DNA of 64,000 nt from Acidobacteria bacterium OLB17 (GCA_001567505.1 LLEU01000030.1:1-64000), one strand, 5' to 3'. Numbered from the stretch's first letter, positions 1 through 64,000 are shown. Numbers and translations: made by a program. The notes: generated by a model from the letters alone, not told the origin.

Positions 1-1103
1 GTGCCTGTTGCGGGCCGTGATCGCTCCCTGGGGTGCCAAGTGCCGGGTCGTTCGGTCCCGGAGCAAGAGGAGCAGGCGAGCTGGCGATCTGTGCCCAGGA
101 AGCCGGAAGCCCGTAAATGTCGTAAGTTGCCGACAGGGTTCCGTCATCGTCCGTGATGTTCTTGTGCCAAAGGACGGTGCCGCTCTGGCCGTCAACGATC
201 ACGTAGTATGCGTTGACAGGCTGCCAGATCAGGACGCGCCATGCAGGCACGGCAATGCCGGGTTCGGTCGGGAAGTACATTTTCTCGGCGGTGGTTGCCC
301 AATCGCCATTTCCGAACACGACCTTATTTGCGTTGGATGCTGAATCGTTGCGGACCTTCTCGTCCGGACGAAGCTCGTGGCGGATGTGTTGTGCTGCCAC
401 GTGAACCGCAGCTGCCGGATCGCCGAATTCGGTCGAGACCGAACCGTAGTCGATGCCCGGAGCAAGGTTGTTGATCACGCGAATGATGCTGCCGTCCTTT
501 CGAAAGCCGGCTTTGATCTCTCCGCGGAAAACGGGGACTCCGTTGATCTCCTGATTGAGTTCAACAAAGGAAAGGTCACCGTTCGGATTGGTGTAATCTG
601 CAGCCGTGACGAGGGAATCGACCTGTCCGGCGTCCACACCGATAAGATCCTGGTGGCCTTTGATGAAATTGCGAAGGATATCCGAGCGCTTTTCGGATGA
701 AGGTCCCGTAAGCCACGTGATGTTCTTTGAATAGACATCGGGCGAGATGACCTCGGGCGTGCGAATATCCTGATTGTATTCGACCTTTACGGTCGGCATC
801 TGCTGACGGAGCGATTCCTCACCCCGTTTGAAGCCGTTTCGAATGTCGTTGACCGTGAATTCGCTCTTACCCGTACGGTTACGGATGGCGGCGAGTTCGG
901 CCTGTCCTTCCTTGGACTCACGGATATCCCACATCTTGGGGATACCTTCGTCAAGGCTTGATGTCCGCTGCAGCAGGCCTGCTTTTGCACTTGCCTTTGA
1001 GCGGTAATAATTCGGCAGGACGATCAAAGCCGCCACGATGCCGAGAACCAGAAGGCCTAGCCATACTCCGCTATGCCAACTTCTTAAAAAAACGTCTCTG
1101 CAT
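1..1103 (-). CDS. M36 (fungalysin-type) metalloprotease, N-terminal part, cut by the window edge, frameshift at start
   Basis: An open frame runs leftward off the window edge and encodes about 350 residues: a short cytoplasmic tail, one membrane segment (WLGLLVLGIVAALIVL), then an FTP/PepSY-type inhibitory propeptide. It matches the propeptide of the adjacent gene ending at 1437 almost motif for motif: LSFVELNQEINGVPVFRG, VRVINNLAPG-like and EKMYFPTEPG stretches occur in both. The catalytic domain would lie left of the window. The only start with a good ribosome site (AGGAGG complement at 1114-1119) is the ATG at 1101-1103, but it reads MQRRFFKKLA and stops. The long frame is reached if the seven-T run (A-run at 1086-1092) had six T. 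Family assignment follows from the neighbour; the frameshift may be an error or a slippage site. Confidence 0.8.
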
Positions 1104-1370
1104 TTGTTGAAGCCCTCCTAAAGCTTTCGTTTACGTTTTTATCTAAATTTTTAGACCGTCCATCAATCCAGTCTTGCCCGATGCACGCATGGATTGCCAA
1201 TAAATTAGGCCCCAGTCGTTCAAAAAGCCTACTGCGTTTGTCCCAAGGGACGGTACCAATGAGCTGTGACGCCCTTAAATTAGGCATCTCGTTCCGGTTT
1301 TTGGGCGCGAGCCAAAAAGTAATACGTCAGTAACCTGACCAGATTGTAGGAACAATTAGCAGGATTTTTA
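1104..1370. other. Intergenic region between the two M36 genes
   Basis: About 270 bases with no convincing coding frame. The part next to 1103 carries the strong Shine-Dalgarno complement (1114-1119) of the left gene, so its promoter should lie here, read leftward. I see no clear -35/-10 pair and no repeat. A 67-codon open frame here lacks a ribosome site and ends inside the left gene's start region, so I do not call it. Confidence 0.5.
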
Positions 1371-1414
1371 ACACAAAAAGGGCCGAAGGTCAATAAAGAC
1401 ATCGACCTCCGGCC
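1371..1414 (-). terminator. Rho-independent terminator of the M36 protease gene
   Basis: On the minus strand GGCCGGAGGTC pairs with GACCTTCGGCC (one mismatch) around a 12-base loop, followed by CTTTTTGTGTT. It lies 22 bases past the stop codon of the gene ending at 1437. Confidence 0.75.
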
Positions 1415-1436
1415 AATAAATTAATGAGGGCCCGGC

Positions 1437-4400
1437 CTACGGCTGGTACTTGCTCGGTATGGGAGTATCCGTGGGGAGGCCGAACGAAACGACCTGGAAG
1501 CCCGCCGCTGACCGATTCAGATACCAAAGCCCGCCGCGGTAGACAGCCTGGTCGAACTTTCCATCACCGTCGTAATCGCCCGGGACCGGAACGTCACCTG
1601 TCAAACCGAACTGGACGACGGAATACTGCCCGTCACTGCTCCTTAGGGCGTACCAGGTGCCGTTCGACGGACGCCAGACGGCAACATCCGTCTTACCGTC
1701 GCCATCGAAGTCTCCCGGCATGGGCCGATCGGTCGAAAGTCCAAATCCGACCGCGCTGAACGATCCATTGGACGAGTTCAGCCAATACCAAACCCCATTC
1801 GATGGACGGAACACGCTCACATCGGCCTTCCCGTCGCCGTCCCAGTCGCCTGATAGAGGCAGGTCGCCGTTGAGGCCGAAGCTAACCACGTTGAAGGCAC
1901 CATCCGAGCTGTTCAGCCAGTACCAGCGGCTTTCGCTTCCGCGATAAACGGCAACATCCGTCTTGCCGTCACCATCGAAATCCCCGGCCCTGGGTACATC
2001 GCCATTCAGACCGAAACTGCGTATGTCGAATTGGCTGTCGCTGCTGCGGAAGATGTACCAAATGCCGGTCGCGGGCCGCCATACGGCCACGTCCGCCTTG
2101 CCGTCGCCATCGAAGTCGCCCGGCGTCGGGATGTCGCCCTGCGAACCGAAATGCATTGCCGTAAAGCCGGCCGTCGAACGATCTAGGTACCAATCGCCTG
2201 CAGAGTCACGAAATACCGAGACATCCGTCTTTCCGTCGCCGTCGAAGTCGGCAGGCGCTTTTGAATTATTCTCAACGGGCGTACAGACAGCGGTTCCAGA
2301 AACCGCAACGCTGTCAATGTACCAGCCGTCAACTGCGGCATTGTCATCGGCACCGAAACGCCATTTGAACTGAACCGATTGTCCCGCGGCGACGGCCGGA
2401 AGCCGAACCGTGGTCGTAATATACCCACCCGAATTGCCGCTCCAGCCCGGACGATTCACGATCGGATTGTTCGTGCCGCCCTGAAGCGTGCCGTTATATC
2501 CGTTCTGAACGAAGACACCGCCCGCCGTTATGATGTCGGAAAATGCTCCGCCACCGATGCTGATCTCAAGAACGCCGCCGTCCCAGCCCGCTTCCGTATT
2601 GAACTTATGACGGAATGAGACGGTCGAGTTCGCCGTTGTGATCGGGATCGAGGGCGATGTCAGATCCGTTCCGCCGCCGCCGCCCTGCGGGTCGATCGCG
2701 AACGCGGCGTTAGGTGCAGAATCGGGCGTAGTTGTCGTAGTTACGAAAGGCTGCCCGCTCTGAATGCTAGCGACCGTCCATCCCGCAGGGAAATTCGGGG
2801 CCGTAACGCCGTCGAAATTCTCCGTATAGGTCACGGAAGGCTGGCCCACGGCGATCTCTTTTGTTAACGACGAGTTGCCGAAGCTGCTTGTGATATTGAA
2901 CGTGAGCGTGACCACAGAACCGCAAGGCGTGTTCGCCGGCACGGTGTACGAGATCACGCGGCTGACCATACCGCCGCTCGGGATCGTGCCGTAGCTTGTC
3001 GCCGGGCCGCCGTTGATCGAAAGGGACGTGCCGGTCGCGTCAACGCCTCCAAAGTTCGTGAGCGGAATGGTGAATGCCAGTTCTTCGCCCGGATCAGGGA
3101 AGCCGGTGCCATTGCCCGGGGCGTCCGAGATGGTCATTGTCGGAGTTTGAACGACATTAGGCACGTCGAACGCTTCTGTGACGCGGGTCGTCCCGCCTCC
3201 GGTACCGACGTTCTGGATCGACGCACTGTAGCCGATGCCGCGCGTCGCAAAACCCGCCCAAATATCGACGGCATCGACGCCTGCTTCAGGAGCGAGTGCG
3301 CTTCCTTGTGCTGCGGCAATGATCGCATCGCGTTCCGAAAGGAACGTCGGGCCGAGCGGAGCGAGCTTCATCCCGTCGGTCACGAGCTGAAGCGTCTTTC
3401 GGTTTCCGACCGCCCAGCCGAGACGCTGGACAAATCTTGCACGAACTTCCCAAAGGGCAGAACTCCAGATCTCGCCAAGATTGTGAACCTGATCGGCCGT
3501 GGATGATCCGAACGGCCCACGTGGGAAGGCTCCGTCCGAGACGTTCAACTGCGTTTGATCGGCATCAGCGAACGTGAGCGGATTGTGGGGCTTGCCGTTC
3601 GAACCAGTAAAGCTCCTGACTGCCTTCGGAAAGCGTCGGATGCCGTAATAATAGTTGTTCACAAAGCCCGACGAGAGATACGTGTCGTAAGATCCGGTCG
3701 TGTAGATCCCGTTGATCGGGTCGGTCGGTTCGCTCAGGAGGCTGTGCCCGTAGAAATCACCCCAACCTTCGCCCATTCCACGCGACATATTCAGCGAAAG
3801 TCCGCTCCCGTTGCCGTGGAGACGATTCGAGAGGCCGTGCGAGAATTCGTGGATCACGACGTCAGCGTCAAAGTTGCCGTCGAGGTCGGGATTCGGGCCG
3901 CTCCAAAGATACATCTGCATACGGCCGCGTCCGCCGTCCGCGGGCGTTGAGAAATTCGCGTTGTTCGTCCCCGACGTATCCTGGCCCTCGCCGCGAACAC
4001 GGTCGCCGCCGACGCCGCCGCGTCCGAAATTATCCTGCTGGAAGTTGCGGGCCTGCTCGGTGAAACCAAGCCGGTAAAGTTCGTCGTGATACCAGTTGGT
4101 GATGTAGAAGAGCTGCGTAATGCTGCCTTGCTGGTATGCGCTTCCCGGATATGTCTGCTGGGCGGGAACCGGCTGATCGCCCGTGTTGGTGTTCGGGTTG
4201 TACGGGTTAAATACGTAAGAGAAGTTGCGTGAAGCGCTCGATGCCTCGCTGTTCGGATCGACGCCGTCGGCGCCGTCGCGGTCAAGGCCCGCCTGTATCG
4301 CGTTGCCGTCCGTAACGGTGACGCCGTCCGTGATCCATCCGTTGTTATTGAATTGATACGGAGCTTCGTTTCCGATACGGGTGATCGACGAGCGGGAGAT

Positions 4401-5477
4401 CGCGGCGCCCTGTGCGCCGTTAGGCGTAAGCGGGCCCGGGGTCATCGGGAACGGGTTGTCGGCGACATTGATCATCGCGTTCGGGTTCGTATAAACGCTG
4501 TAGGTCGCACTTTGCGTCTGGTCCTCGGTGATGTTCTTTCGCCAAAGCATCGTGCCCGTGTGGGCGTCAACGATGATATAGAACGCGTTCACAGGCTGCC
4601 AGATAAGCACTCGCCACGCCGGAACGGCAACGCCCGGTTCCGTCGGGAAATACATCTTTTCGGCCGTGGTCGCCGAATCGCCTTTGCCGAACGTCATTTT
4701 CAGGGCGTCCGAATTGGCTGCATCCTCGACAAGATCCAATGTCGCGGGATCGACGTTTATATGCCGTGCACCGGCCTTCACGGCCTCAAGCGCGTGGCCG
4801 AAATCATTGGAGATCGCGGAGCCGTCCAAACCCGGGGCAAGGTTGTTTATTACACGGATCATCTCGCCCTGCTTTGTAAACCCGGCCTTGACTTCGCCGC
4901 GGAAAACGGGAACACCGTTGATCTCCTGGTCAAGTTCGACGAAGGACAAATTCCCGTCCGGATTCGTGTAATCGGCGGCAATTTTCAGCGAGTCGATCTC
5001 GGCGGGTGAAACACCCACGAGCGACGAGTTCTCTTTAAGAAAATCGATCAGTATCGGCGCATGTTTGCCGTCACGAACCGCGCTTGGGGCCGTCAGGAAA
5101 TGGCGGCCGCGCGAAACGTCGGGGCCGATGACCTCAGGGATCTTGATGTCGCTGTTATATTCGATCTTCAGCGTCGGCACACGCTCGCGAAGCGCGGCCT
5201 CGCCGCTCGCAAACGAATTCCTTTCCGCCTTCACGTTCACTGCGGACAGGCCCGCGGCCGATCGATATGCCTCGACCTTTGATGCCGCTTCCTTATCCGT
5301 TCGAATGTCGTAATTTGGAAGCAAAGCATCCTCGGAAACGGTCTGAACAAAAAGTCCTTTTGCAGCTTTTGTCGCAAAATGCGGATACAAAAGCACGGCG
5401 GCGACAAGGATCACCGCTGCAATAGAAGCGAACACGAAGCGCAGCTTGTTCTTAGATCGAACGAAAGCGAAATGCAT
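1437..5477 (-). CDS. Secreted M36 (fungalysin-type) metalloprotease with C-terminal FG-GAP/VCBS repeats
   Basis: 1346 residues. An N-terminal membrane/signal segment (residues 13-31) is followed by FTP and PepSY-like propeptide regions (about 90-310) and the M36 catalytic domain (about 325-740). The zinc site is HEFSH at 543-547, with the third ligand expected in the downstream GMGEGWGDF motif. Then come a beta-sandwich region starting around PGNGTGFPDPGEE, a second sandwich (about 880-1065), and six 45-residue repeats each opening with DxDGDGKxD (1077-1346), typical of calcium-binding FG-GAP/VCBS modules. Known M36 enzymes are secreted, self-activated zinc endoproteases, so extracellular protein digestion is inferred. 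The start has a ribosome site (AGGAGA, complement at 5488-5493). It is a tandem paralogue of the gene at 1-1103. Confidence 0.93.
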   Translation of the reverse strand: MHFAFVRSKNKLRFVFASIAAVILVAAVLLYPHFATKAAKGLFVQTVSEDALLPNYDIRTDKEAASKVEAYRSAAGLSAVNVKAERNSFASGEAALRERVPTLKIEYNSDIKIPEVIGPDVSRGRHFLTAPSAVRDGKHAPILIDFLKENSSLVGVSPAEIDSLKIAADYTNPDGNLSFVELDQEINGVPVFRGEVKAGFTKQGEMIRVINNLAPGLDGSAISNDFGHALEAVKAGARHINVDPATLDLVEDAANSDALKMTFGKGDSATTAEKMYFPTEPGVAVPAWRVLIWQPVNAFYIIVDAHTGTMLWRKNITEDQTQSATYSVYTNPNAMINVADNPFPMTPGPLTPNGAQGAAISRSSITRIGNEAPYQFNNNGWITDGVTVTDGNAIQAGLDRDGADGVDPNSEASSASRNFSYVFNPYNPNTNTGDQPVPAQQTYPGSAYQQGSITQLFYITNWYHDELYRLGFTEQARNFQQDNFGRGGVGGDRVRGEGQDTSGTNNANFSTPADGGRGRMQMYLWSGPNPDLDGNFDADVVIHEFSHGLSNRLHGNGSGLSLNMSRGMGEGWGDFYGHSLLSEPTDPINGIYTTGSYDTYLSSGFVNNYYYGIRRFPKAVRSFTGSNGKPHNPLTFADADQTQLNVSDGAFPRGPFGSSTADQVHNLGEIWSSALWEVRARFVQRLGWAVGNRKTLQLVTDGMKLAPLGPTFLSERDAIIAAAQGSALAPEAGVDAVDIWAGFATRGIGYSASIQNVGTGGGTTRVTEAFDVPNVVQTPTMTISDAPGNGTGFPDPGEELAFTIPLTNFGGVDATGTSLSINGGPATSYGTIPSGGMVSRVISYTVPANTPCGSVVTLTFNITSSFGNSSLTKEIAVGQPSVTYTENFDGVTAPNFPAGWTVASIQSGQPFVTTTTTPDSAPNAAFAIDPQGGGGGTDLTSPSIPITTANSTVSFRHKFNTEAGWDGGVLEISIGGGAFSDIITAGGVFVQNGYNGTLQGGTNNPIVNRPGWSGNSGGYITTTVRLPAVAAGQSVQFKWRFGADDNAAVDGWYIDSVAVSGTAVCTPVENNSKAPADFDGDGKTDVSVFRDSAGDWYLDRSTAGFTAMHFGSQGDIPTPGDFDGDGKADVAVWRPATGIWYIFRSSDSQFDIRSFGLNGDVPRAGDFDGDGKTDVAVYRGSESRWYWLNSSDGAFNVVSFGLNGDLPLSGDWDGDGKADVSVFRPSNGVWYWLNSSNGSFSAVGFGLSTDRPMPGDFDGDGKTDVAVWRPSNGTWYALRSSDGQYSVVQFGLTGDVPVPGDYDGDGKFDQAVYRGGLWYLNRSAAGFQVVSFGLPTDTPIPSKYQP
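1440..2249 (-). repeat. Six tandem 135-bp coding repeats (FG-GAP/VCBS modules)
   Basis: Codes for residues 1077-1346 of the M36 protease: six units of 44-46 residues, each starting DFDGDGKTD or a close variant (DWDGDGKAD, DYDGDGKFD) and carrying a W-Y core and an FGLxGDxPxxG end. Unit 1 is 44 residues and the next four are 45. The regular period suggests internal duplication. Confidence 0.9.
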
Positions 5478-5693
5478 CTTGATTGATTCTCCTGTAAATA
5501 TTCACGTTGGCGTGATGGTTTGATCGTTAATGCGCCGTTCGCGTATAGCAACACGACGGTTCGCAAGTTAAAATAAGAGTTTGTCCGGGATGTGCGAAAT
5601 TACCGATTCTGCCGCTTCGCGAGCGAACACGCGGTATCTTCGCGGAAACTCGAATTCTAACAAAATCCCGATAGCAGTCAACATACCGTAACG

Positions 5694-7658
5694 ATGGCCA
5701 AAGGCGCGAGCAAAAATGGGAGTGAAAAGGTGTTCGGGCCCGACGGGATCGTGTCAAAATTTCACGATGCCTACGAATATCGCCCCGGCCAGGTCGAGAT
5801 GGCTGAAAAGATCGCCGAAGCCTTCGAGAAGAAGCAGCATCTGATCGTTGAGGCCGGCACCGGAACGGGAAAGACGCTCGCTTACTTGATCCCGGCGATC
5901 GCCGCCGCGGTACAGGGCAAATGCCGCATCATCATCTCGACGGGAACGAAAAACCTGCAGGAACAGTTGATGGAAAAAGATGTTCCGTTCCTGCAAAAGG
6001 CACTTCCCACCAAATTCAAGGCCGCGTATATGAAAGGCCGTGCGAATTACGCCTGCCTTTACCGCATCGCGAATTCCGGGCATCAGCCGATCCTCGACGG
6101 GATCGATGACGTCGATCATTTCAGGATCGTGCGGGCATGGGTCGAAGAGACAAAGACGGGCGATCGCGCGGAACTCACCTCGCTTCCCGAGAATCTAGCG
6201 TTTTGGAACCGTATCAACGCCCGTTCGGATACCTGTCTCGGCCAGAAATGCCCCGAATTCGAGCCGTGCTTCATTACGCGTATGCGCGTGAACGCTGAGT
6301 ACGCCGACGTGATCGTCGTGAACCACCATCTTTTCTTTGCCGACCTGAACGTGCGCGATAACCAATTCGGCAAGGTCCTGCCCGACTATTCGGCGGTAAT
6401 ATTCGACGAAGCCCATCTGCTTGAGGACATTGCCGCGGATTATTTCGGCGTGCAGGCGTCGAATTACCAGATCGAAGAACTTGCACGCGACGCCGAGGCA
6501 CTGCCCGTCTCAAATGCCGTTTCCGCGGTCTCGATCACGAAGGCCGTCGGGAAGGTGCTTTCGGTTGCCGAGGCGTTCTGGCAGCGGTTGATGCCCGAAA
6601 GGCAGGCCGAAGGCCGATATCAGCTCACGCCCGGCATTGCGGCCGAACGCGGCGACGGAATGTCCTTCGGTGACGCTAATGCGGCCCTTGCTGAGGCTCT
6701 TGGCCGCCTGGAAGCCCTCGTTGACGCATTTTCGGGTGAGATGGTGGAGGCGGAGTCTATCGTCCGGAGATTGAAGCAGACACGCGGCGACCTCGCCTTC
6801 ATCACGGCGCAGGAAGATGCGAATTTCGTTTATTGGCTCGAACGCCGGGGCCGCGGGATCTTCCTCCAGGCGTCGCCCGTCGATGTTTCGGCGCTTTTGA
6901 ACGAGAAACTCTTCGAGAAGACGAATACCTGCATCCTGACCTCCGCCACGCTCGCGACAAAAGGCGGATTCAATTTTATCCGCGACCGGCTAGGCCTGCC
7001 ATCCGCGAGGACGATGACGCTCACGGCGCCTTCGTCGTTTGATTACGAGACGCAGTCGATCGTCTATTTGCCGAAGGCGATGCCCGACCCGCGTTCACCG
7101 GACTTTACGCCCGCGGCCGCGCGTGAGATCGCCGACATTCTCCGTATGACTGATGGCAGGGCATTCGTCCTGTGCACGTCGAACGCGTCGATGAACGCGC
7201 TTTACCAACTCGTAAGTTCCCGCATCGGCTACGAATGTTTCGTTCAGGGCACGATGTCGAAGGCCGGCCTGCTTGAACGCTTCCGAACGACGCCGAACTC
7301 CGTGCTTTTTGCGACCCAAAGTTTTTGGCAGGGCGTAGATGTCCGCGGCGAACAGCTTTCGTGCGTCATCATCGATAAACTCCCTTTTGCCGTGCCGACC
7401 GATCCGCTCGTTGCTGCCCGTGCGCGTTTCATTGAAGAGCGCGGCGGCAGCTCGTTCTTTGAATACAGCGTTCCGCAGGCAATAATTACGCTAAAACAGG
7501 GAATCGGCCGCCTGATCCGCAGCCGTTCGGATCGCGGCGTCATCGCGGTCCTTGATCCGCGTCTTCGAACGAAGAATTATGGCCGCGACTTTCTCGCCTC
7601 GCTCCCGCGGATGCGGATCACGAGCGAGCTGGACGACATTCGCGAGATACTCGACTAG
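5694..7658 (+). CDS. dinG: DinG/YoaA-type ATP-dependent DNA helicase (XPD-like, iron-sulfur)
   Basis: 654 residues of a superfamily 2 helicase. Walker A is AGTGTGKT (54-61) and the DEAH box is at 238-241 (IFDEAHLLED). Four cysteines, C121, C181, C186 and C192, are spaced as in the XPD/DinG iron-sulfur domain. The second helicase half has ILTSATLA and the arginine-rich motif QGIGRLIRSRSDRG. Family members unwind 5'-to-3' and help remove R-loops or D-loops in repair. The gene is divergent from the M36 protease, with 216 bases between the starts; queD follows 23 bases later, probably co-transcribed. The ribosome site is weak. The absence of an N-terminal exonuclease domain argues for DinG/YoaA rather than the long Bacillus form. 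Confidence 0.93.
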   Translation: MAKGASKNGSEKVFGPDGIVSKFHDAYEYRPGQVEMAEKIAEAFEKKQHLIVEAGTGTGKTLAYLIPAIAAAVQGKCRIIISTGTKNLQEQLMEKDVPFLQKALPTKFKAAYMKGRANYACLYRIANSGHQPILDGIDDVDHFRIVRAWVEETKTGDRAELTSLPENLAFWNRINARSDTCLGQKCPEFEPCFITRMRVNAEYADVIVVNHHLFFADLNVRDNQFGKVLPDYSAVIFDEAHLLEDIAADYFGVQASNYQIEELARDAEALPVSNAVSAVSITKAVGKVLSVAEAFWQRLMPERQAEGRYQLTPGIAAERGDGMSFGDANAALAEALGRLEALVDAFSGEMVEAESIVRRLKQTRGDLAFITAQEDANFVYWLERRGRGIFLQASPVDVSALLNEKLFEKTNTCILTSATLATKGGFNFIRDRLGLPSARTMTLTAPSSFDYETQSIVYLPKAMPDPRSPDFTPAAAREIADILRMTDGRAFVLCTSNASMNALYQLVSSRIGYECFVQGTMSKAGLLERFRTTPNSVLFATQSFWQGVDVRGEQLSCVIIDKLPFAVPTDPLVAARARFIEERGGSSFFEYSVPQAIITLKQGIGRLIRSRSDRGVIAVLDPRLRTKNYGRDFLASLPRMRITSELDDIREILD

Positions 7659-7681
7659 AGCGGTATAATCACTAGTTTCTT

Positions 7682-8065
7682 ATGCCAGGCTTTTACGAAG
7701 TGATGATCGAGCGTAACTTTTCATCTGCTCACCAACTGCGCGGATACAAAGGAAAATGCGAGAATCTGCACGGCCATAACTACAAGGTCGAGATCTTTGC
7801 GCGCGGCTCGGAGCTTAACAATATTGGCCTTCTGATAGATTTTGGCGACCTCAAAGAAGCGGCCGATGAGATCGTGAGATACCTCGACCACCGAAATATC
7901 AACGAACTTCCGCCTTTCGACGAGGAACTAAATCCATCCGCCGAGAATCTCGCAAGATTCTTTGTCGATTACCTGAATTCGCGTATCTCGGACGATCGCG
8001 TCGAGGTCTATAAGGTCCGCTGCTACGAAACCCCGACGAGCGTCGCAACTTACCAGAAGGATTAG
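7682..8065 (+). CDS. queD: 6-carboxy-5,6,7,8-tetrahydropterin synthase (QueD)
   Basis: 127 residues, the normal length for the QueD/PTPS-I family. Zinc ligands are H17 (FSSAH) and H30/H32 (HGHNY), and the catalytic cysteine is C26 in GKCENLHGH. The C-terminal YETPTS motif fits pterin binding. The enzyme turns dihydroneopterin triphosphate into 6-carboxytetrahydropterin, a step to queuosine. It follows the helicase gene by 23 bases; no other queuosine gene is in the window, so the QueD rather than the biopterin role rests on the family motif. Confidence 0.92.
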   Translation: MPGFYEVMIERNFSSAHQLRGYKGKCENLHGHNYKVEIFARGSELNNIGLLIDFGDLKEAADEIVRYLDHRNINELPPFDEELNPSAENLARFFVDYLNSRISDDRVEVYKVRCYETPTSVATYQKD

Positions 8066-8069
8066 AGAG

Positions 8070-8107
8070 TAAAGAAAAGCGGCCGAACCCTTTTCAGGAC
8101 TCGGCCG
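8070..8107 (-). terminator. Terminator downstream of tRNA-Pro (possibly bidirectional)
   Basis: Stem CGGCCGA (8080-8086) with TCGGCCG (8101-8107), 14-base loop. On the minus strand it is followed by CTTTTCTTT, fitting the end of the tRNA-Pro transcript. It also lies just after the queD stop, though its plus-strand tail is not T-rich. Confidence 0.6.
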
Positions 8108-8122
8108 GCTTCTCGTAAAAAA

Positions 8123-8199
8123 TGGTCGGGGCGAGATGATTTGAACATCCGACCTCACGGTCCCGAACCGTGCGCTCTACCAGGCTGAGCCACGCCCCG
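8123..8199 (-). tRNA. tRNA-Pro (anticodon CGG)
   Basis: 77 bases with an encoded CCA end. The acceptor stem CGGGGCG pairs with CGCCCCG; the D arm contains GGCTCAGCCTGGTAGAGC; the anticodon arm is CACGG-TTCGGGA-CCGTG, giving anticodon CGG (reads CCG). The T arm contains the GTTCAAATC core. All arms fold normally. Confidence 0.97.
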
Positions 8200-8247
8200 A
8201 TAAGTCAACGAATAGTTTAGGCGTCAAGCGTGACGCTGTCAAACAAA

Positions 8248-8958
8248 TCAAGCAATATCCTGCGATCCGTCATCGAGGGCCTTCTCGGCCGCTTTCTTGC
8301 CGAAGCGATGCCGCAGATATTCGATCACGGGCGGCAGGAGCGAAAGGGCAACGACCACGATCACGACCTTTTCAATGTGATCCTGCAGTTTTATGCCGAG
8401 AGCGTTCTCGATTATCCCGCCAAAAAAGTAACCCGCGAGAACCATTGTTGAGATCCAGAGTGCTCCGCCCGCGACACTGTATGCGAGGAATTTCGGATAC
8501 TCCATCTTCACCGAGCCGATCACGATGGGAGCGAATGTGCGAACGATCGGGACGAAACGCGCGAGCAGAACGGTCTTCGGCCCGTAACGCTCAAAGAAAT
8601 CGTGTGCCTTTTGCACTCGCGAAGGCTTGAAGACCCAGGAATTCTCGCGGCCGAAAAGGCTTTTGCCCATCACGCGGCCGGTCCAATAGCCCGTGCTATC
8701 ACCGATGACCGATCCGAGGAAGAATGCGAGCATCACGAGCAGTACATTCAGCTTGCCTGCTGCTGCGAACAAACCTGAGACGACAAGCAGCGAATCGCCG
8801 GGCAGGAAAAAGCCGACGGCGAGGCCCGTTTCTGCGAAGATCACGAACCAAAGGCCGAGATACACCCAGTTGCCGAGCAGGGCAAGGAGATAATCGATCA
8901 GATGAGCCGGATTCAAAAACTCGCGGACGGCATTAAAAATGTCGATGATTGTTTCCAT
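8248..8958 (-). CDS. DedA family membrane protein (VTT domain)
   Basis: 236 residues with about five hydrophobic segments. Family signatures are visible: FAETGLAVGFFLPGDSLL near residue 40-60, GDSTGYWTGR, and RFVPIVRTFAPIVIG, which carries the conserved arginines. DedA proteins are inner-membrane transporters implicated in recycling undecaprenyl-phosphate or phospholipids and in envelope homeostasis; the substrate here is unknown. It is the last gene of a run with pcm (3-base gap) and surE, so probably co-transcribed with them. Confidence 0.92.
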   Translation of the reverse strand: METIIDIFNAVREFLNPAHLIDYLLALLGNWVYLGLWFVIFAETGLAVGFFLPGDSLLVVSGLFAAAGKLNVLLVMLAFFLGSVIGDSTGYWTGRVMGKSLFGRENSWVFKPSRVQKAHDFFERYGPKTVLLARFVPIVRTFAPIVIGSVKMEYPKFLAYSVAGGALWISTMVLAGYFFGGIIENALGIKLQDHIEKVVIVVVALSLLPPVIEYLRHRFGKKAAEKALDDGSQDIA

Positions 8959-8961
8959 TTG

Positions 8962-9636
8962 CTATTTCTGCTCTTCCGGCCATCCGTGGTCGCCGATCAG
9001 CGGTACGAACGTACACGGCCCGAATTCCTCGATCTTCACGCCCGTGGGCATTTTCGTCACACGCGTGAGCACTTGGTTCTCACCTTTCTCGCCGACCGGA
9101 ATGACGAGCTTTCCGCCCGTCTTCAACTGCGAAATGAGCGGTTCAGGCACTTTCGGGCCGCCTGCCGCCACAAGTATCGCGTCATATGGCTGATAAGCTT
9201 CCCAACCTTTCGTGCCGTCGCCAGCCTTTAGGGTGATGTTCCTAAAGCCCAACTCCGATAGGCGTGCATTCGCTTCGCGGGCAAGTCCTTCGTGACGCTC
9301 GATCGCAAAGACCTTTCGCGCAAGCGATGCGAGTATCGCGGTCTGATAACCCGTGCCGGCACCGATCTCCAAGACCTTCTCGCTTCCATCGAGCTCGAGG
9401 AGTTCGGTCATTCGGGCGACGATGAACGGCTGCGAGATCGTTTGCCCGCTCGCGATCGGGAGAGCACCGTCGCGATAGGCCTGCGCTTTTAGTGCATCGG
9501 GGACGAAACGATGCCGCGGGACCTTAGCCATTGTTTCGAGCACACGAACGTCCTTGATCCCGAATTCAGCGGAAAGCGCCGCGACCATTTGTTCGCGGCG
9601 GATCGTCATATCGTCACGGGTTGCTCCGGGCGGCAT
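8962..9636 (-). CDS. pcm: Protein-L-isoaspartate O-methyltransferase
   Basis: 224 residues. The class I methyltransferase SAM site is VLEIGAGTGYQTAIL, and the family region RHRFVPDALKAQAYRDGALPIASGQTISQPFIVARM is recognisable near the N-terminus. The enzyme methylates isoaspartyl residues to repair aged proteins. The order surE-pcm with a 14-base gap is a well-known conserved pair. A second ATG nine codons in (MTIRREQM) is an alternative start. Confidence 0.95.
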   Translation of the reverse strand: MPPGATRDDMTIRREQMVAALSAEFGIKDVRVLETMAKVPRHRFVPDALKAQAYRDGALPIASGQTISQPFIVARMTELLELDGSEKVLEIGAGTGYQTAILASLARKVFAIERHEGLAREANARLSELGFRNITLKAGDGTKGWEAYQPYDAILVAAGGPKVPEPLISQLKTGGKLVIPVGEKGENQVLTRVTKMPTGVKIEEFGPCTFVPLIGDHGWPEEQK

Positions 9637-9650
9637 ATCAGGTGTCGGCC

Positions 9651-10397
9651 TTAAGTGTTCCAGTCGTTGAGAAGATCCAGGGACGAGTGGTCCGTCAGAT
9701 CCGCACGCATCGGCGTCACGGAGACAAGTCCCGCGTCGATCGCCTCGAAATCAGTGCCGCCTTCGGCACGATAACCGTTGCGAACCTCACCGATCCAATA
9801 ATACAGCTTTCCGCGAGGGTCAGTGTGCTCGCTGATCACGGGCCGTGCCGTCTTAAAGCCCTGCGTCGTGATACGCGTCCCGACAGGCACTCCGCGGGGA
9901 ATGTTCACGTTCAGCAAGGTCCCGCTCGGAAGGCCGATACTCAATGCTCTTTCGGTCACGGACGCGGCCACATTTGCCGAATCCCGAAAATCGTGGTCGC
10001 GCGAGACCGCAAGGCTGAACGCGATCCCCGGAACACCGAGGATCGTCGCTTCCATTGCCCCCGCAACGGTCCCCGAATAGCTTGCGTCGTCGCCCAGGTT
10101 CGGGCCGTGGTTAATGCCCGAGCAGCAAATGTCCGGCGGCATATCGGGCGGGAGGATCTTATTCAGAGCCATTACGACGCAGTCCGTCGGCGTTCCGTCA
10201 ACCGTCCAATGATGATCGTCGATGCGGCGGATACGCAGAGGCCGGGCAAGCGTTAGGCTGTGCGACGCTCCGCTCATCTCGGCTTCCGGTGCTACCACAA
10301 AGACCTCGCCGAGCGGCGACAATGCCGCCTCAAGCGCCTTGATGCCATCGGCGTGAATGCCGTCGTCGTTCGTGATAAGGATTCGCGGTCGGGCCAT
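9651..10397 (-). CDS. surE: 5'/3'-nucleotidase SurE
   Basis: 248 residues from the ATG at 10395-10397, which gives the canonical opening MARPRILITNDDG; a frame extending 15 codons upstream adds nothing family-like, so I reject it. D11/D12 of the NDDG motif, a downstream SGASHSLT and the SGINHGPNLGDD motif form the metal-dependent phosphatase site. SurE dephosphorylates nucleoside monophosphates and is linked to stress survival. It leads the surE-pcm-dedA run. Confidence 0.95.
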   Translation of the reverse strand: MARPRILITNDDGIHADGIKALEAALSPLGEVFVVAPEAEMSGASHSLTLARPLRIRRIDDHHWTVDGTPTDCVVMALNKILPPDMPPDICCSGINHGPNLGDDASYSGTVAGAMEATILGVPGIAFSLAVSRDHDFRDSANVAASVTERALSIGLPSGTLLNVNIPRGVPVGTRITTQGFKTARPVISEHTDPRGKLYYWIGEVRNGYRAEGGTDFEAIDAGLVSVTPMRADLTDHSSLDLLNDWNT

Positions 10398-10476
10398 TGA
10401 GTTTGTAGAAATCAAAAAGTGAAAAAGCGACCAAAGGCACACTTTTTCACTTTTTCCTAAAGGTACTAATTTGTTG

Positions 10477-10707
10477 CTACCTGCCGGCTGCCGGACGCGG
10501 TGCAGTAGGTGCGGGCTTTTGTGAGCGGAAGCGGCGGCGATTGCGTTTGCGAGCGTTCGCCGACTTCAGCTTAGCCTTCTGGCCCGGCGGAATGAAGTGA
10601 GAATGCTTTTTGAAATCCTTGATGATTTCTTCGCTGATCACTTTTCGCTTAAAGCGGCGAAGGGCCGACTCAATAGATTCATTCGTATTCACTGTTATAG
10701 ATGCCAT
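10477..10707 (-). CDS. rpsU: 30S ribosomal protein S21
   Basis: 76 residues. The conserved opening ITVNTNESIESALRRFKRK and a basic RKRNRRRFRSQK stretch identify S21; the Pro/Ala-rich tail is an extension. A strong ribosome site (AGGAGGTGAG on the minus strand) precedes the ATG. Confidence 0.95.
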   Translation of the reverse strand: MASITVNTNESIESALRRFKRKVISEEIIKDFKKHSHFIPPGQKAKLKSANARKRNRRRFRSQKPAPTAPRPAAGR

Positions 10708-10851
10708 TTATTTTCTCACCTCCTTTTCGGCGAAGATCGTCCAAGCATTTTGCCAAGGACGCCGCTCACGGCCTGCCGAGAGCAAACGAATATTAAAGCG
10801 CGTCCGTTAACAAAAAACAAGCCCGATAACGTGCTTTCCCGGTCGAGGCCG

Positions 10852-13800
10852 CTAACTCGGCTTCGATGCGGGAGGTTTGAGCGGAAGCTTCAAAAGCTGG
10901 CCTTTATAGACGAAATAGACCGAGCCCTCGGCCTCATCGACCCACATTGCCATACTGTCGAACTGTATCTTCGGGATCGTGAGAGCGGTTTTGAACCTGA
11001 ACGTACGAGCGTCGAAGATGCCGACATCAGTCGTATTCTTCTCGCTGTTCGGGAGCGCCGCCCAGAACGTTCCCGCGACCGCAGCCTTCTGCAGCGGCCG
11101 GAAGGTCTGCTGGGCAAGCGGCCGAAATTCGCCCGTCGCCGGCGTCGTAAGGCCGGTGTCGGGATCGAGAAGCAGCAGGCTGTCAGACCGTATCTCGGTA
11201 TCGTAATCGTTAGAGATGGCAAGAAGCACGCGCCTCAGGTTCGGAATGTACGCCGCTGGCTCATAACCCAAATAATTCTCGACGTTCGGGACGGGAAGCA
11301 CCTTCCGCGTGGCCGTGTTTATGCGGAACATCCCGGCCTCAACGTTCGCAGACTCCCAACCGCGAAAACTGACTACCCACTTGCCATCCGGCGTAACGAG
11401 CGGCGTCCCATAGTTGCCATTTATCAGTTTATCGGATCGGCCGTCTTTGACACGATAAATGCCGTCGCCTCCTCGATATTCAGATCCTCCGAACCTGGCC
11501 TTCCAGCCTTCCTGCACTATGTCGCCCGCGAGGCCGTCGTTGACCGGTATATACTCGACGCCTGCCGGTTGAGCGGCCGAGCCCGCAACCGACCCGTTCG
11601 AAATGTGTCGCCACGAGAAGCCTTCGTACTTTAGTTTCTCTGAAAGTTCTGCGGCGACCTGCCAAGGTTGCTTCGATTCGTCCCCGGTCTGTCGGACTGC
11701 GGCATCTTCGACCTCGTCGGCAACGCGCTTTCGCACCGCGTCGTCACTGACGGCCACTCGCAGGTCATCGCCCTGCTTCCAAACCGTATAGGCCGAGAAA
11801 TTATCATCCGCAAGCAACAATTCAAGCCCGGGAACTTCACGGCTAAGAGCATACTTGATCGTTCCCGGCCGTTTGCGGACCTCAGCAAAAAAGCTGTCGA
11901 GGCCGGTGAAGAACTCGCCCGACTCGCCCGTCATAAAGACGCGTCTGCCGCCCGCCTTGCCCAGCATTACGAGTTCTTTCGCTTCGCAATATTCGCCAAA
12001 ACACTGCAGAAATGGCGGTAAAGTATCTACACTATTCTGCACCAGGTATTGCTTAAGATAGTCGAACTCCGCTGTTTCGAGCGGGCGCTCTTTGTATCGC
12101 GATTCATCCTCTTCCCATGAATAGATGATGCGGTCCTTGTAGATCCGCACGTAATTGGAATCGTACCCGTAGATGCCGATCAGCGAATCGTCAGATTTGA
12201 CCTCGTCCTGCAAGCGTTTCTCGATCGACATCAGGCCATCTTCGCCGCCGACGTACCAGCTGTAATACTGCAGGTCCTTGTCGCTCGAAATGAAGAGCTC
12301 CGAGAGCCAGGTCGAGTATTCGGGTTCGCTGTTTGAGACCTTGAACGCTGTCGTTGCGCCGAGAACCTTCGCTTCATTCGGATGCAGCGAGAGAACTGCC
12401 TGGCGAGCCTCCGGCGAGTCCTCGCTCTCGAGAAATGCCTCGGCGGCGGCCGCAATTACCTTGTCCGGGCCTTTTGCTGCAGCGATCGCCTTAGCAAGCG
12501 GCAACTTCGCACGCACGAGACGGCCGCAAGCATACAGCGCTCGTTTTGCGGACTGATCCGCGCCGTTCAAGATCGCCTCGTAGGCTCCCGTATCCTCAAG
12601 GACGCAGGCAGATATGGCCCTTGCGGCCGGCGATCCGCCGGCAAGGTCAAAGACCTCATTCGCATGCCGCTCGACAAGCGTTTTGCGGCGGGCCAAAACA
12701 CGCAGAACTTCCTCTTGGTCGGCAGTACCGCGCTTCACATCACGGATCGACATCGAATCGATAGGCGGCAGAAGCCACTCGAGCGATGTTTTTCGCAGCT
12801 GCTGTGCGACAAGCGGTTCGCGGGCCTCGAGAGCGTCGATGCGGGCAACGACAGCATTCGCAAGATCCTCGGTAACAAGCGACACATCCTGGAGAATGGC
12901 GCTTGCAAGGGCAGACCGGATCTGTGCGGGCGTTGCCACACGCGCGTCGGTTGACCACTCATTGGAGATCGAATTTGAATTCGATGCCGCAAGGTCCGAA
13001 CGGATATTGGCCTCGAGGGCGCCGAGTTGTTCAGGGATCGAAAAACCTTTGACCAGTATCAACGCACGAACAAGGCGGATCCGTTCATAAGAAGTTGTCG
13101 GCGAAGAGAGGATCCGTCGGAGCGGCGGGCCCGCGAGCGGATCACCCTGAAAACCCAGAGCGTCGATCGCAGTGTCGCGGTAAGGAAAGCGTTCTGTGGA
13201 ATCGGCCGTCCGGATAACAGCGTTTGTCGCTGCCGCCATAGCATTCGCGGCCGCCGCTGCCGCAGCATTCGCGCTATTTGACGCGATCCTTGGGACAGCA
13301 ATGTTGCTGTTAGGCTTCTTTTGGGGCTGGGCCGCATTCTCCTCATTGAGGATCGCGATCAGCGACGGTACGCTCTCCGGCAGCTTCACCTTTTGCAATG
13401 CCTCAACGATCGCCCTACGCGAATTGGCCGTGTCTTCGGCCCATTTTGGATCGGTCAGCCACGGAAGCAGGGCACGAATGACCTCGGGCTTTGCAACGTC
13501 GATCTTGATAAGAAGATTCCTGACGGCCGCCGCCCGCGCGACCGGGTCTCCGGAATTCAGAAGTTCGAGCATCCGCTCTGAGTATTTGCCGGGAGGCGAC
13601 ACGTTGATAAGTGTCGTAAGGCCCGTGTATCCGCCGAGATCCTGGAGCGTCTTGTCCGAGAAAAGCGAAAGGTACCACTCATCGCGTCCCGGCCACTCGG
13701 GTTCGGTGACCAATGCGTCCATCGCGAGGTCACGCAGCGGCGCCCGCAGTTCCTTATTCTCGACTATTGCTTTCAGCTCATCGCGATAACGGTCGGCATC

Positions 13801-14499
13801 CGTCGATGAACCCGACTCGATCGCATGCCGATAGAGTGCCCACCGTGCGAGCACGTGAGTGGCTTTGTCCTCATCGCGAGCATACATCTCGTCGATAAGC
13901 GGGCGGGCTTTGTCAAAATCGAATCGCGTAAGCTGAAGCAGCTCTTCCTGATTTTCGACGTAGGTCGCAGTGTCTTTTGTATTGCGGGCGCGTTCGAGAA
14001 GTTCGTCGGAAAAATACGGACTGTGATTGACGAGCCATTCTCGGACCTCGTTAAGCTGTCCGGCCTCGAGCTTATCGGTCGCCGTAAGCGCGTCGAAAGT
14101 CTTCTTTACAAGTTCGTAGGACCTTTCGCTGTCATCGAACGCCCCGAGAACCGAAGTGATCTCTGCAGGGTTGCGGTCGATCCGGTCCTTGATCCGCTGG
14201 AACGTTTTGTCCGACATCTTGGGCCGATATCCAAGTGTCCTGTCCGGAACGCTGACGTTCGTCCAGAAAGCCCACAATTCGCCCATCGGAGCGTCATCGG
14301 CAGGCGGTTCGGCCTTATTCTCGCCATCCGAAGAGTAGATCGTTCGAACGACCAGCGGATTCGGCGGCGGCGGAGCAGGAAGCTGAAGCAGTTGGCCGAT
14401 AACATCATCGGTCCGCGCGATCGAACTATTTGCCAGATAGGCCGCTTCTATGACGAGGAGTCCAAGGCAGAACGCCGCAACTGTTAGAGATCTTTTCAT
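10852..14499 (-). CDS. Large exported HEAT-like repeat protein of unknown function
   Basis: About 1215 residues from MKRSLTVAAFCLGLLVIEA, a signal or anchor peptide; a GTG six codons upstream is possible. Residues about 120-420 are helical and HEAT-like (for example RAAAVRNLLIKIDVAKPEVIRAL and RAIVEALQKVKLPESVPSLIAIL). An alanine/asparagine-rich linker (ANAAAAAAANAMAAATNAV) follows, then more helical repeats. The last 250 residues have beta-propeller-like strands (LLLLDPDTG, VYFVYKGQLLKLPL). I recognise no catalytic motif. A periplasmic scaffolding or protein-interaction role is inference only. Confidence 0.75.
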   Translation of the reverse strand: MKRSLTVAAFCLGLLVIEAAYLANSSIARTDDVIGQLLQLPAPPPPNPLVVRTIYSSDGENKAEPPADDAPMGELWAFWTNVSVPDRTLGYRPKMSDKTFQRIKDRIDRNPAEITSVLGAFDDSERSYELVKKTFDALTATDKLEAGQLNEVREWLVNHSPYFSDELLERARNTKDTATYVENQEELLQLTRFDFDKARPLIDEMYARDEDKATHVLARWALYRHAIESGSSTDADRYRDELKAIVENKELRAPLRDLAMDALVTEPEWPGRDEWYLSLFSDKTLQDLGGYTGLTTLINVSPPGKYSERMLELLNSGDPVARAAAVRNLLIKIDVAKPEVIRALLPWLTDPKWAEDTANSRRAIVEALQKVKLPESVPSLIAILNEENAAQPQKKPNSNIAVPRIASNSANAAAAAAANAMAAATNAVIRTADSTERFPYRDTAIDALGFQGDPLAGPPLRRILSSPTTSYERIRLVRALILVKGFSIPEQLGALEANIRSDLAASNSNSISNEWSTDARVATPAQIRSALASAILQDVSLVTEDLANAVVARIDALEAREPLVAQQLRKTSLEWLLPPIDSMSIRDVKRGTADQEEVLRVLARRKTLVERHANEVFDLAGGSPAARAISACVLEDTGAYEAILNGADQSAKRALYACGRLVRAKLPLAKAIAAAKGPDKVIAAAAEAFLESEDSPEARQAVLSLHPNEAKVLGATTAFKVSNSEPEYSTWLSELFISSDKDLQYYSWYVGGEDGLMSIEKRLQDEVKSDDSLIGIYGYDSNYVRIYKDRIIYSWEEDESRYKERPLETAEFDYLKQYLVQNSVDTLPPFLQCFGEYCEAKELVMLGKAGGRRVFMTGESGEFFTGLDSFFAEVRKRPGTIKYALSREVPGLELLLADDNFSAYTVWKQGDDLRVAVSDDAVRKRVADEVEDAAVRQTGDESKQPWQVAAELSEKLKYEGFSWRHISNGSVAGSAAQPAGVEYIPVNDGLAGDIVQEGWKARFGGSEYRGGDGIYRVKDGRSDKLINGNYGTPLVTPDGKWVVSFRGWESANVEAGMFRINTATRKVLPVPNVENYLGYEPAAYIPNLRRVLLAISNDYDTEIRSDSLLLLDPDTGLTTPATGEFRPLAQQTFRPLQKAAVAGTFWAALPNSEKNTTDVGIFDARTFRFKTALTIPKIQFDSMAMWVDEAEGSVYFVYKGQLLKLPLKPPASKPS

Positions 14500-14636
14500 A
14501 GCGAGGAAGCGGCCCACGGGCCGGTCGTTGCAAAAAAATATCGAGAAACCCGAACTTAAGTTGCCGAAGATTATAAACTGAAATGCGGCGGAATGAAATA
14601 ACTTTGAGTGCGGAGCCTAGTAGCCGCAAAAGAAAC

Positions 14637-14670
14637 GCGGCTTCTTGATTTTCGGGGATCAAGAAGCCGC
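14637..14670 (-). terminator. Rho-independent terminator of the pgm/ftsB-like transcript
   Basis: A perfect 13-bp stem (GCGGCTTCTTGAT with ATCAAGAAGCCGC) and an eight-base loop. Minus-strand sequence after it is GTTTCTTTT. It lies about 100 bases past the stop of the gene at 14773. Confidence 0.8.
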
Positions 14671-14772
14671 AAAGTAAAGCTGAATGGGAATACTGTAGGC
14701 CGTGCGGAGCAGATAGGCAAAAGGCAGATTGTCAAAGGGCAGGAAATGACCGGCTGAGCGATTCTCCGCGTC

Positions 14773-15105
14773 TCACTTAGCTGGTACTGAAACTTTTGTC
14801 TTTGCACCGAGGTCCCTGACCGCGATGCCGAGGCGTTTTGCCTCGCGTTCGATAACTTTCGGATCCGTCTTAAGACTGTGGATCTCATCCTGAAGCTGCA
14901 GATTCTCGTCCGTCAGGTTTTGGATCATTGAATTCAGCTGCTCATTCTCGCGAAGCTCCGCGTTCACCGCCGAGTAGGAACGATACGTGATCGCAACAAA
15001 GAGCGTCCCCGTGAGAGCGACTACTACCAGCAGAGAGACCCAGAACGGCCGCTGCCGGCGCGGGCCTACTTTTCTCCCGGTTTTTTGATTGCGTCGCGCC
15101 TTCAT
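14773..15105 (-). CDS. FtsB/DivIC-like septum formation protein
   Basis: 110 residues: a very basic cytoplasmic head (KARRNQKTGRKVGPRRQRP), one membrane segment (about 22-42), then a coiled coil (AELRENEQLNSMIQNLTDENLQLQDEIHSL). The following KTDPKVIEREAKRLGI matches the FtsB/DivIC motif in which a short helix follows the coil. Such proteins join FtsL and FtsQ in the divisome. It begins 11 bases after the phosphohexomutase gene. FtsL is the main alternative, but the REAKRLG motif favours FtsB. Confidence 0.82.
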   Translation of the reverse strand: MKARRNQKTGRKVGPRRQRPFWVSLLVVVALTGTLFVAITYRSYSAVNAELRENEQLNSMIQNLTDENLQLQDEIHSLKTDPKVIEREAKRLGIAVRDLGAKTKVSVPAK

Positions 15106-15116
15106 CTTCGTTCTAT

Positions 15117-16505
15117 CTATCCCAGAAGGTACCTTCTACCTTCTTCTAAAAGTTTGTTGACGTCGTCGTCCGATTCGGCCTCGGCATATATCCGAACCAC
15201 CGGTTCTGTTCCCGACGGCCGCAAAAGGATCCAGGCATCATTCTCAAAACGGAACTGGACGCCATCGATCCGGTCCGTACTCAGCACCTTGCGGCCTGCA
15301 AATTCCGTCGGGTCCTCGGCGAGCTTTTCCTTTAGCTTTGCCGCGACCTCAGCGTCGAGCTTTATCCCGATGCGTCCTGAATAAAGCCTTCCGACGCGGT
15401 TCCAAAGATCTCGCAACTGCACCGACAAGGGCGTTTGCCTTACCGCGACGGCCTCGACCGCAAGCAGGCACGCAAGAATGCCGTCCTTTTCCGGATAATG
15501 CCCTCGGATCGAAAGCCCGGCGGATTCCTCACCGCCGAGAATGATCTCGTCCTTATTTATCAATTCACCGATGTACTTAAAACCGACCGGCGTTTCAAAA
15601 ACCTTTATTTCCCTAGCCTTTGCGACCCTGTCCACAAGGTGCGAGGTTGCGACGCTGCGTGCCACGCCGAGCTTCCAGCCGCGTGTCTCTGCCAAATAAT
15701 CTGTCAAAAGGGCGATCAGCTCGTTCGGCGTGATGAATGTGCCGTCGTGGGCGATCACGCCAAATCTGTCACTATCGCCGTCGGTGGCGAGCCCCAATGT
15801 CGCTCCCGAATCTTTGACCGCCTTCTTCAGATCGGCCAAATGCTCCTCGCCGGGTTCCGGTGCCTGCCCTCCGAATGTTACGTCGCGCCAATCGTGCAAG
15901 GTCTCGACGCTGATGCCGCGATCGGCAAGAGCCTTGTTCAAATATCCTCGGCCAGTTCCCCATAAAGGGTCGTAAACGAATTTGCCGCCCGCTTTCTCGA
16001 TCGCGTCAAAGTTGATCTTTGACGCAAGATCCTCGAGGTATCCCGGCTTGGGGTCGAAGTCTTCGATGGAGCCACCGTCTGCGTCGGGCAGGCCAACGGT
16101 CTCATTTAGAGCCGCCTCGATCTTGCCCGTTACCTCAGGAAGGGCCGGTGCACCGTCTGGCGTCGAGAACTTGATGCCCTGGTACTCGGGCGGATTGTGC
16201 GAGGCCGTAAAATTCATCGCACCGTCCGTCTTTAAGGACCGTATCGCGTGGGCAACGGTCGGCGTCGGCACCGGATGGGTGCATCGAAGCACCTTTATCC
16301 CTTTATCGGCGAGAAGTCTGGCCGCAACGTCAGAGAACGCCTCGCCCATGAATCTCGTGTCGTGCCCGACTATGAGCTGCCTGCTCGATCCGGGTTCGCT
16401 TTTCAAATATCTACAGATCGCTTCGGTAACATTTCGGACGTTCGCAAAAGTAAACTCATCCGCGATGACCGCTCTCCAGCCCGAAGTTCCAAACTTGATC
16501 GACAT
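15117..16505 (-). CDS. Phosphoglucomutase/phosphomannomutase family protein
   Basis: 462 residues from MSIKFGTSGWR (ATG at 16503-16505); the frame extends 11 codons upstream, but the family begins at this motif. The phosphoserine loop is FTASHNPPEYQGIK, the magnesium site is DGDSDRFG, the sugar loop is GEESAG, and the phosphate-binding end is RPSGTEPVVRIYAE. The enzyme interconverts hexose 1- and 6-phosphates; substrate preference (glucose, mannose or glucosamine) cannot be set by eye, though FGTSGWR and GEESAG point to the glucose/mannose group rather than GlmM. The FtsB-like gene lies immediately downstream. Confidence 0.9.
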   Translation of the reverse strand: MSIKFGTSGWRAVIADEFTFANVRNVTEAICRYLKSEPGSSRQLIVGHDTRFMGEAFSDVAARLLADKGIKVLRCTHPVPTPTVAHAIRSLKTDGAMNFTASHNPPEYQGIKFSTPDGAPALPEVTGKIEAALNETVGLPDADGGSIEDFDPKPGYLEDLASKINFDAIEKAGGKFVYDPLWGTGRGYLNKALADRGISVETLHDWRDVTFGGQAPEPGEEHLADLKKAVKDSGATLGLATDGDSDRFGVIAHDGTFITPNELIALLTDYLAETRGWKLGVARSVATSHLVDRVAKAREIKVFETPVGFKYIGELINKDEIILGGEESAGLSIRGHYPEKDGILACLLAVEAVAVRQTPLSVQLRDLWNRVGRLYSGRIGIKLDAEVAAKLKEKLAEDPTEFAGRKVLSTDRIDGVQFRFENDAWILLRPSGTEPVVRIYAEAESDDDVNKLLEEGRRYLLG

Positions 16506-17023
16506 TTGGGAAATTTTGCCGGCACTCCGGCCCCTCAAGAGCGTTCCTTCTTTTTAGTTGTCCAGTTGATATCCCTTGAAGTGTTAGGAAATGTAGCATA
16601 GCTTTATGCGCTTGTAAAGCCCTTTTTTGAGATTTTTTATCCCTAGCGTTTTCAGTGGGTTACATTCGGCAATATGAAGTAGGATTTCAATTGGCTTAAG
16701 CGCGGCATCGTTCATCTTGACCGATAGGTTAAGCACCGATGTTAATGAAGGGCCTTAAAGGGCGAGTGTATCAATTGGACACACTACTAGGTTTCGATCT
16801 CGCAATGTGTGTCGATCGGGGCGGAAGACGCCGCCGAGCGTGAGGCGTGGTAACACGTGTATTTTCAATAGTTTGCCGAAGCCATGCGTCTCAACAACCT
16901 TCGGCATATTATTTGCACTAAATAGCGGTCAGTAAAGCCCGCTTAGGGTTTATTGTTGCCCCTTTCCGGGGCGGGGCCTGTGTCCGGGCCCGGTAATGTG
17001 GAGAAAAGCAAAAATAATTAAAT
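16506..17023. other. Long non-coding region with clustered hairpins (possible small RNA at 16766-16906)
   Basis: 518 bases without a credible gene. The left part should hold the leftward promoter of the phosphohexomutase. Between 16766 and 16906 there are four compact hairpins in a row: an imperfect one at 16766-16784, GGCG/CGCC at 16820-16832, CGTG-GTAA-CACG at 16846-16857, and an 8-bp stem TGCCGAAG/CTTCGGCA at 16874-16906 followed by TATTATTTG. A further GCCCC/GGGGC hairpin precedes the radical SAM start. This could be an RNA gene or a long leader; I cannot match it to a known family. Confidence 0.35.
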
Positions 17024-19063
<2,040 letters not shown>

Positions 19064-19110
19064 CAACAGCCGACCGCCTTTCTCCCACAGTTTCACCTCC
19101 CACGAAACCG

Positions 19111-19140
19111 AGAAAACCCGCGAGCGATCGCGGGTTTTCT
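19111..19140 (+). terminator. Rho-independent terminator after the Tes-like gene
   Basis: A perfect inverted repeat with 13-base arms (AGAAAACCCGCGA/TCGCGGGTTTTCT) around GCGA; A- and T-rich arm ends allow termination in both directions. It lies 48 bases after the stop. Confidence 0.88.
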
Positions 19141-19427
19141 TGTTCGACCGGAGACCGAAACAGGCAAGTCCGCAGGCCGCGGATCCTCGTTTTGTAAAGT
19201 ATTGTAAAGGCAGCTCCTTTTCCGATGTGTCGGGTTTGCCTATATACCCCATATTAGGTATAGATATAGATGAGCGAAAATATCTTTTCTCGTTCGAAAG
19301 TTTCTATCACCGAAAATTTATCGGGTTAGGGCTCGACGGCCGGTTTCAGTTGCCTTTTCCAGCAAAGGCGGGGAAGCTGCTCCACAGCCGTTAAAAAAAT
19401 TTTGACCTTTAAGGAAGCCTCTAAAAT
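19141..19427 (+). other. Upstream region of the TonB receptor
   Basis: 287 bases without a gene. The A/T-rich stretch around 19240-19275 (TATATACCCC, ATTAGGTATAGATATAG) is the likely promoter area, but no single -35/-10 pair stands out. An AAGGAA ribosome site precedes the ATG at 19428. GTAAAGTATTGTAAAG (about 19193-19208) is a short direct repeat that may be an operator; this is a guess. Confidence 0.35.
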
Positions 19428-22349
19428 ATGAATCAGGCAAGAGTCGCCATCAGAATCTTCTTCTACTGTCTGCTGATCGGTGTCTTTACGTTGGGCACTG
19501 CTTACCAGACTCAGGCACAATCACAGGCCTTGAACGGCCAGATCGAAGGCACGATCACCGACGCTTCGGGCGGTGCGGTTCCAAATGCGACGGTCGTCGT
19601 AAAAAATACGCAGACCGGTACAGAGCGAACAATTACGACCGACGGCAATGGTGTTTACAGAGCTCCGCTGCTTCCGCTCGGAACCTACCAGGTAACCGTG
19701 TCGGCGCCGAATTACAAACGCCTCGTTCGCGAAGGCATCACCCTCACGACGGGACAAACGGCTACGGTCAACGGCGTGCTTGAGGTCGGCGATGTTTCGG
19801 CGACCGTGACGGTAAACGCGGACGCGCCGATTGCCGATTCAGCAAAGATCGACTTGGGCCGCGTTATGAACGCGCGCGAAGTTGAGAACCTGCCGCTTGT
19901 TTCGCGTAACCCTTACAACTACGCACTCCTGCAGGCGAACGTTACGGGCCGTCCGAACGCCGAGTTCGGCGTGCCGCGTATCAACGCGAATGGCTACACG
20001 CGTCGAACGAACTACCAACTCGACGGAAATAACAACACTCAGCAGGATCGCGGCGGCATTCGTCTAATGCCGATCTCTGATACGTTCATCAGCGAAGTGC
20101 AGCTTGTTACGAATGGTTTTGCTCCCGAGTTCGGTAACACGCCCGGCTTGATCATGAATGCGATCACGCCTTCGGGCACCAACTCGTTCCACGGCGAAGC
20201 AAGCTATCGTTTCCGCAGGACCCCGATGTCATCCCGGCCGTTCAACACCTCGCCTTTCTCGATGAAACCCGAGACCAAGGTTGACGACATTACAGGTTCG
20301 ATCGGTGGGCCGATCATCAAGGATCGCTGGCATTTCTATGGCGGTTACGAGTGGGTTCAGCGTGACCTTGGCGGCGAGCCGCAGCGTATTATTACCGTCA
20401 CCGAAGCGAATAAAGCGGCCTTGATCGCAGCCGGTGTGCCAGCATCCGCATTTCCGACCGCCATTCCGGCCGCACAAAAGGTCAACTTCTTCATTTTCAG
20501 AACCGACGCACAGCTAAACACCAACAATCGGCTAAGCGGTCGGTTCAATTATTTTAAGAACATTTCCCCCGACAACATCGGCGGCGGGTTGACAACACTC
20601 GAGCGAAGTATCGACTTCCTTGACAAATCCTATTCGGTTGGCCTCCAGCTTGTTTCGACCATAGGTTCGAACTTCCTGAACGAGCTCCGCTATCAGTATG
20701 CGAAGCGTGATTCGCGAAACATCGCGAACTCGCATTCGGGTACGGGGCCGAGCATTGTGATCACTGGCGTTGCGAACTTCGGAGCGCCCGAGAATGCGGA
20801 TACCATTGCACCGCTTCAGGTCACGAATCAGGTCCAGAATAACCTCACATGGACAAATGGCGACCACGTAGCGAAATTTGGGTTCGGTTTCAATCACATT
20901 GCGGACACACGGCGAACCAACAAGTATGTTCGTTATACATTTTCGAGTATCGCGAACTATGTTGCAGCCAATACCGGCGCAAACCCGTTCGCTTACACGC
21001 GATTCGACCAGGTCTTTGGCGACACTAACATTAAGTACGACAGCACGTTCTTCAACTTCTTTGCGCAGGACGACTGGAAGGTCACGCGCAAGCTGAAGAT
21101 CAATTACGGTGTTCGTTACGACCTTTACAATATTCCGAAGGCTGATCAGAGCGCTGTTTATGAGCCGTCGCGGCATTTCAAGGTGGACAAGAACAACTTC
21201 GCTCCGCGGCTTGGTTTGGTATATGGCCTAAGGGACGGCAAGCGTCCGACCGTGATCCGTGCCAGTGCTGGCCTCTACTACGATACGGTCTATCTTGACT
21301 TTTATCAGAGGGCACTGCAGGCTAACGGCAGTCCGACGTTCTTCACGGTCTCCTTCACGAATCCGGCCACGCCGGGAGCACCGGGATTCCCGAACAATGT
21401 TTCGACCGGAACGCCTCCTCGACAGGACATCACGGCCATCGCATCCGATTTCGAGAATATGTATGCAATACATGCAAATGCTCAGATCGAACAAGCGTTG
21501 ACCGAGGATCTCTCGTTCACGGTCGGCTACATTCACTCTAGTGGCCGCCATATTCCGCTCTACAGGAGCGTCAACCGGATCAATCCGGTCGGTGCTCTTG
21601 CTGACGGCCGGCCGATCTACAGCGACACGGTAAGTGCCGCGACCCGAATGGATCCGCGGTTCAATAACATCCTGCTTGCTGAGGCGGCGGGAAATTCGAA
21701 TTACAACGCCCTGACCGTCCAGCTTAACAAGCGATTTTCGAAGGGTTATCAGTTCAGTGCGAACTACACTCTTTCAAAATCGATGGACGACGCTCCTGAG
21801 CAGAACCTTGTGGCGACGCAGGCGGGCGGACTTGTGGTTCAGGATCCGACCAATCGCAAACGCGATTATGGGCCGTCGCTTGCCGATCAGCGGCACACGT
21901 TCGTGCTGAGCTTTGTCGGCCGTCCGGATTTCCATTTCGAGAACAAGGCGTGGAATTATGTTCTGAACAATAATCAGTTCGGTATCATTGCCACGGCCAA
22001 TAGCGGCGAGCGATACAATATCGTTGCTTCGACGGATATCAATCACGACGGATACAGCGGTACTGACAATCCGGTCGGAGTCACTCGTAATTCGGGTGTC
22101 ACGCCGAAGCAGTTCAATGTTGATTTCCGTTACTCCCGGTTCATACCATTCACCGAAAGACTCCGCCTTGAGGTCTTCGCTGAGTTCGTGAACGTCTTCA
22201 ACATCAACAGCGTCTATCAGATCAACGGCCTGACCGTTCCGACAGACGCACTTGGGAATCCGACGGCTCCTTTGCCCAACAGGAGCAACCGTCCGGTAGC
22301 CTCGCTTGATGCCCGACAAATGCAGATCGGACTCAAGTTCCGCTTCTAA
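19428..22349 (+). CDS. Oar-like TonB-dependent outer-membrane receptor
   Basis: 973 residues. A signal peptide (to about residue 30, ending TQAQSQA) is followed by a carboxypeptidase-regulatory-like domain (about 33-115: GTITDASGGAVPNATVVVKN, GVYRAPLLPLGTYQVTV). Then come a plug region (NYQLDGNNNTQ, GFAPEFGNTPG) and a long beta barrel ending in the aromatic LKFRF, as outer-membrane proteins do. This Oar/SusC-like architecture is abundant in Acidobacteria and imports large or scarce nutrients with TonB energy. A terminator lies after it and a separate transporter mini-operon follows, so the ligand cannot be deduced. Confidence 0.92.
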   Translation: MNQARVAIRIFFYCLLIGVFTLGTAYQTQAQSQALNGQIEGTITDASGGAVPNATVVVKNTQTGTERTITTDGNGVYRAPLLPLGTYQVTVSAPNYKRLVREGITLTTGQTATVNGVLEVGDVSATVTVNADAPIADSAKIDLGRVMNAREVENLPLVSRNPYNYALLQANVTGRPNAEFGVPRINANGYTRRTNYQLDGNNNTQQDRGGIRLMPISDTFISEVQLVTNGFAPEFGNTPGLIMNAITPSGTNSFHGEASYRFRRTPMSSRPFNTSPFSMKPETKVDDITGSIGGPIIKDRWHFYGGYEWVQRDLGGEPQRIITVTEANKAALIAAGVPASAFPTAIPAAQKVNFFIFRTDAQLNTNNRLSGRFNYFKNISPDNIGGGLTTLERSIDFLDKSYSVGLQLVSTIGSNFLNELRYQYAKRDSRNIANSHSGTGPSIVITGVANFGAPENADTIAPLQVTNQVQNNLTWTNGDHVAKFGFGFNHIADTRRTNKYVRYTFSSIANYVAANTGANPFAYTRFDQVFGDTNIKYDSTFFNFFAQDDWKVTRKLKINYGVRYDLYNIPKADQSAVYEPSRHFKVDKNNFAPRLGLVYGLRDGKRPTVIRASAGLYYDTVYLDFYQRALQANGSPTFFTVSFTNPATPGAPGFPNNVSTGTPPRQDITAIASDFENMYAIHANAQIEQALTEDLSFTVGYIHSSGRHIPLYRSVNRINPVGALADGRPIYSDTVSAATRMDPRFNNILLAEAAGNSNYNALTVQLNKRFSKGYQFSANYTLSKSMDDAPEQNLVATQAGGLVVQDPTNRKRDYGPSLADQRHTFVLSFVGRPDFHFENKAWNYVLNNNQFGIIATANSGERYNIVASTDINHDGYSGTDNPVGVTRNSGVTPKQFNVDFRYSRFIPFTERLRLEVFAEFVNVFNINSVYQINGLTVPTDALGNPTAPLPNRSNRPVASLDARQMQIGLKFRF

Positions 22350-22364
22350 AAGAAGTGTTTTGAT

Positions 22365-22410
22365 CCGCCGGAGCTTTCGAAATTTTGAAACTCCGGCGGG
22401 TCTTTCTCTC
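22365..22410 (+). terminator. Rho-independent terminator after the TonB receptor
   Basis: Stem CCGCCGGAG (22365-22373) with CTCCGGCGG (22391-22399), then GTCTTTCTCTCCCC. It starts 15 bases after the receptor stop. Confidence 0.78.
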
Positions 22411-22426
22411 CCCTTCCATATTCGCG

Positions 22427-22567
22427 ATGCAAGATACGACAAAGAATGAAGACCCGCCGGTCGAGAGATCGGACGCTTGGTGGTACAAGGTATATTTCGC
22501 TGTCCTCGTGACGACGGTCGTCGTGATCGCACTTCTTCAGGCTTTTACTTATTACTTTTCCAACTAG
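22427..22567 (+). CDS. 46-residue single-span membrane protein preceding a sodium symporter
   Basis: Starts at the ATG in TTCGCGATGCAAG and reads MQDTTKNEDPPVERSDAWW followed by a single hydrophobic helix (about residues 20-42, YKVYFAVLVTTVVVIALLQAF). It ends six bases before the symporter start, so the two are surely co-translated. Small one-helix proteins encoded beside transporters are often accessory subunits; that role is inferred. An in-frame upstream ATG at 22385 overlaps the terminator and is rejected. Confidence 0.72.
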   Translation: MQDTTKNEDPPVERSDAWWYKVYFAVLVTTVVVIALLQAFTYYFSN

Positions 22568-22573
22568 AATAAA

Positions 22574-24247
22574 ATGAGACCTTTGGATTGGGCGGTCGTT
22601 GTCGCATACCTTGTTTACGTCATCTGGGACGGTATTCGGATGACCAAGCACAGCGGGAACGTCGAGGGCTATTTCCTCGCGAACCGCAGCCTTCCGTGGT
22701 GGGCGGTCGGGCTTTCGGTAATGGCAACGCAGCTCTCTGCGATCACGCTTGTGGGTACGACCGGCCAGGCGTATTCGGACGGGATGCGCTTTATCCAGTT
22801 CTACTACGGACTGCCGCTCGCAATGGTGATCCTTTGCGTGACGGCGGTCCCATTCTTTTACCGAGCGAACGTTTACACAGCTTACGAATATCTCGAAAGG
22901 CGTTTTGATGCGAAGGTGCGCAGCCTCACGAGCTTCTTCTTTCTGATCTCACGCGGACTTGGTGTGGGCGTGATCATTGCCGCTCCGTCAGTGATCCTGT
23001 CGATCGTGCTCGGCTGGCACGAAATGACGACCATTTTTGTGATCGGCATCTCGACGACGATCTATACGATGATCGGCGGCGTACAGGCTGTCACGTGGAC
23101 GGACGTCAAGCAGATGTTCGTCATCTTCTTCGGACTGACGGTTGTTATCTTCGTGATCATTTCACAGTTCCCGGCCGGCGTTTCCTTTGCGGACGGGCTC
23201 ACGCTCGCAGGTGCGACCGGCAAACTCACGACCGTAAGCCTTAGCTTCGACCTAAAAGAAAAATACACGCTTTGGTCGGGAATGATCGGCGGCCTTTTCC
23301 TGTTCCTCTCGTATTTTGGCTGCGATCAGAGTCAGGTGCAGCGATTTCTGACGGCAAAATCGGTATCAGAAGGCCGAACGTCGCTCCTTATGAGCGCGTT
23401 CTTGAAGATACCGATGCAGTTCATGATCCTGCTCGTCGGTGTGCTTGTCTTCGTTTTTTATCAATTCACGGCGCCGCCGATGATCTTTAATCAGGTCGAG
23501 ACCGGCAAGGTTGCCGAAACCGCACAGTATCAAACCCTCAAAGGCGAATTCGACACGGCTCATCAAAAGCGTGAAACGGCCGCCGAGCATTTTCTGCAGG
23601 AGCGGACCGACGCGACAAGACAGGAGTATCTTGCCGCTGACAAGGCCTTCAACGCCTCAAGAAAGAATGCGGTCGAATACGTAAAGTCAGCGACGAAGAA
23701 CGACAGCTTCAACGACGTGAACTACGTCTTTCCGACATTCGTTGTTCAGAATATGCCAATGGGTGTGATCGGCCTGATCATCGCTGCGATCTTCGCTGCG
23801 GCGATGTCATCGATCTCTGCCGAACTTAATGCGCTCGCGACCGCGACGACGATCGATTTTTACCGACGGCATTTCAATAAGGACGGGACGGACAAACAGT
23901 ATGTCTTTTTTGGCAGGATCGCGACATTCGTCTGGGGATTGTTCGCCTGTATTGTCGCAACTTATGCGACAAATCTCGGTTCGTTGATCGAGGTCGTGAA
24001 CAAGTTCGGGTCATTTTTCTACGGCTCTCTTCTGGGAGTCTTCGTGCTCGCCTTTGCCGTAAAAAGGGCGCGTGCACGCGGAGCCTTTTTCGGGCTTCTC
24101 TTCGGGATCGCGTCCGTGTGGGTCGCGAGTCATTTTACGGATATCGAGTTTTTGTGGTTCAACGTTGTTGGATGCGTGGTCACGGTGGCCGCGGGTTATC
24201 TGATCAGCCTGACCGATAAAGGAGGAATTGATGTTGTTGAAGCTTAG
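22574..24247 (+). CDS. Sodium:solute symporter (SSS family)
   Basis: 557 residues, about 13 membrane segments. Family marks include [26 protein letters not shown] near the N-terminus and a GIST...[13 protein letters not shown] stretch in the middle. An unusual hydrophilic insert (about residues 308-378: [36 protein letters not shown]) looks helical and interrupts the membrane core. The family couples sodium entry to uptake of sugars, amino acids or vitamins. It overlaps the start of the PIG-L deacetylase gene by 17 bases, hinting that an N-acetylated compound is imported; this is only context. Confidence 0.9.
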
Positions 24248-24926
24248 GAAGTTCACTGTTCTCTCACTGCTGCTTGTTCTATCCCTGCTGAACGTGCCGA
24301 CCGCGAAGGCGCAGGTTCGGCCAGTTTATGATATGGGGGCGATCGGCCTCGGGCAGCAGCTCAAGCGTTTGCAGACAACCGCAAGCGCGATGCACACGGG
24401 TGCACACCCTGACGACGAGGATTCGAATCTGATCGCGTTCCTGGCGCGTGGTGAGCACGCCCGTACTGTCTATCTCGCACTCAATCGCGGCGAAGGCGGC
24501 CAGAATGTTATCGGACCGGAGCTTTTTGAGCCATTGGGCGTTATTCGAACCGAAGAACTTCTGCAGGCCCGTCGCCTTGACGGCGGCCAGCAGATGTTCA
24601 CGAACGTGATGGATTACGGTTTCTCGAAGACGCGCGCCGAAGCAGCGAGGATATGGGGCGAACAGCCGACGCTTGCCGAAATGGTGCGGGCCATCAGGAC
24701 ATTCCGTCCGCTCGTGATCATCAGCCGCTTTTCCGGGACGCCCGCCGACGGGCACGGACAACATCAGCTCGCAGGCTATCTGACTCCGCTCGCGTATAAG
24801 GCCGCAGCCGATCCGAATCAGTTCCCTGAACAGATAAAAGAGGGCCTGCTCCCGTGGCAGGCGAAAAAGCTCTACATGGGGCAAGGCTTCTCGCTCCGGC
24901 CGGCGAGAAGGTGTCCGTTACGGTAG
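24231..24926 (+). CDS. PIG-L family deacetylase, N-terminal part (gene frameshifted near 24890)
   Basis: Starts at ATG 24231, six bases after an AGGAGG site and inside the symporter gene, with a signal peptide ([18 protein letters not shown]). Zinc motifs AHPDDEDSN and GHGQHQ mark the LmbE/PIG-L N-deacetylase fold. After KKLYMGQGF the frame becomes nonsense ([10 protein letters not shown], stop), while the next frame continues with [24 protein letters not shown], the expected continuation. One missing base at about 24885-24905 explains this. The two parts together would make about 880 residues. Members remove N-acetyl groups from sugars or lipids; the exact substrate is unknown. Confidence 0.85.
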
Positions 24927-26875
24927 ATACCGGCCATTTTGACCCGCTCATCGGGCGTTCCTATGCCGAGATCGCGAGCGAAGGCAGAAGCCAGCATAAG
25001 ACGCAGGAGATGGGCACGATCGAACGCCGAGGTGTTCAGTTCTCGGGCGAAAAGCTCCTCGATTCGAAGGTTCCGACCAACGCCTCGGAGAACGGCGTCT
25101 TCGACGGGATCGATACCTCGATCACCGGTATTGCGAAGCTCACGAATGACAATGAACCGGGCCTTGCTGGAAAACTTGCCGCTCTGCAGGCGACCGCCAG
25201 GAAGGCTCTCGACGATTACAATGCCTACACGCCGGAGAATATCGTTCCGACGCTTGCGAAAGGCGTTGCAGAGGCAAGGGCAGCAAAGGATGCGGCAAAG
25301 GATCCTTATGCCAAGGCGTTGATCGCAGAAAAGGAACAGGAATTTGCCCACGCGCTTCAACTTGCGGCAGGTGTCGTGGTCGATGCCCTCAGCGATACGG
25401 ACACGATCGTCGCGGGTGACTCCACTGGCGTTTCGGTAAAGGTCTTCGGAAAGGCCGCGACTGTCAAGAACGTAAAGCTGAATATGCCTTCGGGGTGGAG
25501 TGTGGAGGCCGCTCCCGAACCGAAGCCGGCTGGGAACTCGTTCTTCTTCCGGCCCGAAAAGGCAGATGCAGCTTCGTATTTCAAGATGACCGCCGCGTCG
25601 AATGCGTCGCCGACGCAGCCGTATTGGCTAGAGAAACCGCGACACAACTTCACGTTCGACTGGAGCGCGTCCGATGCGGTCAAGAACGCTCCGTTCCAGC
25701 ATAAGCTGGTCACTGCGGCCGTTGAGATGACGATCGGCGGCGTGGACATCACGGTCGAGCAGCCCGTCGAATATCGCTTTGCCGATGATATTCGCGGCGA
25801 ACTTCGACGCGACCTGAACGTCGTCCCGCTCGTTACCGTCGCACCGGACACTAACCTTTTGATCGTCCCTTCCTCCGGCAAAGAACAGAAGCAGCGAGTC
25901 GTTGTCTCGGTAACCAATCAGGCGCCGCGTGCGGTCAGCGGAACGCTCGGCCTTGCTCTCCCCGCAGGATGGCATTCTACGCCCGCCGCAGCTGATTTTA
26001 GTCTGAAAGCCAAGGGAGAAAAGACCGCGGCCACGTTCGACGTGACGATCCCGGCAGGCGCGAAGATCGGAAAATACGACCTGACAGTGAACGCGAAGGT
26101 CGGTGGTCAGGTGTTCGACCTCGCGATGCAGGAGATCGCCTATCCGCACATACAAACGCACCGCCGTTACACGCCGGCGACGATCGCGACCGAGGTCCTT
26201 GACCTTAAGGTCGCTCCGGTCCGCGTTGGCTATATTATGGGCAGCGGCGACGCGGTCCCGGCGGCGATCAAACGGCTCGGCCTTTCCGTGACGATGCTCG
26301 AGGAGAAAGACCTTGCAACGGGCGATCTTTCGCGTTTTGACACGATCGTTGTCGGTGTTCGTGCGTCGCAGGTCCGTCCGGATTTTGTGGCGAACAACGG
26401 CCGGCTGCTCGATTTTGTGAAGAAAGGCGGCACGCTCATCGTGCAGTACCAGCAGAATCAGATCATTCAGAACAATATGCTGCCGTTCCCGGCGAAGATG
26501 GATTCTGTGACAAAGGGCAAGCAGCGCATCTCGAACGTCCGCGTCGTTGACGAAACGGCTCCCGTGAAGATGCTTGTCCCCAATGATCCGATCTTCAATT
26601 ACCCGAACAAGATCGTCCAGAGCGATTGGGATAACTGGGTGCAGGAGCGGAATCTTTATACGCTTACACAGCTCGATCCGCAGTGGGTCGCGTTGACCGA
26701 GACCGCCGACGAGGGTGAAGACCCTGTGACAGGCGGCCTTATCTACGCAAAGCTCGGCAAGGGCGTTTACGTGTATAACGCGTTCTCGTTCTTCCGACAG
26801 CTGCCGGTCGGAACGCCCGGTGCATATCGTATGCTCGCAAATATGCTGAGCCTGCCGAAAGCACCATCCAAGTAA
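24854..26875 (+). CDS. PIG-L family deacetylase, C-terminal part (same gene as 24231)
   Basis: Open from 24854, but family-like sequence starts at about 24886 ([14 protein letters not shown]). It holds the rest of the deacetylase domain ([21 protein letters not shown]) and a long C-terminal region of beta-sandwich-type domains ([41 protein letters not shown]), ending in a Rossmann-like part ([39 protein letters not shown]) that resembles glutamine-amidotransferase-like folds. There is no ribosome site or plausible start of its own, so it is the tail of the frameshifted gene. Confidence 0.85.
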
Positions 26876-27005
26876 AGTTAGGTGTCGCCTCGCTTGCTGA
26901 ACGCGCGATCGGGCGGCACCGAAGGGAACAGACTGGGCATCGAACGGCGAATATTATTTGTTGGACGGTGCCCTTCGGCCTGTAAAGAAACGGAGAATTA
27001 TTACC

Positions 27006-28490
27006 GTGTCAGTTGAAAAAGAGAAATTTCCCGCCCCGAGTTACACTGAGAATGTCCTTGCCGACTGCTTCGAAGATGCTAAGCACTTCTTCCTTGAAGC
27101 GCTAGTTGACGTCGATCATGCGCACGCTATCATGCTCGCCGAACAGGGCATTATTACTGATGCCGAATTGAAGATGTTGCTCAATGCCTTGAGCAAACTC
27201 GACCTCGATGAGATCCGAGCGGCAAAATACGACGGCAGCTACGAGGACCTTTTCTTCCTGCTTCAGCGTGAGATCGCAAAGAATTGTGCGGATAAGGAAG
27301 TCGCCGGGAAGCTCCACACGGCACGCAGCCGCAACGACATCGATGTGACGATATATCGGCTCCACCTTCGCAAGGTCGTGCTGAAACTGCTTAGTGAGAC
27401 GATGGCATTGCGCGGCGTGATGCTCGATCTTGCATCGCAGCACCACGAGACGCTTATACCCGCGTACACGCACACGCAGCCAGCTCAACCGTCAACGCTC
27501 GCACATTTCCTGCTCGCGATAGCTGAGAATCTCGGGCGTGACGTTGGCCGGCTTCAACGCGCTTTCGAGAATATGAATTTCAGCCCATTGGGCGCGTGTG
27601 CCATCACCACGACGGGCTTTCCGATCAGCCGCGAGCGCACCGCCGACCTTCTCGGCTTTTCGGCCCCGACGGTAAATTCTTACGCCTCGATCGCCTCGAT
27701 CGATTACTTCACGGAACTGCTCGGTGCCGTAAGCGCACTGCTTGTGAACGTGGGCAAATTTGCGCAGGAATTCCTCTTAATGGCGATGCAGGAATTCGAC
27801 GTGATCGTTCTTTCTGACGGCTACGTTCAAGGATCATCGATAATGCCGCAAAAGCGGAATCCTGTTGCGATCGAGCATGTTCGTGCTATCGCAAGCAAAG
27901 GACTCGGGCAGGCGCTTGGCGTTCTGACCGCCGTCCACAATACGCCCTTTGGCGACATAAACGATTCCGAGGACGATATTCAGCCGTTGATCGCCGCGGC
28001 CGTTCGCGATGCGACACGTGCGGTATCGCTCCTGTCGAACAGTATGCGTGCTGCGACATTCAAGACCGAGACGCTTCGCCGCCGCGCCGAGGCGAATTTC
28101 ATTACAGTCACGGAATTGGCCGACACGATCGTCCGGAGCGAAGGCCTTTCGTTCCACATTTCGCACAAGATCGTCGGGACTGCTGTCCGTGCTGCACTCG
28201 CGGTCGATAAACACGAGCTGTCACCTGAGATCGTGCAGACCGCGGCGAATGAAGTTCTTGGCCGCCCGCTCTCGCTGACGGACGAGGATATCGCTGCCGC
28301 ACTTTCCGCTGAGAACTTTGTGAATATCCGTACGATCTACGGCGGAACGGCGCCGGAAGAGACGAGGCGTGCTCTCGCGGTCGAAAAAGAGAGGGAAGCG
28401 GCTGACGAGAAATGGCTTGAGGGCAAGAGAGCCCATCTTTCCGCTGCGGCATCAAGCCTGAAGGAAAAGGTCGCCGCCGCGATCGCCTGA
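27006..28490 (+). CDS. argH: Argininosuccinate lyase (ArgH) family protein
   Basis: 494 residues from a GTG with CGGAG nine bases upstream; a TTG 48 bases earlier is unlikely. The fumarase/aspartase superfamily signature is GSSIMPQKRNP, with KLHTARSRND, AYTHTQPAQPSTLAHF and NSYASIASIDYF. The enzyme splits argininosuccinate into arginine and fumarate. The usual N-terminal LWGGRF-type opening is missing and replaced by FPAPSYTENVLADCFEDAKHFF, and no other arginine gene is near, so a related C-N lyase with another substrate is possible. Confidence 0.82.
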   Translation: MSVEKEKFPAPSYTENVLADCFEDAKHFFLEALVDVDHAHAIMLAEQGIITDAELKMLLNALSKLDLDEIRAAKYDGSYEDLFFLLQREIAKNCADKEVAGKLHTARSRNDIDVTIYRLHLRKVVLKLLSETMALRGVMLDLASQHHETLIPAYTHTQPAQPSTLAHFLLAIAENLGRDVGRLQRAFENMNFSPLGACAITTTGFPISRERTADLLGFSAPTVNSYASIASIDYFTELLGAVSALLVNVGKFAQEFLLMAMQEFDVIVLSDGYVQGSSIMPQKRNPVAIEHVRAIASKGLGQALGVLTAVHNTPFGDINDSEDDIQPLIAAAVRDATRAVSLLSNSMRAATFKTETLRRRAEANFITVTELADTIVRSEGLSFHISHKIVGTAVRAALAVDKHELSPEIVQTAANEVLGRPLSLTDEDIAAALSAENFVNIRTIYGGTAPEETRRALAVEKEREAADEKWLEGKRAHLSAAASSLKEKVAAAIA

Positions 28491-28495
28491 CAAGC

Positions 28496-29887
28496 CTATT
28501 TGCGTTTCCAGCGAACGCCGAAAGGCGTATCTTCAAGGACGAATCCGCGGTCGCAAAGTATATCGCGGATCTCGTCCGACCGTCCGAAATCGCGCGATCG
28601 CCGCGCTTCATTCCGCTGCTTGATCAGAGCGGCGATGTCGGCGGGCAGCCATTCCTTTTCCGCCCGGCAAAATATACCTAAAACGGCATCAAAGCCCTCG
28701 ATCGCCTTGAAGACCTTGCGGCGATCCTCACTGCGAAGTGTCTGATCCGAGAGCGAAATGTTCACCTCACGGATCAGCGAATGAAGGGCGGCAAGCGCGG
28801 CGGCCGTGTTCAGATTATTATCCATGGCTGCCTCGAACTCCGCCTTGAAGGCCTCGATCGTCGCGTCGAAACTCGGCGTTTCGCCGTCCGCAAGGTGCTC
28901 GTCCCTGAGACGTCTAAAAAAGGCATGAAGCCGCGTAACGGTCGCCTGAGCGCCGTGCAGGTTCTCGGGCGTAAAATTCAGGGGTTTATCGAAGGGAACG
29001 GAAAGTAAAAGGTAGCGAACGGCGAGCGGGCTTATATCAAGTTTCGTTATATCGCGGAGCGTCAGGACGTTATTCGAGGTCTTTGACATTCGTTCGTCAT
29101 CGACGTTCAGGACCTCGCCGTGGAGCCAATAACGGACGAATGGTTTTCCGGTCGCACCCTCGCTCTGGGCGATCTCGTTCTCGTGATGCGGGAATTTTAG
29201 ATCGACGCCGCCTACGTGTATATCGAACGTCTCACCGAGAAATTCCATCGCCATTGCGGAACATTCGATATGCCAGCCCGGCCGCCCGCGTCCGAATGGT
29301 GCGTCCCAGCCGACGGGCTCGTCTTCGCGGACGGCCTTCCAGAGGACGAAGTCGCAGGCATTCACCTTTCGATAACGGTCCGCGTCCATGCGCTCACATT
29401 CAAAAGGTGAGGAAACGGTCACCTGCGAAAGCCGGCCGTACTCGGGGAATGAGGCGATCCGGAAATAGACGGATCCGTTGGATTCGTAGGCATGGCCGTT
29501 CTCGATAAGCCGTTCGATCAAGCGAATGATCTGCGGAATATGTTCGGTCGCCCGCGGCGTGTATTCCGGCCGTTCGCAGTTCAACGCGTCGATGTCTTCC
29601 CAGAAGACATCAACGAAATGTCGCGTAAGCTCGTCGAGCGAAATGCCTTGTCGCTCCGATTCGGCGATCGTGCGATCGTTCACGTCCGTCAGGTTCATCA
29701 CCTGTCGAACCTCGAACCCCTTGTATTTCAGGTATCTGCGAAGTACATCGCCGAAGATGAATGTGCGGAAATTGCCTATATGGGCGAAATTCCAAACGGT
29801 CGGCCCGCAAGTGTACATTCTGACCTCGCCGCCAATTGGCTCAAATTCCTCGATCTTGTTGGTCAAAGAATTGCGAAATCTCAGCAT
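28496..29887 (-). CDS. cysS: Cysteinyl-tRNA synthetase
   Basis: 463 residues, the usual length. The class I HIGH-type site is HIGN in CGPTVWNFAHIGNFRTF; zinc-site elements are GWHIECSAMA and HHENEIAQSE. The KMSKS loop reads RMSKT, an uncommon variant. The C-terminal KQRNEARRSRDFGRSDEIRD is typical of CysRS. It charges tRNA-Cys. It converges on the ArgH-type gene with five bases between. Confidence 0.96.
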   Translation of the reverse strand: MLRFRNSLTNKIEEFEPIGGEVRMYTCGPTVWNFAHIGNFRTFIFGDVLRRYLKYKGFEVRQVMNLTDVNDRTIAESERQGISLDELTRHFVDVFWEDIDALNCERPEYTPRATEHIPQIIRLIERLIENGHAYESNGSVYFRIASFPEYGRLSQVTVSSPFECERMDADRYRKVNACDFVLWKAVREDEPVGWDAPFGRGRPGWHIECSAMAMEFLGETFDIHVGGVDLKFPHHENEIAQSEGATGKPFVRYWLHGEVLNVDDERMSKTSNNVLTLRDITKLDISPLAVRYLLLSVPFDKPLNFTPENLHGAQATVTRLHAFFRRLRDEHLADGETPSFDATIEAFKAEFEAAMDNNLNTAAALAALHSLIREVNISLSDQTLRSEDRRKVFKAIEGFDAVLGIFCRAEKEWLPADIAALIKQRNEARRSRDFGRSDEIRDILCDRGFVLEDTPFGVRWKRK

Positions 29888-30136
29888 AGATACGGCTTCA
29901 CGCGAAAATGCGCTTGTCTTCAGTCAATTATACGCAGGCTTGGCAAATATGTGAAAAAGCGTCAGCAACACGGCCCGAGCGAACAAGCCCCCGGTCCGGC
30001 ACACATCTTTTTTCTTTACCTTTTGGCGAAAAAAAGTCTAAAATGTCAGGCAGTAGAAGCAACTCTTTAGCCGAGGTCGAACATCATAGCCCACGAAGAA
30101 GTACTACAATCAGGCAGCGATCTAATAGGTTCGACT

Positions 30137-30778
30137 ATGGATATTGCAACATTGGCGATCGACTCGAAAGTCGCCCATGGGCTTGAGGAACCCACCGTCG
30201 GCGTTCTTCAGTCTCCCGTACAGGCAGAAATTCAGGTAAATGCTGAGGCTCCGGACCTTGAGCTCTGCAAAATGGCCTCCGAGGGAAGCCTTGCGGCCTT
30301 TGAGGTTATTTACTCGCGGTATCATCGCCGCACGTACAGCCTTGCGCTAAGAATGACCGGCAGCCAGACCGAAGCCGAAGATCTCACGCAGGAGGTCTTT
30401 GTCCAGCTTTTCAAGAAGATCGGCAGCTTTAGGGGCGATTCAGCCTTCTCGACTTGGCTGCATCGAATGACGGTCAATCAGGTGCTGATGCACTTCCGCC
30501 GGCGTACCGTTAAGAACGAGCGAACTTCTGACGACGGCGAGATGCCCGAGCAGACCGTCCTTGGAAGCGCAGATCCCGGGAAAATGCAGGTTGTTGACCG
30601 AATTGCCCTAAAGAATGCGATCGCTGAGTTGCCGGAAGGCTACCGCAACGTATTCATTCTTCACGATGTGAACGGTTTTGAGCACGAGGAGGTCGCGCGT
30701 CGGCTCGGCATCTCGGTCGGAACGTCGAAATCGCAGCTTCACAAGGCAAGGCTGAAGCTCCGCGGCCTTCTCGTGTAG
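30137..30778 (+). CDS. ECF-type sigma-70 RNA polymerase sigma factor
   Basis: 213 residues. About 40 leading residues precede sigma region 2 ([60 protein letters not shown]), and region 4 is a helix-turn-helix ([35 protein letters not shown]). It should direct polymerase to stress or envelope promoters. The partner zinc-finger anti-sigma gene follows after 180 bases and two DUF4097 surface proteins after that, suggesting one regulon. The ribosome site is weak. Confidence 0.92.
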
Positions 30779-30958
30779 ATTTTGGGTCAAGCAGCTTTTA
30801 ACTCCCGATCAGGACACGGACGCCCGGAACGAGGCTAAGTTCGTGTTTTTTATTGTGTTTTAGGGCCATCGGCAAGGCAACCAATCGCCTTGTCCGCTAA
30901 TCTATCTTTAGTTGAAGGCTTGAGCGGCGAATTCGCTCGTTCGGCCGACAGAAAAGCA

Positions 30959-31681
30959 ATGAATTGCGAAGAGTGCAGATCGAAGATTAGCCCGTTCCTG
31001 GATAACGAGCTTGAACCGACGCTTGCGGACGGAGTTCGCAGGCATCTGGCGATCTGTCCGGAGTGCGCCGCGGTCTTTGAGGACCTTGCCGCAATATTCG
31101 AAGCCTGCCGGACGGAAGGCGAGGATCTGCTCGCTCCGCCGAACTCACCGGCACTGTGGCGACGGATCAGCAATGTGATCGAAAGCGAGGTGAGACCGGT
31201 ACCGCCGGCCGAACCCGAAACACCATCGCGGCGATTTTGGCGTTTTTCGCTGCCGCAGCTTGCGACCGGTTTTGCATTGATCGCGGTCGTTAGCTCGTTG
31301 CTTACCATTGTCGGTATCCGCGCATATTCGCGACCGGAAGCATCCGCTTCGCCCCTGCGTTCTTCGGCCGAAGAGACCACGATGGAAAAGGTCCTGGGCA
31401 AGCTCGGCCTGATCACGACACCGCAGCAGGCACGCGAACGCCATTTTGCCGAGCAGCAAAAGGCGATCGAGTATTGGAACGCCCGTGTTGCACAGCGTCG
31501 TTCTGAATGGAATGAGCGAACACGCGAGGCTTTTGACCGCAATATGCGCGTGATCGACCAATCCGTCGTACAATACACCAATATCCTGAAACAGGATCCG
31601 GAGGATGACCTCTCTGCAGAGATGCTTGATTCCGTATTAACGGATAAAATGAATCTTTTGCGTGACTTCTCGGATCTTTAG
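30959..31681 (+). CDS. Zinc-finger (zf-HC2) anti-sigma factor
   Basis: 240 residues from ATG 30959 (MNCEECRSKISPFLDNEL); a frame extending 23 codons upstream lacks family sequence. The H-x3-C-x2-C anti-sigma zinc motif is HLAICPEC, with C3/C6 upstream. A membrane span lies around residues 100-120 (LPQLATGFALIAVVSSLLTIVG), and the outer part is helical. It should hold the sigma factor just upstream at the membrane. It is followed five bases later by the DUF4097 gene. Confidence 0.88.
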   Translation: MNCEECRSKISPFLDNELEPTLADGVRRHLAICPECAAVFEDLAAIFEACRTEGEDLLAPPNSPALWRRISNVIESEVRPVPPAEPETPSRRFWRFSLPQLATGFALIAVVSSLLTIVGIRAYSRPEASASPLRSSAEETTMEKVLGKLGLITTPQQARERHFAEQQKAIEYWNARVAQRRSEWNERTREAFDRNMRVIDQSVVQYTNILKQDPEDDLSAEMLDSVLTDKMNLLRDFSDL

Positions 31682-31686
31682 GTAAA

Positions 31687-32451
31687 ATGTCTTTCTGCTC
31701 GACGATCTCCGTTCGTTTCCACTCAGCGTTGAAGATTGCGGCCGTAGCCGTACTGCTTGCGGCCCTCTCGGTCCCGACCTTTGCACAAAAGAAATTCTCC
31801 CGCACGTATCCGGCCCCGAGTAATGTTCGTCTCCAACTGATGAACAAGAGCGGCACCGTAACGGTCGAAGGCTGGGACCGAGCCGAGGTACAGATCGTCG
31901 CTTCGCTCGAAGCTCCGGCCGCAAACATCGCTCCCCAGAACCTCTCGGGTACGATCGTGATCAATCTCGTCCGGGACAATCAGGACCGAAGGGATGTCGG
32001 GAACGTGAATTTCATCGTTCGCGTACCCTACACGACGATGGTCGATATCGAAACACGAATGGGCAACCTGAACGTTTCGAACGTTCGCGGCGGCCTTGTC
32101 CGGGCAAGGATCTCGACCGAGGGTGACATAACGCTGACGAACATCGGTGCAAGTGCCGTATCGGCCGAGAACGTAACGGGCGATATCTTCTACGACGGCG
32201 ATATCGTCGCAGGCGGTACATACCGTTTTGCATCTACGCGAGGTGCGATCAACCTGCGGATACCATTCAACTCCTCATTCCGCGTCGTTGCCACCGCGCC
32301 GACGACACGCAACATCTCGCTCGGAGTATTCGGCGGCGGGGCGATCAACTATATCGGCGACGGACGCCGTGTGGTCGGCAAGTTCGGCGACGGAAGCGCA
32401 ACCCTCTCGGTCACGAATCAGCAGGGCAGCATTTCGTTCTTCCGCAGGTAA
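31687..32451 (+). CDS. Exported DUF4097-like beta-helix protein
   Basis: 254 residues with a signal peptide ending FAQ (about residue 34). Repeated short strands such as LQLMNKSGTVTVEGWD, VDIETRMGNLNVSNVRGG and VSAENVTGDIFYDG fit DUF4097 (putative adhesin) architecture. It lies five bases after the anti-sigma gene and is probably co-regulated with it. Cell-surface or periplasmic location is inferred; DUF4097 proteins of other phyla (LiaX) sense envelope damage. Confidence 0.8.
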   Translation: MSFCSTISVRFHSALKIAAVAVLLAALSVPTFAQKKFSRTYPAPSNVRLQLMNKSGTVTVEGWDRAEVQIVASLEAPAANIAPQNLSGTIVINLVRDNQDRRDVGNVNFIVRVPYTTMVDIETRMGNLNVSNVRGGLVRARISTEGDITLTNIGASAVSAENVTGDIFYDGDIVAGGTYRFASTRGAINLRIPFNSSFRVVATAPTTRNISLGVFGGGAINYIGDGRRVVGKFGDGSATLSVTNQQGSISFFRR

Positions 32452-32542
32452 AACCGGAACTTCTGTTTACAAAACTCCGCTGTTTCCTGCTAGAATTCGC
32501 ATATCGCAGCCGAGCCGGCCTTTCGGCTCAACCCCGCAAGAT

Positions 32543-33385
32543 ATGGTCAAACAAACCCTTAATTTTCTGAGCGTCGCCGTGATCATACTCGCTGCCGCGA
32601 CGCTCTCGTTCGGCCAGTCTGACGGCCTCAAGCGCACGACGACGAAGACCGATAGGTTCGATTTCGGGCCGGGCGGCACGATCACGATCAAAGGTGCGCC
32701 GAACGGTTCGGTCAAGGTCGTGGGCTCGCGTACGAACGAGATCTCGATATCTGCGGTGATCGAGGTTTCAGGCGGGACGGAAGTGGAGATGCAGCAGGTT
32801 ACGAATCTCTCCGGTTTCGTTGTTCAGGAAAGCCTTAGTCACATAACGATCTTCAGCATAGGGCCCGACGATCGCAAGGCTGCGAAGAAGGCAGACCGCA
32901 AACTTCTTAAAAAGCTCGCGCAGATCCCATACAGCATCAGCTACACGATCAGCGTCCCACAGTACAGCGATGTTGAAGTGAACGCGGGCAAAGGTGATAT
33001 CTCGATCGCGGGGATCGACGGCGACCTTCGCGTGAACGGGATCGAATCGGATCTCGATGTCGCGCTCTTGAGCGGCACGCTCTCGGCGATCGTTAATAAG
33101 GGAAGCGTGACGTTCACGATGCCGGATCAGGCATGGCGGGGGAGCCTCATCGACGTTCAGGTCGCAAACGGCACGCTCACGGCGCATCTTCCGCGTGCGT
33201 TGAGCGCGGATCTGACAGCGACCGTTCTGCGAACGGGTACGATAACGAACGAACTCACGTTCCTGAAGCCTCGGATCCGCAATGTGCCATTCACTGACAG
33301 GGCAGTTGCTGCAAGAGCGGGCAACGGCGGAACGGCAGTGAAACTGACGGTCGGCGACGGCAAATTGTCTTTGCTGCCGCTTTAG
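32543..33385 (+). CDS. Second DUF4097-like exported protein
   Basis: 280 residues from ATG 32543 (MVKQTLNFLSVAVIILAAATLSFGQ, a signal peptide); the frame opens far upstream inside the previous gene, but that part is not protein-like. It has strand repeats like its neighbour (FDFGPGGTITIKGAPNGSVKVVGSR, VEVNAGKGDISIAGIDGDLRVNGIESDLDV). It is the fourth gene of the sigma/anti-sigma block and lies 14 bases ahead of dcd. The two DUF4097 proteins are distant relatives rather than close copies. Confidence 0.8.
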   Translation: MVKQTLNFLSVAVIILAAATLSFGQSDGLKRTTTKTDRFDFGPGGTITIKGAPNGSVKVVGSRTNEISISAVIEVSGGTEVEMQQVTNLSGFVVQESLSHITIFSIGPDDRKAAKKADRKLLKKLAQIPYSISYTISVPQYSDVEVNAGKGDISIAGIDGDLRVNGIESDLDVALLSGTLSAIVNKGSVTFTMPDQAWRGSLIDVQVANGTLTAHLPRALSADLTATVLRTGTITNELTFLKPRIRNVPFTDRAVAARAGNGGTAVKLTVGDGKLSLLPL

Positions 33386-33399
33386 AGAACAGAAAGACT

Positions 33400-33975
33400 A
33401 TGGCGATCAAATCAGACCTTTGGCTCAGGAAAATGGCGTCGGAATACGAGATGATCACGCCGTTCTTACCCGAACTTGTCCGCGAAGCGAATGGAAGCAA
33501 GATCATTTCGGCCGGCTCCTCCAGCTATGGCTATGATATGCGCCTTGCGGACGATGGATTTCGCATCTTCTCGTCGGTACACGGAAAGGAGATCGACCCG
33601 AAGCGATTTGACGAACAGTATTCTCTGATCGAACCCGAGCTGCACACCGCTGAAGACGGCTCAAGATACTACCTTCTCCCGCCGCATCACTATGGACTTG
33701 GAGTAACGGTCGAGACCTTCAGGATGCCACGCAACGTCACGGGCATTGCTCTTGGCAAATCTACATACGCGCGGGCCGGACTGCTCGTCAACACGACTCC
33801 GCTCGAGGCCGGTTGGACTGGCCGCCTTGTCGTCGAGATCGCGAACCTCGCGAACCTTCCGCTCAGAGTCTATGTCAACGAAGGCATCGGACAGATACTC
33901 TTCTTTGAATCCGATGAGGATTGTGCTGTTTCTTACGAAGATCGCGGCGGCAAATACCAGGCCAAACCGGCCTGA
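33400..33975 (+). CDS. dcd: dCTP deaminase
   Basis: 191 residues. The family motifs are SAGSSSYGYDMRL, LGKSTYARAGLLVNTTPLEAGWTG (with the catalytic glutamate) and NEGIGQILFFES. It converts dCTP to dUTP for thymidylate supply; the bifunctional dUTP-forming type cannot be told apart by eye. The length is typical of the monofunctional enzyme. Confidence 0.94.
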   Translation: MAIKSDLWLRKMASEYEMITPFLPELVREANGSKIISAGSSSYGYDMRLADDGFRIFSSVHGKEIDPKRFDEQYSLIEPELHTAEDGSRYYLLPPHHYGLGVTVETFRMPRNVTGIALGKSTYARAGLLVNTTPLEAGWTGRLVVEIANLANLPLRVYVNEGIGQILFFESDEDCAVSYEDRGGKYQAKPA

Positions 33976-34015
33976 CGTTCGCCAAGGTGTGACGGTTTCG
34001 GTTCAAAATCTTCTC

Positions 34016-34045
34016 TTGACTTTTTTCGGGGGGGGGGAATATTCT
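34016..34045 (+). promoter_or_regulatory. Candidate promoter with a ten-G tract in its spacer
   Basis: TTGACT (34016-34021) and TATTCT (34040-34045) are separated by 18 bases, and ten of these bases (34028-34037) are an unbroken G run. A change of one or two G would alter the spacing, the arrangement used for phase variation of several pathogen promoters. It precedes the Cys-rich secreted protein gene. The -10 is imperfect. Confidence 0.5.
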
Positions 34046-34067
34046 GTGATCACTCCCACTAAGCCAG

Positions 34068-34097
34068 GGCGAGTACCGGTGTTTATGCCGGTTCGCC
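34068..34097 (+). promoter_or_regulatory. Leader hairpin just before the ribosome site of the Cys-rich gene
   Basis: GGCGA (34068-34072) pairs with TCGCC and ACCGG with CCGGT, giving a two-part stem with a short interior bulge and a loop of about eight bases. The AGAGGAG ribosome site begins four bases later, at 34101. It may tune translation. No known riboswitch matched by eye. Confidence 0.4.
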
Positions 34098-34113
34098 GCA
34101 AGAGGAGAAAAAA

Positions 34114-34428
34114 ATGAAGATCAAGAAATTTCACACCCTCACTACGATCTTTTTCGTAGCCGCATTCGCATCACTCGCCTCGGCGCAGTCCGCCTTACCC
34201 GGACCGAAGGACCAATGTCAGTGTTCGATAGCCGGACATTGTTCTGCGTCTCAGACCTGCCCTGATGGATATATCGCTGTCTGCACCTGTTCAGCGACGG
34301 GGTGCACTTCCTCGTGCACAAAAATTGACGGAGTGATGGAGCTTTCGGAACCTGTCCTGGAAAAAACGCTCCGCGGCGAATCGGCTGCGAATTTTGGCAA
34401 GGTGCTCTCGAAGGCCTTCAAAAAATAG
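34114..34428 (+). CDS. Small exported Cys-rich protein, unknown function
   Basis: 104 residues. A signal peptide (KFHTLTTIFFVAAFASLASAQ) is followed by a compact domain with eight cysteines (DQCQCSIAGHC, QTC, AVCTCSATGCTSSC), enough for four disulfides, and a lysine-rich end. A strong AGAGGAG precedes the ATG. Its stop overlaps the GTG start of the next gene. I recognise no family; a small secreted toxin, inhibitor or metal binder would all fit. The ten-G promoter tract makes variable expression possible. Confidence 0.7.
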   Translation: MKIKKFHTLTTIFFVAAFASLASAQSALPGPKDQCQCSIAGHCSASQTCPDGYIAVCTCSATGCTSSCTKIDGVMELSEPVLEKTLRGESAANFGKVLSKAFKK

Positions 34429-34712
34429 TGACGTTCAAGCCTTTCGACCCTGATCTCAAGTTCGAATACAGTGGCGAAAACGCCGGCCGATCGACGCACT
34501 GGGACATTTTGGAATACCTCGCAAAAAACGGAGATCTAAAGATCAACGGCCATGATCTCGCATTTTGGATGGGCGTTCGTCAGAACCTTTTGTCCGGCGG
34601 CGGATTCAAGCTATGCGCGGGGCCGGTGGCTGCGAGGCTCATCGTCGATGAGCTTAGTTTTTTGACGGGAACAAGATATTCGATAATTTCCGGCGATCAG
34701 AATAAAAAGTAA
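34428..34712 (+). CDS. Hypothetical protein, overlaps the Cys-rich gene
   Basis: 94 residues, starting at a GTG whose first base is the last of the TAG stop, so translation is probably coupled. Composition is ordinary (DILEYLAKNGDLKINGHDLAFWMG); no signal peptide, membrane span or known motif is visible. A strong terminator stands about 100 bases downstream. Being cytoplasmic while its partner is exported, it could be an immunity or regulator protein; that is speculation. Confidence 0.6.
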   Translation: MTFKPFDPDLKFEYSGENAGRSTHWDILEYLAKNGDLKINGHDLAFWMGVRQNLLSGGGFKLCAGPVAARLIVDELSFLTGTRYSIISGDQNKK

Positions 34713-34814
34713 CGGGCCCGTTCGAGGGCAGCACGATCAGCGAGATAACAGAAAAGATCAGCCGCCAGGCGAACGTAGTGATAGCCGAAAGGTAACGTTT
34801 CCTTTGCCAAAGAC

Positions 34815-34851
34815 AAAAAAAGCCGTTCGGGAAGATCCGAACGGCTTTTTT
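34815..34851 (+). terminator. Rho-independent terminator
   Basis: GCCGTTCGG and CCGAACGGC form a perfect 9-bp stem with a six-base loop, flanked by A6 and T6, so it works in both directions. It ends the Cys-rich/hypothetical transcript. Confidence 0.9.
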
Positions 34852-34948
34852 GTCTTACTTTGATGACCTTTGACGAAACAAGGTATTTGCCGCCCATCTT
34901 ATTGCCGGGGAGAGCTCGCTTGCGCTACTGTCTGACAAGTACCTAACT

Positions 34949-36115
34949 ATGCAAGCTGTCTTCTACTTTACCTTCACGGCGGCTCTCGTGCTTCTCGGCG
35001 GCGTAGTTCCCGGGGCGGCCCAGAATGAACGTCCGCGGGCGAGAGACCTGGGAATTTCCATTGGCGTACTTAAGCCCGGGCCGGAGAACGCAATTACCGA
35101 TGTCGCCGGCGTTTTGGTCGGGCACAAGACGATCATCAAAGGAGACAACATACGCACCGGCGTCACCGCGATCCTTCCGCACGATGGGAACCTTTTCCGC
35201 AGGAAAGTCCCCGCCGCGATCTTCGTCGGGAATGGTTTTGGAAAGCTTGTCGGTTCGACGCAGGTGAACGAACTTGGCGAGATCGAAACGCCGATCCTGC
35301 TCACCTCGACCCTCGCCGTCCCGAAAACCGCCGATTTCCTGATGGACTATATGCTTGGGCTGCCCGGGAACGAGAACGTCCGCTCGATCAATCCGGTCGT
35401 CGCGGAAACGAACGACGGCGGACTGAACGACATACGCGGCCGTCACATAACACGCGACGATGTCTTCGAAGCGATAAAGAATGCAAAGAGTGGAAGCGTT
35501 GAAGAGGGATCGGTCGGTGCAGGCACGGGCACTATTGCATTTGGTTGGAAAGGCGGTATCGGGACCTCATCGAGAAAGCTGCCCGCGAACCTCGGCGGCT
35601 ACAGCCTCGGCGTTCTCGTCCAAACGAATTTTGGCGGTATTCTCTCGGTTGACGGCGTTCCGGTGGGCAAGGAACTCGGCCAGTATTATCTCAAGAACAT
35701 AGTTGGCAAAGGCAGTACTTCGGTCCGGTCTTTCGATCCATCCGCCGACGGTTCGATAATCATTGTGATCGCGACGGACGCTCCGCTCGGGTCCCGACAG
35801 TTGTCGCGGATCGCCGCACGCTCGATGGCCGGCCTTGCGCGGACAGGTTCCTCAATGACGAACGGGAGCGGCGATTACGCGATCGCGTTCTCGACCGCAA
35901 ACCAGATCAACTCGGACGAAGATGTCCGTGAGATCAAGGTGCTCGGGAACAATGCGATGTCGCCGCTGTTCGAGGCCGTTATAGAAGCGACCGAGGAAGC
36001 GATCATCAATTCACTGCTAAAGGCAACGACCGTCACGGCAAATGGCCGTACGGCCGAGGCCATTCCGATCGAAACCGTCAAGGCGATACTTAGGAAGTAC
36101 GGCCGGTTGAAATAG
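34949..36115 (+). CDS. Exported P1/S58 family peptidase (DmpA-like aminopeptidase)
   Basis: 388 residues. A signal peptide (residues 1-25, ending PGAAQ) is followed by the S58 fold. The self-cleavage nucleophile is S269 in DGSIIIVIATDAPL, with GAGTGT (190-195) and NFGG (227-230) matching the family. DmpA-type enzymes process themselves and then remove N-terminal D- or L-amino acids or beta-peptides. Most relatives are cytoplasmic or periplasmic; the signal peptide points to the periplasm here. Confidence 0.9.
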   Translation: MQAVFYFTFTAALVLLGGVVPGAAQNERPRARDLGISIGVLKPGPENAITDVAGVLVGHKTIIKGDNIRTGVTAILPHDGNLFRRKVPAAIFVGNGFGKLVGSTQVNELGEIETPILLTSTLAVPKTADFLMDYMLGLPGNENVRSINPVVAETNDGGLNDIRGRHITRDDVFEAIKNAKSGSVEEGSVGAGTGTIAFGWKGGIGTSSRKLPANLGGYSLGVLVQTNFGGILSVDGVPVGKELGQYYLKNIVGKGSTSVRSFDPSADGSIIIVIATDAPLGSRQLSRIAARSMAGLARTGSSMTNGSGDYAIAFSTANQINSDEDVREIKVLGNNAMSPLFEAVIEATEEAIINSLLKATTVTANGRTAEAIPIETVKAILRKYGRLK

Positions 36116-36152
36116 ATTCGCCGGTTGCGTTAAGCGAAGAGTTACCTTCGTC

Positions 36153-37457
36153 TCAAACCGTACCATCGTCGTACGAGGTATCGACTGCCGAGGTACTCAT
36201 ATCAGCACCTGAGTCGAAGCCCGTATCTACCATTCCCGCATCGTAGCCAGCATCAATTCCCGCATCATACGTCCCACCCGTTTCAACTGCCGACGACGGA
36301 TCGACATCGTACATTGCAGAACCCGGATCTGCCTCGGCGGCATACGCGTCCGCCTGATCCTGGTACTCCGCGGCGTGTGCGGCACTGCTTTCGGCAGCAT
36401 CCATATTCCCTTGTTCGGCATACCATTCTGCATTGTCGGCAAAGTAGTCTGCGTTCTTTTCGTCATAGACCGCATTGTCGAGATTGTACGCGTCCTGATC
36501 GGATTGCCCTGTGTGGTCGTCGCCGCCCGCCAGGTAGTCAGCGTCGCCTGTCGCGTAAGCGGCGTTTTGGGCATCTTCTTTTGCGGCTTCGTAATCGCCG
36601 GCGGCAATGTGTTCGGCCTGCTGCTCACGATAGTCGGCCGCGACCTCTTGCTGATACGCCGCCTGTTCGAGATCTGCAGAATCCGAGGCACCGAGCATGC
36701 TGTTGTCGCCCGCGGCCCAGGCCGCATCTTCAGCTTCGGCGCGCGCATCTGCCGCCGCTGCATAATCTCCCTTCGCGACGAAGTCATCCGCAGCGGCCTG
36801 TGCATTGCTAGCCGCTTCGGCCTGGGCAGCCTGTTCGGCCGCCAACGGGTCTTCGGCGGGAGCTTCCATTGACGTTGGGTCGGCGGCATAAGTGTCGGGA
36901 GTGGTTTCGGGAAAGGTTGCGGGATCGCCGAGCGTACCGTCCGCAAAACCTTCGCTGCCGAGGTTGAATTCGACCGAGTTCATCGAAACCTCCTCGTCGG
37001 TCGGAAGGCCATCGGACATCTCAATTTCTTCGTCCGCATCGGCTTCGGCAGCTGCATCGACCTCTTCGAACTCGCCGTCACCGTCCGCGTCGGCCAAGAT
37101 AGTCTCGAATTCACCATCGCCGTCCGAATCGACCGCTCCGGCATCAAGCTTTCCGTCGCCGTCCGTGTCGGCCGCGACAACATCGATCGCGCCGTCGCCG
37201 TCCGTATCGGAGCCGGCCGCATCCAAAACGCCGTCGCCATCCGTATCGACCACCACGGTGTCGATCTCGCCGTCACCATCCGTATCGGCACCCGCAGCAT
37301 CAAGCTGGCCATCGCCATCGGTGTCCGCGAGGACGACACCCTCGATGTCTGCCTCGTTCCCGGTATCATCCTCTGCGGGAGACGCAATGATCTCAAATTC
37401 CTCTTCGGTACCGTCTGCGCCGGTTTCCGTAAGAACGTTATTATCTTCAATCGCCAT
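36153..37457 (-). CDS. Very acidic DxDGDG-repeat protein with an alanine-rich coil region
   Basis: 434 residues, extremely rich in Asp, Glu and Ala. Residues 44-134 are seven tandem 13-residue units of the form xDTDGDGxxDxxx, resembling dockerin/thrombospondin-3 calcium loops. Residues about 205-370 contain A-x-GDY-x-AA-type helical units (for example VAKGDYAAAADARAEAEDAAWAAGD) that look TPR-like, and the tail is G/D/Y-rich. There is no signal peptide or membrane span. Its start lies inside the end of the M48-like gene (11-base overlap) behind an AGGAGA site, so the two are one operon. Calcium binding is inferred from the motif; the job is unknown. Confidence 0.75.
   Translation of the reverse strand: MAIEDNNVLTETGADGTEEEFEIIASPAEDDTGNEADIEGVVLADTDGDGQLDAAGADTDGDGEIDTVVVDTDGDGVLDAAGSDTDGDGAIDVVAADTDGDGKLDAGAVDSDGDGEFETILADADGDGEFEEVDAAAEADADEEIEMSDGLPTDEEVSMNSVEFNLGSEGFADGTLGDPATFPETTPDTYAADPTSMEAPAEDPLAAEQAAQAEAASNAQAAADDFVAKGDYAAAADARAEAEDAAWAAGDNSMLGASDSADLEQAAYQQEVAADYREQQAEHIAAGDYEAAKEDAQNAAYATGDADYLAGGDDHTGQSDQDAYNLDNAVYDEKNADYFADNAEWYAEQGNMDAAESSAAHAAEYQDQADAYAAEADPGSAMYDVDPSSAVETGGTYDAGIDAGYDAGMVDTGFDSGADMSTSAVDTSYDDGTV
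37056..37328 (-). repeat. Seven tandem 39-bp coding repeats (DxDGDG units)
   Basis: Codes for residues 44-134 of the acidic protein: seven exact 13-codon units, each containing D-x-D-GDG. The last two are diverged (VDSDGDGEFETIL, ADADGDGEFEEVD). Codon differences between units show it is an old array, not a fresh duplication. Confidence 0.92.
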
Positions 37458-38787
37458 AATTCAATGTCTCCTCTTTTTTTGGCGGCTTTGGTGCGGGTGA
37501 TGCACCTGCCGCTTTCGGATTCTTCTTTAAGACTGTTAGCTTGCCGCATTTTTGCACGGGACATTTCACCGACAGTTGCGATTTGCCAGCAAGTGCGGCC
37601 TTCGGAACGGTCATAGGCGTTCCACAGGCCGTGCACTTGACCCGCAGCACATCGTTATTCTGCGGCGCAGGAGCTGGTGCCGGCTTCTTCGGTGCGGCGC
37701 TTGCGACAATGGACCGGATGCGTCCGAGTGAATGCCGGAATTCGGGGCTTTCGACGAATTGGCTTAACAGCTTAAGTCGCGGCCCGATGTAAGGCGTCGA
37801 TGAAGTGGTCAATTCGGAGAGCCGCGTCACCGTTTCATCGTCCTCGACCTGCTGTTTTATCCACGCCTCGATATTCAACTGGCGGAACATATAGGACGAC
37901 CGTAACGACCACGAGAGCAGTACGCGGCGGGCGACCTCCTCGCTTCCAACGGTGAGCACTCCTGCGCGGTCGGCGGTGATCTCGGCCTGCCGGGCCCACG
38001 CAAGCAATGGCATCTCAAGAGCGCCGCCGACAAGCGCGGTCGGACTTAGGATCGCATTGAAAATACCGCCGGCCATCATGCCCTTCTGTGGGCCTTGTTC
38101 ACCGAGGAAGAAGCGGATAACGGCTTTCCAGAGAGCATGCCCCGCCTTGCAATGGCCCATTTCTCGTGCCAAGAGGAAAAGCATATCAACGCCCTGGAAG
38201 TTCCCGACAAGTGCAGACCCCACGACGACAAAAGAGTCATCTTCCGTGCCGAAGGTGAGCATATCCCAAGGCCGTTCGCCCGAAATATAGACGTCCGGCA
38301 TATGCGACATACCGAGAATGCGTGCAGCACGGACGGCCTGTCCGTAGATGTGCGGCAACTGGTTCTCGCCGAGCAGAATGCCGTTGAATGAAGCCTCGAT
38401 CCAGCGGCGGCCGACCTTCTGGGAGACCGCACGAGCGGCCGCGTTCAGTGGCTTCATTGCACGGAGGGCGGCCATCGCTTTCGCATCAGCGGCCCAGGCG
38501 AATGCCGAATTATCCACCGCGTACCCCGGCACGAGCGGCCGCAGCCATCCGCATTCGGAGCAGATGACGCGGCGGTCCGCAAGCCTTGGCCAAAGCCGCC
38601 GCAAGTGCGGCACGTCACCTGTTGCACCGGCGGCGGATATCCGATCCACGTTCGGGCGGGCGGAACCTGATATTGCTGCTGCGGAAACTGAGGGGCCGCG
38701 GGCGGTGCGAAATTCTGTGGCGATCCTGCAGGCGGTGTTTGCACGAATTGCTGAGGCGGTGGCGCGGCCCAGATCGCAACGCCGCAA
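37447..38787 (-). CDS. Zinc-ribbon M48-like protein with degenerate protease motif, C-terminal part (frameshifted near 38580)
   Basis: Meaningful sequence starts at about 38580 (ADRRVICSECGWLRPL). The region resembles an M48 (HtpX/Ste24-like) peptidase domain: the helix MLFLLAREMGHCKAGHALWK sits where HExxH belongs, but the first zinc histidine is arginine (REMGH), while a partner helix, EITADRAGVL, keeps the usual E-x-x-x-D layout. The C-terminal zinc ribbon is VKCTACGTPMTVP...VKCPVQKCGKLTVLKK. It may therefore be a non-catalytic or altered enzyme. It overlaps the acidic-repeat gene downstream. The part from 38787 to about 38580 in this frame is meaningless because of the shift. Confidence 0.75.
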   Translation of the reverse strand: MRRCDLGRATASAIRANTACRIATEFRTARGPSVSAAAISGSARPNVDRISAAGATGDVPHLRRLWPRLADRRVICSECGWLRPLVPGYAVDNSAFAWAADAKAMAALRAMKPLNAAARAVSQKVGRRWIEASFNGILLGENQLPHIYGQAVRAARILGMSHMPDVYISGERPWDMLTFGTEDDSFVVVGSALVGNFQGVDMLFLLAREMGHCKAGHALWKAVIRFFLGEQGPQKGMMAGGIFNAILSPTALVGGALEMPLLAWARQAEITADRAGVLTVGSEEVARRVLLSWSLRSSYMFRQLNIEAWIKQQVEDDETVTRLSELTTSSTPYIGPRLKLLSQFVESPEFRHSLGRIRSIVASAAPKKPAPAPAPQNNDVLRVKCTACGTPMTVPKAALAGKSQLSVKCPVQKCGKLTVLKKNPKAAGASPAPKPPKKEETLNYGD

Positions 38788-38867
38788 TATATGCAGAACT
38801 TTGAGCCGGCCGTGGGCTGCCGGTGGCCGTTCTGACAGATCGGTAAGTTTTGGTGCTGTTCCGCCAT
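38454..38867 (-). CDS. Zinc-ribbon M48-like protein, N-terminal part (same gene as 37447)
   Basis: Starts at ATG 38867 and encodes a zinc ribbon (CQNGH...SKFCIYCG), a Pro/Gln-rich linker (PPQQFVQTPPAGSPQNFAPP), and a second half-ribbon VTCRTCGGFGQGL. Here the frame breaks; the matching half CSECGW continues in the frame of the following part, so a single base is missing at about 38579-38583. From there to 38454 this frame is meaningless. The joined protein would have a zinc ribbon at each end, suggesting protein-protein or nucleic-acid contacts. Confidence 0.72.
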   Translation of the reverse strand: MAEQHQNLPICQNGHRQPTAGSKFCIYCGVAIWAAPPPQQFVQTPPAGSPQNFAPPAAPQFPQQQYQVPPARTWIGYPPPVQQVTCRTCGGFGQGLRTAASSAPNADGCGRSCRGTRWIIRHSPGPLMRKRWPPSVQ

Positions 38868-38877
38868 TGTCCCTGAC

Positions 38878-39279
38878 CTAGTAGTATGCGTATGGATTCG
38901 ACGCCGCCATCATGGAAAGCAAGATCCAAATAATATAGCCGATAATATGGAGGACAGAAGTTATGATGCCGCCCCAAAGCCCGACCTGCGCCATCCATTT
39001 TCCGCCCGCCGGCGATGTGCCTTTATTGATCGCGTCAAGCTCCATCCAGCCGACGATCGCCGCCGGGATCCCGGCAAAAGGCCCGCAGCAGACGAGTGCG
39101 GCGATCGCGAGTACCAATGCGATCGTCGCTTTTTGACCGGTGCCTGCCGCGGCAGTCGGTTGGCCGATCACAGGCGGTGCAGCCCCGGCCGGAGGTCCGG
39201 AAAGCGGTGCGGCACAATTCAGGCAGAACATTGCTTCGGCAATGTTGGGTTGTTTACATTGGGGACAGATCTTGGTCAT
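38878..39279 (-). CDS. Zinc-ribbon DUF4190-type membrane protein
   Basis: 133 residues: an N-terminal zinc ribbon (CPQCKQPNIAEAMFCLNC), a Gly/Pro/Ala linker, then two hydrophobic spans (IALVLAIAALVCCGPFAGIPAAIVG; LWGGIITSVLHIIGYIIWILLSM) with the GWxEL-type core of DUF4190 proteins. It ends ten bases before the zinc-ribbon M48-like gene and leads the three-gene operon, which may assemble at the membrane. The function of DUF4190 proteins is not known. Confidence 0.82.
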   Translation of the reverse strand: MTKICPQCKQPNIAEAMFCLNCAAPLSGPPAGAAPPVIGQPTAAAGTGQKATIALVLAIAALVCCGPFAGIPAAIVGWMELDAINKGTSPAGGKWMAQVGLWGGIITSVLHIIGYIIWILLSMMAASNPYAYY

Positions 39280-39460
39280 GCGATCTTAACTGAGCGTAAA
39301 GACGAATACCGCCGGCGCGCACGGCGTGCAAACGATCGGCTCGTCAGTCAACTTCTACCGTTAAATGCGGCAAAACGGTCGAATATGCGACAATAAATTT
39401 CGATTAACCCAGTAAATATACTCGAAGTTGTGAATATTCAAAAGTGAACCGGGCCAGCTG

Positions 39461-40957
39461 ATGTCAAAAGAACGCGACTTGATCTTAAAGAACTATATTG
39501 GCGGGGAACTCGTCGAACCTGCTTCGGGCCGCTATCTCGACGGCTTCGAACCTGCGACGGGTGAGATCTATTCCCAGATCCCGGATTCAGACGAGAGCGA
39601 TGTCAACGCAGCGGTCGAGGCCGCAAAGCGCGCCTTCCCTACGTGGTCGGCGATGCCTCCGGAAGATCGGTTCACGACGCTTATGCGGATCTGCGGCCTG
39701 ATCGAACGCGATCTTGATCCGCTGGCACTTGCCGAATCTACCGACAACGGAAAGCCTGTATCGCTAGCAAAGGCGGTCGATATTCCGCGGGCCGTCGCAA
39801 ACTTTCGCTTTTATGCGACGGCGGCGATGCACATGACGAACGAATCTTACGAGACGGCGCGTCCGGACGGCGTACAAGCCATCAACTACACGCTGAGACA
39901 GCCGCTCGGCGTCGTCGGCTGCATTTCGCCGTGGAATCTTCCGCTTTACCTTTTTACCTGGAAGGTCGCACCGGCACTTGCCGCGGGCTGCACGGTCGTC
40001 GCAAAGCCGAGCGAGGTCACACCGATGACCGCGTTCCTTCTATCGAAACTCTGCATAGAAGCGGGCCTACCGCCGGGCGTGTTGAATATCGTTCACGGCA
40101 GCGGGCCGAAGGTCGGTGCCGCTATCGTCCAGCATGCGGACGTCAAGGCGATCTCGTTCACCGGCGGCACAAAAACCGGCGAGGCGATCGCACGTACGGC
40201 CGCGCCGATGTTCAAGAAACTCTCACTTGAACTCGGCGGCAAGAACCCGAACATCATCTTCGCTGATTGCGATTACGAAGAAATGCTCGCAACGACGGTG
40301 CGTTCCTCGTTCTCGAATCAAGGCGAGATCTGCCTTTGCGGTTCGCGTATCTTCGTCGAGCGGCCGCTTTACGAAAAGTTTCGAAATGACTTTGTAGAAC
40401 GCGTCAAAGCTCTTAAGGTCGGCGATCCGCTCGACGATGAGACCGATGTCGGAGCGATCGTCTCGCGGCAGCATTTCGAGAAGATCTTGTCCTACATCGA
40501 TCTCGCAAAAAAAGAGGGCGGCACGATCTTGACCGGCGGCGCGCAGGCGGAACCACGCCCGGTCGGGAATGTGTCCGGTGAACGCCCTCGCTCTCTGACC
40601 GGCTGGTTCATCGAGCCGACGGTCATTGAAGATCTTTCGCACGATTGCCGCACGAATCAGGAGGAGATCTTCGGCCCGGTCGTGACCATTATGCCGTTTG
40701 ACACTGAAGCCGAAGTTTTGGCCTACGCGAATTCCGTCCGCTACGGCCTTTCGGCGACCGTCTGGACGGAAAACCTTTCGCGTGCGCATCGCATCGCATC
40801 AATGCTTGAGTCCGGCATCGTCTGGATAAATTGCTGGCTGCTTCGCGACCTTCGAACACCTTTCGGCGGTGTGAAAGACAGTGGCGTCGGCCGCGAAGGC
40901 GGCTTCGAGGCCCTAAGATTCTTTACGGACGAGAAGAATGTGTGTGTAAAGATTTGA
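39461..40957 (+). CDS. 2-aminomuconate semialdehyde dehydrogenase (ALDH family)
   Basis: 498 residues. Catalytic C291 lies in GEICLCGSRIFVE, nearly the motif of human ALDH8A1 (GEICLCTSRIFV), and E257 (LELGG) and N159 (SPWN) complete the site. Known members oxidise 2-aminomuconate semialdehyde to 2-aminomuconate with NAD. Its place beside the kynurenine genes supports this rather than the closely related 2-hydroxymuconate semialdehyde substrate. It faces the opposite way from the zinc-ribbon operon; the 180-base gap holds the promoter. Confidence 0.88.
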   Translation: MSKERDLILKNYIGGELVEPASGRYLDGFEPATGEIYSQIPDSDESDVNAAVEAAKRAFPTWSAMPPEDRFTTLMRICGLIERDLDPLALAESTDNGKPVSLAKAVDIPRAVANFRFYATAAMHMTNESYETARPDGVQAINYTLRQPLGVVGCISPWNLPLYLFTWKVAPALAAGCTVVAKPSEVTPMTAFLLSKLCIEAGLPPGVLNIVHGSGPKVGAAIVQHADVKAISFTGGTKTGEAIARTAAPMFKKLSLELGGKNPNIIFADCDYEEMLATTVRSSFSNQGEICLCGSRIFVERPLYEKFRNDFVERVKALKVGDPLDDETDVGAIVSRQHFEKILSYIDLAKKEGGTILTGGAQAEPRPVGNVSGERPRSLTGWFIEPTVIEDLSHDCRTNQEEIFGPVVTIMPFDTEAEVLAYANSVRYGLSATVWTENLSRAHRIASMLESGIVWINCWLLRDLRTPFGGVKDSGVGREGGFEALRFFTDEKNVCVKI

Positions 40958-41013
40958 GTTATAATTGTTGTTGAAGTAATCGGTACGTAAGAAACCTGCA
41001 GGGCCAGAAAATC

Positions 41014-41253
41014 GTGCAAGACCAGAACAACGCATACGTTGAATTGATGACACGAGCATTTGATGCTCATCACGATTTTCGCAAGGCTGTTGCAAAAATA
41101 CCTAAGGAACGGTGGAGGAACAAGCCGGAGCCGATAGTGGTAACGAAGGCTCGCGACCTCTTTTTTGAGGAACAAAATAGATTGTGGAATCTCTTGCTTA
41201 CTCCGCTTCAATTGAAATTTCAAGCGGATCCGAAGGCGGCAGCGACGAGGTAA
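41014..41253 (+). CDS. Hypothetical protein, probably first half of a frameshifted gene
   Basis: 79 residues (MQDQNNAYVELMTRAFDAHHDFRKAVAKIP...), helical and charged, no known motif. A second open frame of 115 codons overlaps its end in another frame and has no convincing start, so the two may be one gene with a lost base near 41230. DNA here is more A/T-rich than its neighbours, hinting at a recent arrival. Confidence 0.4.
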   Translation: MQDQNNAYVELMTRAFDAHHDFRKAVAKIPKERWRNKPEPIVVTKARDLFFEEQNRLWNLLLTPLQLKFQADPKAAATR

Positions 41254-41531
41254 TTGACTTCCTAGCGGTTGATATTCCGGCTTTTCGTTGTGGCTATTTG
41301 AAGGAGTTTTTTCTCAAACGTCTCAAGGCAACTGAGTTGACTCCGCGGCAAAAAGGTCGGCTTTTGGAAATAGGTTTGAATTTGTGCAGATCAAACACCG
41401 TTCGACGAGAATTTCGAAGATGGAAAGGTTTGTTGAGGTTGATTGCCGATGCCAAATTCATTAGAAAGCTGGAGAATGAGAATACATTTGCTGCGAGGAT
41501 GATGCTTACTGCGATCAGACGGGATAAATAA
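41184..41531 (+). CDS. Hypothetical protein, probably second half of the same gene
   Basis: 115 codons from a GTG without a ribosome site; the helical C-terminus (LTPRQKGRLLEIGLNLCRSNTVRREFRRWKGLLRLIADAKFIRK) looks real, while the first ten or so residues do not. It is best read as the continuation of the gene at 41014 after a one-base deletion; translation from its own start is an alternative. No family recognised. Confidence 0.4.
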   Translation: MESLAYSASIEISSGSEGGSDEVIDFLAVDIPAFRCGYLKEFFLKRLKATELTPRQKGRLLEIGLNLCRSNTVRREFRRWKGLLRLIADAKFIRKLENENTFAARMMLTAIRRDK

Positions 41532-41633
41532 TCGGATGACCGGCGGCGATCTCGGCATCTCAAAATTGTCAGGCCGGAAGAGTTTTTACGGATCTTTCAT
41601 GATCGAGCGCTTCCGCTGAAGCCATAAAACATT

Positions 41634-42953
41634 ATGAAACTACTTTATTCGTTCATTGTTCTCGCATTTCTTTTTTGCGCATCGGTCGCCCAGACGAAAC
41701 CGCCGACCGAGACGGCGATGTCGCGATTTCTTCGTTATGTGAAGATCGATACGCAGTCGGCCGAGGACCAGAACAAGGTGCCGAGTACGGCGAAACAGTG
41801 GGACTTTGCCAGGCTTCTTGAAAAGGAGCTGAAGGAGCTCGGTGTTCAGCAAGTAAGGACGAGCGAGTTCGCGATCGTTTACGGGATGATCCCGGGCAAT
41901 TTGCCGGACAATTCGAAAGTTCCAACGATCGGATTCATTGGGCATATGGACACTTCGCCCGCCGTGAGCGGTGCGAACGTGAACCCGATCATTCATAAGA
42001 ATTATCAGGGCGGCGACATTGTCTTGCCGAATGACAAGACGCAGGTAATAACTGTCGAGAAGAATCCGGATCTTAAAAACCTGATCGGCGATGACATCAT
42101 CACTGCAGACGGCACCACCTTGCTTGGATCGGATGACAAATCGGGCGTTGCCGAGATAATGACGATGATCGACATCCTGCGCCAGAATCCGCAGATCAAA
42201 CACGGCAACATCGCGATCGCCTTCACACCCGACGAAGAGGTAGGCGGCGGAATCGAGAAATTCGATATCAAGGGTTGGGGAGCGAAATTCGCTTACACGG
42301 TCGATGGTGAAGAGCTGGGCGACATTTCGAATGAGACGTTTTCAGCGAGGACGGCGACCGTGACCTTTCACGGCGTTTCGACACATCCCGGCACGGCAAA
42401 GGGGATCTTGGTCAACTCGATGTACGCGGCGGGAGATTTCCTTTCGCGGTTCCCGACCGAGGTTCCAAATCGGCCCGAAACGACCGAGGGACGCGAGAGC
42501 TACATTCACCCGTACGTCGGCACGCTCGACATAGAAACATCCGTCGTGAAGATCTTGCTTCGGGATTTTGATATCAGCGGTTTTGCAGGCCTTGAACAAA
42601 AGGTGAAGGACCTCGTTGCCGAGACACAGAAGAAGTATCCGAATGTGAAGATCGACTATTCGAGCGAGCTTGGATATCTGAATATGAAAGAGGTACTGAA
42701 GGATTATCCGCAACTGACCGATTTTGCGATCGAGGCGGCAAAGCGTGCCGGTGTCGATGCACACCTGAAACCGATCCGCGGCGGCACGGACGGCTCGCGA
42801 CTAACGGCAATGGGCCTTCCCACGCCGAACCTTTTCACCGGCGGGCATAACTTCCACGGAAAGCTCGAATTCAATTCGCGAAAAGGCCTGGAAAGATCGA
42901 CCGAGACGCTCGTTCACCTCGTGCAGATCTGGGCGGAGAAAGGCGGGAAGTAG
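41634..42953 (+). CDS. pepT: Peptidase T (M20B tripeptidase) with signal peptide
   Basis: 439 residues. The M20 metal sites are visible: GFIGHMDTSP, LLGSDDKSGVAEIM, FTPDEEVGGG and VDGEELGD, then the dimerisation domain and IRGGTDGSRLTAMGLPTPNLFTGGHNFHG at the end. PepT removes N-terminal residues from tripeptides and is normally cytoplasmic. Here the protein starts with a signal peptide (MKLLYSFIVLAFLFCASVAQ), so it is probably exported to the periplasm. It converges on the formamidase gene. Confidence 0.93.
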   Translation: MKLLYSFIVLAFLFCASVAQTKPPTETAMSRFLRYVKIDTQSAEDQNKVPSTAKQWDFARLLEKELKELGVQQVRTSEFAIVYGMIPGNLPDNSKVPTIGFIGHMDTSPAVSGANVNPIIHKNYQGGDIVLPNDKTQVITVEKNPDLKNLIGDDIITADGTTLLGSDDKSGVAEIMTMIDILRQNPQIKHGNIAIAFTPDEEVGGGIEKFDIKGWGAKFAYTVDGEELGDISNETFSARTATVTFHGVSTHPGTAKGILVNSMYAAGDFLSRFPTEVPNRPETTEGRESYIHPYVGTLDIETSVVKILLRDFDISGFAGLEQKVKDLVAETQKKYPNVKIDYSSELGYLNMKEVLKDYPQLTDFAIEAAKRAGVDAHLKPIRGGTDGSRLTAMGLPTPNLFTGGHNFHGKLEFNSRKGLERSTETLVHLVQIWAEKGGK

Positions 42954-42957
42954 GTTA

Positions 42958-43725
42958 CTATTCGAAAGGCAGCAGCACCGGCCGGCTTGGTGCAGCATCG
43001 GACTCGAAGGGCGCTATTTGCAGATTAAGCAGGTAGCGCCCGTCTTTTACTTCTTCAGGCACATAGATCAGCTCCGTGATCGTTGCGCCGCGACGTTCAT
43101 CATCCCGCAGTTCCGTGCTTCCGGGAGCGACATACCAGAATTTCCTGTGGTTCGCGAGCACGCCGCCGTCGGAGAGTCGATCTATCGACGGCATATCGAC
43201 AAGCAGATGCTTGATGCCGAGGCCGACGAGCAGATCCATCGCTTCGTTCGAGAAGTACGCCGGTACTTTCTCGTCCGTGTATTCTGCCGTCAACTTGTGT
43301 GGGCCGTTAGGCAGAGTGCGTATGGCCAACGCGCCATCCTTGAGCACAATTCGATGATCGAACTCCGAGCGATCGAGAGCGGCTTGGATCGCGGCTGCAG
43401 TGATGAGCAAGTCGCCCTCGGCCATTGCCGAATATGCTTCGCTCTCGCCGCTCCTGGGTTCGAGCGATATCACCATCGCGGGAACGATCGCGTCCTGAAG
43501 GCACGTGCGCACGGAGATCCGCTCGTGGGTGATATGGCCGACACATTCGGTGTGCGTTCCGCTGCAGTGCGGCGAGAATGCGTACCGTTCGAAGTTCACG
43601 CTCGAACCGCTTCGCGTGTCGCCAAGAATGTTCGCGGCCGCCCGTTCGGCGCCGAATGCGTTCGGCTGCGGCCCGTCGAAACGAAGCGGTATCGAAATGT
43701 CGAACATTACTCTTTTTCGTTCCAT
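42958..43725 (-). CDS. Cyclase family protein, probable kynurenine formamidase
   Basis: About 255 residues from MERKRVMFDISIPL; a longer frame starts at 43794, and the ATG at MFDISIPL is also possible. The zinc/catalytic motif HCSGTHTECVGH fits the cyclase (KynB) pattern HxGTHxDxPxH with changes (E for D, VG for xP). A second zinc region, LLVDMPSIDRLSDGGVLANHRKFW, is present. Formamidase converts N-formylkynurenine to kynurenine. Its place beside the monooxygenase, kynureninase and dehydrogenase genes supports this; the motif changes keep it from being certain. Confidence 0.72.
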   Translation of the reverse strand: MERKRVMFDISIPLRFDGPQPNAFGAERAAANILGDTRSGSSVNFERYAFSPHCSGTHTECVGHITHERISVRTCLQDAIVPAMVISLEPRSGESEAYSAMAEGDLLITAAAIQAALDRSEFDHRIVLKDGALAIRTLPNGPHKLTAEYTDEKVPAYFSNEAMDLLVGLGIKHLLVDMPSIDRLSDGGVLANHRKFWYVAPGSTELRDDERRGATITELIYVPEEVKDGRYLLNLQIAPFESDAAPSRPVLLPFE

Positions 43726-43823
43726 ACGGTTCCCGTGCTCTTCGTCATTGCCTCGCCGAGGTCTAGAATAAGAATATGGCCGCTTAGATGCCAACCGCTC
43801 TTTTCATTACTTTGGAGGTAATT

Positions 43824-44291
43824 ATGCAGCGAATCAATTATCACGACACAAATAAGGAACTCTTTAAGGCCCTGCTTACAGCTCAATCATACCTTGAGAC
43901 GGCGACGATCGAGCCCGGCTTGATGCACCTGATCGATATGCGCGTCTCGCAGATCAACGGCTGCGCATACTGCCTTGATATGCACTCGAAGGACCTTCGG
44001 CACGAAGGCGAAAGCGAGCAGCGGCTTTATCTTTTGACCGCGTGGCGTGAGACGGATCTCTTCACACCGCGGGAACGGGCCGCTCTCGCATGGGCCGAGG
44101 CAGTAACGCTTCTTAGAGATGCCGAGGTTCCGGACGACGTTTATGCGGCCGCCCGCGAGCAGTTCAGCGAGACTGAGTTGGCCGACCTCACGTATGTGAT
44201 CACGATGATAAATACGTGGAATAGGTTCAATGTTGCGTTCCGAACGCCCGCAGGAAGCTACCAGCCCGGGCAGTACGCGGCCGCAAGCTAA
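43824..44291 (+). CDS. AhpD-like (carboxymuconolactone decarboxylase fold) protein
   Basis: 155 residues from ATG 43824, with a TGGAGGT ribosome site. The peroxidase motif is CAYCLDMHSKDL, and the four-helix layout with ALAWAEAVTLLRDAEVPDD fits the AhpD/CMD superfamily. It overlaps the convergent monooxygenase stop by four bases. AhpD-like proteins reduce peroxides; it may deal with oxidants made by the flavin enzyme next door, but this is inference. Confidence 0.88.
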   Translation: MQRINYHDTNKELFKALLTAQSYLETATIEPGLMHLIDMRVSQINGCAYCLDMHSKDLRHEGESEQRLYLLTAWRETDLFTPRERAALAWAEAVTLLRDAEVPDDVYAAAREQFSETELADLTYVITMINTWNRFNVAFRTPAGSYQPGQYAAAS

Positions 44292-45634
44292 CCGATCGAA
44301 CGGACCAGACGGATCGCTTCCTCTGCATCAATCTGTGAACTTTCCGAAGCTTGCGAGCAGAGCTGCATCAGCACGTCGTCTTGCAGATTCCCGCGGCGTT
44401 TTGCTTCGGCGTAAGGAAGGTCTTCGCGGAACGTCACCATCGAGTATTTTGAGAAATAGTCGTCGTACGTTTGTTCGAGGCGCGTCTCGAGCTCCCGCTT
44501 TTTCTGAAAGACCGGGTCGGCGACCTTGTCGCGCATCTCATAGAAATTCTCGATAGCCAAAGCCTGGATCGCCGCTGCATTTGGCATTCGATCTTGTTCG
44601 AACGCGGCGAATACCTCGGCCCAATCCGGCCCGTCGCGGTCAATGATCCGGTCCAGCGTGCGGACATCCTCGAAGGCGCAATTCATTCCTTGTCCGTAGA
44701 ACGGGACCATCGCGTGTGCCGCATCGCCAAGGAGCAGCACGCGGCCTTCGAAATGCCACGGCGAACAATGCACCGTCCCGAGTGTGCCTGTCGGGTTCGC
44801 AAAAAAATCTTCTGCAAGGGTCGGCATCAAAGGAAGGGCATCGGAGAATTCACGCTCGAAAAAATCGACAAGGCTTGCCTCGTCCGTTAAGGCCGCGAAT
44901 GAAGGTTCGTCGCTGCCTTCGGGCGCGTTCAGGGCGAGAAAAAGCGTGCAGGTAAAGCTTCCGTCAAGATTCGGGAGAGCGATCATCATAAACTTATGGC
45001 GAGGCCAAATATGAAGGGCGTTCTTCTCTATCAAGAACGAGCCTGCTTCGCCCGACGGAATTACAAGCTCCTTGTAGCCGTGTTCGAGGAAGTCAGAGCG
45101 TGACCGAAAATCCGCGATGCTCGACGCAAGTGAATGACGAAGGGCCGAACCTGCGCCGTCGGCCGCGAACACGAGCCCGCTCACGACGGACTTGCCCGAC
45201 GCGAAGCTCAGATTTCCGTTCTCCGGGTCGTAATCGGTACATTGTTCTTTGAAATGAAAGGTTATGCCGGCATGTCGCTCAGCCTCGGTCATCAACGCGG
45301 CATTCAGGCCGGAGCGTGAGATCGAATTTATGTATTCGCCCTTGCGGCCGCTGTAGGGCAGGAGTTTGGTCTCGCCGGACGGCGTGTGGATCATTCGGCC
45401 GTGCATCGGGATCGCCGCGTTGAGCATATACTCGTCCATCCCGATCTCTCGCAGGGCGGCGATACCGCGTTCCGAAAGGGCCATATTGATCGACCGTCCG
45501 CGTGCTGCATCGCCGAGGCGCATATCGCCCCGAGCTTCGTAAACATCGACGCGCAGCCCGCGTTTTGCAAGGTAGATCGAAAGCAATGAACCGGCGAGGC
45601 CCGCACCTATGATCGCGATGTTATTATTCGGCAT
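44288..45634 (-). CDS. kmo: Kynurenine 3-monooxygenase
   Basis: 448 residues. The FAD-binding GAGLAG (10-15) is followed by the kynurenine-type SINMALSERG and GMDEYMLNAAIPMHGRMIH; GDAAHAMVPFYGQGMNCAFED binds the cofactor. The enzyme makes 3-hydroxykynurenine with NADPH and oxygen. Kynureninase is encoded four bases upstream in the same direction, so they form an operon. Confidence 0.95.
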   Translation of the reverse strand: MPNNNIAIIGAGLAGSLLSIYLAKRGLRVDVYEARGDMRLGDAARGRSINMALSERGIAALREIGMDEYMLNAAIPMHGRMIHTPSGETKLLPYSGRKGEYINSISRSGLNAALMTEAERHAGITFHFKEQCTDYDPENGNLSFASGKSVVSGLVFAADGAGSALRHSLASSIADFRSRSDFLEHGYKELVIPSGEAGSFLIEKNALHIWPRHKFMMIALPNLDGSFTCTLFLALNAPEGSDEPSFAALTDEASLVDFFEREFSDALPLMPTLAEDFFANPTGTLGTVHCSPWHFEGRVLLLGDAAHAMVPFYGQGMNCAFEDVRTLDRIIDRDGPDWAEVFAAFEQDRMPNAAAIQALAIENFYEMRDKVADPVFQKKRELETRLEQTYDDYFSKYSMVTFREDLPYAEAKRRGNLQDDVLMQLCSQASESSQIDAEEAIRLVRSIG

Positions 45635-45638
45635 AAGT

Positions 45639-46904
45639 CTAGCGTATTAGATCGGACAGGATGCGGGCGAAGCGGCCTACGTCGTCGAACGAATTATAGA
45701 GCGGCACGGGAGCAACCCGTATAACGTCGGGTTCGCGCCAGTCGGCGACCACGCCGCTCGCGGATATCCGGTCGAAAAGGTCGAGTTCGGCATCGCGAAC
45801 GCGGATCGAAAGTTGGCAGCCACGCTGGTCGGGATCCGTTGGCGTTATCACCTCGATGCGTTCGTCGTCGATCTCCGCGATCAGCGATTCAAGATAGCCT
45901 GTGAGCTTCAGACTTTTCCGTCGAAGTGCGGGCATTCCGGCCTCGTCGAAGATGTCGAGCGAGGCCCGCAACGCCGCAAGCTGAAATATCGGCGGATTCG
46001 AGATCTGCCAGCCTTCGGCTCCCGCGAGCGGCGAAAAATTCGGGCCCATCAAAAAGCGAGTTTCCTTGTCGTGTCCCCACCAGCCAGCGAATCGCGGCAG
46101 GTCGAAACTCCGCGAATGACGCTCGTGCACGAACGCACCGGCGATACCGCCCGGGCCGGCGTTGAGGTATTTGTAGGAGCACCAGACAGCAAGATCGACC
46201 TGCCAGTCGTGAAGGTGCAGCTCGAGATTGCCGGCCGCATGTGCAAGGTCGAACCCGACGACCGCACCGGCATTATGGCCCGCAGTCGTGATCGATGCGA
46301 GATCGAACGCCTGGCCTGTGTAGTAATTCACCCCGCCGAGAAGGACAAGGGCGAGTTCCGCAGCATTCTCGTCGATCGTTCGGAGGATGTCGTCGGTTCG
46401 CAGCGTCGTTTCACCTTCGCGGGGAGCAAGTTCGATGAGTGCTTCCGGTTCAATGCCGTGAAACTGCAGATGCGACAGGCTCGCGTATCGGTCGGAAGGG
46501 AACGCACCCTTTTCGATGATGATCTTTCTCCGCCGTCCATCTGGCCGATAGAACGAAACGAGCATCAGGTGGAGATTCACCGTAAGGGAATTCATCACGA
46601 CGGCCTCGATCGGCCTTGCACCGATCACGCTGGCCATCTTCTCGGTCAAAAATTCGTGATAAGGCAGCCACGGATGTTCGGCATGAAGATGCCCTTCGAC
46701 ACCGAGTCTCGCCCAGTCGTCAAGTTCGGCCTCGATGTATGCTCGCGTCGTTCTCGGCTGAAGGCCGAGCGAGTTGCCGGTAAAGTAAACACACTCGCGC
46801 CCGTCAGCCGCCTTTGGGATCAAGAATCGCTCGCGAAAATGGCGCAGCGGGTCGGACTCATCCAGCGAAGCGGCAAGGTGGATCTTCTCGTCGAGGTTAT
46901 TCAT
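45639..46904 (-). CDS. kynU: Kynureninase
   Basis: 421 residues. PLP binds K245 in WCSYKYLNAGPGG, and the N-terminal YFTGNSLGLQP and PWLPYHEFLTEKM are family marks. It cleaves kynurenine or 3-hydroxykynurenine to anthranilate or 3-hydroxyanthranilate plus alanine; with the adjacent monooxygenase, 3-hydroxyanthranilate is the expected product. It is divergent from the PLP decarboxylase, with about 90 bases between them. Confidence 0.96.
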   Translation of the reverse strand: MNNLDEKIHLAASLDESDPLRHFRERFLIPKAADGRECVYFTGNSLGLQPRTTRAYIEAELDDWARLGVEGHLHAEHPWLPYHEFLTEKMASVIGARPIEAVVMNSLTVNLHLMLVSFYRPDGRRRKIIIEKGAFPSDRYASLSHLQFHGIEPEALIELAPREGETTLRTDDILRTIDENAAELALVLLGGVNYYTGQAFDLASITTAGHNAGAVVGFDLAHAAGNLELHLHDWQVDLAVWCSYKYLNAGPGGIAGAFVHERHSRSFDLPRFAGWWGHDKETRFLMGPNFSPLAGAEGWQISNPPIFQLAALRASLDIFDEAGMPALRRKSLKLTGYLESLIAEIDDERIEVITPTDPDQRGCQLSIRVRDAELDLFDRISASGVVADWREPDVIRVAPVPLYNSFDDVGRFARILSDLIR

Positions 46905-46995
46905 CTTAAAGTTCGTTCAACTAATTTAATTGAAAATGTCCGATTATAAAAATATGACAATAGCGTAAAGGCAAATTTCGCTATACTTTACCAAT

Positions 46996-47469
46996 ATGCA
47001 CAACATCGATATCGAGGTCGTTGAAATGTCGCTCGACGTAATAAAGTACGCGATCGGCCGGGTCACGAACACCGATCCGAAGCTTGGCTTTCCGAAAAGC
47101 GAATCGGAACTCGACAAGCTCGCCGGTGAAACGATAACGCCCAAGGGCATCGGCGGCGAGACCGCTTTCAAGCTCTTTCGCGACGTACTGCTCGAATCGA
47201 GCGTGTCGATCGACCATCCGCGGCACCTCGCCTTCGTTCCGGCCTCGCCGACACGTGCGGCGATCATGTTCGACCTTGTTACCGCAGCGTCAAGCATCCA
47301 CGGTGCATATTGGATGGAAGGCGCCGGCGGTATCTGGGCCGAGAATCAGGCGATGAAGTGGCTCGTGTCGCTTACCGGCCTGCCCGCCGGCGCGTTCGGC
47401 GTATTTGCGAGCGGCGGCACGACCGCCAATCTCTCTGCGATCGGTCGCTGCTCGCGGAGCTTGGCGTGA
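46996..47469 (+). CDS. Pyridoxal-dependent decarboxylase, N-terminal part (frameshifted near 47444)
   Basis: 157 codons. Residues to about 150 match the group II (aromatic amino acid) decarboxylase family: HPRHLAFVPASPT, AYWMEGAGGIWAENQAMKWL, FASGGTTANLSAI. The frame then turns to GRCSRSLA and stops, while the next frame reads VAARGAWRERSPENARTRGILITSD. Removing one G at 47443-47444 joins them. Such enzymes decarboxylate tryptophan, DOPA or similar; kynurenine-type substrates are possible given the neighbours. Confidence 0.82.
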   Translation: MHNIDIEVVEMSLDVIKYAIGRVTNTDPKLGFPKSESELDKLAGETITPKGIGGETAFKLFRDVLLESSVSIDHPRHLAFVPASPTRAAIMFDLVTAASSIHGAYWMEGAGGIWAENQAMKWLVSLTGLPAGAFGVFASGGTTANLSAIGRCSRSLA

Positions 47470-48367
47470 AAGGTCGCCGGAGAACGCCCGCACCCGCGGC
47501 ATCCTGATCACTTCGGACGGGGCACATTCTTCGGTCAAGAGTATGGCGAAGGTCATCGATGCGGACGTCATTTGTGTCGAGACCGAAGGACGATTCGAGG
47601 CCGCACATCTTGAGGCCGAACTCGCGGAGCTCTCGCCGGAAGACCGAGCTCGCGTCTTTGCAATAATTGCGACCGGCGGGACAACGAACGCCGGGATCAT
47701 CGACGATCTCGAAGGCCTCTCGCTGATCGCACGCCGCGAAGGCCTTTGGTTCCACGTCGATGCGGCCTATGGCGGCGGTGCTTTGGCCGCGCCGTCGGTT
47801 CGGGCTCAGTTTGCCGGGATCGAGAATGCCGACAGCGTGACGATCGATCCGCACAAATGGTTCTTCTCGCCCTATGATTGCGGTGCCGTCATATATCGTG
47901 ATCCCGCGATCGCTCGCCGGGTCCACGCGCAGGACGCTGCTTACCTTGAGATCGCTACGGGTGAGGAGAGCGGATTCAACCCGGCCGACTATCAGATCCA
48001 GCTTACGCGACGCCTGCGCGGCCTGCCGCTCTGGTTCTCGCTCGCAATGCACGGTACTGACCGCTACACCGAGGCGATCGAACGCGGGATCGAACTGGCG
48101 CAGATCGCGGCAAGAATGATCATGGCCGCGCCACACGTCGAGCTTGTGCGTGAACCGAGTCTCTCGTGCGTGCTTTTTCGTCGAAAAGGCTGGACGCCGG
48201 CCGATTACGGCGACTGGACGCATCGCAATCACAAGAGCGGCTATGCGCTCGTGACACCGACGAAGTCCCGTGCGAACGGAGAATTCGAGACCGTCGCACG
48301 CTTTTGTTTTATCAATCCGGACACGACCGAGGAAGATATCAAAGGCATCCTTGCGACGATGGAATAG
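47405..48367 (+). CDS. Pyridoxal-dependent decarboxylase, C-terminal part (same gene as 46996)
   Basis: Meaningful from about 47445. The PLP lysine is in SVTIDPHKWFF, preceded by the coenzyme-binding HVDAAYGGGA. Also seen are IIATGGTTNAGIIDDLEGL and the C-terminal RFCFINPDTTEEDI. Joined with the preceding part it would be about 455 residues, the usual length. The substrate is unknown; aromatic amines such as tryptamine would be the default family product. Confidence 0.82.
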   Translation: MRAAARPPISLRSVAARGAWRERSPENARTRGILITSDGAHSSVKSMAKVIDADVICVETEGRFEAAHLEAELAELSPEDRARVFAIIATGGTTNAGIIDDLEGLSLIARREGLWFHVDAAYGGGALAAPSVRAQFAGIENADSVTIDPHKWFFSPYDCGAVIYRDPAIARRVHAQDAAYLEIATGEESGFNPADYQIQLTRRLRGLPLWFSLAMHGTDRYTEAIERGIELAQIAARMIMAAPHVELVREPSLSCVLFRRKGWTPADYGDWTHRNHKSGYALVTPTKSRANGEFETVARFCFINPDTTEEDIKGILATME

Positions 48368-48376
48368 ATCTCGACG

Positions 48377-49393
48377 CTAGGTCGAAATGAAGTCGTGCTT
48401 TTTGCGGTCAAGCCAGTTCAACGCTGCTCCGTGCAGCAGCATTTCCTTGATCGCTTCGTCGAGATCGAGCGAGTCGATCAGGCTGCCCGGCGTCTCTTCA
48501 CCTAATGGAAAAGGGTAGTCGGTGCCGAGTGCGATCTGGTCGGAGCCGACGAGGGAGATCAGGAATTCAAGCTTTGACCGCTCGTGGACCAGCGAATCGA
48601 AATACATCCGATTCAAGTACTTTCGCGGGCTGTGCGGATTATCGACGGCGCACAGGTCGGGCCGAACGTTGAAGCCGTGTTCGATCCTTCCGAGCGTCGC
48701 AGGAAACGAACCGCCGCCGTGTGCGAATAGGATCCGAAGCCGCGGAAGCCGCTCAAGAACTCCGGAGAAGATCAGGGAACAGATAGCACGCGAGGATTCC
48801 GCAGGCATGCCGACGAGCCACGGCAGCCAATACTTTTGCATATCCGCTTGCCCCATCATTTCCCACGGATGAACGAATACCGCCATCCCCAGCTCTTCGC
48901 ACGCCGCAAAGATCTCAAAGAACTGAGGTTCGCTGAGGTTGAGTTGGTTGACGTTAGTGCCGATCTCTATCCCGGCGAAACCATTCTGTTTTGAGCGTTC
49001 AAGTTCCTTGAGCGCAAGTCCTGCCTCCTGCATTGGAAGCGTCGCGAGGCCGACGAAGCGGCGCGGATATCTCGCTACATGCTCAGCGATATCGTCATTC
49101 AGAAACCGTGCGACCTCCGCACCGTCCTCGGGCTTCGCCCAATAGCTGAACATCACCGGCACGGTCGATAGAACCTGAACATCAACGCCGACCGCATCGC
49201 ACTCTTCGATGCGGCGTTCGGGCGACCAGCAGTTCGACTCGATCTCGCGGAATCGATGACCGTCGTCCCTCAGCATCGTCGCGGAACATTCGTCTATATG
49301 TTCGAGGTGAATAAAGCCGCCGTAGCCGAAACGGTCACGCCAGAGCGGAATATCACGGGGCAGAATGTGTGTGTGTACGTCGATCTTTAGCAT
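48377..49393 (-). CDS. 2-amino-3-carboxymuconate-6-semialdehyde decarboxylase (ACMSD)
   Basis: 338 residues of the amidohydrolase fold. Zinc ligands are H7 and H9 (DVHTH), H175 (VFVHPWEMMG) and D292 (GTDYPFP), with H225 (FAHGGGSFPATLGR) at the active site. These match ACMSD of Pseudomonas and human. It removes CO2 from ACMS, diverting it from quinolinate, so NAD synthesis from kynurenine is bypassed. The next enzyme in the pathway is the dehydrogenase at 39461. Confidence 0.92.
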   Translation of the reverse strand: MLKIDVHTHILPRDIPLWRDRFGYGGFIHLEHIDECSATMLRDDGHRFREIESNCWSPERRIEECDAVGVDVQVLSTVPVMFSYWAKPEDGAEVARFLNDDIAEHVARYPRRFVGLATLPMQEAGLALKELERSKQNGFAGIEIGTNVNQLNLSEPQFFEIFAACEELGMAVFVHPWEMMGQADMQKYWLPWLVGMPAESSRAICSLIFSGVLERLPRLRILFAHGGGSFPATLGRIEHGFNVRPDLCAVDNPHSPRKYLNRMYFDSLVHERSKLEFLISLVGSDQIALGTDYPFPLGEETPGSLIDSLDLDEAIKEMLLHGAALNWLDRKKHDFIST

Positions 49394-49561
49394 TTGGAAG
49401 TCTCTATATTATCGGAAAACGTCGAGAATGCGTTATTGCCGCCAATGATGCAGCACAAAGTCCGCAGCCTAGTTCACAGAGCGGGTGAGTTTCGCAAAAC
49501 GGCGAACGGGGCGTTAGAATCTTTTTAGATCATTACAAAATACAGCCATTAGGAGAGATCG

Positions 49562-51511
49562 ATGAAGAACCTGCTCCCCCGAATTGTCGCCCTTGCCTGT
49601 GTCGCGCTATTTCTTTCTAGTGCGGCAATTGCCCAGCCGCCGTCGGCAGACACCGAAGAACTTCGTGCTCGACGCAACGCGATCGAGGCCGAACTCCAGT
49701 CGGTCGCGACCGTCTATCGTAAAGTTATGGTGCCGATGCGCGACGGTACCCGTGTCCAGGCCGACATTTATCGGCCAAAGGACAACAACACTCAGTACCC
49801 AACGATCTTCTCCAGAACGCCATATAACTTCAATTGGTGGGACGTTCGGCTTGGAGCTCCGCGCGATATGACGACGGTGCTCGATGCGGTCAAACGCGGC
49901 TATGCTTACGTAATAATGAACGAGCGTGGGCACTTCTTCTCCGAAGGGAACTACGACATCCTAGGGCCGCCGCTTACCGATGGCGAAGATGCGATAAAAG
50001 CGATAACCTCGCAGCCATGGTCGAACGGCAAGGTAGGAACGATCGGCTGTTCTTCGACCGCCGAATGGCAGATGGCCGTCGCTGCTCAGAATGTTCCCGG
50101 GTTTACTACCATGATCGCGCAGGGTTTTGGCGCCGGCGTGGGGCGCGTCGGACCGTATTATGAGCAGGGGAACTGGTATCGCGGCGGCGCCGTGCAGATG
50201 CTCTTCATAGCGTGGCTTTACGGGCAGCAGAATCAGGTGCGGCCAATGTTCCCGCCGAATACCTCGCAGGAAGATCTAATACGAGCTTCGAAATCGTTCG
50301 ACCTTGCGCAGCAGCTTCCTCGTGTCGATTGGTCGAAGGCCCTGCGCCATTTGCCTGTTAAGGACATTATCAAGGCCGTAGATGGCCCGAAAGGCATCTT
50401 TGCCGACAAGATGCCGGTGCCGACCGGCGGAGCAATGATCGAGCGCACGCCAAATGACCCTGCATGGTACAAGGGCGGGCTCTTTCATGACAATATGAGG
50501 ATCAATATCCCCGGATTTTGGTTCATGTCGTGGTATGACGTCTCGACCGGCCCGAACCTTGCTCTCTACAACCATGTTCGGAAGACCGCGCGTCCTGAGA
50601 TCGCAGATCAGCAGTACGCGGTGATCGCCCCGACGCTGCATTGCAGCTATACGCGTGCGACGGAGAACACGATCGTCGGCCAGCGAAGCGTCGGCGATGC
50701 GAGGCTGGATTACAGCGAGCTGACGTGGGGCTGGTTCGACCATTTCCTTAAGGGAAAGGGCGATATCTCAAAGTGGCCGAAGGTTCGGTACTTCACGATG
50801 GGCAGCAACAAGTGGCAGAGTGCGGACCAATGGCCGCCGGCCGGAGCCGAGCCCATGACCTTCTATCTATCAAGCAACGGTAAGGCGAACAGCTTGAAAG
50901 GCGACGGCGTTTTGACGTCCGCTCCGCCTGCGGCTGATGCTGTTGACCTTTTTACTTACGATCCGATGGATCCTGTGCCTTCGTATGGTGGGAACGTCTG
51001 CTGCACGGGCAATGCCGTTCAGGGCGGGTCGTTCGACCAGAGCAAGATGGAAGAGCGCAGCGACATACTCGTTTACACGACCGAGCCGCTGAAGGAAGGC
51101 TTCGAATTGAGCGGCCCGATCGAGGTGACGCTCTTTGTCTCATCGAGCGCAAAAGACACCGACTTTACCGTGAAACTCATAGATGTGGACGAGAACGGCA
51201 AAGCTTGGAATCTCGACGAAACGATCCAACGTATGCGGTATCGCGACGGTTACGACAAGCCGCTCGTCTGGATGGAGCCGAACAAGGTTTACAAATTCAG
51301 CTTTCAACCGATGAATACGAGCAACTATTTTGCGGCTGGCCACCGCCTTCGGATCGAGATCTCGTCAAGCAACTTCCCGCGTTTTGACCGCAACATGAAC
51401 ACGGGCGGAAATAATTGGGATGAAACGAAAGGCGTTATCGCAAGGAACGCGGTACATCACTCAAAGCAGTATCCGTCGTCGGTGACGATTTCTGTGGTCA
51501 GGAGGAAATGA
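49562..51511 (+). CDS. Exported CocE/NonD (S15-type) hydrolase
   Basis: 649 residues. A signal peptide (residues 1-25, ending AIAQ) is followed by an alpha/beta hydrolase with [13 protein letters not shown] at the start and the nucleophile region [15 protein letters not shown]. The expected S-Y here is S-S-T, an unusual variant. The C-terminal jelly roll ([29 protein letters not shown]) is normal for X-Pro dipeptidyl peptidase or acylase-type enzymes. It probably splits peptide or ester bonds in the periplasm. AGGAGA precedes the ATG. Confidence 0.88.
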
Positions 51512-51574
51512 CAAGAAATACGGGCATCGATGCCTTTAAAAAGGCCCAATAAATGCTCTATCCGACAGGCAAAG

Positions 51575-51748
51575 TCAGCCCGAGCTGCGTTCAGCGCGCT
51601 TACGATCGCGAAAGGCTTTTCTGAGTGCATCAGCTTCATCACGTGAGAGGACCTTGGCCCTCATAAGGGCCAAGCTGACCCTTCTGAGGTCTTCGGTCTG
51701 CTTTAGGCGACGCAGTACAGCATCGGAAGACATATCAATCTTTTTCAT
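51575..51748 (-). CDS. Small partner protein of the nucleotidyltransferase gene
   Basis: 57 residues from MKKIDMSSDAVLRRLKQTEDLRRVSLALMRAK; two basic helices and a charged end. It overlaps the nucleotidyltransferase stop by 14 bases, so the two are translated as a pair. No known family. The layout (NTase, then a small helical protein) resembles toxin-antitoxin modules, but there is no direct evidence. Confidence 0.6.
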   Translation of the reverse strand: MKKIDMSSDAVLRRLKQTEDLRRVSLALMRAKVLSRDEADALRKAFRDRKRAERSSG

Positions 51749-52193
51749 TCTGCATTCTGTGAATATCAATTAGATCCTTGTCCCTCCCTGCAAGCTCCTT
51801 CATTCGGATCAGGCCTTCGCGAGAAACGATCGACATTGGATTTCCCTGGAAATCAATGGTCAGCCGCGAGTCCCAGACGTCATCAACGGCAGGCGTAACA
51901 AGAAGGAAATCCAATGACAGCACTTCTCCGTCGTCGTCGATCTTTGAAACGCGGCGTATCTCAACCGCACGGTCTTTGAAAGACATATCGAGGCCATGAA
52001 TGTCAAAACCGTATCTCTTTGCGATCTCAAAGGATCGTTCGAGGGACTCAGATCGAATAAGAATGTCGATATCAAAAGTTGCCCGCGGAAACCCATGGAT
52101 AGAAAGTGCCAGGCCCCCGCAGACGGCATACTCAATGCCATCAAGCTCCAAGGACTCAGTAATGTTTGCGAGTTCCGTGAAAAGTTCAGCCAT
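51735..52193 (-). CDS. Nucleotidyltransferase-fold protein (DUF6036/AbiEii-like)
   Basis: 152 residues from ATG 52193. The nucleotidyltransferase motif is visible as CGGLALSIHGFPRATFDIDILI (GG, then D-x-D), followed by conserved strands (SLDFLLVTP) and a helical end (KELAGRDKDLIDIHRMQN). Proteins of this fold act as NTase toxins (AbiEii, MenT) or antitoxins. It begins about 50 bases after the dioxygenase gene and is coupled to the 57-residue protein downstream. Confidence 0.78.
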   Translation of the reverse strand: MAELFTELANITESLELDGIEYAVCGGLALSIHGFPRATFDIDILIRSESLERSFEIAKRYGFDIHGLDMSFKDRAVEIRRVSKIDDDGEVLSLDFLLVTPAVDDVWDSRLTIDFQGNPMSIVSREGLIRMKELAGRDKDLIDIHRMQNEKD

Positions 52194-52245
52194 AAACAAA
52201 CATCAACTGTCGGTTCCTTCGATAGAGACCATAAGGTCGTGGCCT

Positions 52246-52767
52246 TTATGAAACAACCGGCGGCGGTTCCATCACGGAGCCGCAGTTTTTGCACGTTCGA
52301 AGCTCCGCGGAGCCATAGAACTTCTTAAAAACGCCTTGGAATTGTGTGACGATGTCGGTCAACTCGAAGTACTCCTCAAAAAGCTTCTCATTGCAATTCT
52401 CACAGAACCACATCAGGCCGTCGAGCTCACCCGCACGGCGTTTACGCTCGATGACGAGGCCAACGGTGTTCTTGCCTCGAATCGGATTATGCGGAACCCG
52501 GGCCGGCAGCATAAAGACCTCACCTTCGCGTATCGGAACTTCGACAGCCTTTCCATCTTCTTGCACGAGAACTTTAATGTCGCCTTCAAGCTGATAGAAG
52601 AATTCTTCGCCCTCGTCCCAGTGATAATCCTTTCGCGAATTCGGCCCGCCGACCACCATCACGATGAAATCACCCGAATCATAAACACACTGATTCCCGA
52701 CCGGCGGCTTCAGCAAATGCCGATGCTCATCGATCCACTGCTTGAAATTGAAAGGACGTCGGATCAT
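52246..52767 (-). CDS. 3-hydroxyanthranilate 3,4-dioxygenase
   Basis: 173 residues of the cupin fold. Iron ligands H49, E55 and H93, substrate-site arginines R45 and R97, and the glutamate E107 are all present. The rubredoxin-like C-terminal iron site is C122/C125 (CENC) with C159/C162 (CKNC), as in bacterial HAAO. It opens 3-hydroxyanthranilate to ACMS, the substrate of the ACMSD at 48377. Its start lies three bases after the MazF gene. Confidence 0.95.
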   Translation of the reverse strand: MIRRPFNFKQWIDEHRHLLKPPVGNQCVYDSGDFIVMVVGGPNSRKDYHWDEGEEFFYQLEGDIKVLVQEDGKAVEVPIREGEVFMLPARVPHNPIRGKNTVGLVIERKRRAGELDGLMWFCENCNEKLFEEYFELTDIVTQFQGVFKKFYGSAELRTCKNCGSVMEPPPVVS

Positions 52768-52770
52768 TGT

Positions 52771-53133
52771 CTACATTTGAATCAAGCCCAATGAGATCAG
52801 GATCGCCCGATCGGCTCGCTTCATTGTCATCTCGGTTAGCTTACCAATTTTCTTGCCGATACGGCGCCGGTCAACCGAGCGAATCTGATTTAGGAGTACG
52901 ACCGAATCCTGCTTAAGGCCGCTCTCGCCGGCTCGGATCAGGACCTCAGTTGGATATAGCTTTTCATCATATTTTGAGGTTATCGCAGCTACGATGGTGA
53001 TGGGACTATGTCGGTTGCTTATATCGTTCTGTATCACAAGAGCCGGTCTCGTCTTGTTGATCTCCGCTCCGACTGTCGGGTCAAGATCGACCAAATAGAT
53101 CTCCCCGCGGCGCGGAAAGCTCACTTTAGCCAT
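52771..53133 (-). CDS. MazF/PemK-family mRNA interferase toxin
   Basis: 120 residues. GEIYLVDLDPTVGAEINKTRPALVIQND is the family opening, with the catalytic arginine in KTRP and PTEV at the usual place. MazF cuts mRNA at short sequences. The ribbon-helix-helix antitoxin gene upstream overlaps by 13 bases. Three bases downstream lies the 3-hydroxyanthranilate dioxygenase gene, an unusual neighbour. Confidence 0.92.
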   Translation of the reverse strand: MAKVSFPRRGEIYLVDLDPTVGAEINKTRPALVIQNDISNRHSPITIVAAITSKYDEKLYPTEVLIRAGESGLKQDSVVLLNQIRSVDRRRIGKKIGKLTEMTMKRADRAILISLGLIQM

Positions 53134-53369
53134 AACTCATTCTCAGCATCGAACCATTCGTCAGCCATTGCCAAGTCCCGTTCGGCACGGGCTAACGCCC
53201 CTTCCTTTAGCTGCTGTCTGAGAGCTTTCCGCTTCAAGTCCTTTACGTACACCTTGATCGCATTGTCAATGATGCCGCTACGGCCACCCTTGTCCGCGAC
53301 CGTCTCCAGCATCGCAAGTGTTGACTCTGGAAGCGTGATGTTGATCCTTCGGTGAACGCTCTTCTTCAT
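53121..53369 (-). CDS. Ribbon-helix-helix antitoxin
   Basis: 82 residues from ATG 53369 (MKKSVHRRINITLPESTLAMLETVADKGG), a ribbon-helix-helix DNA-binding head that likely represses its own promoter, followed by a helical tail (KAIREQ-like LRQQLKEGALARAERDLAMADEWFDAE) to bind the toxin. It is coupled to MazF by overlap. The 93-base gap upstream, 53370-53462, would hold its operator and promoter. Confidence 0.88.
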   Translation of the reverse strand: MKKSVHRRINITLPESTLAMLETVADKGGRSGIIDNAIKVYVKDLKRKALRQQLKEGALARAERDLAMADEWFDAENELWLK

Positions 53370-53462
53370 ACTTCTAAGTATGCACACAGTTTATACACAT
53401 CGTCAATGTGAAGCTAGGCGTCTCCATAAGGATTCTAAAGTGGAGCCGAAGGCCGCCGTCGA

Positions 53463-53990
53463 TCAAAGTGCGGCGAGTTTCTCCACTGTACGCCAGTTGC
53501 GGGCCGTAACAGAGGTCTTGAGTTTTTTCTCGAACTGGCCGCGGCCGAGAAAGCTGTCCGCAACGCCCATCGGTAGGTGGCAATAGATCTCGCGGCCGGA
53601 AACCTCAAAAGATTCTCCGTCAGGTGTGTTTTCTGTCAGCCATTGGATCTGCTCGTTGGTGAGTTCGTCTTTAAGGAAGAGCACGTGCATTTCCTTATGG
53701 CTTTGGTATCTGCCTGCGAACGGATCTCGTTCGAAGACTCGTTTGATGTCTTGCTGCTCGCGGATCATCACCTGAACCCGCCTGCCCGTAGCGTTCTCGA
53801 TGGCGGACTCGATCTTGCGCGACAACGCTTCTTCGGTGGAAGTACGCGTATCAAAAGCCAGGTTCCCGCTGTTGATGTACGAGACGACGTTCTTGACGCC
53901 GAGAGCCTCGAACATTTTCCGAAGCTCTTCCATTTTGATCATCGTATTTCCGCCGACATTGATCCCGCGGAGCAAGGCAATGTATCTCAT
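53463..53990 (-). CDS. DUF1697 protein
   Basis: 175 residues from MRYIALLRGINVGGNTMIKMEELRKMF, the DUF1697 signature; NVVSYINSGNLAFDT follows. The function of this family is not known. It overlaps the upstream acetyltransferase by ATGA, so the two are translationally coupled. Confidence 0.9.
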   Translation of the reverse strand: MRYIALLRGINVGGNTMIKMEELRKMFEALGVKNVVSYINSGNLAFDTRTSTEEALSRKIESAIENATGRRVQVMIREQQDIKRVFERDPFAGRYQSHKEMHVLFLKDELTNEQIQWLTENTPDGESFEVSGREIYCHLPMGVADSFLGRGQFEKKLKTSVTARNWRTVEKLAAL

Positions 53991-54538
53991 CGCAATTCCT
54001 TTCGCATCTTGATGCATTCAATAGCGATCGAATCATCTAATGCGACCGCGGCGCTTTCGCCGCGCGTATATCCGCATGCCTCGTAAAGCGGAACACCCGG
54101 AAGCGTTGCCATCATTTCGGCCGAACTGAACCCTGCCGCGATCATCTCTCCTTCGCAACGAAGCAGGATCGCCTTGCCTATTCCCATGCGTGCGGCATCC
54201 GGACTGACAAAAAATGCCCTGACCTTTGCAGCATCCGATCTCGGATCGAGCAGGTCGCTGTCCCGGCTGTAATGATAGCGACTCGCACCATAAAGGGTCT
54301 TTCGTCTGCTCCAGCCGCCGCAGCCAACCAACTTGCCGTCAGCCTCTGCGACAAAGTATGTTCCGTCAGCTATCAATTGGTGATCGACCCCGAAAACGGA
54401 TCTAATCGACAGCTCGATCTGCTGTTCATCGTAGAAACCTTTCGCGAGTCCGCGAACCGATCTCGCGATCAATTCACCGATGTTTTCAGCATCGGCCTCA
54501 ACAGCCGGCCTTATCTCGAACGCTGCCCCTTCACGCAT
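53987..54538 (-). CDS. GNAT family N-acetyltransferase
   Basis: 183 residues. The acetyl-CoA-binding motif is VRAFFVSPDAARMGIGKAIL, preceded by FVAEADGKLVGCGGW; the C-terminus (GVPLYEACGYTRGE) is standard GNAT. The acceptor is unknown. It overlaps the upstream alcohol dehydrogenase by eight bases, so these genes form a tight run. Confidence 0.9.
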   Translation of the reverse strand: MREGAAFEIRPAVEADAENIGELIARSVRGLAKGFYDEQQIELSIRSVFGVDHQLIADGTYFVAEADGKLVGCGGWSRRKTLYGASRYHYSRDSDLLDPRSDAAKVRAFFVSPDAARMGIGKAILLRCEGEMIAAGFSSAEMMATLPGVPLYEACGYTRGESAAVALDDSIAIECIKMRKELR

Positions 54539-55583
54539 TCTGCATATCGATGACGAACCGATACCGCACGTCGGCCTTTACGGTCCGGTCATAGGCCTCG
54601 GGAAGTCTGCTCGGGTCGATCATTTCGACATCGGCCGTAATGTTGTGATCGGCGCAAAAATCAAGCATCTCCTGAGTTTCAGGAATGCCTCCAATGAGCG
54701 ACCCCGCGAGCGTCTTATTTCCGAAGATGAGCGAGAGCGAATGCACTGTGTTCGGCTTTTCGGGCACGCCGACGACGACCATTGAGCCTCCGACGCCAAG
54801 CAAGCCGAGGTATGGATTTATATCGTGGTCCGCAGAAACCGTGTCGAGGATGATGTTGAAGGTGCCGGCAAGCGGCTCGAGATTCGCCGGATCTTTCGTC
54901 ACGACGAAGTGGTCTGCCCCGAGGGCTTTCGCATCTGCCGCTTTGCCTTCGGACGTGCTGAAGATAGTGACCTCTGCTCCCATCGCCTTCGCGATCTTCA
55001 CGCCCATATGGCCGAGGCCGCCGAGGCCGACAACACCGACCTTCTTTCCCGGCCCTGCGCCGAATCTTTTCAACGGCGAATAGGTCGTGATCCCGGCGCA
55101 AAGCAGCGGAGCCACACCGCGCAGGTCATCGGCAGGTCGTACTTTGAGTGCATAGTTCTCGTCGATGACGTAATTGTTCGAGTAGCCGCCGTAGGTTCTC
55201 GTCACGCCGTCCCGTTCGACGCCGTTATAGGTAAATACGGCCCTCTGAAAACAGAATTGCTGGAGGCCTTGTTTGCAGTTAACACACTCGCGGCAGGAAT
55301 CAACAAAGCAGCCGATCCCCGCGAGATCGCCGACCGCGAACTTCGTCACGTCGTCGCCAACACGTACGACCCTTCCGACGATCTCGTGGCCCGGGACAAG
55401 TGGATAGGTCGTCGGCATACTGTCGTGCCACTCGTCCTTAGCCTGATGGATGTCCGAATGACAAATTCCTGCATAAAGAATGTCGATCAAGATGTCGTTC
55501 GGCCCGACATCGCGTCGCTCAAAATTGAATTCTGAAAAATCGCTGCCCGGTTCGTGGACCGCATAACCTTTTGTTTCGATCAT
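54531..55583 (-). CDS. Zinc-dependent NAD(P) alcohol dehydrogenase (YahK/CAD-type)
   Basis: 350 residues. Catalytic zinc ligands are in GICHSD and GHE; the structural zinc uses CRECVNCKQGLQQFC; the NAD(P) site is GLGGLGHMGVKIAKAMG. Members reduce aldehydes with NADPH or oxidise alcohols. A role on semialdehydes in the kynurenine route is possible but not shown. It sits in the leftward run that ends with the HAAO gene. Confidence 0.93.
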   Translation of the reverse strand: MIETKGYAVHEPGSDFSEFNFERRDVGPNDILIDILYAGICHSDIHQAKDEWHDSMPTTYPLVPGHEIVGRVVRVGDDVTKFAVGDLAGIGCFVDSCRECVNCKQGLQQFCFQRAVFTYNGVERDGVTRTYGGYSNNYVIDENYALKVRPADDLRGVAPLLCAGITTYSPLKRFGAGPGKKVGVVGLGGLGHMGVKIAKAMGAEVTIFSTSEGKAADAKALGADHFVVTKDPANLEPLAGTFNIILDTVSADHDINPYLGLLGVGGSMVVVGVPEKPNTVHSLSLIFGNKTLAGSLIGGIPETQEMLDFCADHNITADVEMIDPSRLPEAYDRTVKADVRYRFVIDMQNA

Positions 55584-55592
55584 ATTTCTTCT

Positions 55593-56069
55593 CTAGTTTC
55601 CTTTAAGTTTGAATTCCATCACGGGCAGAGTGCGTACCTCTCGGCCCATCTTCGTCTTGTCCTCTCCAATTCTTGACGCTCCCATCGCTGCGTAGAATCC
55701 TTCGGCATTCGGATCGGACTCAATTAACATTTCCGAATGATCCAGGCTTTGGGCCGTCGTCACGGCGTGCTCGAAAAGCTTCCGGCCGAATCCGCGTCCG
55801 ATCGCTTGTGGTTCGACCCACAAATGTTCGAGCCAAAGTTTCACGCCATCTTCACGCAGCATATAGAAGCCGCGAACCTCACCGTCGGCAGCCAGCTTTC
55901 GAATGATCCCATTCGCTACATCATCCGTGGTGATGGTAAGCTGCGGCCGCCATATTTCGAGCCATTCTGCCGGATACGGCCAGTATGCCTTCGCGGCAAA
56001 AGCGATATCTGAGAGACGCGACGCGTCCGCCGGTTCGGCAGATGTGATCTCGAAATTCGGATCGTCCAT
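55593..56069 (-). CDS. GNAT family N-acetyltransferase
   Basis: 158 residues from MDDPNFEITSAEPADASRL; the ATG is shared by one base with the stop of the RidA gene upstream (TGATG), so this start is favoured over an in-frame one 25 codons earlier. LEHLWVEPQAIGRGFGRKLFEHAV is the acetyl-CoA site. The substrate is unknown. Confidence 0.88.
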   Translation of the reverse strand: MDDPNFEITSAEPADASRLSDIAFAAKAYWPYPAEWLEIWRPQLTITTDDVANGIIRKLAADGEVRGFYMLREDGVKLWLEHLWVEPQAIGRGFGRKLFEHAVTTAQSLDHSEMLIESDPNAEGFYAAMGASRIGEDKTKMGREVRTLPVMEFKLKGN

Positions 56070-56485
56070 CAGATCGTCGCGATCACTTTCAACTCGATCG
56101 CGATCGGTGTGGGAAGGGCATTTACTTCGACGGTCGTGCGGCATGGGCGGACGTCGCCGAAATACTCCGCGTAGAGCCTGTTGTAGGCCGCAAAATCCGC
56201 CTTCATATTCGTTAGAAAGACCGTTACATCGACCATATTTTCCCAGGCTGAACCTGCGTCCTCAAGGACAAGTCGTACATTCTCGAACACGGCGCGGCAC
56301 TGTGCCTCGATATCGTACGAGAGGATATTGCCGTCAGCATCAAGTTCAACGCCCGGGATCGCGGACGAATCACGGCCCCGCGGGCCGACACCGGAAAGGA
56401 AAAGAAGGCCGCCGACACGTCTTGCGTGCGGATATGCTCCAACTGGCTTCGGTGCGCGATTCGATTCAATGAGTTCGGAAGACAT
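56069..56485 (-). CDS. RidA-family 2-aminomuconate deaminase
   Basis: 138 residues from MSSELIESNRAPKPVGAYPHARRVGG. The sequence FLSGVGPRGRDSSAIPGVELDADGN and TVEVNALPTPIAIELKVIA is what I recall of the aminomuconate deaminases (AmnD/NbaF type) within the RidA fold. It would hydrolyse 2-aminomuconate to 4-oxalocrotonate and ammonia after the dehydrogenase at 39461. Plain RidA enamine deaminase is the alternative; the gene context favours the first. Confidence 0.87.
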   Translation of the reverse strand: MSSELIESNRAPKPVGAYPHARRVGGLLFLSGVGPRGRDSSAIPGVELDADGNILSYDIEAQCRAVFENVRLVLEDAGSAWENMVDVTVFLTNMKADFAAYNRLYAEYFGDVRPCRTTVEVNALPTPIAIELKVIATI

Positions 56486-56599
56486 AAAACGTTCGGCGGC
56501 CTTCGCCGCCATTTGCGAATTTCCTGCGTGACTCAGTAATAATGTCCTATAATCAAATGAAATCCAAATTCCGTGTGCCCACGAACGGTGAGAAGTTTT

Positions 56600-57283
56600 A
56601 TGAGAGTCTTTGGGTTAGGAATTGCGATCGCGGCTGTCCTCGGTGTTACAGGAGCATGTATCGGGCTCGAGCGAGCTCATTCGCTGCCTGAGATCCCGGT
56701 CGCAACGCCGACACCTGCGGCAAAGAATGCTCCCGCCGCTCGCGAGACAGCGGTCTTCGCCGGCGGCTGCTTTTGGGGCGTCGAGGGCGTATATGAGCAC
56801 GTAAAGGGCGTGGTTGACGTAAAGTCAGGCTACGCAGGCGGTACGAAGGAGACGGCAAATTACGAGGATGTCGGCTCCGGAACGACCGGCCACGCCGAGT
56901 CGGTTCAGGTAACATTCGACCCGTCGATCGTCACCTATGAGCAGCTGCTCTACATTTTCTTCACGGTCGCACATAACCCGACGGAGCTCAATTTCCAAGG
57001 CCCCGATCACGGCCCTCAATACCGGTCTGCGATCTTTTTTGCTGGCGACAAACAGAAACAGGCCGCGGCGGCGTTCATCAAGGCCTTGACGGATGCGAAG
57101 TTTTTCGACAAGCCGATCGTGACCGAGTTAAAGCCGCTCGACGCTTTCTATCCGGCCGAAGAATATCATCAGGACTATATGCGGCTGAATCCGGATGAGC
57201 CGTACATAGTCGTGAACGACCGGCCAAAGGTGGACCTGCTTAAGCACAGATTTCCCGAGCTCTTTCGGGAAGACCAGAAGTAA
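56600..57283 (+). CDS. msrA: Peptide-methionine (S)-S-oxide reductase, exported
   Basis: 227 residues from MRVFGLGIAIAAVLGVTGAC, a lipoprotein-type signal with C20. The catalytic cysteine is C57 in FAGGCFWG; GYAGG and HAESVQVTFDP and NPTELNFQGPDHGPQYRS complete the MsrA core. It repairs oxidised methionine, here probably in the periplasm. It converges on the TIGR01777 gene, three bases away. Confidence 0.93.
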   Translation: MRVFGLGIAIAAVLGVTGACIGLERAHSLPEIPVATPTPAAKNAPAARETAVFAGGCFWGVEGVYEHVKGVVDVKSGYAGGTKETANYEDVGSGTTGHAESVQVTFDPSIVTYEQLLYIFFTVAHNPTELNFQGPDHGPQYRSAIFFAGDKQKQAAAAFIKALTDAKFFDKPIVTELKPLDAFYPAEEYHQDYMRLNPDEPYIVVNDRPKVDLLKHRFPELFREDQK

Positions 57284-57286
57284 GCG

Positions 57287-58180
57287 TCAGGCGACCGCGT
57301 GCTCGAGAGCGGCCTTCAGGTCGGGGAACTTCCATTCGAATCCGAGGTCGGCCAACCGCGACGGAACTGCGCGTGTGCTCGAGATCAGCAGCTCGTCGCC
57401 CATTTCTCCAAGCAGCATCGAGACCGCGAATTCCGGCAGCGGAATGAACGTCGGGCGATGGAGCACCTCGCCGAGTGTCGTCGTAAACTCTTGATTTGTG
57501 ACCGGATTAGGGCTCGTCAGGTTGACGGCCCCGCGGATGTCGTCACGTTCGAGTACGAACTCGATCGCCCGCACCTCGTCCTCAAGCGAGATCCAGCTCA
57601 TCCACTGCTTACCGTCGCCGACAACTCCGCCGACACCGAATCTGAACGGTAAGAGCATGGTTGCGAGCGCACCGCCTTCCTTTGAAAGCACGATGCCGGT
57701 TCGAAGAAGCACGGTGCGGATGCCCGCGTCCTCCGCACGTCGCGATTCGGATTCCCATTCGCGCGACGTTTCCGCAAGAAAGTTGTCGCCGGCAATGCTC
57801 GATTCGGTCAATATCTCGTCATCCCGGTCGCCGTAAAACCCGATGGCGGAACCCGAGATGAATGTCTTCGGCCGCGTCTTCAGCCGCGAGAGTGCATCGA
57901 CGACGCTGCGTGTCCCTTCGACTCGGCTCCGTCGGATCGCCTCTTTTTTTTCATCCGTCCATCGCAGAGCACTGACCGATTCGCCTGCCAGATGAATGAC
58001 CGCATCGAGTCCCTCGAGCCGTTCGGGTTCGGCGAATCCATCATCGATAGTCCATTTCGTTTCACGTTCGGCCTTAGGGTCGCTCCTGCCCGCAAGAAGC
58101 AGGTCAAAGCCTTTTTCGTCAAATGACTTTGTCAGGGCTTTGCCTATCAGGCCGCTTGCGCCGGTGATCAAAATTCGCAT
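57287..58180 (-). CDS. TIGR01777 family NAD(P) epimerase-like protein
   Basis: 297 residues. Rossmann GASGLIGKAL, then AVIHLAGESVSALRWTDEKKEAIRRSRVEGTR, SGSAIGFYGDRDDE and the C-terminal domain (FSV-like SSTRAVPSRLADLGFEWKFPDL) identify the SDR family of YfcH/SULA type. The biological role is unclear. The cytochrome gene is 14 bases upstream and reads the same way. Confidence 0.9.
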   Translation of the reverse strand: MRILITGASGLIGKALTKSFDEKGFDLLLAGRSDPKAERETKWTIDDGFAEPERLEGLDAVIHLAGESVSALRWTDEKKEAIRRSRVEGTRSVVDALSRLKTRPKTFISGSAIGFYGDRDDEILTESSIAGDNFLAETSREWESESRRAEDAGIRTVLLRTGIVLSKEGGALATMLLPFRFGVGGVVGDGKQWMSWISLEDEVRAIEFVLERDDIRGAVNLTSPNPVTNQEFTTTLGEVLHRPTFIPLPEFAVSMLLGEMGDELLISSTRAVPSRLADLGFEWKFPDLKAALEHAVA

Positions 58181-58194
58181 AAAAGGTCTTGCCT

Positions 58195-58566
58195 CTACTT
58201 GCCGCCGCGAAGCTTCGAGTACACGAGGTCGGTAAGCAGCTGGCGTTCCTTGTCGGTCAGCTGCCGGTCGAACGGCGTCATTCCGTTGCCGCCATGCGTG
58301 ATCTGGTTGAAGATCTCAGCGCGCGTGTTGAATTTATGATGCGCATCGCGGAGGCTCGGGATGACCGTGCCGTTCGGCAGCACCGTGCCCTCGCCTTCGC
58401 GTCCGTGGCAAACGGCGCAATTCTGTCGAAAGAGCGTTGCTTCATACGTTTGGTCATTTGCGAGAACATACGGTTTCGACTTCGAAGATGCTCCGGATGA
58501 GCACGCCCAGGAGATTGAACTTGCAGCAATGAACGCAAGGAAAATAACTGTTCTGGAAGAAAACAT
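58195..58566 (-). CDS. Lipoprotein c-type cytochrome
   Basis: 123 residues from MFSSRTVIFLAFIAASSISWAC, with a lipobox cysteine at 22; a frame extending upstream overlaps the acyl-CoA synthetase and is rejected. Haem binds CAVCH (50-54), and GGNGMTPF supplies the axial methionine. It probably carries electrons in the periplasm. Confidence 0.88.
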   Translation of the reverse strand: MFSSRTVIFLAFIAASSISWACSSGASSKSKPYVLANDQTYEATLFRQNCAVCHGREGEGTVLPNGTVIPSLRDAHHKFNTRAEIFNQITHGGNGMTPFDRQLTDKERQLLTDLVYSKLRGGK

Positions 58567-58636
58567 CGCTGCATAAATTTTCCGCGATTGCCGGCAAATA
58601 GGCAAAGCGACGCGACACTCTAACGGTTCTCTTCCT

Positions 58637-60208
58637 TCACGCCCGCTTGAGGATCTTGCCTGTGTTCCCGATCGGGAGTTCGTCCCGAAACTCAACAAAT
58701 CGCGGATACTTGTTCGCGGCTATGCGCTCGCGGCACCATTCGATGAGCTCGGCCTCGGAGAGAGCTTCTCCCTTTTTAAGCACGACAAAGGCCTTTACTT
58801 CTTCGCCCAAACGCTCGTCCGGCACGCCGATGACGGCGACGAGCGAGACCGCTGGATGCGTAATGATCAGCTCTTCGAGTTCCCGCGGATAGACGTTATA
58901 GCCGCCGCGAAGGATCATATCTTTCTTCCGATCCACGATCGTCAGGTAGCCGTCCTCGTCGATCATGCCGATATCACCTGTGTGGAACCAGCCGTTCCGA
59001 AAGGCTTCGGCGGTCGCGTCCGGCCGCTTGTAATAACCCTTCATTACGTTCGGCCCGCGAATGACGACCTCGCCGCTTGTTCCGCGAGGAACCTCGTTAT
59101 CGTCATTGTCAAAACACTTGACGTCAACGCCGAAGATCGACTGGCCGACCGTGCCGGGCTTTGAAGGCCGCTGCATATGATTGAACGTCGCAAGCGGCGA
59201 AGTTTCCGAAAGGCCGTAGCCTTCGAGAACGCGGACGTTGAAGCGCTTCTCGAACGCCTTCATCACATCGAGCGGCATCGGTGCCCCGCCTGACTTCGCA
59301 ACGCTCATATTCTCGGCGATCGAGGTCGTGTCGTAGTCGTTCTGCTCCGCGTAATTGAGCAGTGCCCAGTACATCGTCGGCACGCCGACCCACGAATTCA
59401 CCTTTTCCGCCGCCATCGTGTCGAGCGTCATTTTTGGCTCGAAACGCGGCAGCAGAACGATGCGGTCGCCTGCATAAAGGCCCGTGTTCATCTGAACGGT
59501 CTGCCCCGTGGTATGAAAAAGAGGCAGCGTAATAAGCGAAGTTTTCTGCTCGCCGCAATTTTGTGTGCGGCCGGCCATCATTATCTCGTGGGTCGCGATG
59601 ACGTTCGACCAGATGTTCAGATGCGTCAGTTCGGCGCCTTTCGGCTGTCCGGTCGTCCCCGATGTGTAGAGGATCGCGCACGTGTCGTCGGGCGAGGTCG
59701 CACGCATTTCGAAAACAGGGGTTTCGTTCGCGATGAACGAGTTGAATAGCGTGATGCCATCGCTGTCCGGCGTTTCGGCCTGCGGGTTCGGCAACGCGAT
59801 CAGATGTTCGCAGGCCTCGACGTTTCGGAACGCTTCGCTTGCACGGGCGAGCATCGGCAGCTCATCGGTTCCCTGGAATGCAAAGATCGCTTTCGCCTCG
59901 GAATCGCGAAGATGATATTCGATCTCGTTCGCTTTAAAAAGCACGCAGAGCGGCACGACCGCGGCACCGCACTTTACGATCCCGAAATAGATGATCGGGA
60001 AGTACGGGAGGTTCGGGCACATCAAGGCAACGTTGTCGCCGATGCCGTAGCCGAGACGCGAGAGTGCGTTCGCGACTCGCGACGACGCTTCGTCTAGTTC
60101 GCGATACGTTATCCGTTGCGGGCCGCAGACGATCGCTTCGTTGTCAGGGGTAAGCTTCGCATTTTGCGTCAGGATCGAAGCTAGATTGAATTTTGTTGCT
60201 GAGATCAT
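58637..60208 (-). CDS. Long-chain fatty-acid-CoA ligase family (ANL enzyme)
   Basis: 523 residues of the adenylate-forming type: P-loop YTSGTTGQPKGAELTH, the A5 region GYGLSETSP, and the A8 stretch HTGDIGMIDEDGYLTIVDRKKDMIL, with A10 lysine in PIGNTGKILKR. It activates carboxylates with ATP and CoA; chain length or aromatic preference cannot be read by eye. Its ATG overlaps the NadB stop by ATGA. Confidence 0.92.
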   Translation of the reverse strand: MISATKFNLASILTQNAKLTPDNEAIVCGPQRITYRELDEASSRVANALSRLGYGIGDNVALMCPNLPYFPIIYFGIVKCGAAVVPLCVLFKANEIEYHLRDSEAKAIFAFQGTDELPMLARASEAFRNVEACEHLIALPNPQAETPDSDGITLFNSFIANETPVFEMRATSPDDTCAILYTSGTTGQPKGAELTHLNIWSNVIATHEIMMAGRTQNCGEQKTSLITLPLFHTTGQTVQMNTGLYAGDRIVLLPRFEPKMTLDTMAAEKVNSWVGVPTMYWALLNYAEQNDYDTTSIAENMSVAKSGGAPMPLDVMKAFEKRFNVRVLEGYGLSETSPLATFNHMQRPSKPGTVGQSIFGVDVKCFDNDDNEVPRGTSGEVVIRGPNVMKGYYKRPDATAEAFRNGWFHTGDIGMIDEDGYLTIVDRKKDMILRGGYNVYPRELEELIITHPAVSLVAVIGVPDERLGEEVKAFVVLKKGEALSEAELIEWCRERIAANKYPRFVEFRDELPIGNTGKILKRA

Positions 60209-61776
60209 AGTGCGCTTGCGCCCATTTCTGTATCTACCGGTTCTGTCGAGATCGACTCACCTAGCTGCTGTATCGAGTGAACGAGAAACTCGTCGCGGCG
60301 GTCGGGAAAATCGGTGCGAAAATGGCCGCCGCGAGATTCTTCACGCCATAATGCAGCGACAGCGACGAGTTTTGCAAGCGTGACGAAATTACGTGAGCGA
60401 GATCCCAGGTCCGATGCGAGCATTTGGTCGAATTCCTCGATAGCCCGTCCGAGCGATCCGCGCTCGCGGAGGATGCCGACCCGCTCCCACATAATGCGCT
60501 TTACGCGCTTTCGAACGGCGACGATCGTGGTGTCGGGCGGCGATGGCGGTTCTGCCGCGATCTCGAATGCGGATGCATCGATACCGGACGAATCGGCGAA
60601 GGCAGCCTCGCCTGCTCGTGCCCCGAAGACAAGGCCTTCGAGCAGGGAATTCGACGCGAGGCGATTTGCGCCGTGAACACCCGTGCACGTCACTTCGCCT
60701 GCTGCATAAAGTCCCGGCAGCGAACTGCGGCCATCGAGATCGGTGCGAATTCCGCCCATAAAATAATGCGACGCCGGCGAAACGGGAAGCGGATCCTTCG
60801 TGATGTCGAGTCCGTAAGCAAGGCAGGTCTCGAAGATCTTCGGGAAGCGATGCCGCAGGAATTTCCCGTCGAGGGCGGTCATATCGAGGAAGACGGTGCG
60901 CGTGCCCGTCTTTCGCATTTCGAGAATGATCGAGCGGGCGACGATGTCTCGCGGTGCAAGCTCGGCACGCTCGTCGTAGCCGGGCATAAAGCGTTCGCCG
61001 TACCGATTTCGCAGTATGCCGCCCTCGCCGCGCATGGCTTCCGATAGCAGGAATCGCGGAGCGTTCTCCAAACTCAATGCCGTCGGGTGGAACTGAACGA
61101 ACTCGATATCGGCGATCTTTGCACCGGCAAGGTATGCCATCGACATCCCGTCACCGGTCGCAACGCCCGGATTCGTCGTGTGCAGGTAGAGTTGGCCCGC
61201 ACCGCCCGTACAGGCGATGACCGCACGGCCAACGATCTCACGCGGAGCCCGCAAGATCGGATCGAGAAATCGGACCCCGACGCATCGTCCATTCGAGACG
61301 ATCAGTTTCTCGGTTGTCGCAAATGGCGTGAGGTTAATGAGCGGTTCGGCGCCCGCACGAGCGATCAGCGAACGGACGAACTCGGCGCCGGTCGAATCCC
61401 CGTGTGCGTGCAGGATGCGGCGTCGCGAATGTGCGGCTTCCTGAGTGAAGATGAGCTTGCCGCCCTCGCGATCGAACTCGGTGCCCCAGTCGATAAGTTG
61501 TTTTACGTAGCGTGTGCCTTCGCGGACGAGCGTTTCGACTGCCGAGACGTCGCAAAGGCCGGCTCCGGCGACGAGCGTATCTTCTTCGTGGAGTTCGGCA
61601 TTGTCGTCCTCGGCGAGTACGACCGCAACGCCGCCCTGAGCGTATTCGGTGTTGGATTCGCTCGTCTTGTCCTTTGTGAGGACTGAAACGCGTGCCCCCT
61701 TTTCTGCCAACGCGATCGCGGCGCGCAACCCCGCAACACCACTGCCGATGACGATAAAGTCAGTCGCAAGAGACAT
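60205..61776 (-). CDS. nadB: L-aspartate oxidase
   Basis: 523 residues. The FAD loop GSGVAGLRAAIAL and the aspartate-oxidase stretch NTEYAQGGVAVVL are clear; SHYFMGGIRTDLDGRSSLPGLYAAGEVTCTGVHGANRLASNSLLEGLVFG is the flavin/active site. It makes iminoaspartate for de novo NAD synthesis; NadA and NadC are not in view. The succinate dehydrogenase flavoprotein is excluded by these motifs. A structured leader precedes it. Confidence 0.95.
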   Translation of the reverse strand: MSLATDFIVIGSGVAGLRAAIALAEKGARVSVLTKDKTSESNTEYAQGGVAVVLAEDDNAELHEEDTLVAGAGLCDVSAVETLVREGTRYVKQLIDWGTEFDREGGKLIFTQEAAHSRRRILHAHGDSTGAEFVRSLIARAGAEPLINLTPFATTEKLIVSNGRCVGVRFLDPILRAPREIVGRAVIACTGGAGQLYLHTTNPGVATGDGMSMAYLAGAKIADIEFVQFHPTALSLENAPRFLLSEAMRGEGGILRNRYGERFMPGYDERAELAPRDIVARSIILEMRKTGTRTVFLDMTALDGKFLRHRFPKIFETCLAYGLDITKDPLPVSPASHYFMGGIRTDLDGRSSLPGLYAAGEVTCTGVHGANRLASNSLLEGLVFGARAGEAAFADSSGIDASAFEIAAEPPSPPDTTIVAVRKRVKRIMWERVGILRERGSLGRAIEEFDQMLASDLGSRSRNFVTLAKLVAVAALWREESRGGHFRTDFPDRRDEFLVHSIQQLGESISTEPVDTEMGASAL

Positions 61777-61850
61777 TAAGGAGACTTTACCAAATTGCTC
61801 TCAGCCTTTCGACCTGAGAGGAGGCTCCCTCGCTAGCAGTCTGGCTTGTC
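61777..61850 (-). promoter_or_regulatory. Structured leader upstream of nadB
   Basis: On the minus strand two hairpins precede the ATG: GAGG-GAG-CCTC, then CTCTCAG/CTGAGAG (61798-61820) with loop GTCGAAAGG. No good Shine-Dalgarno is seen. NAD+-I (nadA motif) riboswitches occur in Acidobacteria upstream of NAD genes, and the CGAAAGGC loop is reminiscent, but the rest does not clearly match. Confidence 0.3.
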
Positions 61851-61875
61851 CCGAGCGATCGTCGGCTTTTCGAAG

Positions 61876-61924
61876 AAAAAGCACCCTGACAAGTCGATCT
61901 CGCGACTATATCAGGGTGCTTTTC
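61876..61924. terminator. Bidirectional terminator between nadB and the LysM gene
   Basis: Stem AAAAGCACCCTGA pairs perfectly with TCAGGGTGCTTTT, and an inner GTCG/CGAC forms inside the loop. The LysM gene ends at 61944 (leftward), so this terminates it; A- and T-rich arm ends allow both directions. Confidence 0.88.
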
Positions 61925-61943
61925 TCGAATCAAGAAAATTCCG

Positions 61944-62318
61944 TTAAACCGGTATCTTCAGGACCTGGCCCGGATAGATCTTGTCCGGGTCGTTAAGGAT
62001 GTCGCGATTTGCGTCCCAGATCGATTTCCAGGCAATGCCGTAGTGTTTGCCGATCTTCGAGAGGCTGTCGCCGGATTCGACCGTGTAGGTCGTGCCCGAA
62101 CCGCCTGCCTGCCCGACGCTGATGTTCAAGATCAGGTCGTTCGAGCGGAATTCGGGGTCGAGCCTTTCGTACTCATCCCAGAGCTGCGTTTTTGCCTCTT
62201 CGCTCGGAGCAACGCCCGTTACGACGAGGGTTCCGTTGTCGCCTTCGCTAAGCTCGTAGGTCGTGCCGTTCTGGTTGGCAAGCTCAAGCAGCGTTTGATA
62301 TTTTTCCTGTGCTGACAT
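61944..62318 (-). CDS. LysM-domain protein
   Basis: 124 residues: an N-terminal ~65-residue BON-like part (TLVVTGVAPSEEAKTQLWDEYERLDP) and a C-terminal LysM domain (TYTVESGDSLSKIGKHYGIAWKSIWDANRDILNDPDKIYPGQVLKIPV). No signal peptide is seen. It resembles the cytoplasmic BON-LysM potassium-binding Kbp (YgaU) of E. coli in layout. An AGGAGGAT ribosome site precedes the ATG, 18 bases after the BON lipoprotein gene. Confidence 0.88.
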   Translation of the reverse strand: MSAQEKYQTLLELANQNGTTYELSEGDNGTLVVTGVAPSEEAKTQLWDEYERLDPEFRSNDLILNISVGQAGGSGTTYTVESGDSLSKIGKHYGIAWKSIWDANRDILNDPDKIYPGQVLKIPV

Positions 62319-62336
62319 AATTCTTATCCTCCTGCT

Positions 62337-62819
62337 TTATTTGCCTTTCTTTAGCTGATTGTCGATGCCGGTAATGCCTGCCTGCTGAATCGTCTGGACG
62401 CAGGTTACGTATTTTGCAGCGGGAACCTCGCCCGTGACGGTAACTTTACCGTTCGAGACAGCGACGGCTGCTCCCGAGCATCCAGCGGCCTTGAGTGCGT
62501 CATTCAGCTTTGCGGTAAGTGCCGGATCCGGAGCGGACGGTGTCGCGACCGGAAGGGGCTTGGTCGTAAGGTTGTTCGTTACGCTCTTGATGCCTTCGAC
62601 CGATTTGACCGACGCTTCGGCCTTATTCTTGACCGTGATATCGCCGACCTCGCCCGTGAGCGTCGCAACGCCGTCTTTGACCGCTACGGTCACGCCCGTG
62701 ACCTTATCGGCAGCGAGCTTATCATTCGCCGCCTTTGCAAGGTCGGCGTCCGATTTGCCGCACGCGCTCAGAAAAAGGGCGAGCGCAAGTGTGAAAACTG
62801 TAAGTACTTTTATCTTCAT
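62337..62819 (-). CDS. Lipoprotein with two BON domains
   Basis: 160 residues. Lipobox FLSAC at about residue 20; then a BON domain (GVTVAVKDGVATLTGEVGDITVKNKAEASVKSVEGIKSVTNNL) and a second half-domain (GAAVAVSNGKVTVTGEVPAAKYVTCVQTIQQAGITGIDNQL). BON proteins bind membranes or envelope components. It reads toward the LysM protein, which also carries a BON-like part, so the two may work together in the envelope. Confidence 0.88.
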   Translation of the reverse strand: MKIKVLTVFTLALALFLSACGKSDADLAKAANDKLAADKVTGVTVAVKDGVATLTGEVGDITVKNKAEASVKSVEGIKSVTNNLTTKPLPVATPSAPDPALTAKLNDALKAAGCSGAAVAVSNGKVTVTGEVPAAKYVTCVQTIQQAGITGIDNQLKKGK

Positions 62820-63012
62820 TTTTCCTCCAATGGATCTTTTTGATACGACGCGCAGAACATACGGCCGGATCTAATACGGCATACCCTTCCGCGCAAAACA
62901 AAACAGAATTCTTATTGTCCGCGGCATAAATGCCGCCGGACGCTTTTGATGATCCTGTATCAAGAATTGTGGGCAAAAAGTCTGAAATTAGCAAGCGAAA
63001 ATTTTCGGCCCC

Positions 63013-63543
63013 TTAATTTTGGCCGTCGTGATCGAAGAACTCTTCGCGGATCTGTCGGGCGATCTCGAAAGACGTCAGCTCAGGCCGCACGACGAAATGC
63101 CATTCCGCAAGACAGTATGTTTTTTGCCGTTCATTGAACAGCCGCTCTGCTGAATCTCGGTCACGGGCGAGCGGGCGTGTCTTTCGCGAGAACGCGATGT
63201 TCAGCCAGCAATGCTCGAAGCTCGCCTCGAGCCAAAGTGCGGTGTAGCCGTACTCTCGAAGCAGCTCTCGATTCCGCTCGATCGTCCAAGTGCCGCCACC
63301 GAGTGATAGTATCGGTGCGGGCTCATTTGCAAGGAGTTTAGCGAGCGCGGCCGTCTCGATCCTTCGATAGGCAGGTTCGCCGTCGCTATCCAGGATCCGG
63401 GCGATCGGACGGCCCTCGGAGGCCTCTATGTAGCTATCGAGATCGACACGCCGAGAGCCGGAGAGATTGGCTAAATGCCGAGCTACGCTCGACTTTCCAA
63501 CACCCATAAATCCCGTCAAGGCTATGCGCTTAGATCCGCTCAT
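63013..63543 (-). CDS. aroK: Shikimate kinase
   Basis: 176 residues. Walker A is GFMGVGKSS (11-19), with DLDSYIE, a shikimate-site arginine region (YRRIE, SLGGGTW) and RKTRPL, all as in AroK/AroL. It phosphorylates shikimate in the chorismate pathway. The EPSP synthase gene upstream ends 17 bases before it, giving an aro operon. Confidence 0.94.
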   Translation of the reverse strand: MSGSKRIALTGFMGVGKSSVARHLANLSGSRRVDLDSYIEASEGRPIARILDSDGEPAYRRIETAALAKLLANEPAPILSLGGGTWTIERNRELLREYGYTALWLEASFEHCWLNIAFSRKTRPLARDRDSAERLFNERQKTYCLAEWHFVVRPELTSFEIARQIREEFFDHDGQN

Positions 63544-63560
63544 CGTTGTCTGCTGACGCT

Positions 63561-64000
63561 CTAGGTTACGACACTATCGAGCGCATCGAAAAAGCCGGGA
63601 AACGAAATTTCACAAGCTTCGTGTCCTCGGATCGTCGTTTCGCCTTCCGCAAAAAGGCCCGCGACGGCGAACGCCATCGCGATCCTGTGATCGCCGAAGC
63701 TCTCGATCACGGCTCCTTGAGGCTGCCCGGGATGCACGCGGAACCCGTCATCGAACTCGTCCACGTCGATCTTCATTCTCCACAGGCCTTCGACGACCGC
63801 GGCGATCCGATCGGTCTCTTTTACGCGGAGCTCCCCGGCATCTCGGATCTCCAGCCCGTTCGGCAGCTGCGTCCCGAGGACCGCGAGGATCGGGATCTCG
63901 TCGATGACGTTCGGGATGATCGGGCCGTTGATGAGCGAGAGTCCGTGGCCGCCGATCCCGCCTTCGCATATGAGATCGCCCACGGGCTCACCTGAATCTT
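63561..64000 (-). CDS. aroA: 3-phosphoshikimate 1-carboxyvinyltransferase (EPSP synthase), C-terminal part
   Basis: The frame enters from the right edge, with [12 protein letters not shown] near the boundary, and runs to the stop at 63561. The family marks are [15 protein letters not shown] (the LRVKESDR-type motif), [14 protein letters not shown] and the closing SFPGFFDAL. About 145 residues are visible. It makes EPSP from shikimate 3-phosphate and PEP, the step after AroK. Confidence 0.94.

Follow-up and report, generated by a model that had tools for sequence, protein, structure and literature searches.

A co-inherited three-gene cassette of Acidobacteriota joins an M48-like protein, with arginine at a zinc-ligand position, to a hyperacidic partner

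The window analysed here is a stretch of 64,000 nucleotides from a genome which, to judge by the names on record for its nearest relatives, is Pyrinomonadaceae-like and belongs to the Blastocatellia (Acidobacteriota). Between positions 39279 and 36153, on the minus strand, it carries a cassette of three tightly packed genes. Their 10-base gap and 11-base overlap, which had been described in an earlier note on this DNA, were recovered by measurement at 38878-39279, 38867-37447, and 37457-36153. The features of the locus are the following, with the basis of each assignment in brackets.

38878-39279, minus strand: first gene, encoding a zinc-ribbon (CxxC...CxxC) and DUF4190-like membrane protein of 133 aa (ORF, Pfam, hydropathy, orthologues in 25 congeners).
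38867-37447, minus strand: second gene, the whole M48-like gene, split between two frames (ORFs and relatives).
38454-38867, minus strand: frame for the N-terminal part of the M48-like protein, containing a zinc ribbon, a Pro/Gln-rich linker, and the start of a second CxxC, in frame only to about 38580 (ORF, alignment to intact relatives).
38579-38580, minus strand: one-base deletion (frameshift) breaking the M48-like gene (DNA alignment with relatives).
37447-38787, minus strand: ORF with the remainder of the M48-like protein, true coding from about 38579, comprising the second zinc ribbon, the M48 domain with REMGH, and a C-terminal CxxC/CxxC ribbon (ORF, Pfam Peptidase_M48 E 8.5e-8).
38152-38166, minus strand: REMGH replacing HExxH, with the R codon at 38164-38166 (sequence and alignments).
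37966-37983, minus strand: EITADR, with the kept third zinc-ligand Glu at 37981-37983 (sequence and alignments).
37777-37797, minus strand: TPYIGPR, which corresponds to the HPx4R plug motif of M48 but has Thr instead of His (alignment; motif definition PMC7950410).
37447-37457, minus strand: 11-base overlap in which the acidic gene starts before the M48-like gene stops (measured across congener loci).
36153-37457, minus strand: third gene, encoding the hyperacidic protein of 434 aa (ORF).
37074-37325, minus strand: seven DxDGDG units with a 13-residue period, each predicted as a loop and a short strand (sequence, structure model).
36330-36848, minus strand: helical 'GDYxAA' domain, the invariant part of the acidic protein (alignment; model pLDDT mostly 90-98).

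The middle gene had been taken as intact, but it is not contained in a single frame in this genome: the N-terminal zinc ribbon is read from 38867 to about 38580, while the M48 part and the C-terminal ribbon are read from about 38579 to 37447, and alignment of the DNA reveals one base fewer at about 38579/38580 than in the relatives. The genes on both sides of it are intact. This missing base may be a real mutation or an assembly slip. Programmed frameshifting was considered and discarded, since the M48-like genes of the relatives are single ORFs of about 450-540 codons (G008 excepted) and the base is absent from the window copy only. In a second member of the genus, G008 (locus L053), a frameshift and the loss of about 1 kb, including the catalytic region, have left the remains of the M48-like gene joined to the acidic gene, and this apparent natural fusion was set aside as a degenerate copy.

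The product of the first gene was described earlier as a zinc-ribbon membrane protein, and a CxxC/CxxC ribbon with DZR/Zn_Ribbon_1 matches (E ~5e-4) as well as two hydrophobic segments in the hydropathy profile are indeed found. It matches the full DUF4190 domain with 31.9 bits (E 1.2e-7), below the Pfam cut-off of 35 bits, and is probably a sub-threshold member of that family; its sequence points to a protein of the inner-membrane type.

The second protein belongs to the M48 fold class. Its match to Pfam PF01435 reaches 32.5-35 bits against a curated cut-off of 20.3 (E 8.5e-8 to 1.6e-8), and its structure model, although of low confidence (mean pLDDT 59.8), has only M48, M56 or minigluzincin chains among its 17 best structural matches. 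The best of these is BepA (6ait_B; Z 10.1, rmsd 4.6 Å over 166 residues), others being BlaR1, 3c37, and HtpX. No transmembrane segment was found in this protein. In M48 peptidases, the zinc ligands are the two His of HExxH, a Glu on the following helix, and the His of the HPx4R plug (PMC7950410). In the window copy, the first of these His is replaced by Arg (codon CGA), as had been noticed earlier from the REMGH motif, and the plug His is lost too. More precisely, RE(M/L/I)GH is present in every R-type relative examined, namely the rows of alignment A1, five additional loci in further genera of the family, and G074, which belongs to another class, and the plug of these R-type proteins reads TPYxxxR, with Thr in place of the zinc-binding His. 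The R-type proteins therefore lack two of the four zinc ligands of M48. The catalytic Glu, the second His, and the third-ligand Glu (within EITADR or EITGDR) are invariant in all R-type relatives. Compared with what defines an active M48 peptidase, the R-type proteins thus have neither HExxH nor the zinc His of the plug, and they do have the third-ligand Glu. A different metal geometry or chemistry is conceivable for such a site despite the two lost ligands.

A sequencing error turning His into Arg, which would have undermined the whole reading, can be dismissed: the Arg is fixed across three Acidobacteriota families among the R-type relatives examined, it is encoded by five codons (CGC, CGG, CGT, CGA, AGG) in 27 distinct sequences, and the CGA of the window copy is two changes away from CAT or CAC. 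The use of five codons indicates that the Arg is maintained by selection. This genome encodes four more M48 proteins, all of which retain HExxH. Besides, the cleft is the most conserved part of the protein, with a column identity of 0.93-0.95 in the two active-site helices versus 0.55-0.84 elsewhere. With ligand residues gone from a protein that is conserved under selection, as is characteristic of pseudopeptidases, the M48-like protein is probably, on the strength of its residues, a pseudopeptidase serving as a non-cutting binding platform. The non-catalytic scaffold proposed earlier is likely, being supported by both ligand loss and conservation.

The same conservation can be read in another way, in which the M48-like protein would be an active, altered metalloprotease with another metal geometry, and the acidic protein its substrate, its inhibitor or a metal-responsive regulator. 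The invariance of the catalytic Glu, second His, and third-ligand Glu and the strongest conservation lying over the whole cleft would fit such an enzyme, as would the fact that a cousin with a full HEIGH motif, described below, adjoins an acidic DxDGDG gene, so that an active protease may have been part of the original arrangement. We nevertheless consider this reading unlikely in the light of the replacement of two out of four zinc ligands, one of them by a positive residue in the metal's place, and of the lack of any new invariant His, Asp or Cys beside the site, where Cys253 varies.

The third protein contains 120 D/E for 6 K/R within its 434 aa, which corresponds to a computed charge of about -114, and has no Cys. 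It is devoid of a hydrophobic N-terminus or signal peptide, and its residues 45-128 form seven DxDGDG units with strict 13-residue spacing. The count of seven calcium-loop-like units and the absent signal peptide, both reported earlier, hold true, but the loops are not the defining part of the protein: their copy number varies from 0 to 9 among relatives and reaches up to nine in congeners, seven being a property of the genus and not of the system. In L047, L048, L051, L025, and L142-L144, the loops are absent or nearly so, the M48-like/acidic pair is still present, and the helical domain is invariant wherever these loop-poor proteins were aligned. The DxDGDG array is optional, and the conserved part is the helical 'GDYxAA' domain, whose hairpins (residues ~204-376) are invariant and modelled with a pLDDT mostly of 90-98. 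Most members also retain a linker motif, LPTxEE(I/L)SxNSVEF.

As to the nature of the loops, the match to EF-hand_5 (22.8 bits) is below the cut-off of 25.9, and they are predicted between short strands; the protein therefore lacks the arrangement of an EF-hand, namely a DxDxDG loop between two helices. Comparison of the acidic model with known structures by Foldseek gave nothing significant. Other structural matches, to TarM/SdgB strands (Z ~8) and to helical bundles, are within the range of common arrangements, and searches of solved-structure sequences with both alignments returned no matches. No known fold or family was assigned to the acidic protein after these sequence and structure searches. 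Seven perfect DxDGDG loops (up to nine in congeners) in a protein of such negative charge, together with the occurrence of DxDGDG in the partner of the HEIGH cousin and in a separate ORF of G074, could suggest a cation-buffering or stress module, in which the acidic protein would be a cytosolic binder of calcium or other divalent cations and the M48-like protein would only mature or hold it. Since the pair is kept at the loop-poor loci cited above, such a module is quite unlikely.

The three genes are a real, co-inherited unit and not a chance assembly. The same 25 of 41 congeneric genomes have both the acidic gene and a close DUF4190-like orthologue, the same 16 lack both (DUF4190 matches with E above 1e-10 being counted as paralogues and not as orthologues), and the M48-like gene tracks the same carriers and non-carriers. 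In carriers, the trio is located between an S58-peptidase gene and an aldehyde-dehydrogenase gene, on the opposite strand, and this chromosomal site is the same throughout the genus; at the empty sites of G006, G032, and G456, the two flanking genes directly abut. In other genera of the same family (L140, L141, L143, L144), the trio is found in new neighbourhoods with its gene order unchanged, while L142 has the pair with no adjoining membrane gene listed and the G284 locus is cut by a contig end. Both a second family and G074 keep the M48-like/acidic pair, whether or not the membrane gene accompanies it; the DUF4190-like gene does not adjoin the pair in G037:C3, G048, and G074, and G037 carries the pair twice, as two separate copies. 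The neighbourhood survey called for by the earlier note, which asked whether the genes are unrelated in other genomes, thus finds the trio together in 25 congeners and the pair elsewhere: unrelated neighbours are ruled out by the shared presence and absence, the empty sites, and the recurrence in other genera. The searches for relatives covered the Acidobacteriota; plasmid-borne candidates (Thermus, Tsukamurella, Nonomuraea, and others) were rejected as distant M48s, the Thermus protein having HEFGH.

Among the 22 congener loci in which the overlap between the M48-like and acidic genes was measured, 21 have 11 bases, as do most other genera of the family; the odd one, L045, also gives 11 with a later start codon, and the overlap is of 8 bases in L142. 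Comparison of the upstream regions yielded no common motif strong enough to propose a regulator. On the tree of the flanking aldehyde dehydrogenase, a single gene that provides a rough species tree only, the distribution of the cassette needs seven changes, at least three of which are forced by well-supported branches, indicating that the trio has come or gone as a single block on more than one occasion. The cassette is also dispensable, because the window and G008 copies are disrupted and 16 of 41 congeners do without it.

Such patchy presence, loss as a block, and overlapping genes are reminiscent of an anti-phage defence or toxin-antitoxin unit, composed of an acidic DNA mimic or antitoxin and a protease-like partner, which would explain the gains and losses. 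This is highly improbable, however, given that the cassette matches none of 5027 PADLOC defence models at E <= 0.1, has no toxin-like or nuclease domain, and occupies a single chromosomal site across the genus, between housekeeping-type genes. An acidic calcium-loop protein without signal peptide, encoded next to a membrane protein, could likewise evoke dedicated non-classical export or surface display, in which the zinc-ribbon membrane protein would serve for docking. We regard this as very unlikely, in view of the absence of any transport ATPase, channel or secretion gene from the cassette and of the several genomes in which the pair lives without an adjoining membrane gene. The RTX extension of L049, which suggested a link with type I secretion, is best explained as an assembly chimera, the second half of the acidic gene opening contig G023:C103 of the same genome. 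The earlier hint of an unusual export route is not supported, because both the M48-like protein and its acidic partner appear to be cytosolic, the remaining protein looks like an inner-membrane one, and conservation in the acidic protein lies in the helical domain.

Comparison with known proteins helps to place the cassette. With the M48 family (BepA/HtpX/Ste24; PF01435), the R-type proteins have in common the fold, the active-site helix, the catalytic Glu, the second His, the third-ligand Glu, and the Pro and Arg of the plug; they differ by the change of the first zinc His to Arg and of the plug His to Thr, by zinc ribbons at both ends, and by the fact that no transmembrane segment was found. 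Cytosolic zinc-ribbon M48s of other Acidobacteriota (e.g. L026, L027, G000:C40) also combine an M48 core with ribbons, at 25-30% identity, but they retain HExxH and, in L026, the HP of the plug. A parallel in kind is provided by the metallopeptidase pseudoenzymes ADAM22, FtsHi, and alpha-MPP, in which HExxH ligands are replaced (REAAV in FtsHi4) while the fold is kept for a binding or assembly role (PMC11266112); these nevertheless belong to other families. When the open-access literature was searched for M48 pseudoproteases, DUF4190 or DxDGDG systems, no account of the cassette came up, and no described system with these parts was found there, which agrees with the initial impression that the trio matches no known system. 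The cassette appears to be undescribed; its M48-like protein is M48 by homology but, judged by its defining residues, not an active M48 peptidase.

The HEIGH cousin comes from G260, a member of another class (L104:6026-7219, minus strand), and has 29% identity with the R-type protein over 359 columns. Like the latter, it has N- and C-terminal zinc ribbons and a TPYxxxR plug, and an acidic gene with DxDGDG-type repeats starts 23 nt downstream. It differs by its intact HExxH, with Asp as the third ligand, and its acidic partner has no helical domain, the DxDGDG repeats being the only part common to both acidic proteins. These likenesses suggest that the R-type pair may descend from an association between an active protease and an acidic partner.

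Taken together, these data lead us to propose, with a probability of roughly 0.4, that the M48-like protein would be a metal-free pseudoprotease whose cleft binds the co-translated acidic partner, the zinc-ribbon membrane protein being the anchor. In this model, the guanidinium group of the Arg would occupy the metal's place and pair with the retained Glu residues, so that the cleft would bind a peptide without cutting it. The ligand would be the acidic partner, contributed either by its helical domain or by a linear motif such as the conserved linker, and the overlapping stop and start codons point to a coupled, matched synthesis of the two proteins. The first protein, which has a zinc ribbon of the same kind and two membrane segments, would keep the complex at the inner membrane. 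Acidic proteins that have the DxDGDG array would gain from it an accessory capacity to bind cations (calcium). The broader proposal, that the cassette is an undescribed module in which the M48 fold was made into a metal-free binder by an Arg in the metal site and given a dedicated hyperacidic partner, with the HEIGH cousin as a living step before conversion, is tentative and somewhat short of even odds.

The families in which metallopeptidase pseudoenzymes are reviewed include M1, M12, M13, M14, M16, M24, and M41, M48 being unmentioned (PMC11266112), and M48 pseudopeptidases are thus absent from that review. The cassette links Acidobacteriota genes that are now labelled 'M48 family metallopeptidase', 'hypothetical', and 'DUF4190'. 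Finally, the cousin with the active HEIGH motif, the R-type pair, and the R-type trio offer a natural series for studying how a protease becomes a binder, and of what.

The cassette comprising the DUF4190-like membrane gene, the M48-like gene (REMGH) and the hyperacidic-protein gene has a clean empty-site counterpart: in three cassette-free loci (L113, L116 and L119), the S58-peptidase and aldehyde-dehydrogenase genes abut, whereas the carriers hold the cassette between them (window 36115-39461). The M48-like gene itself is disrupted in two assemblies. That of the window is split by a one-base deletion at 38579-38580, relatives having intact copies, while in genome G008 (C3:69117-70718; locus L053, 5575-7305) the gene is degenerate: besides a frameshift, about 1 kb including the catalytic region has gone, and what remains of it runs on into the gene for the acidic protein.

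In two families, genes for Ser/Thr protein kinases (and FHA-like genes) lie close to the cassette, at the following loci:
L058, 8601-11727
L140, 9922-11868
L143, 318-2246

The linker motif LPTxEE of the acidic proteins could serve as a phospho- or FHA-binding site. Besides, the acidic C-terminus of these proteins (window 36153-36180) is conserved, ending in D(D)GTV, DTV, SDV or DTL, and resembles a C-terminal recognition tag.

Elsewhere in the window, a large ORF (1437-5477, 1346 aa) contains the DxDxDG motif six times and starts with a hydrophobic stretch at its N-terminus, its product being apparently an exported DxDxDG protein. In locus L049 (7136-8432, G023:C191), RTX repeats continue the acidic ORF at the contig end; since contig G023:C103 opens with the second half of this same ORF, the acidic-RTX ORF probably arose as an assembly chimera joined at the repeat. 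In genome G074, the acidic partner lacks DxDGDG repeats, and a separate DxDGDG-repeat ORF, devoid of the helical domain, lies at another place (locus L105, 2-658; G074:C192). The array and the helical domain can therefore be separate genes.
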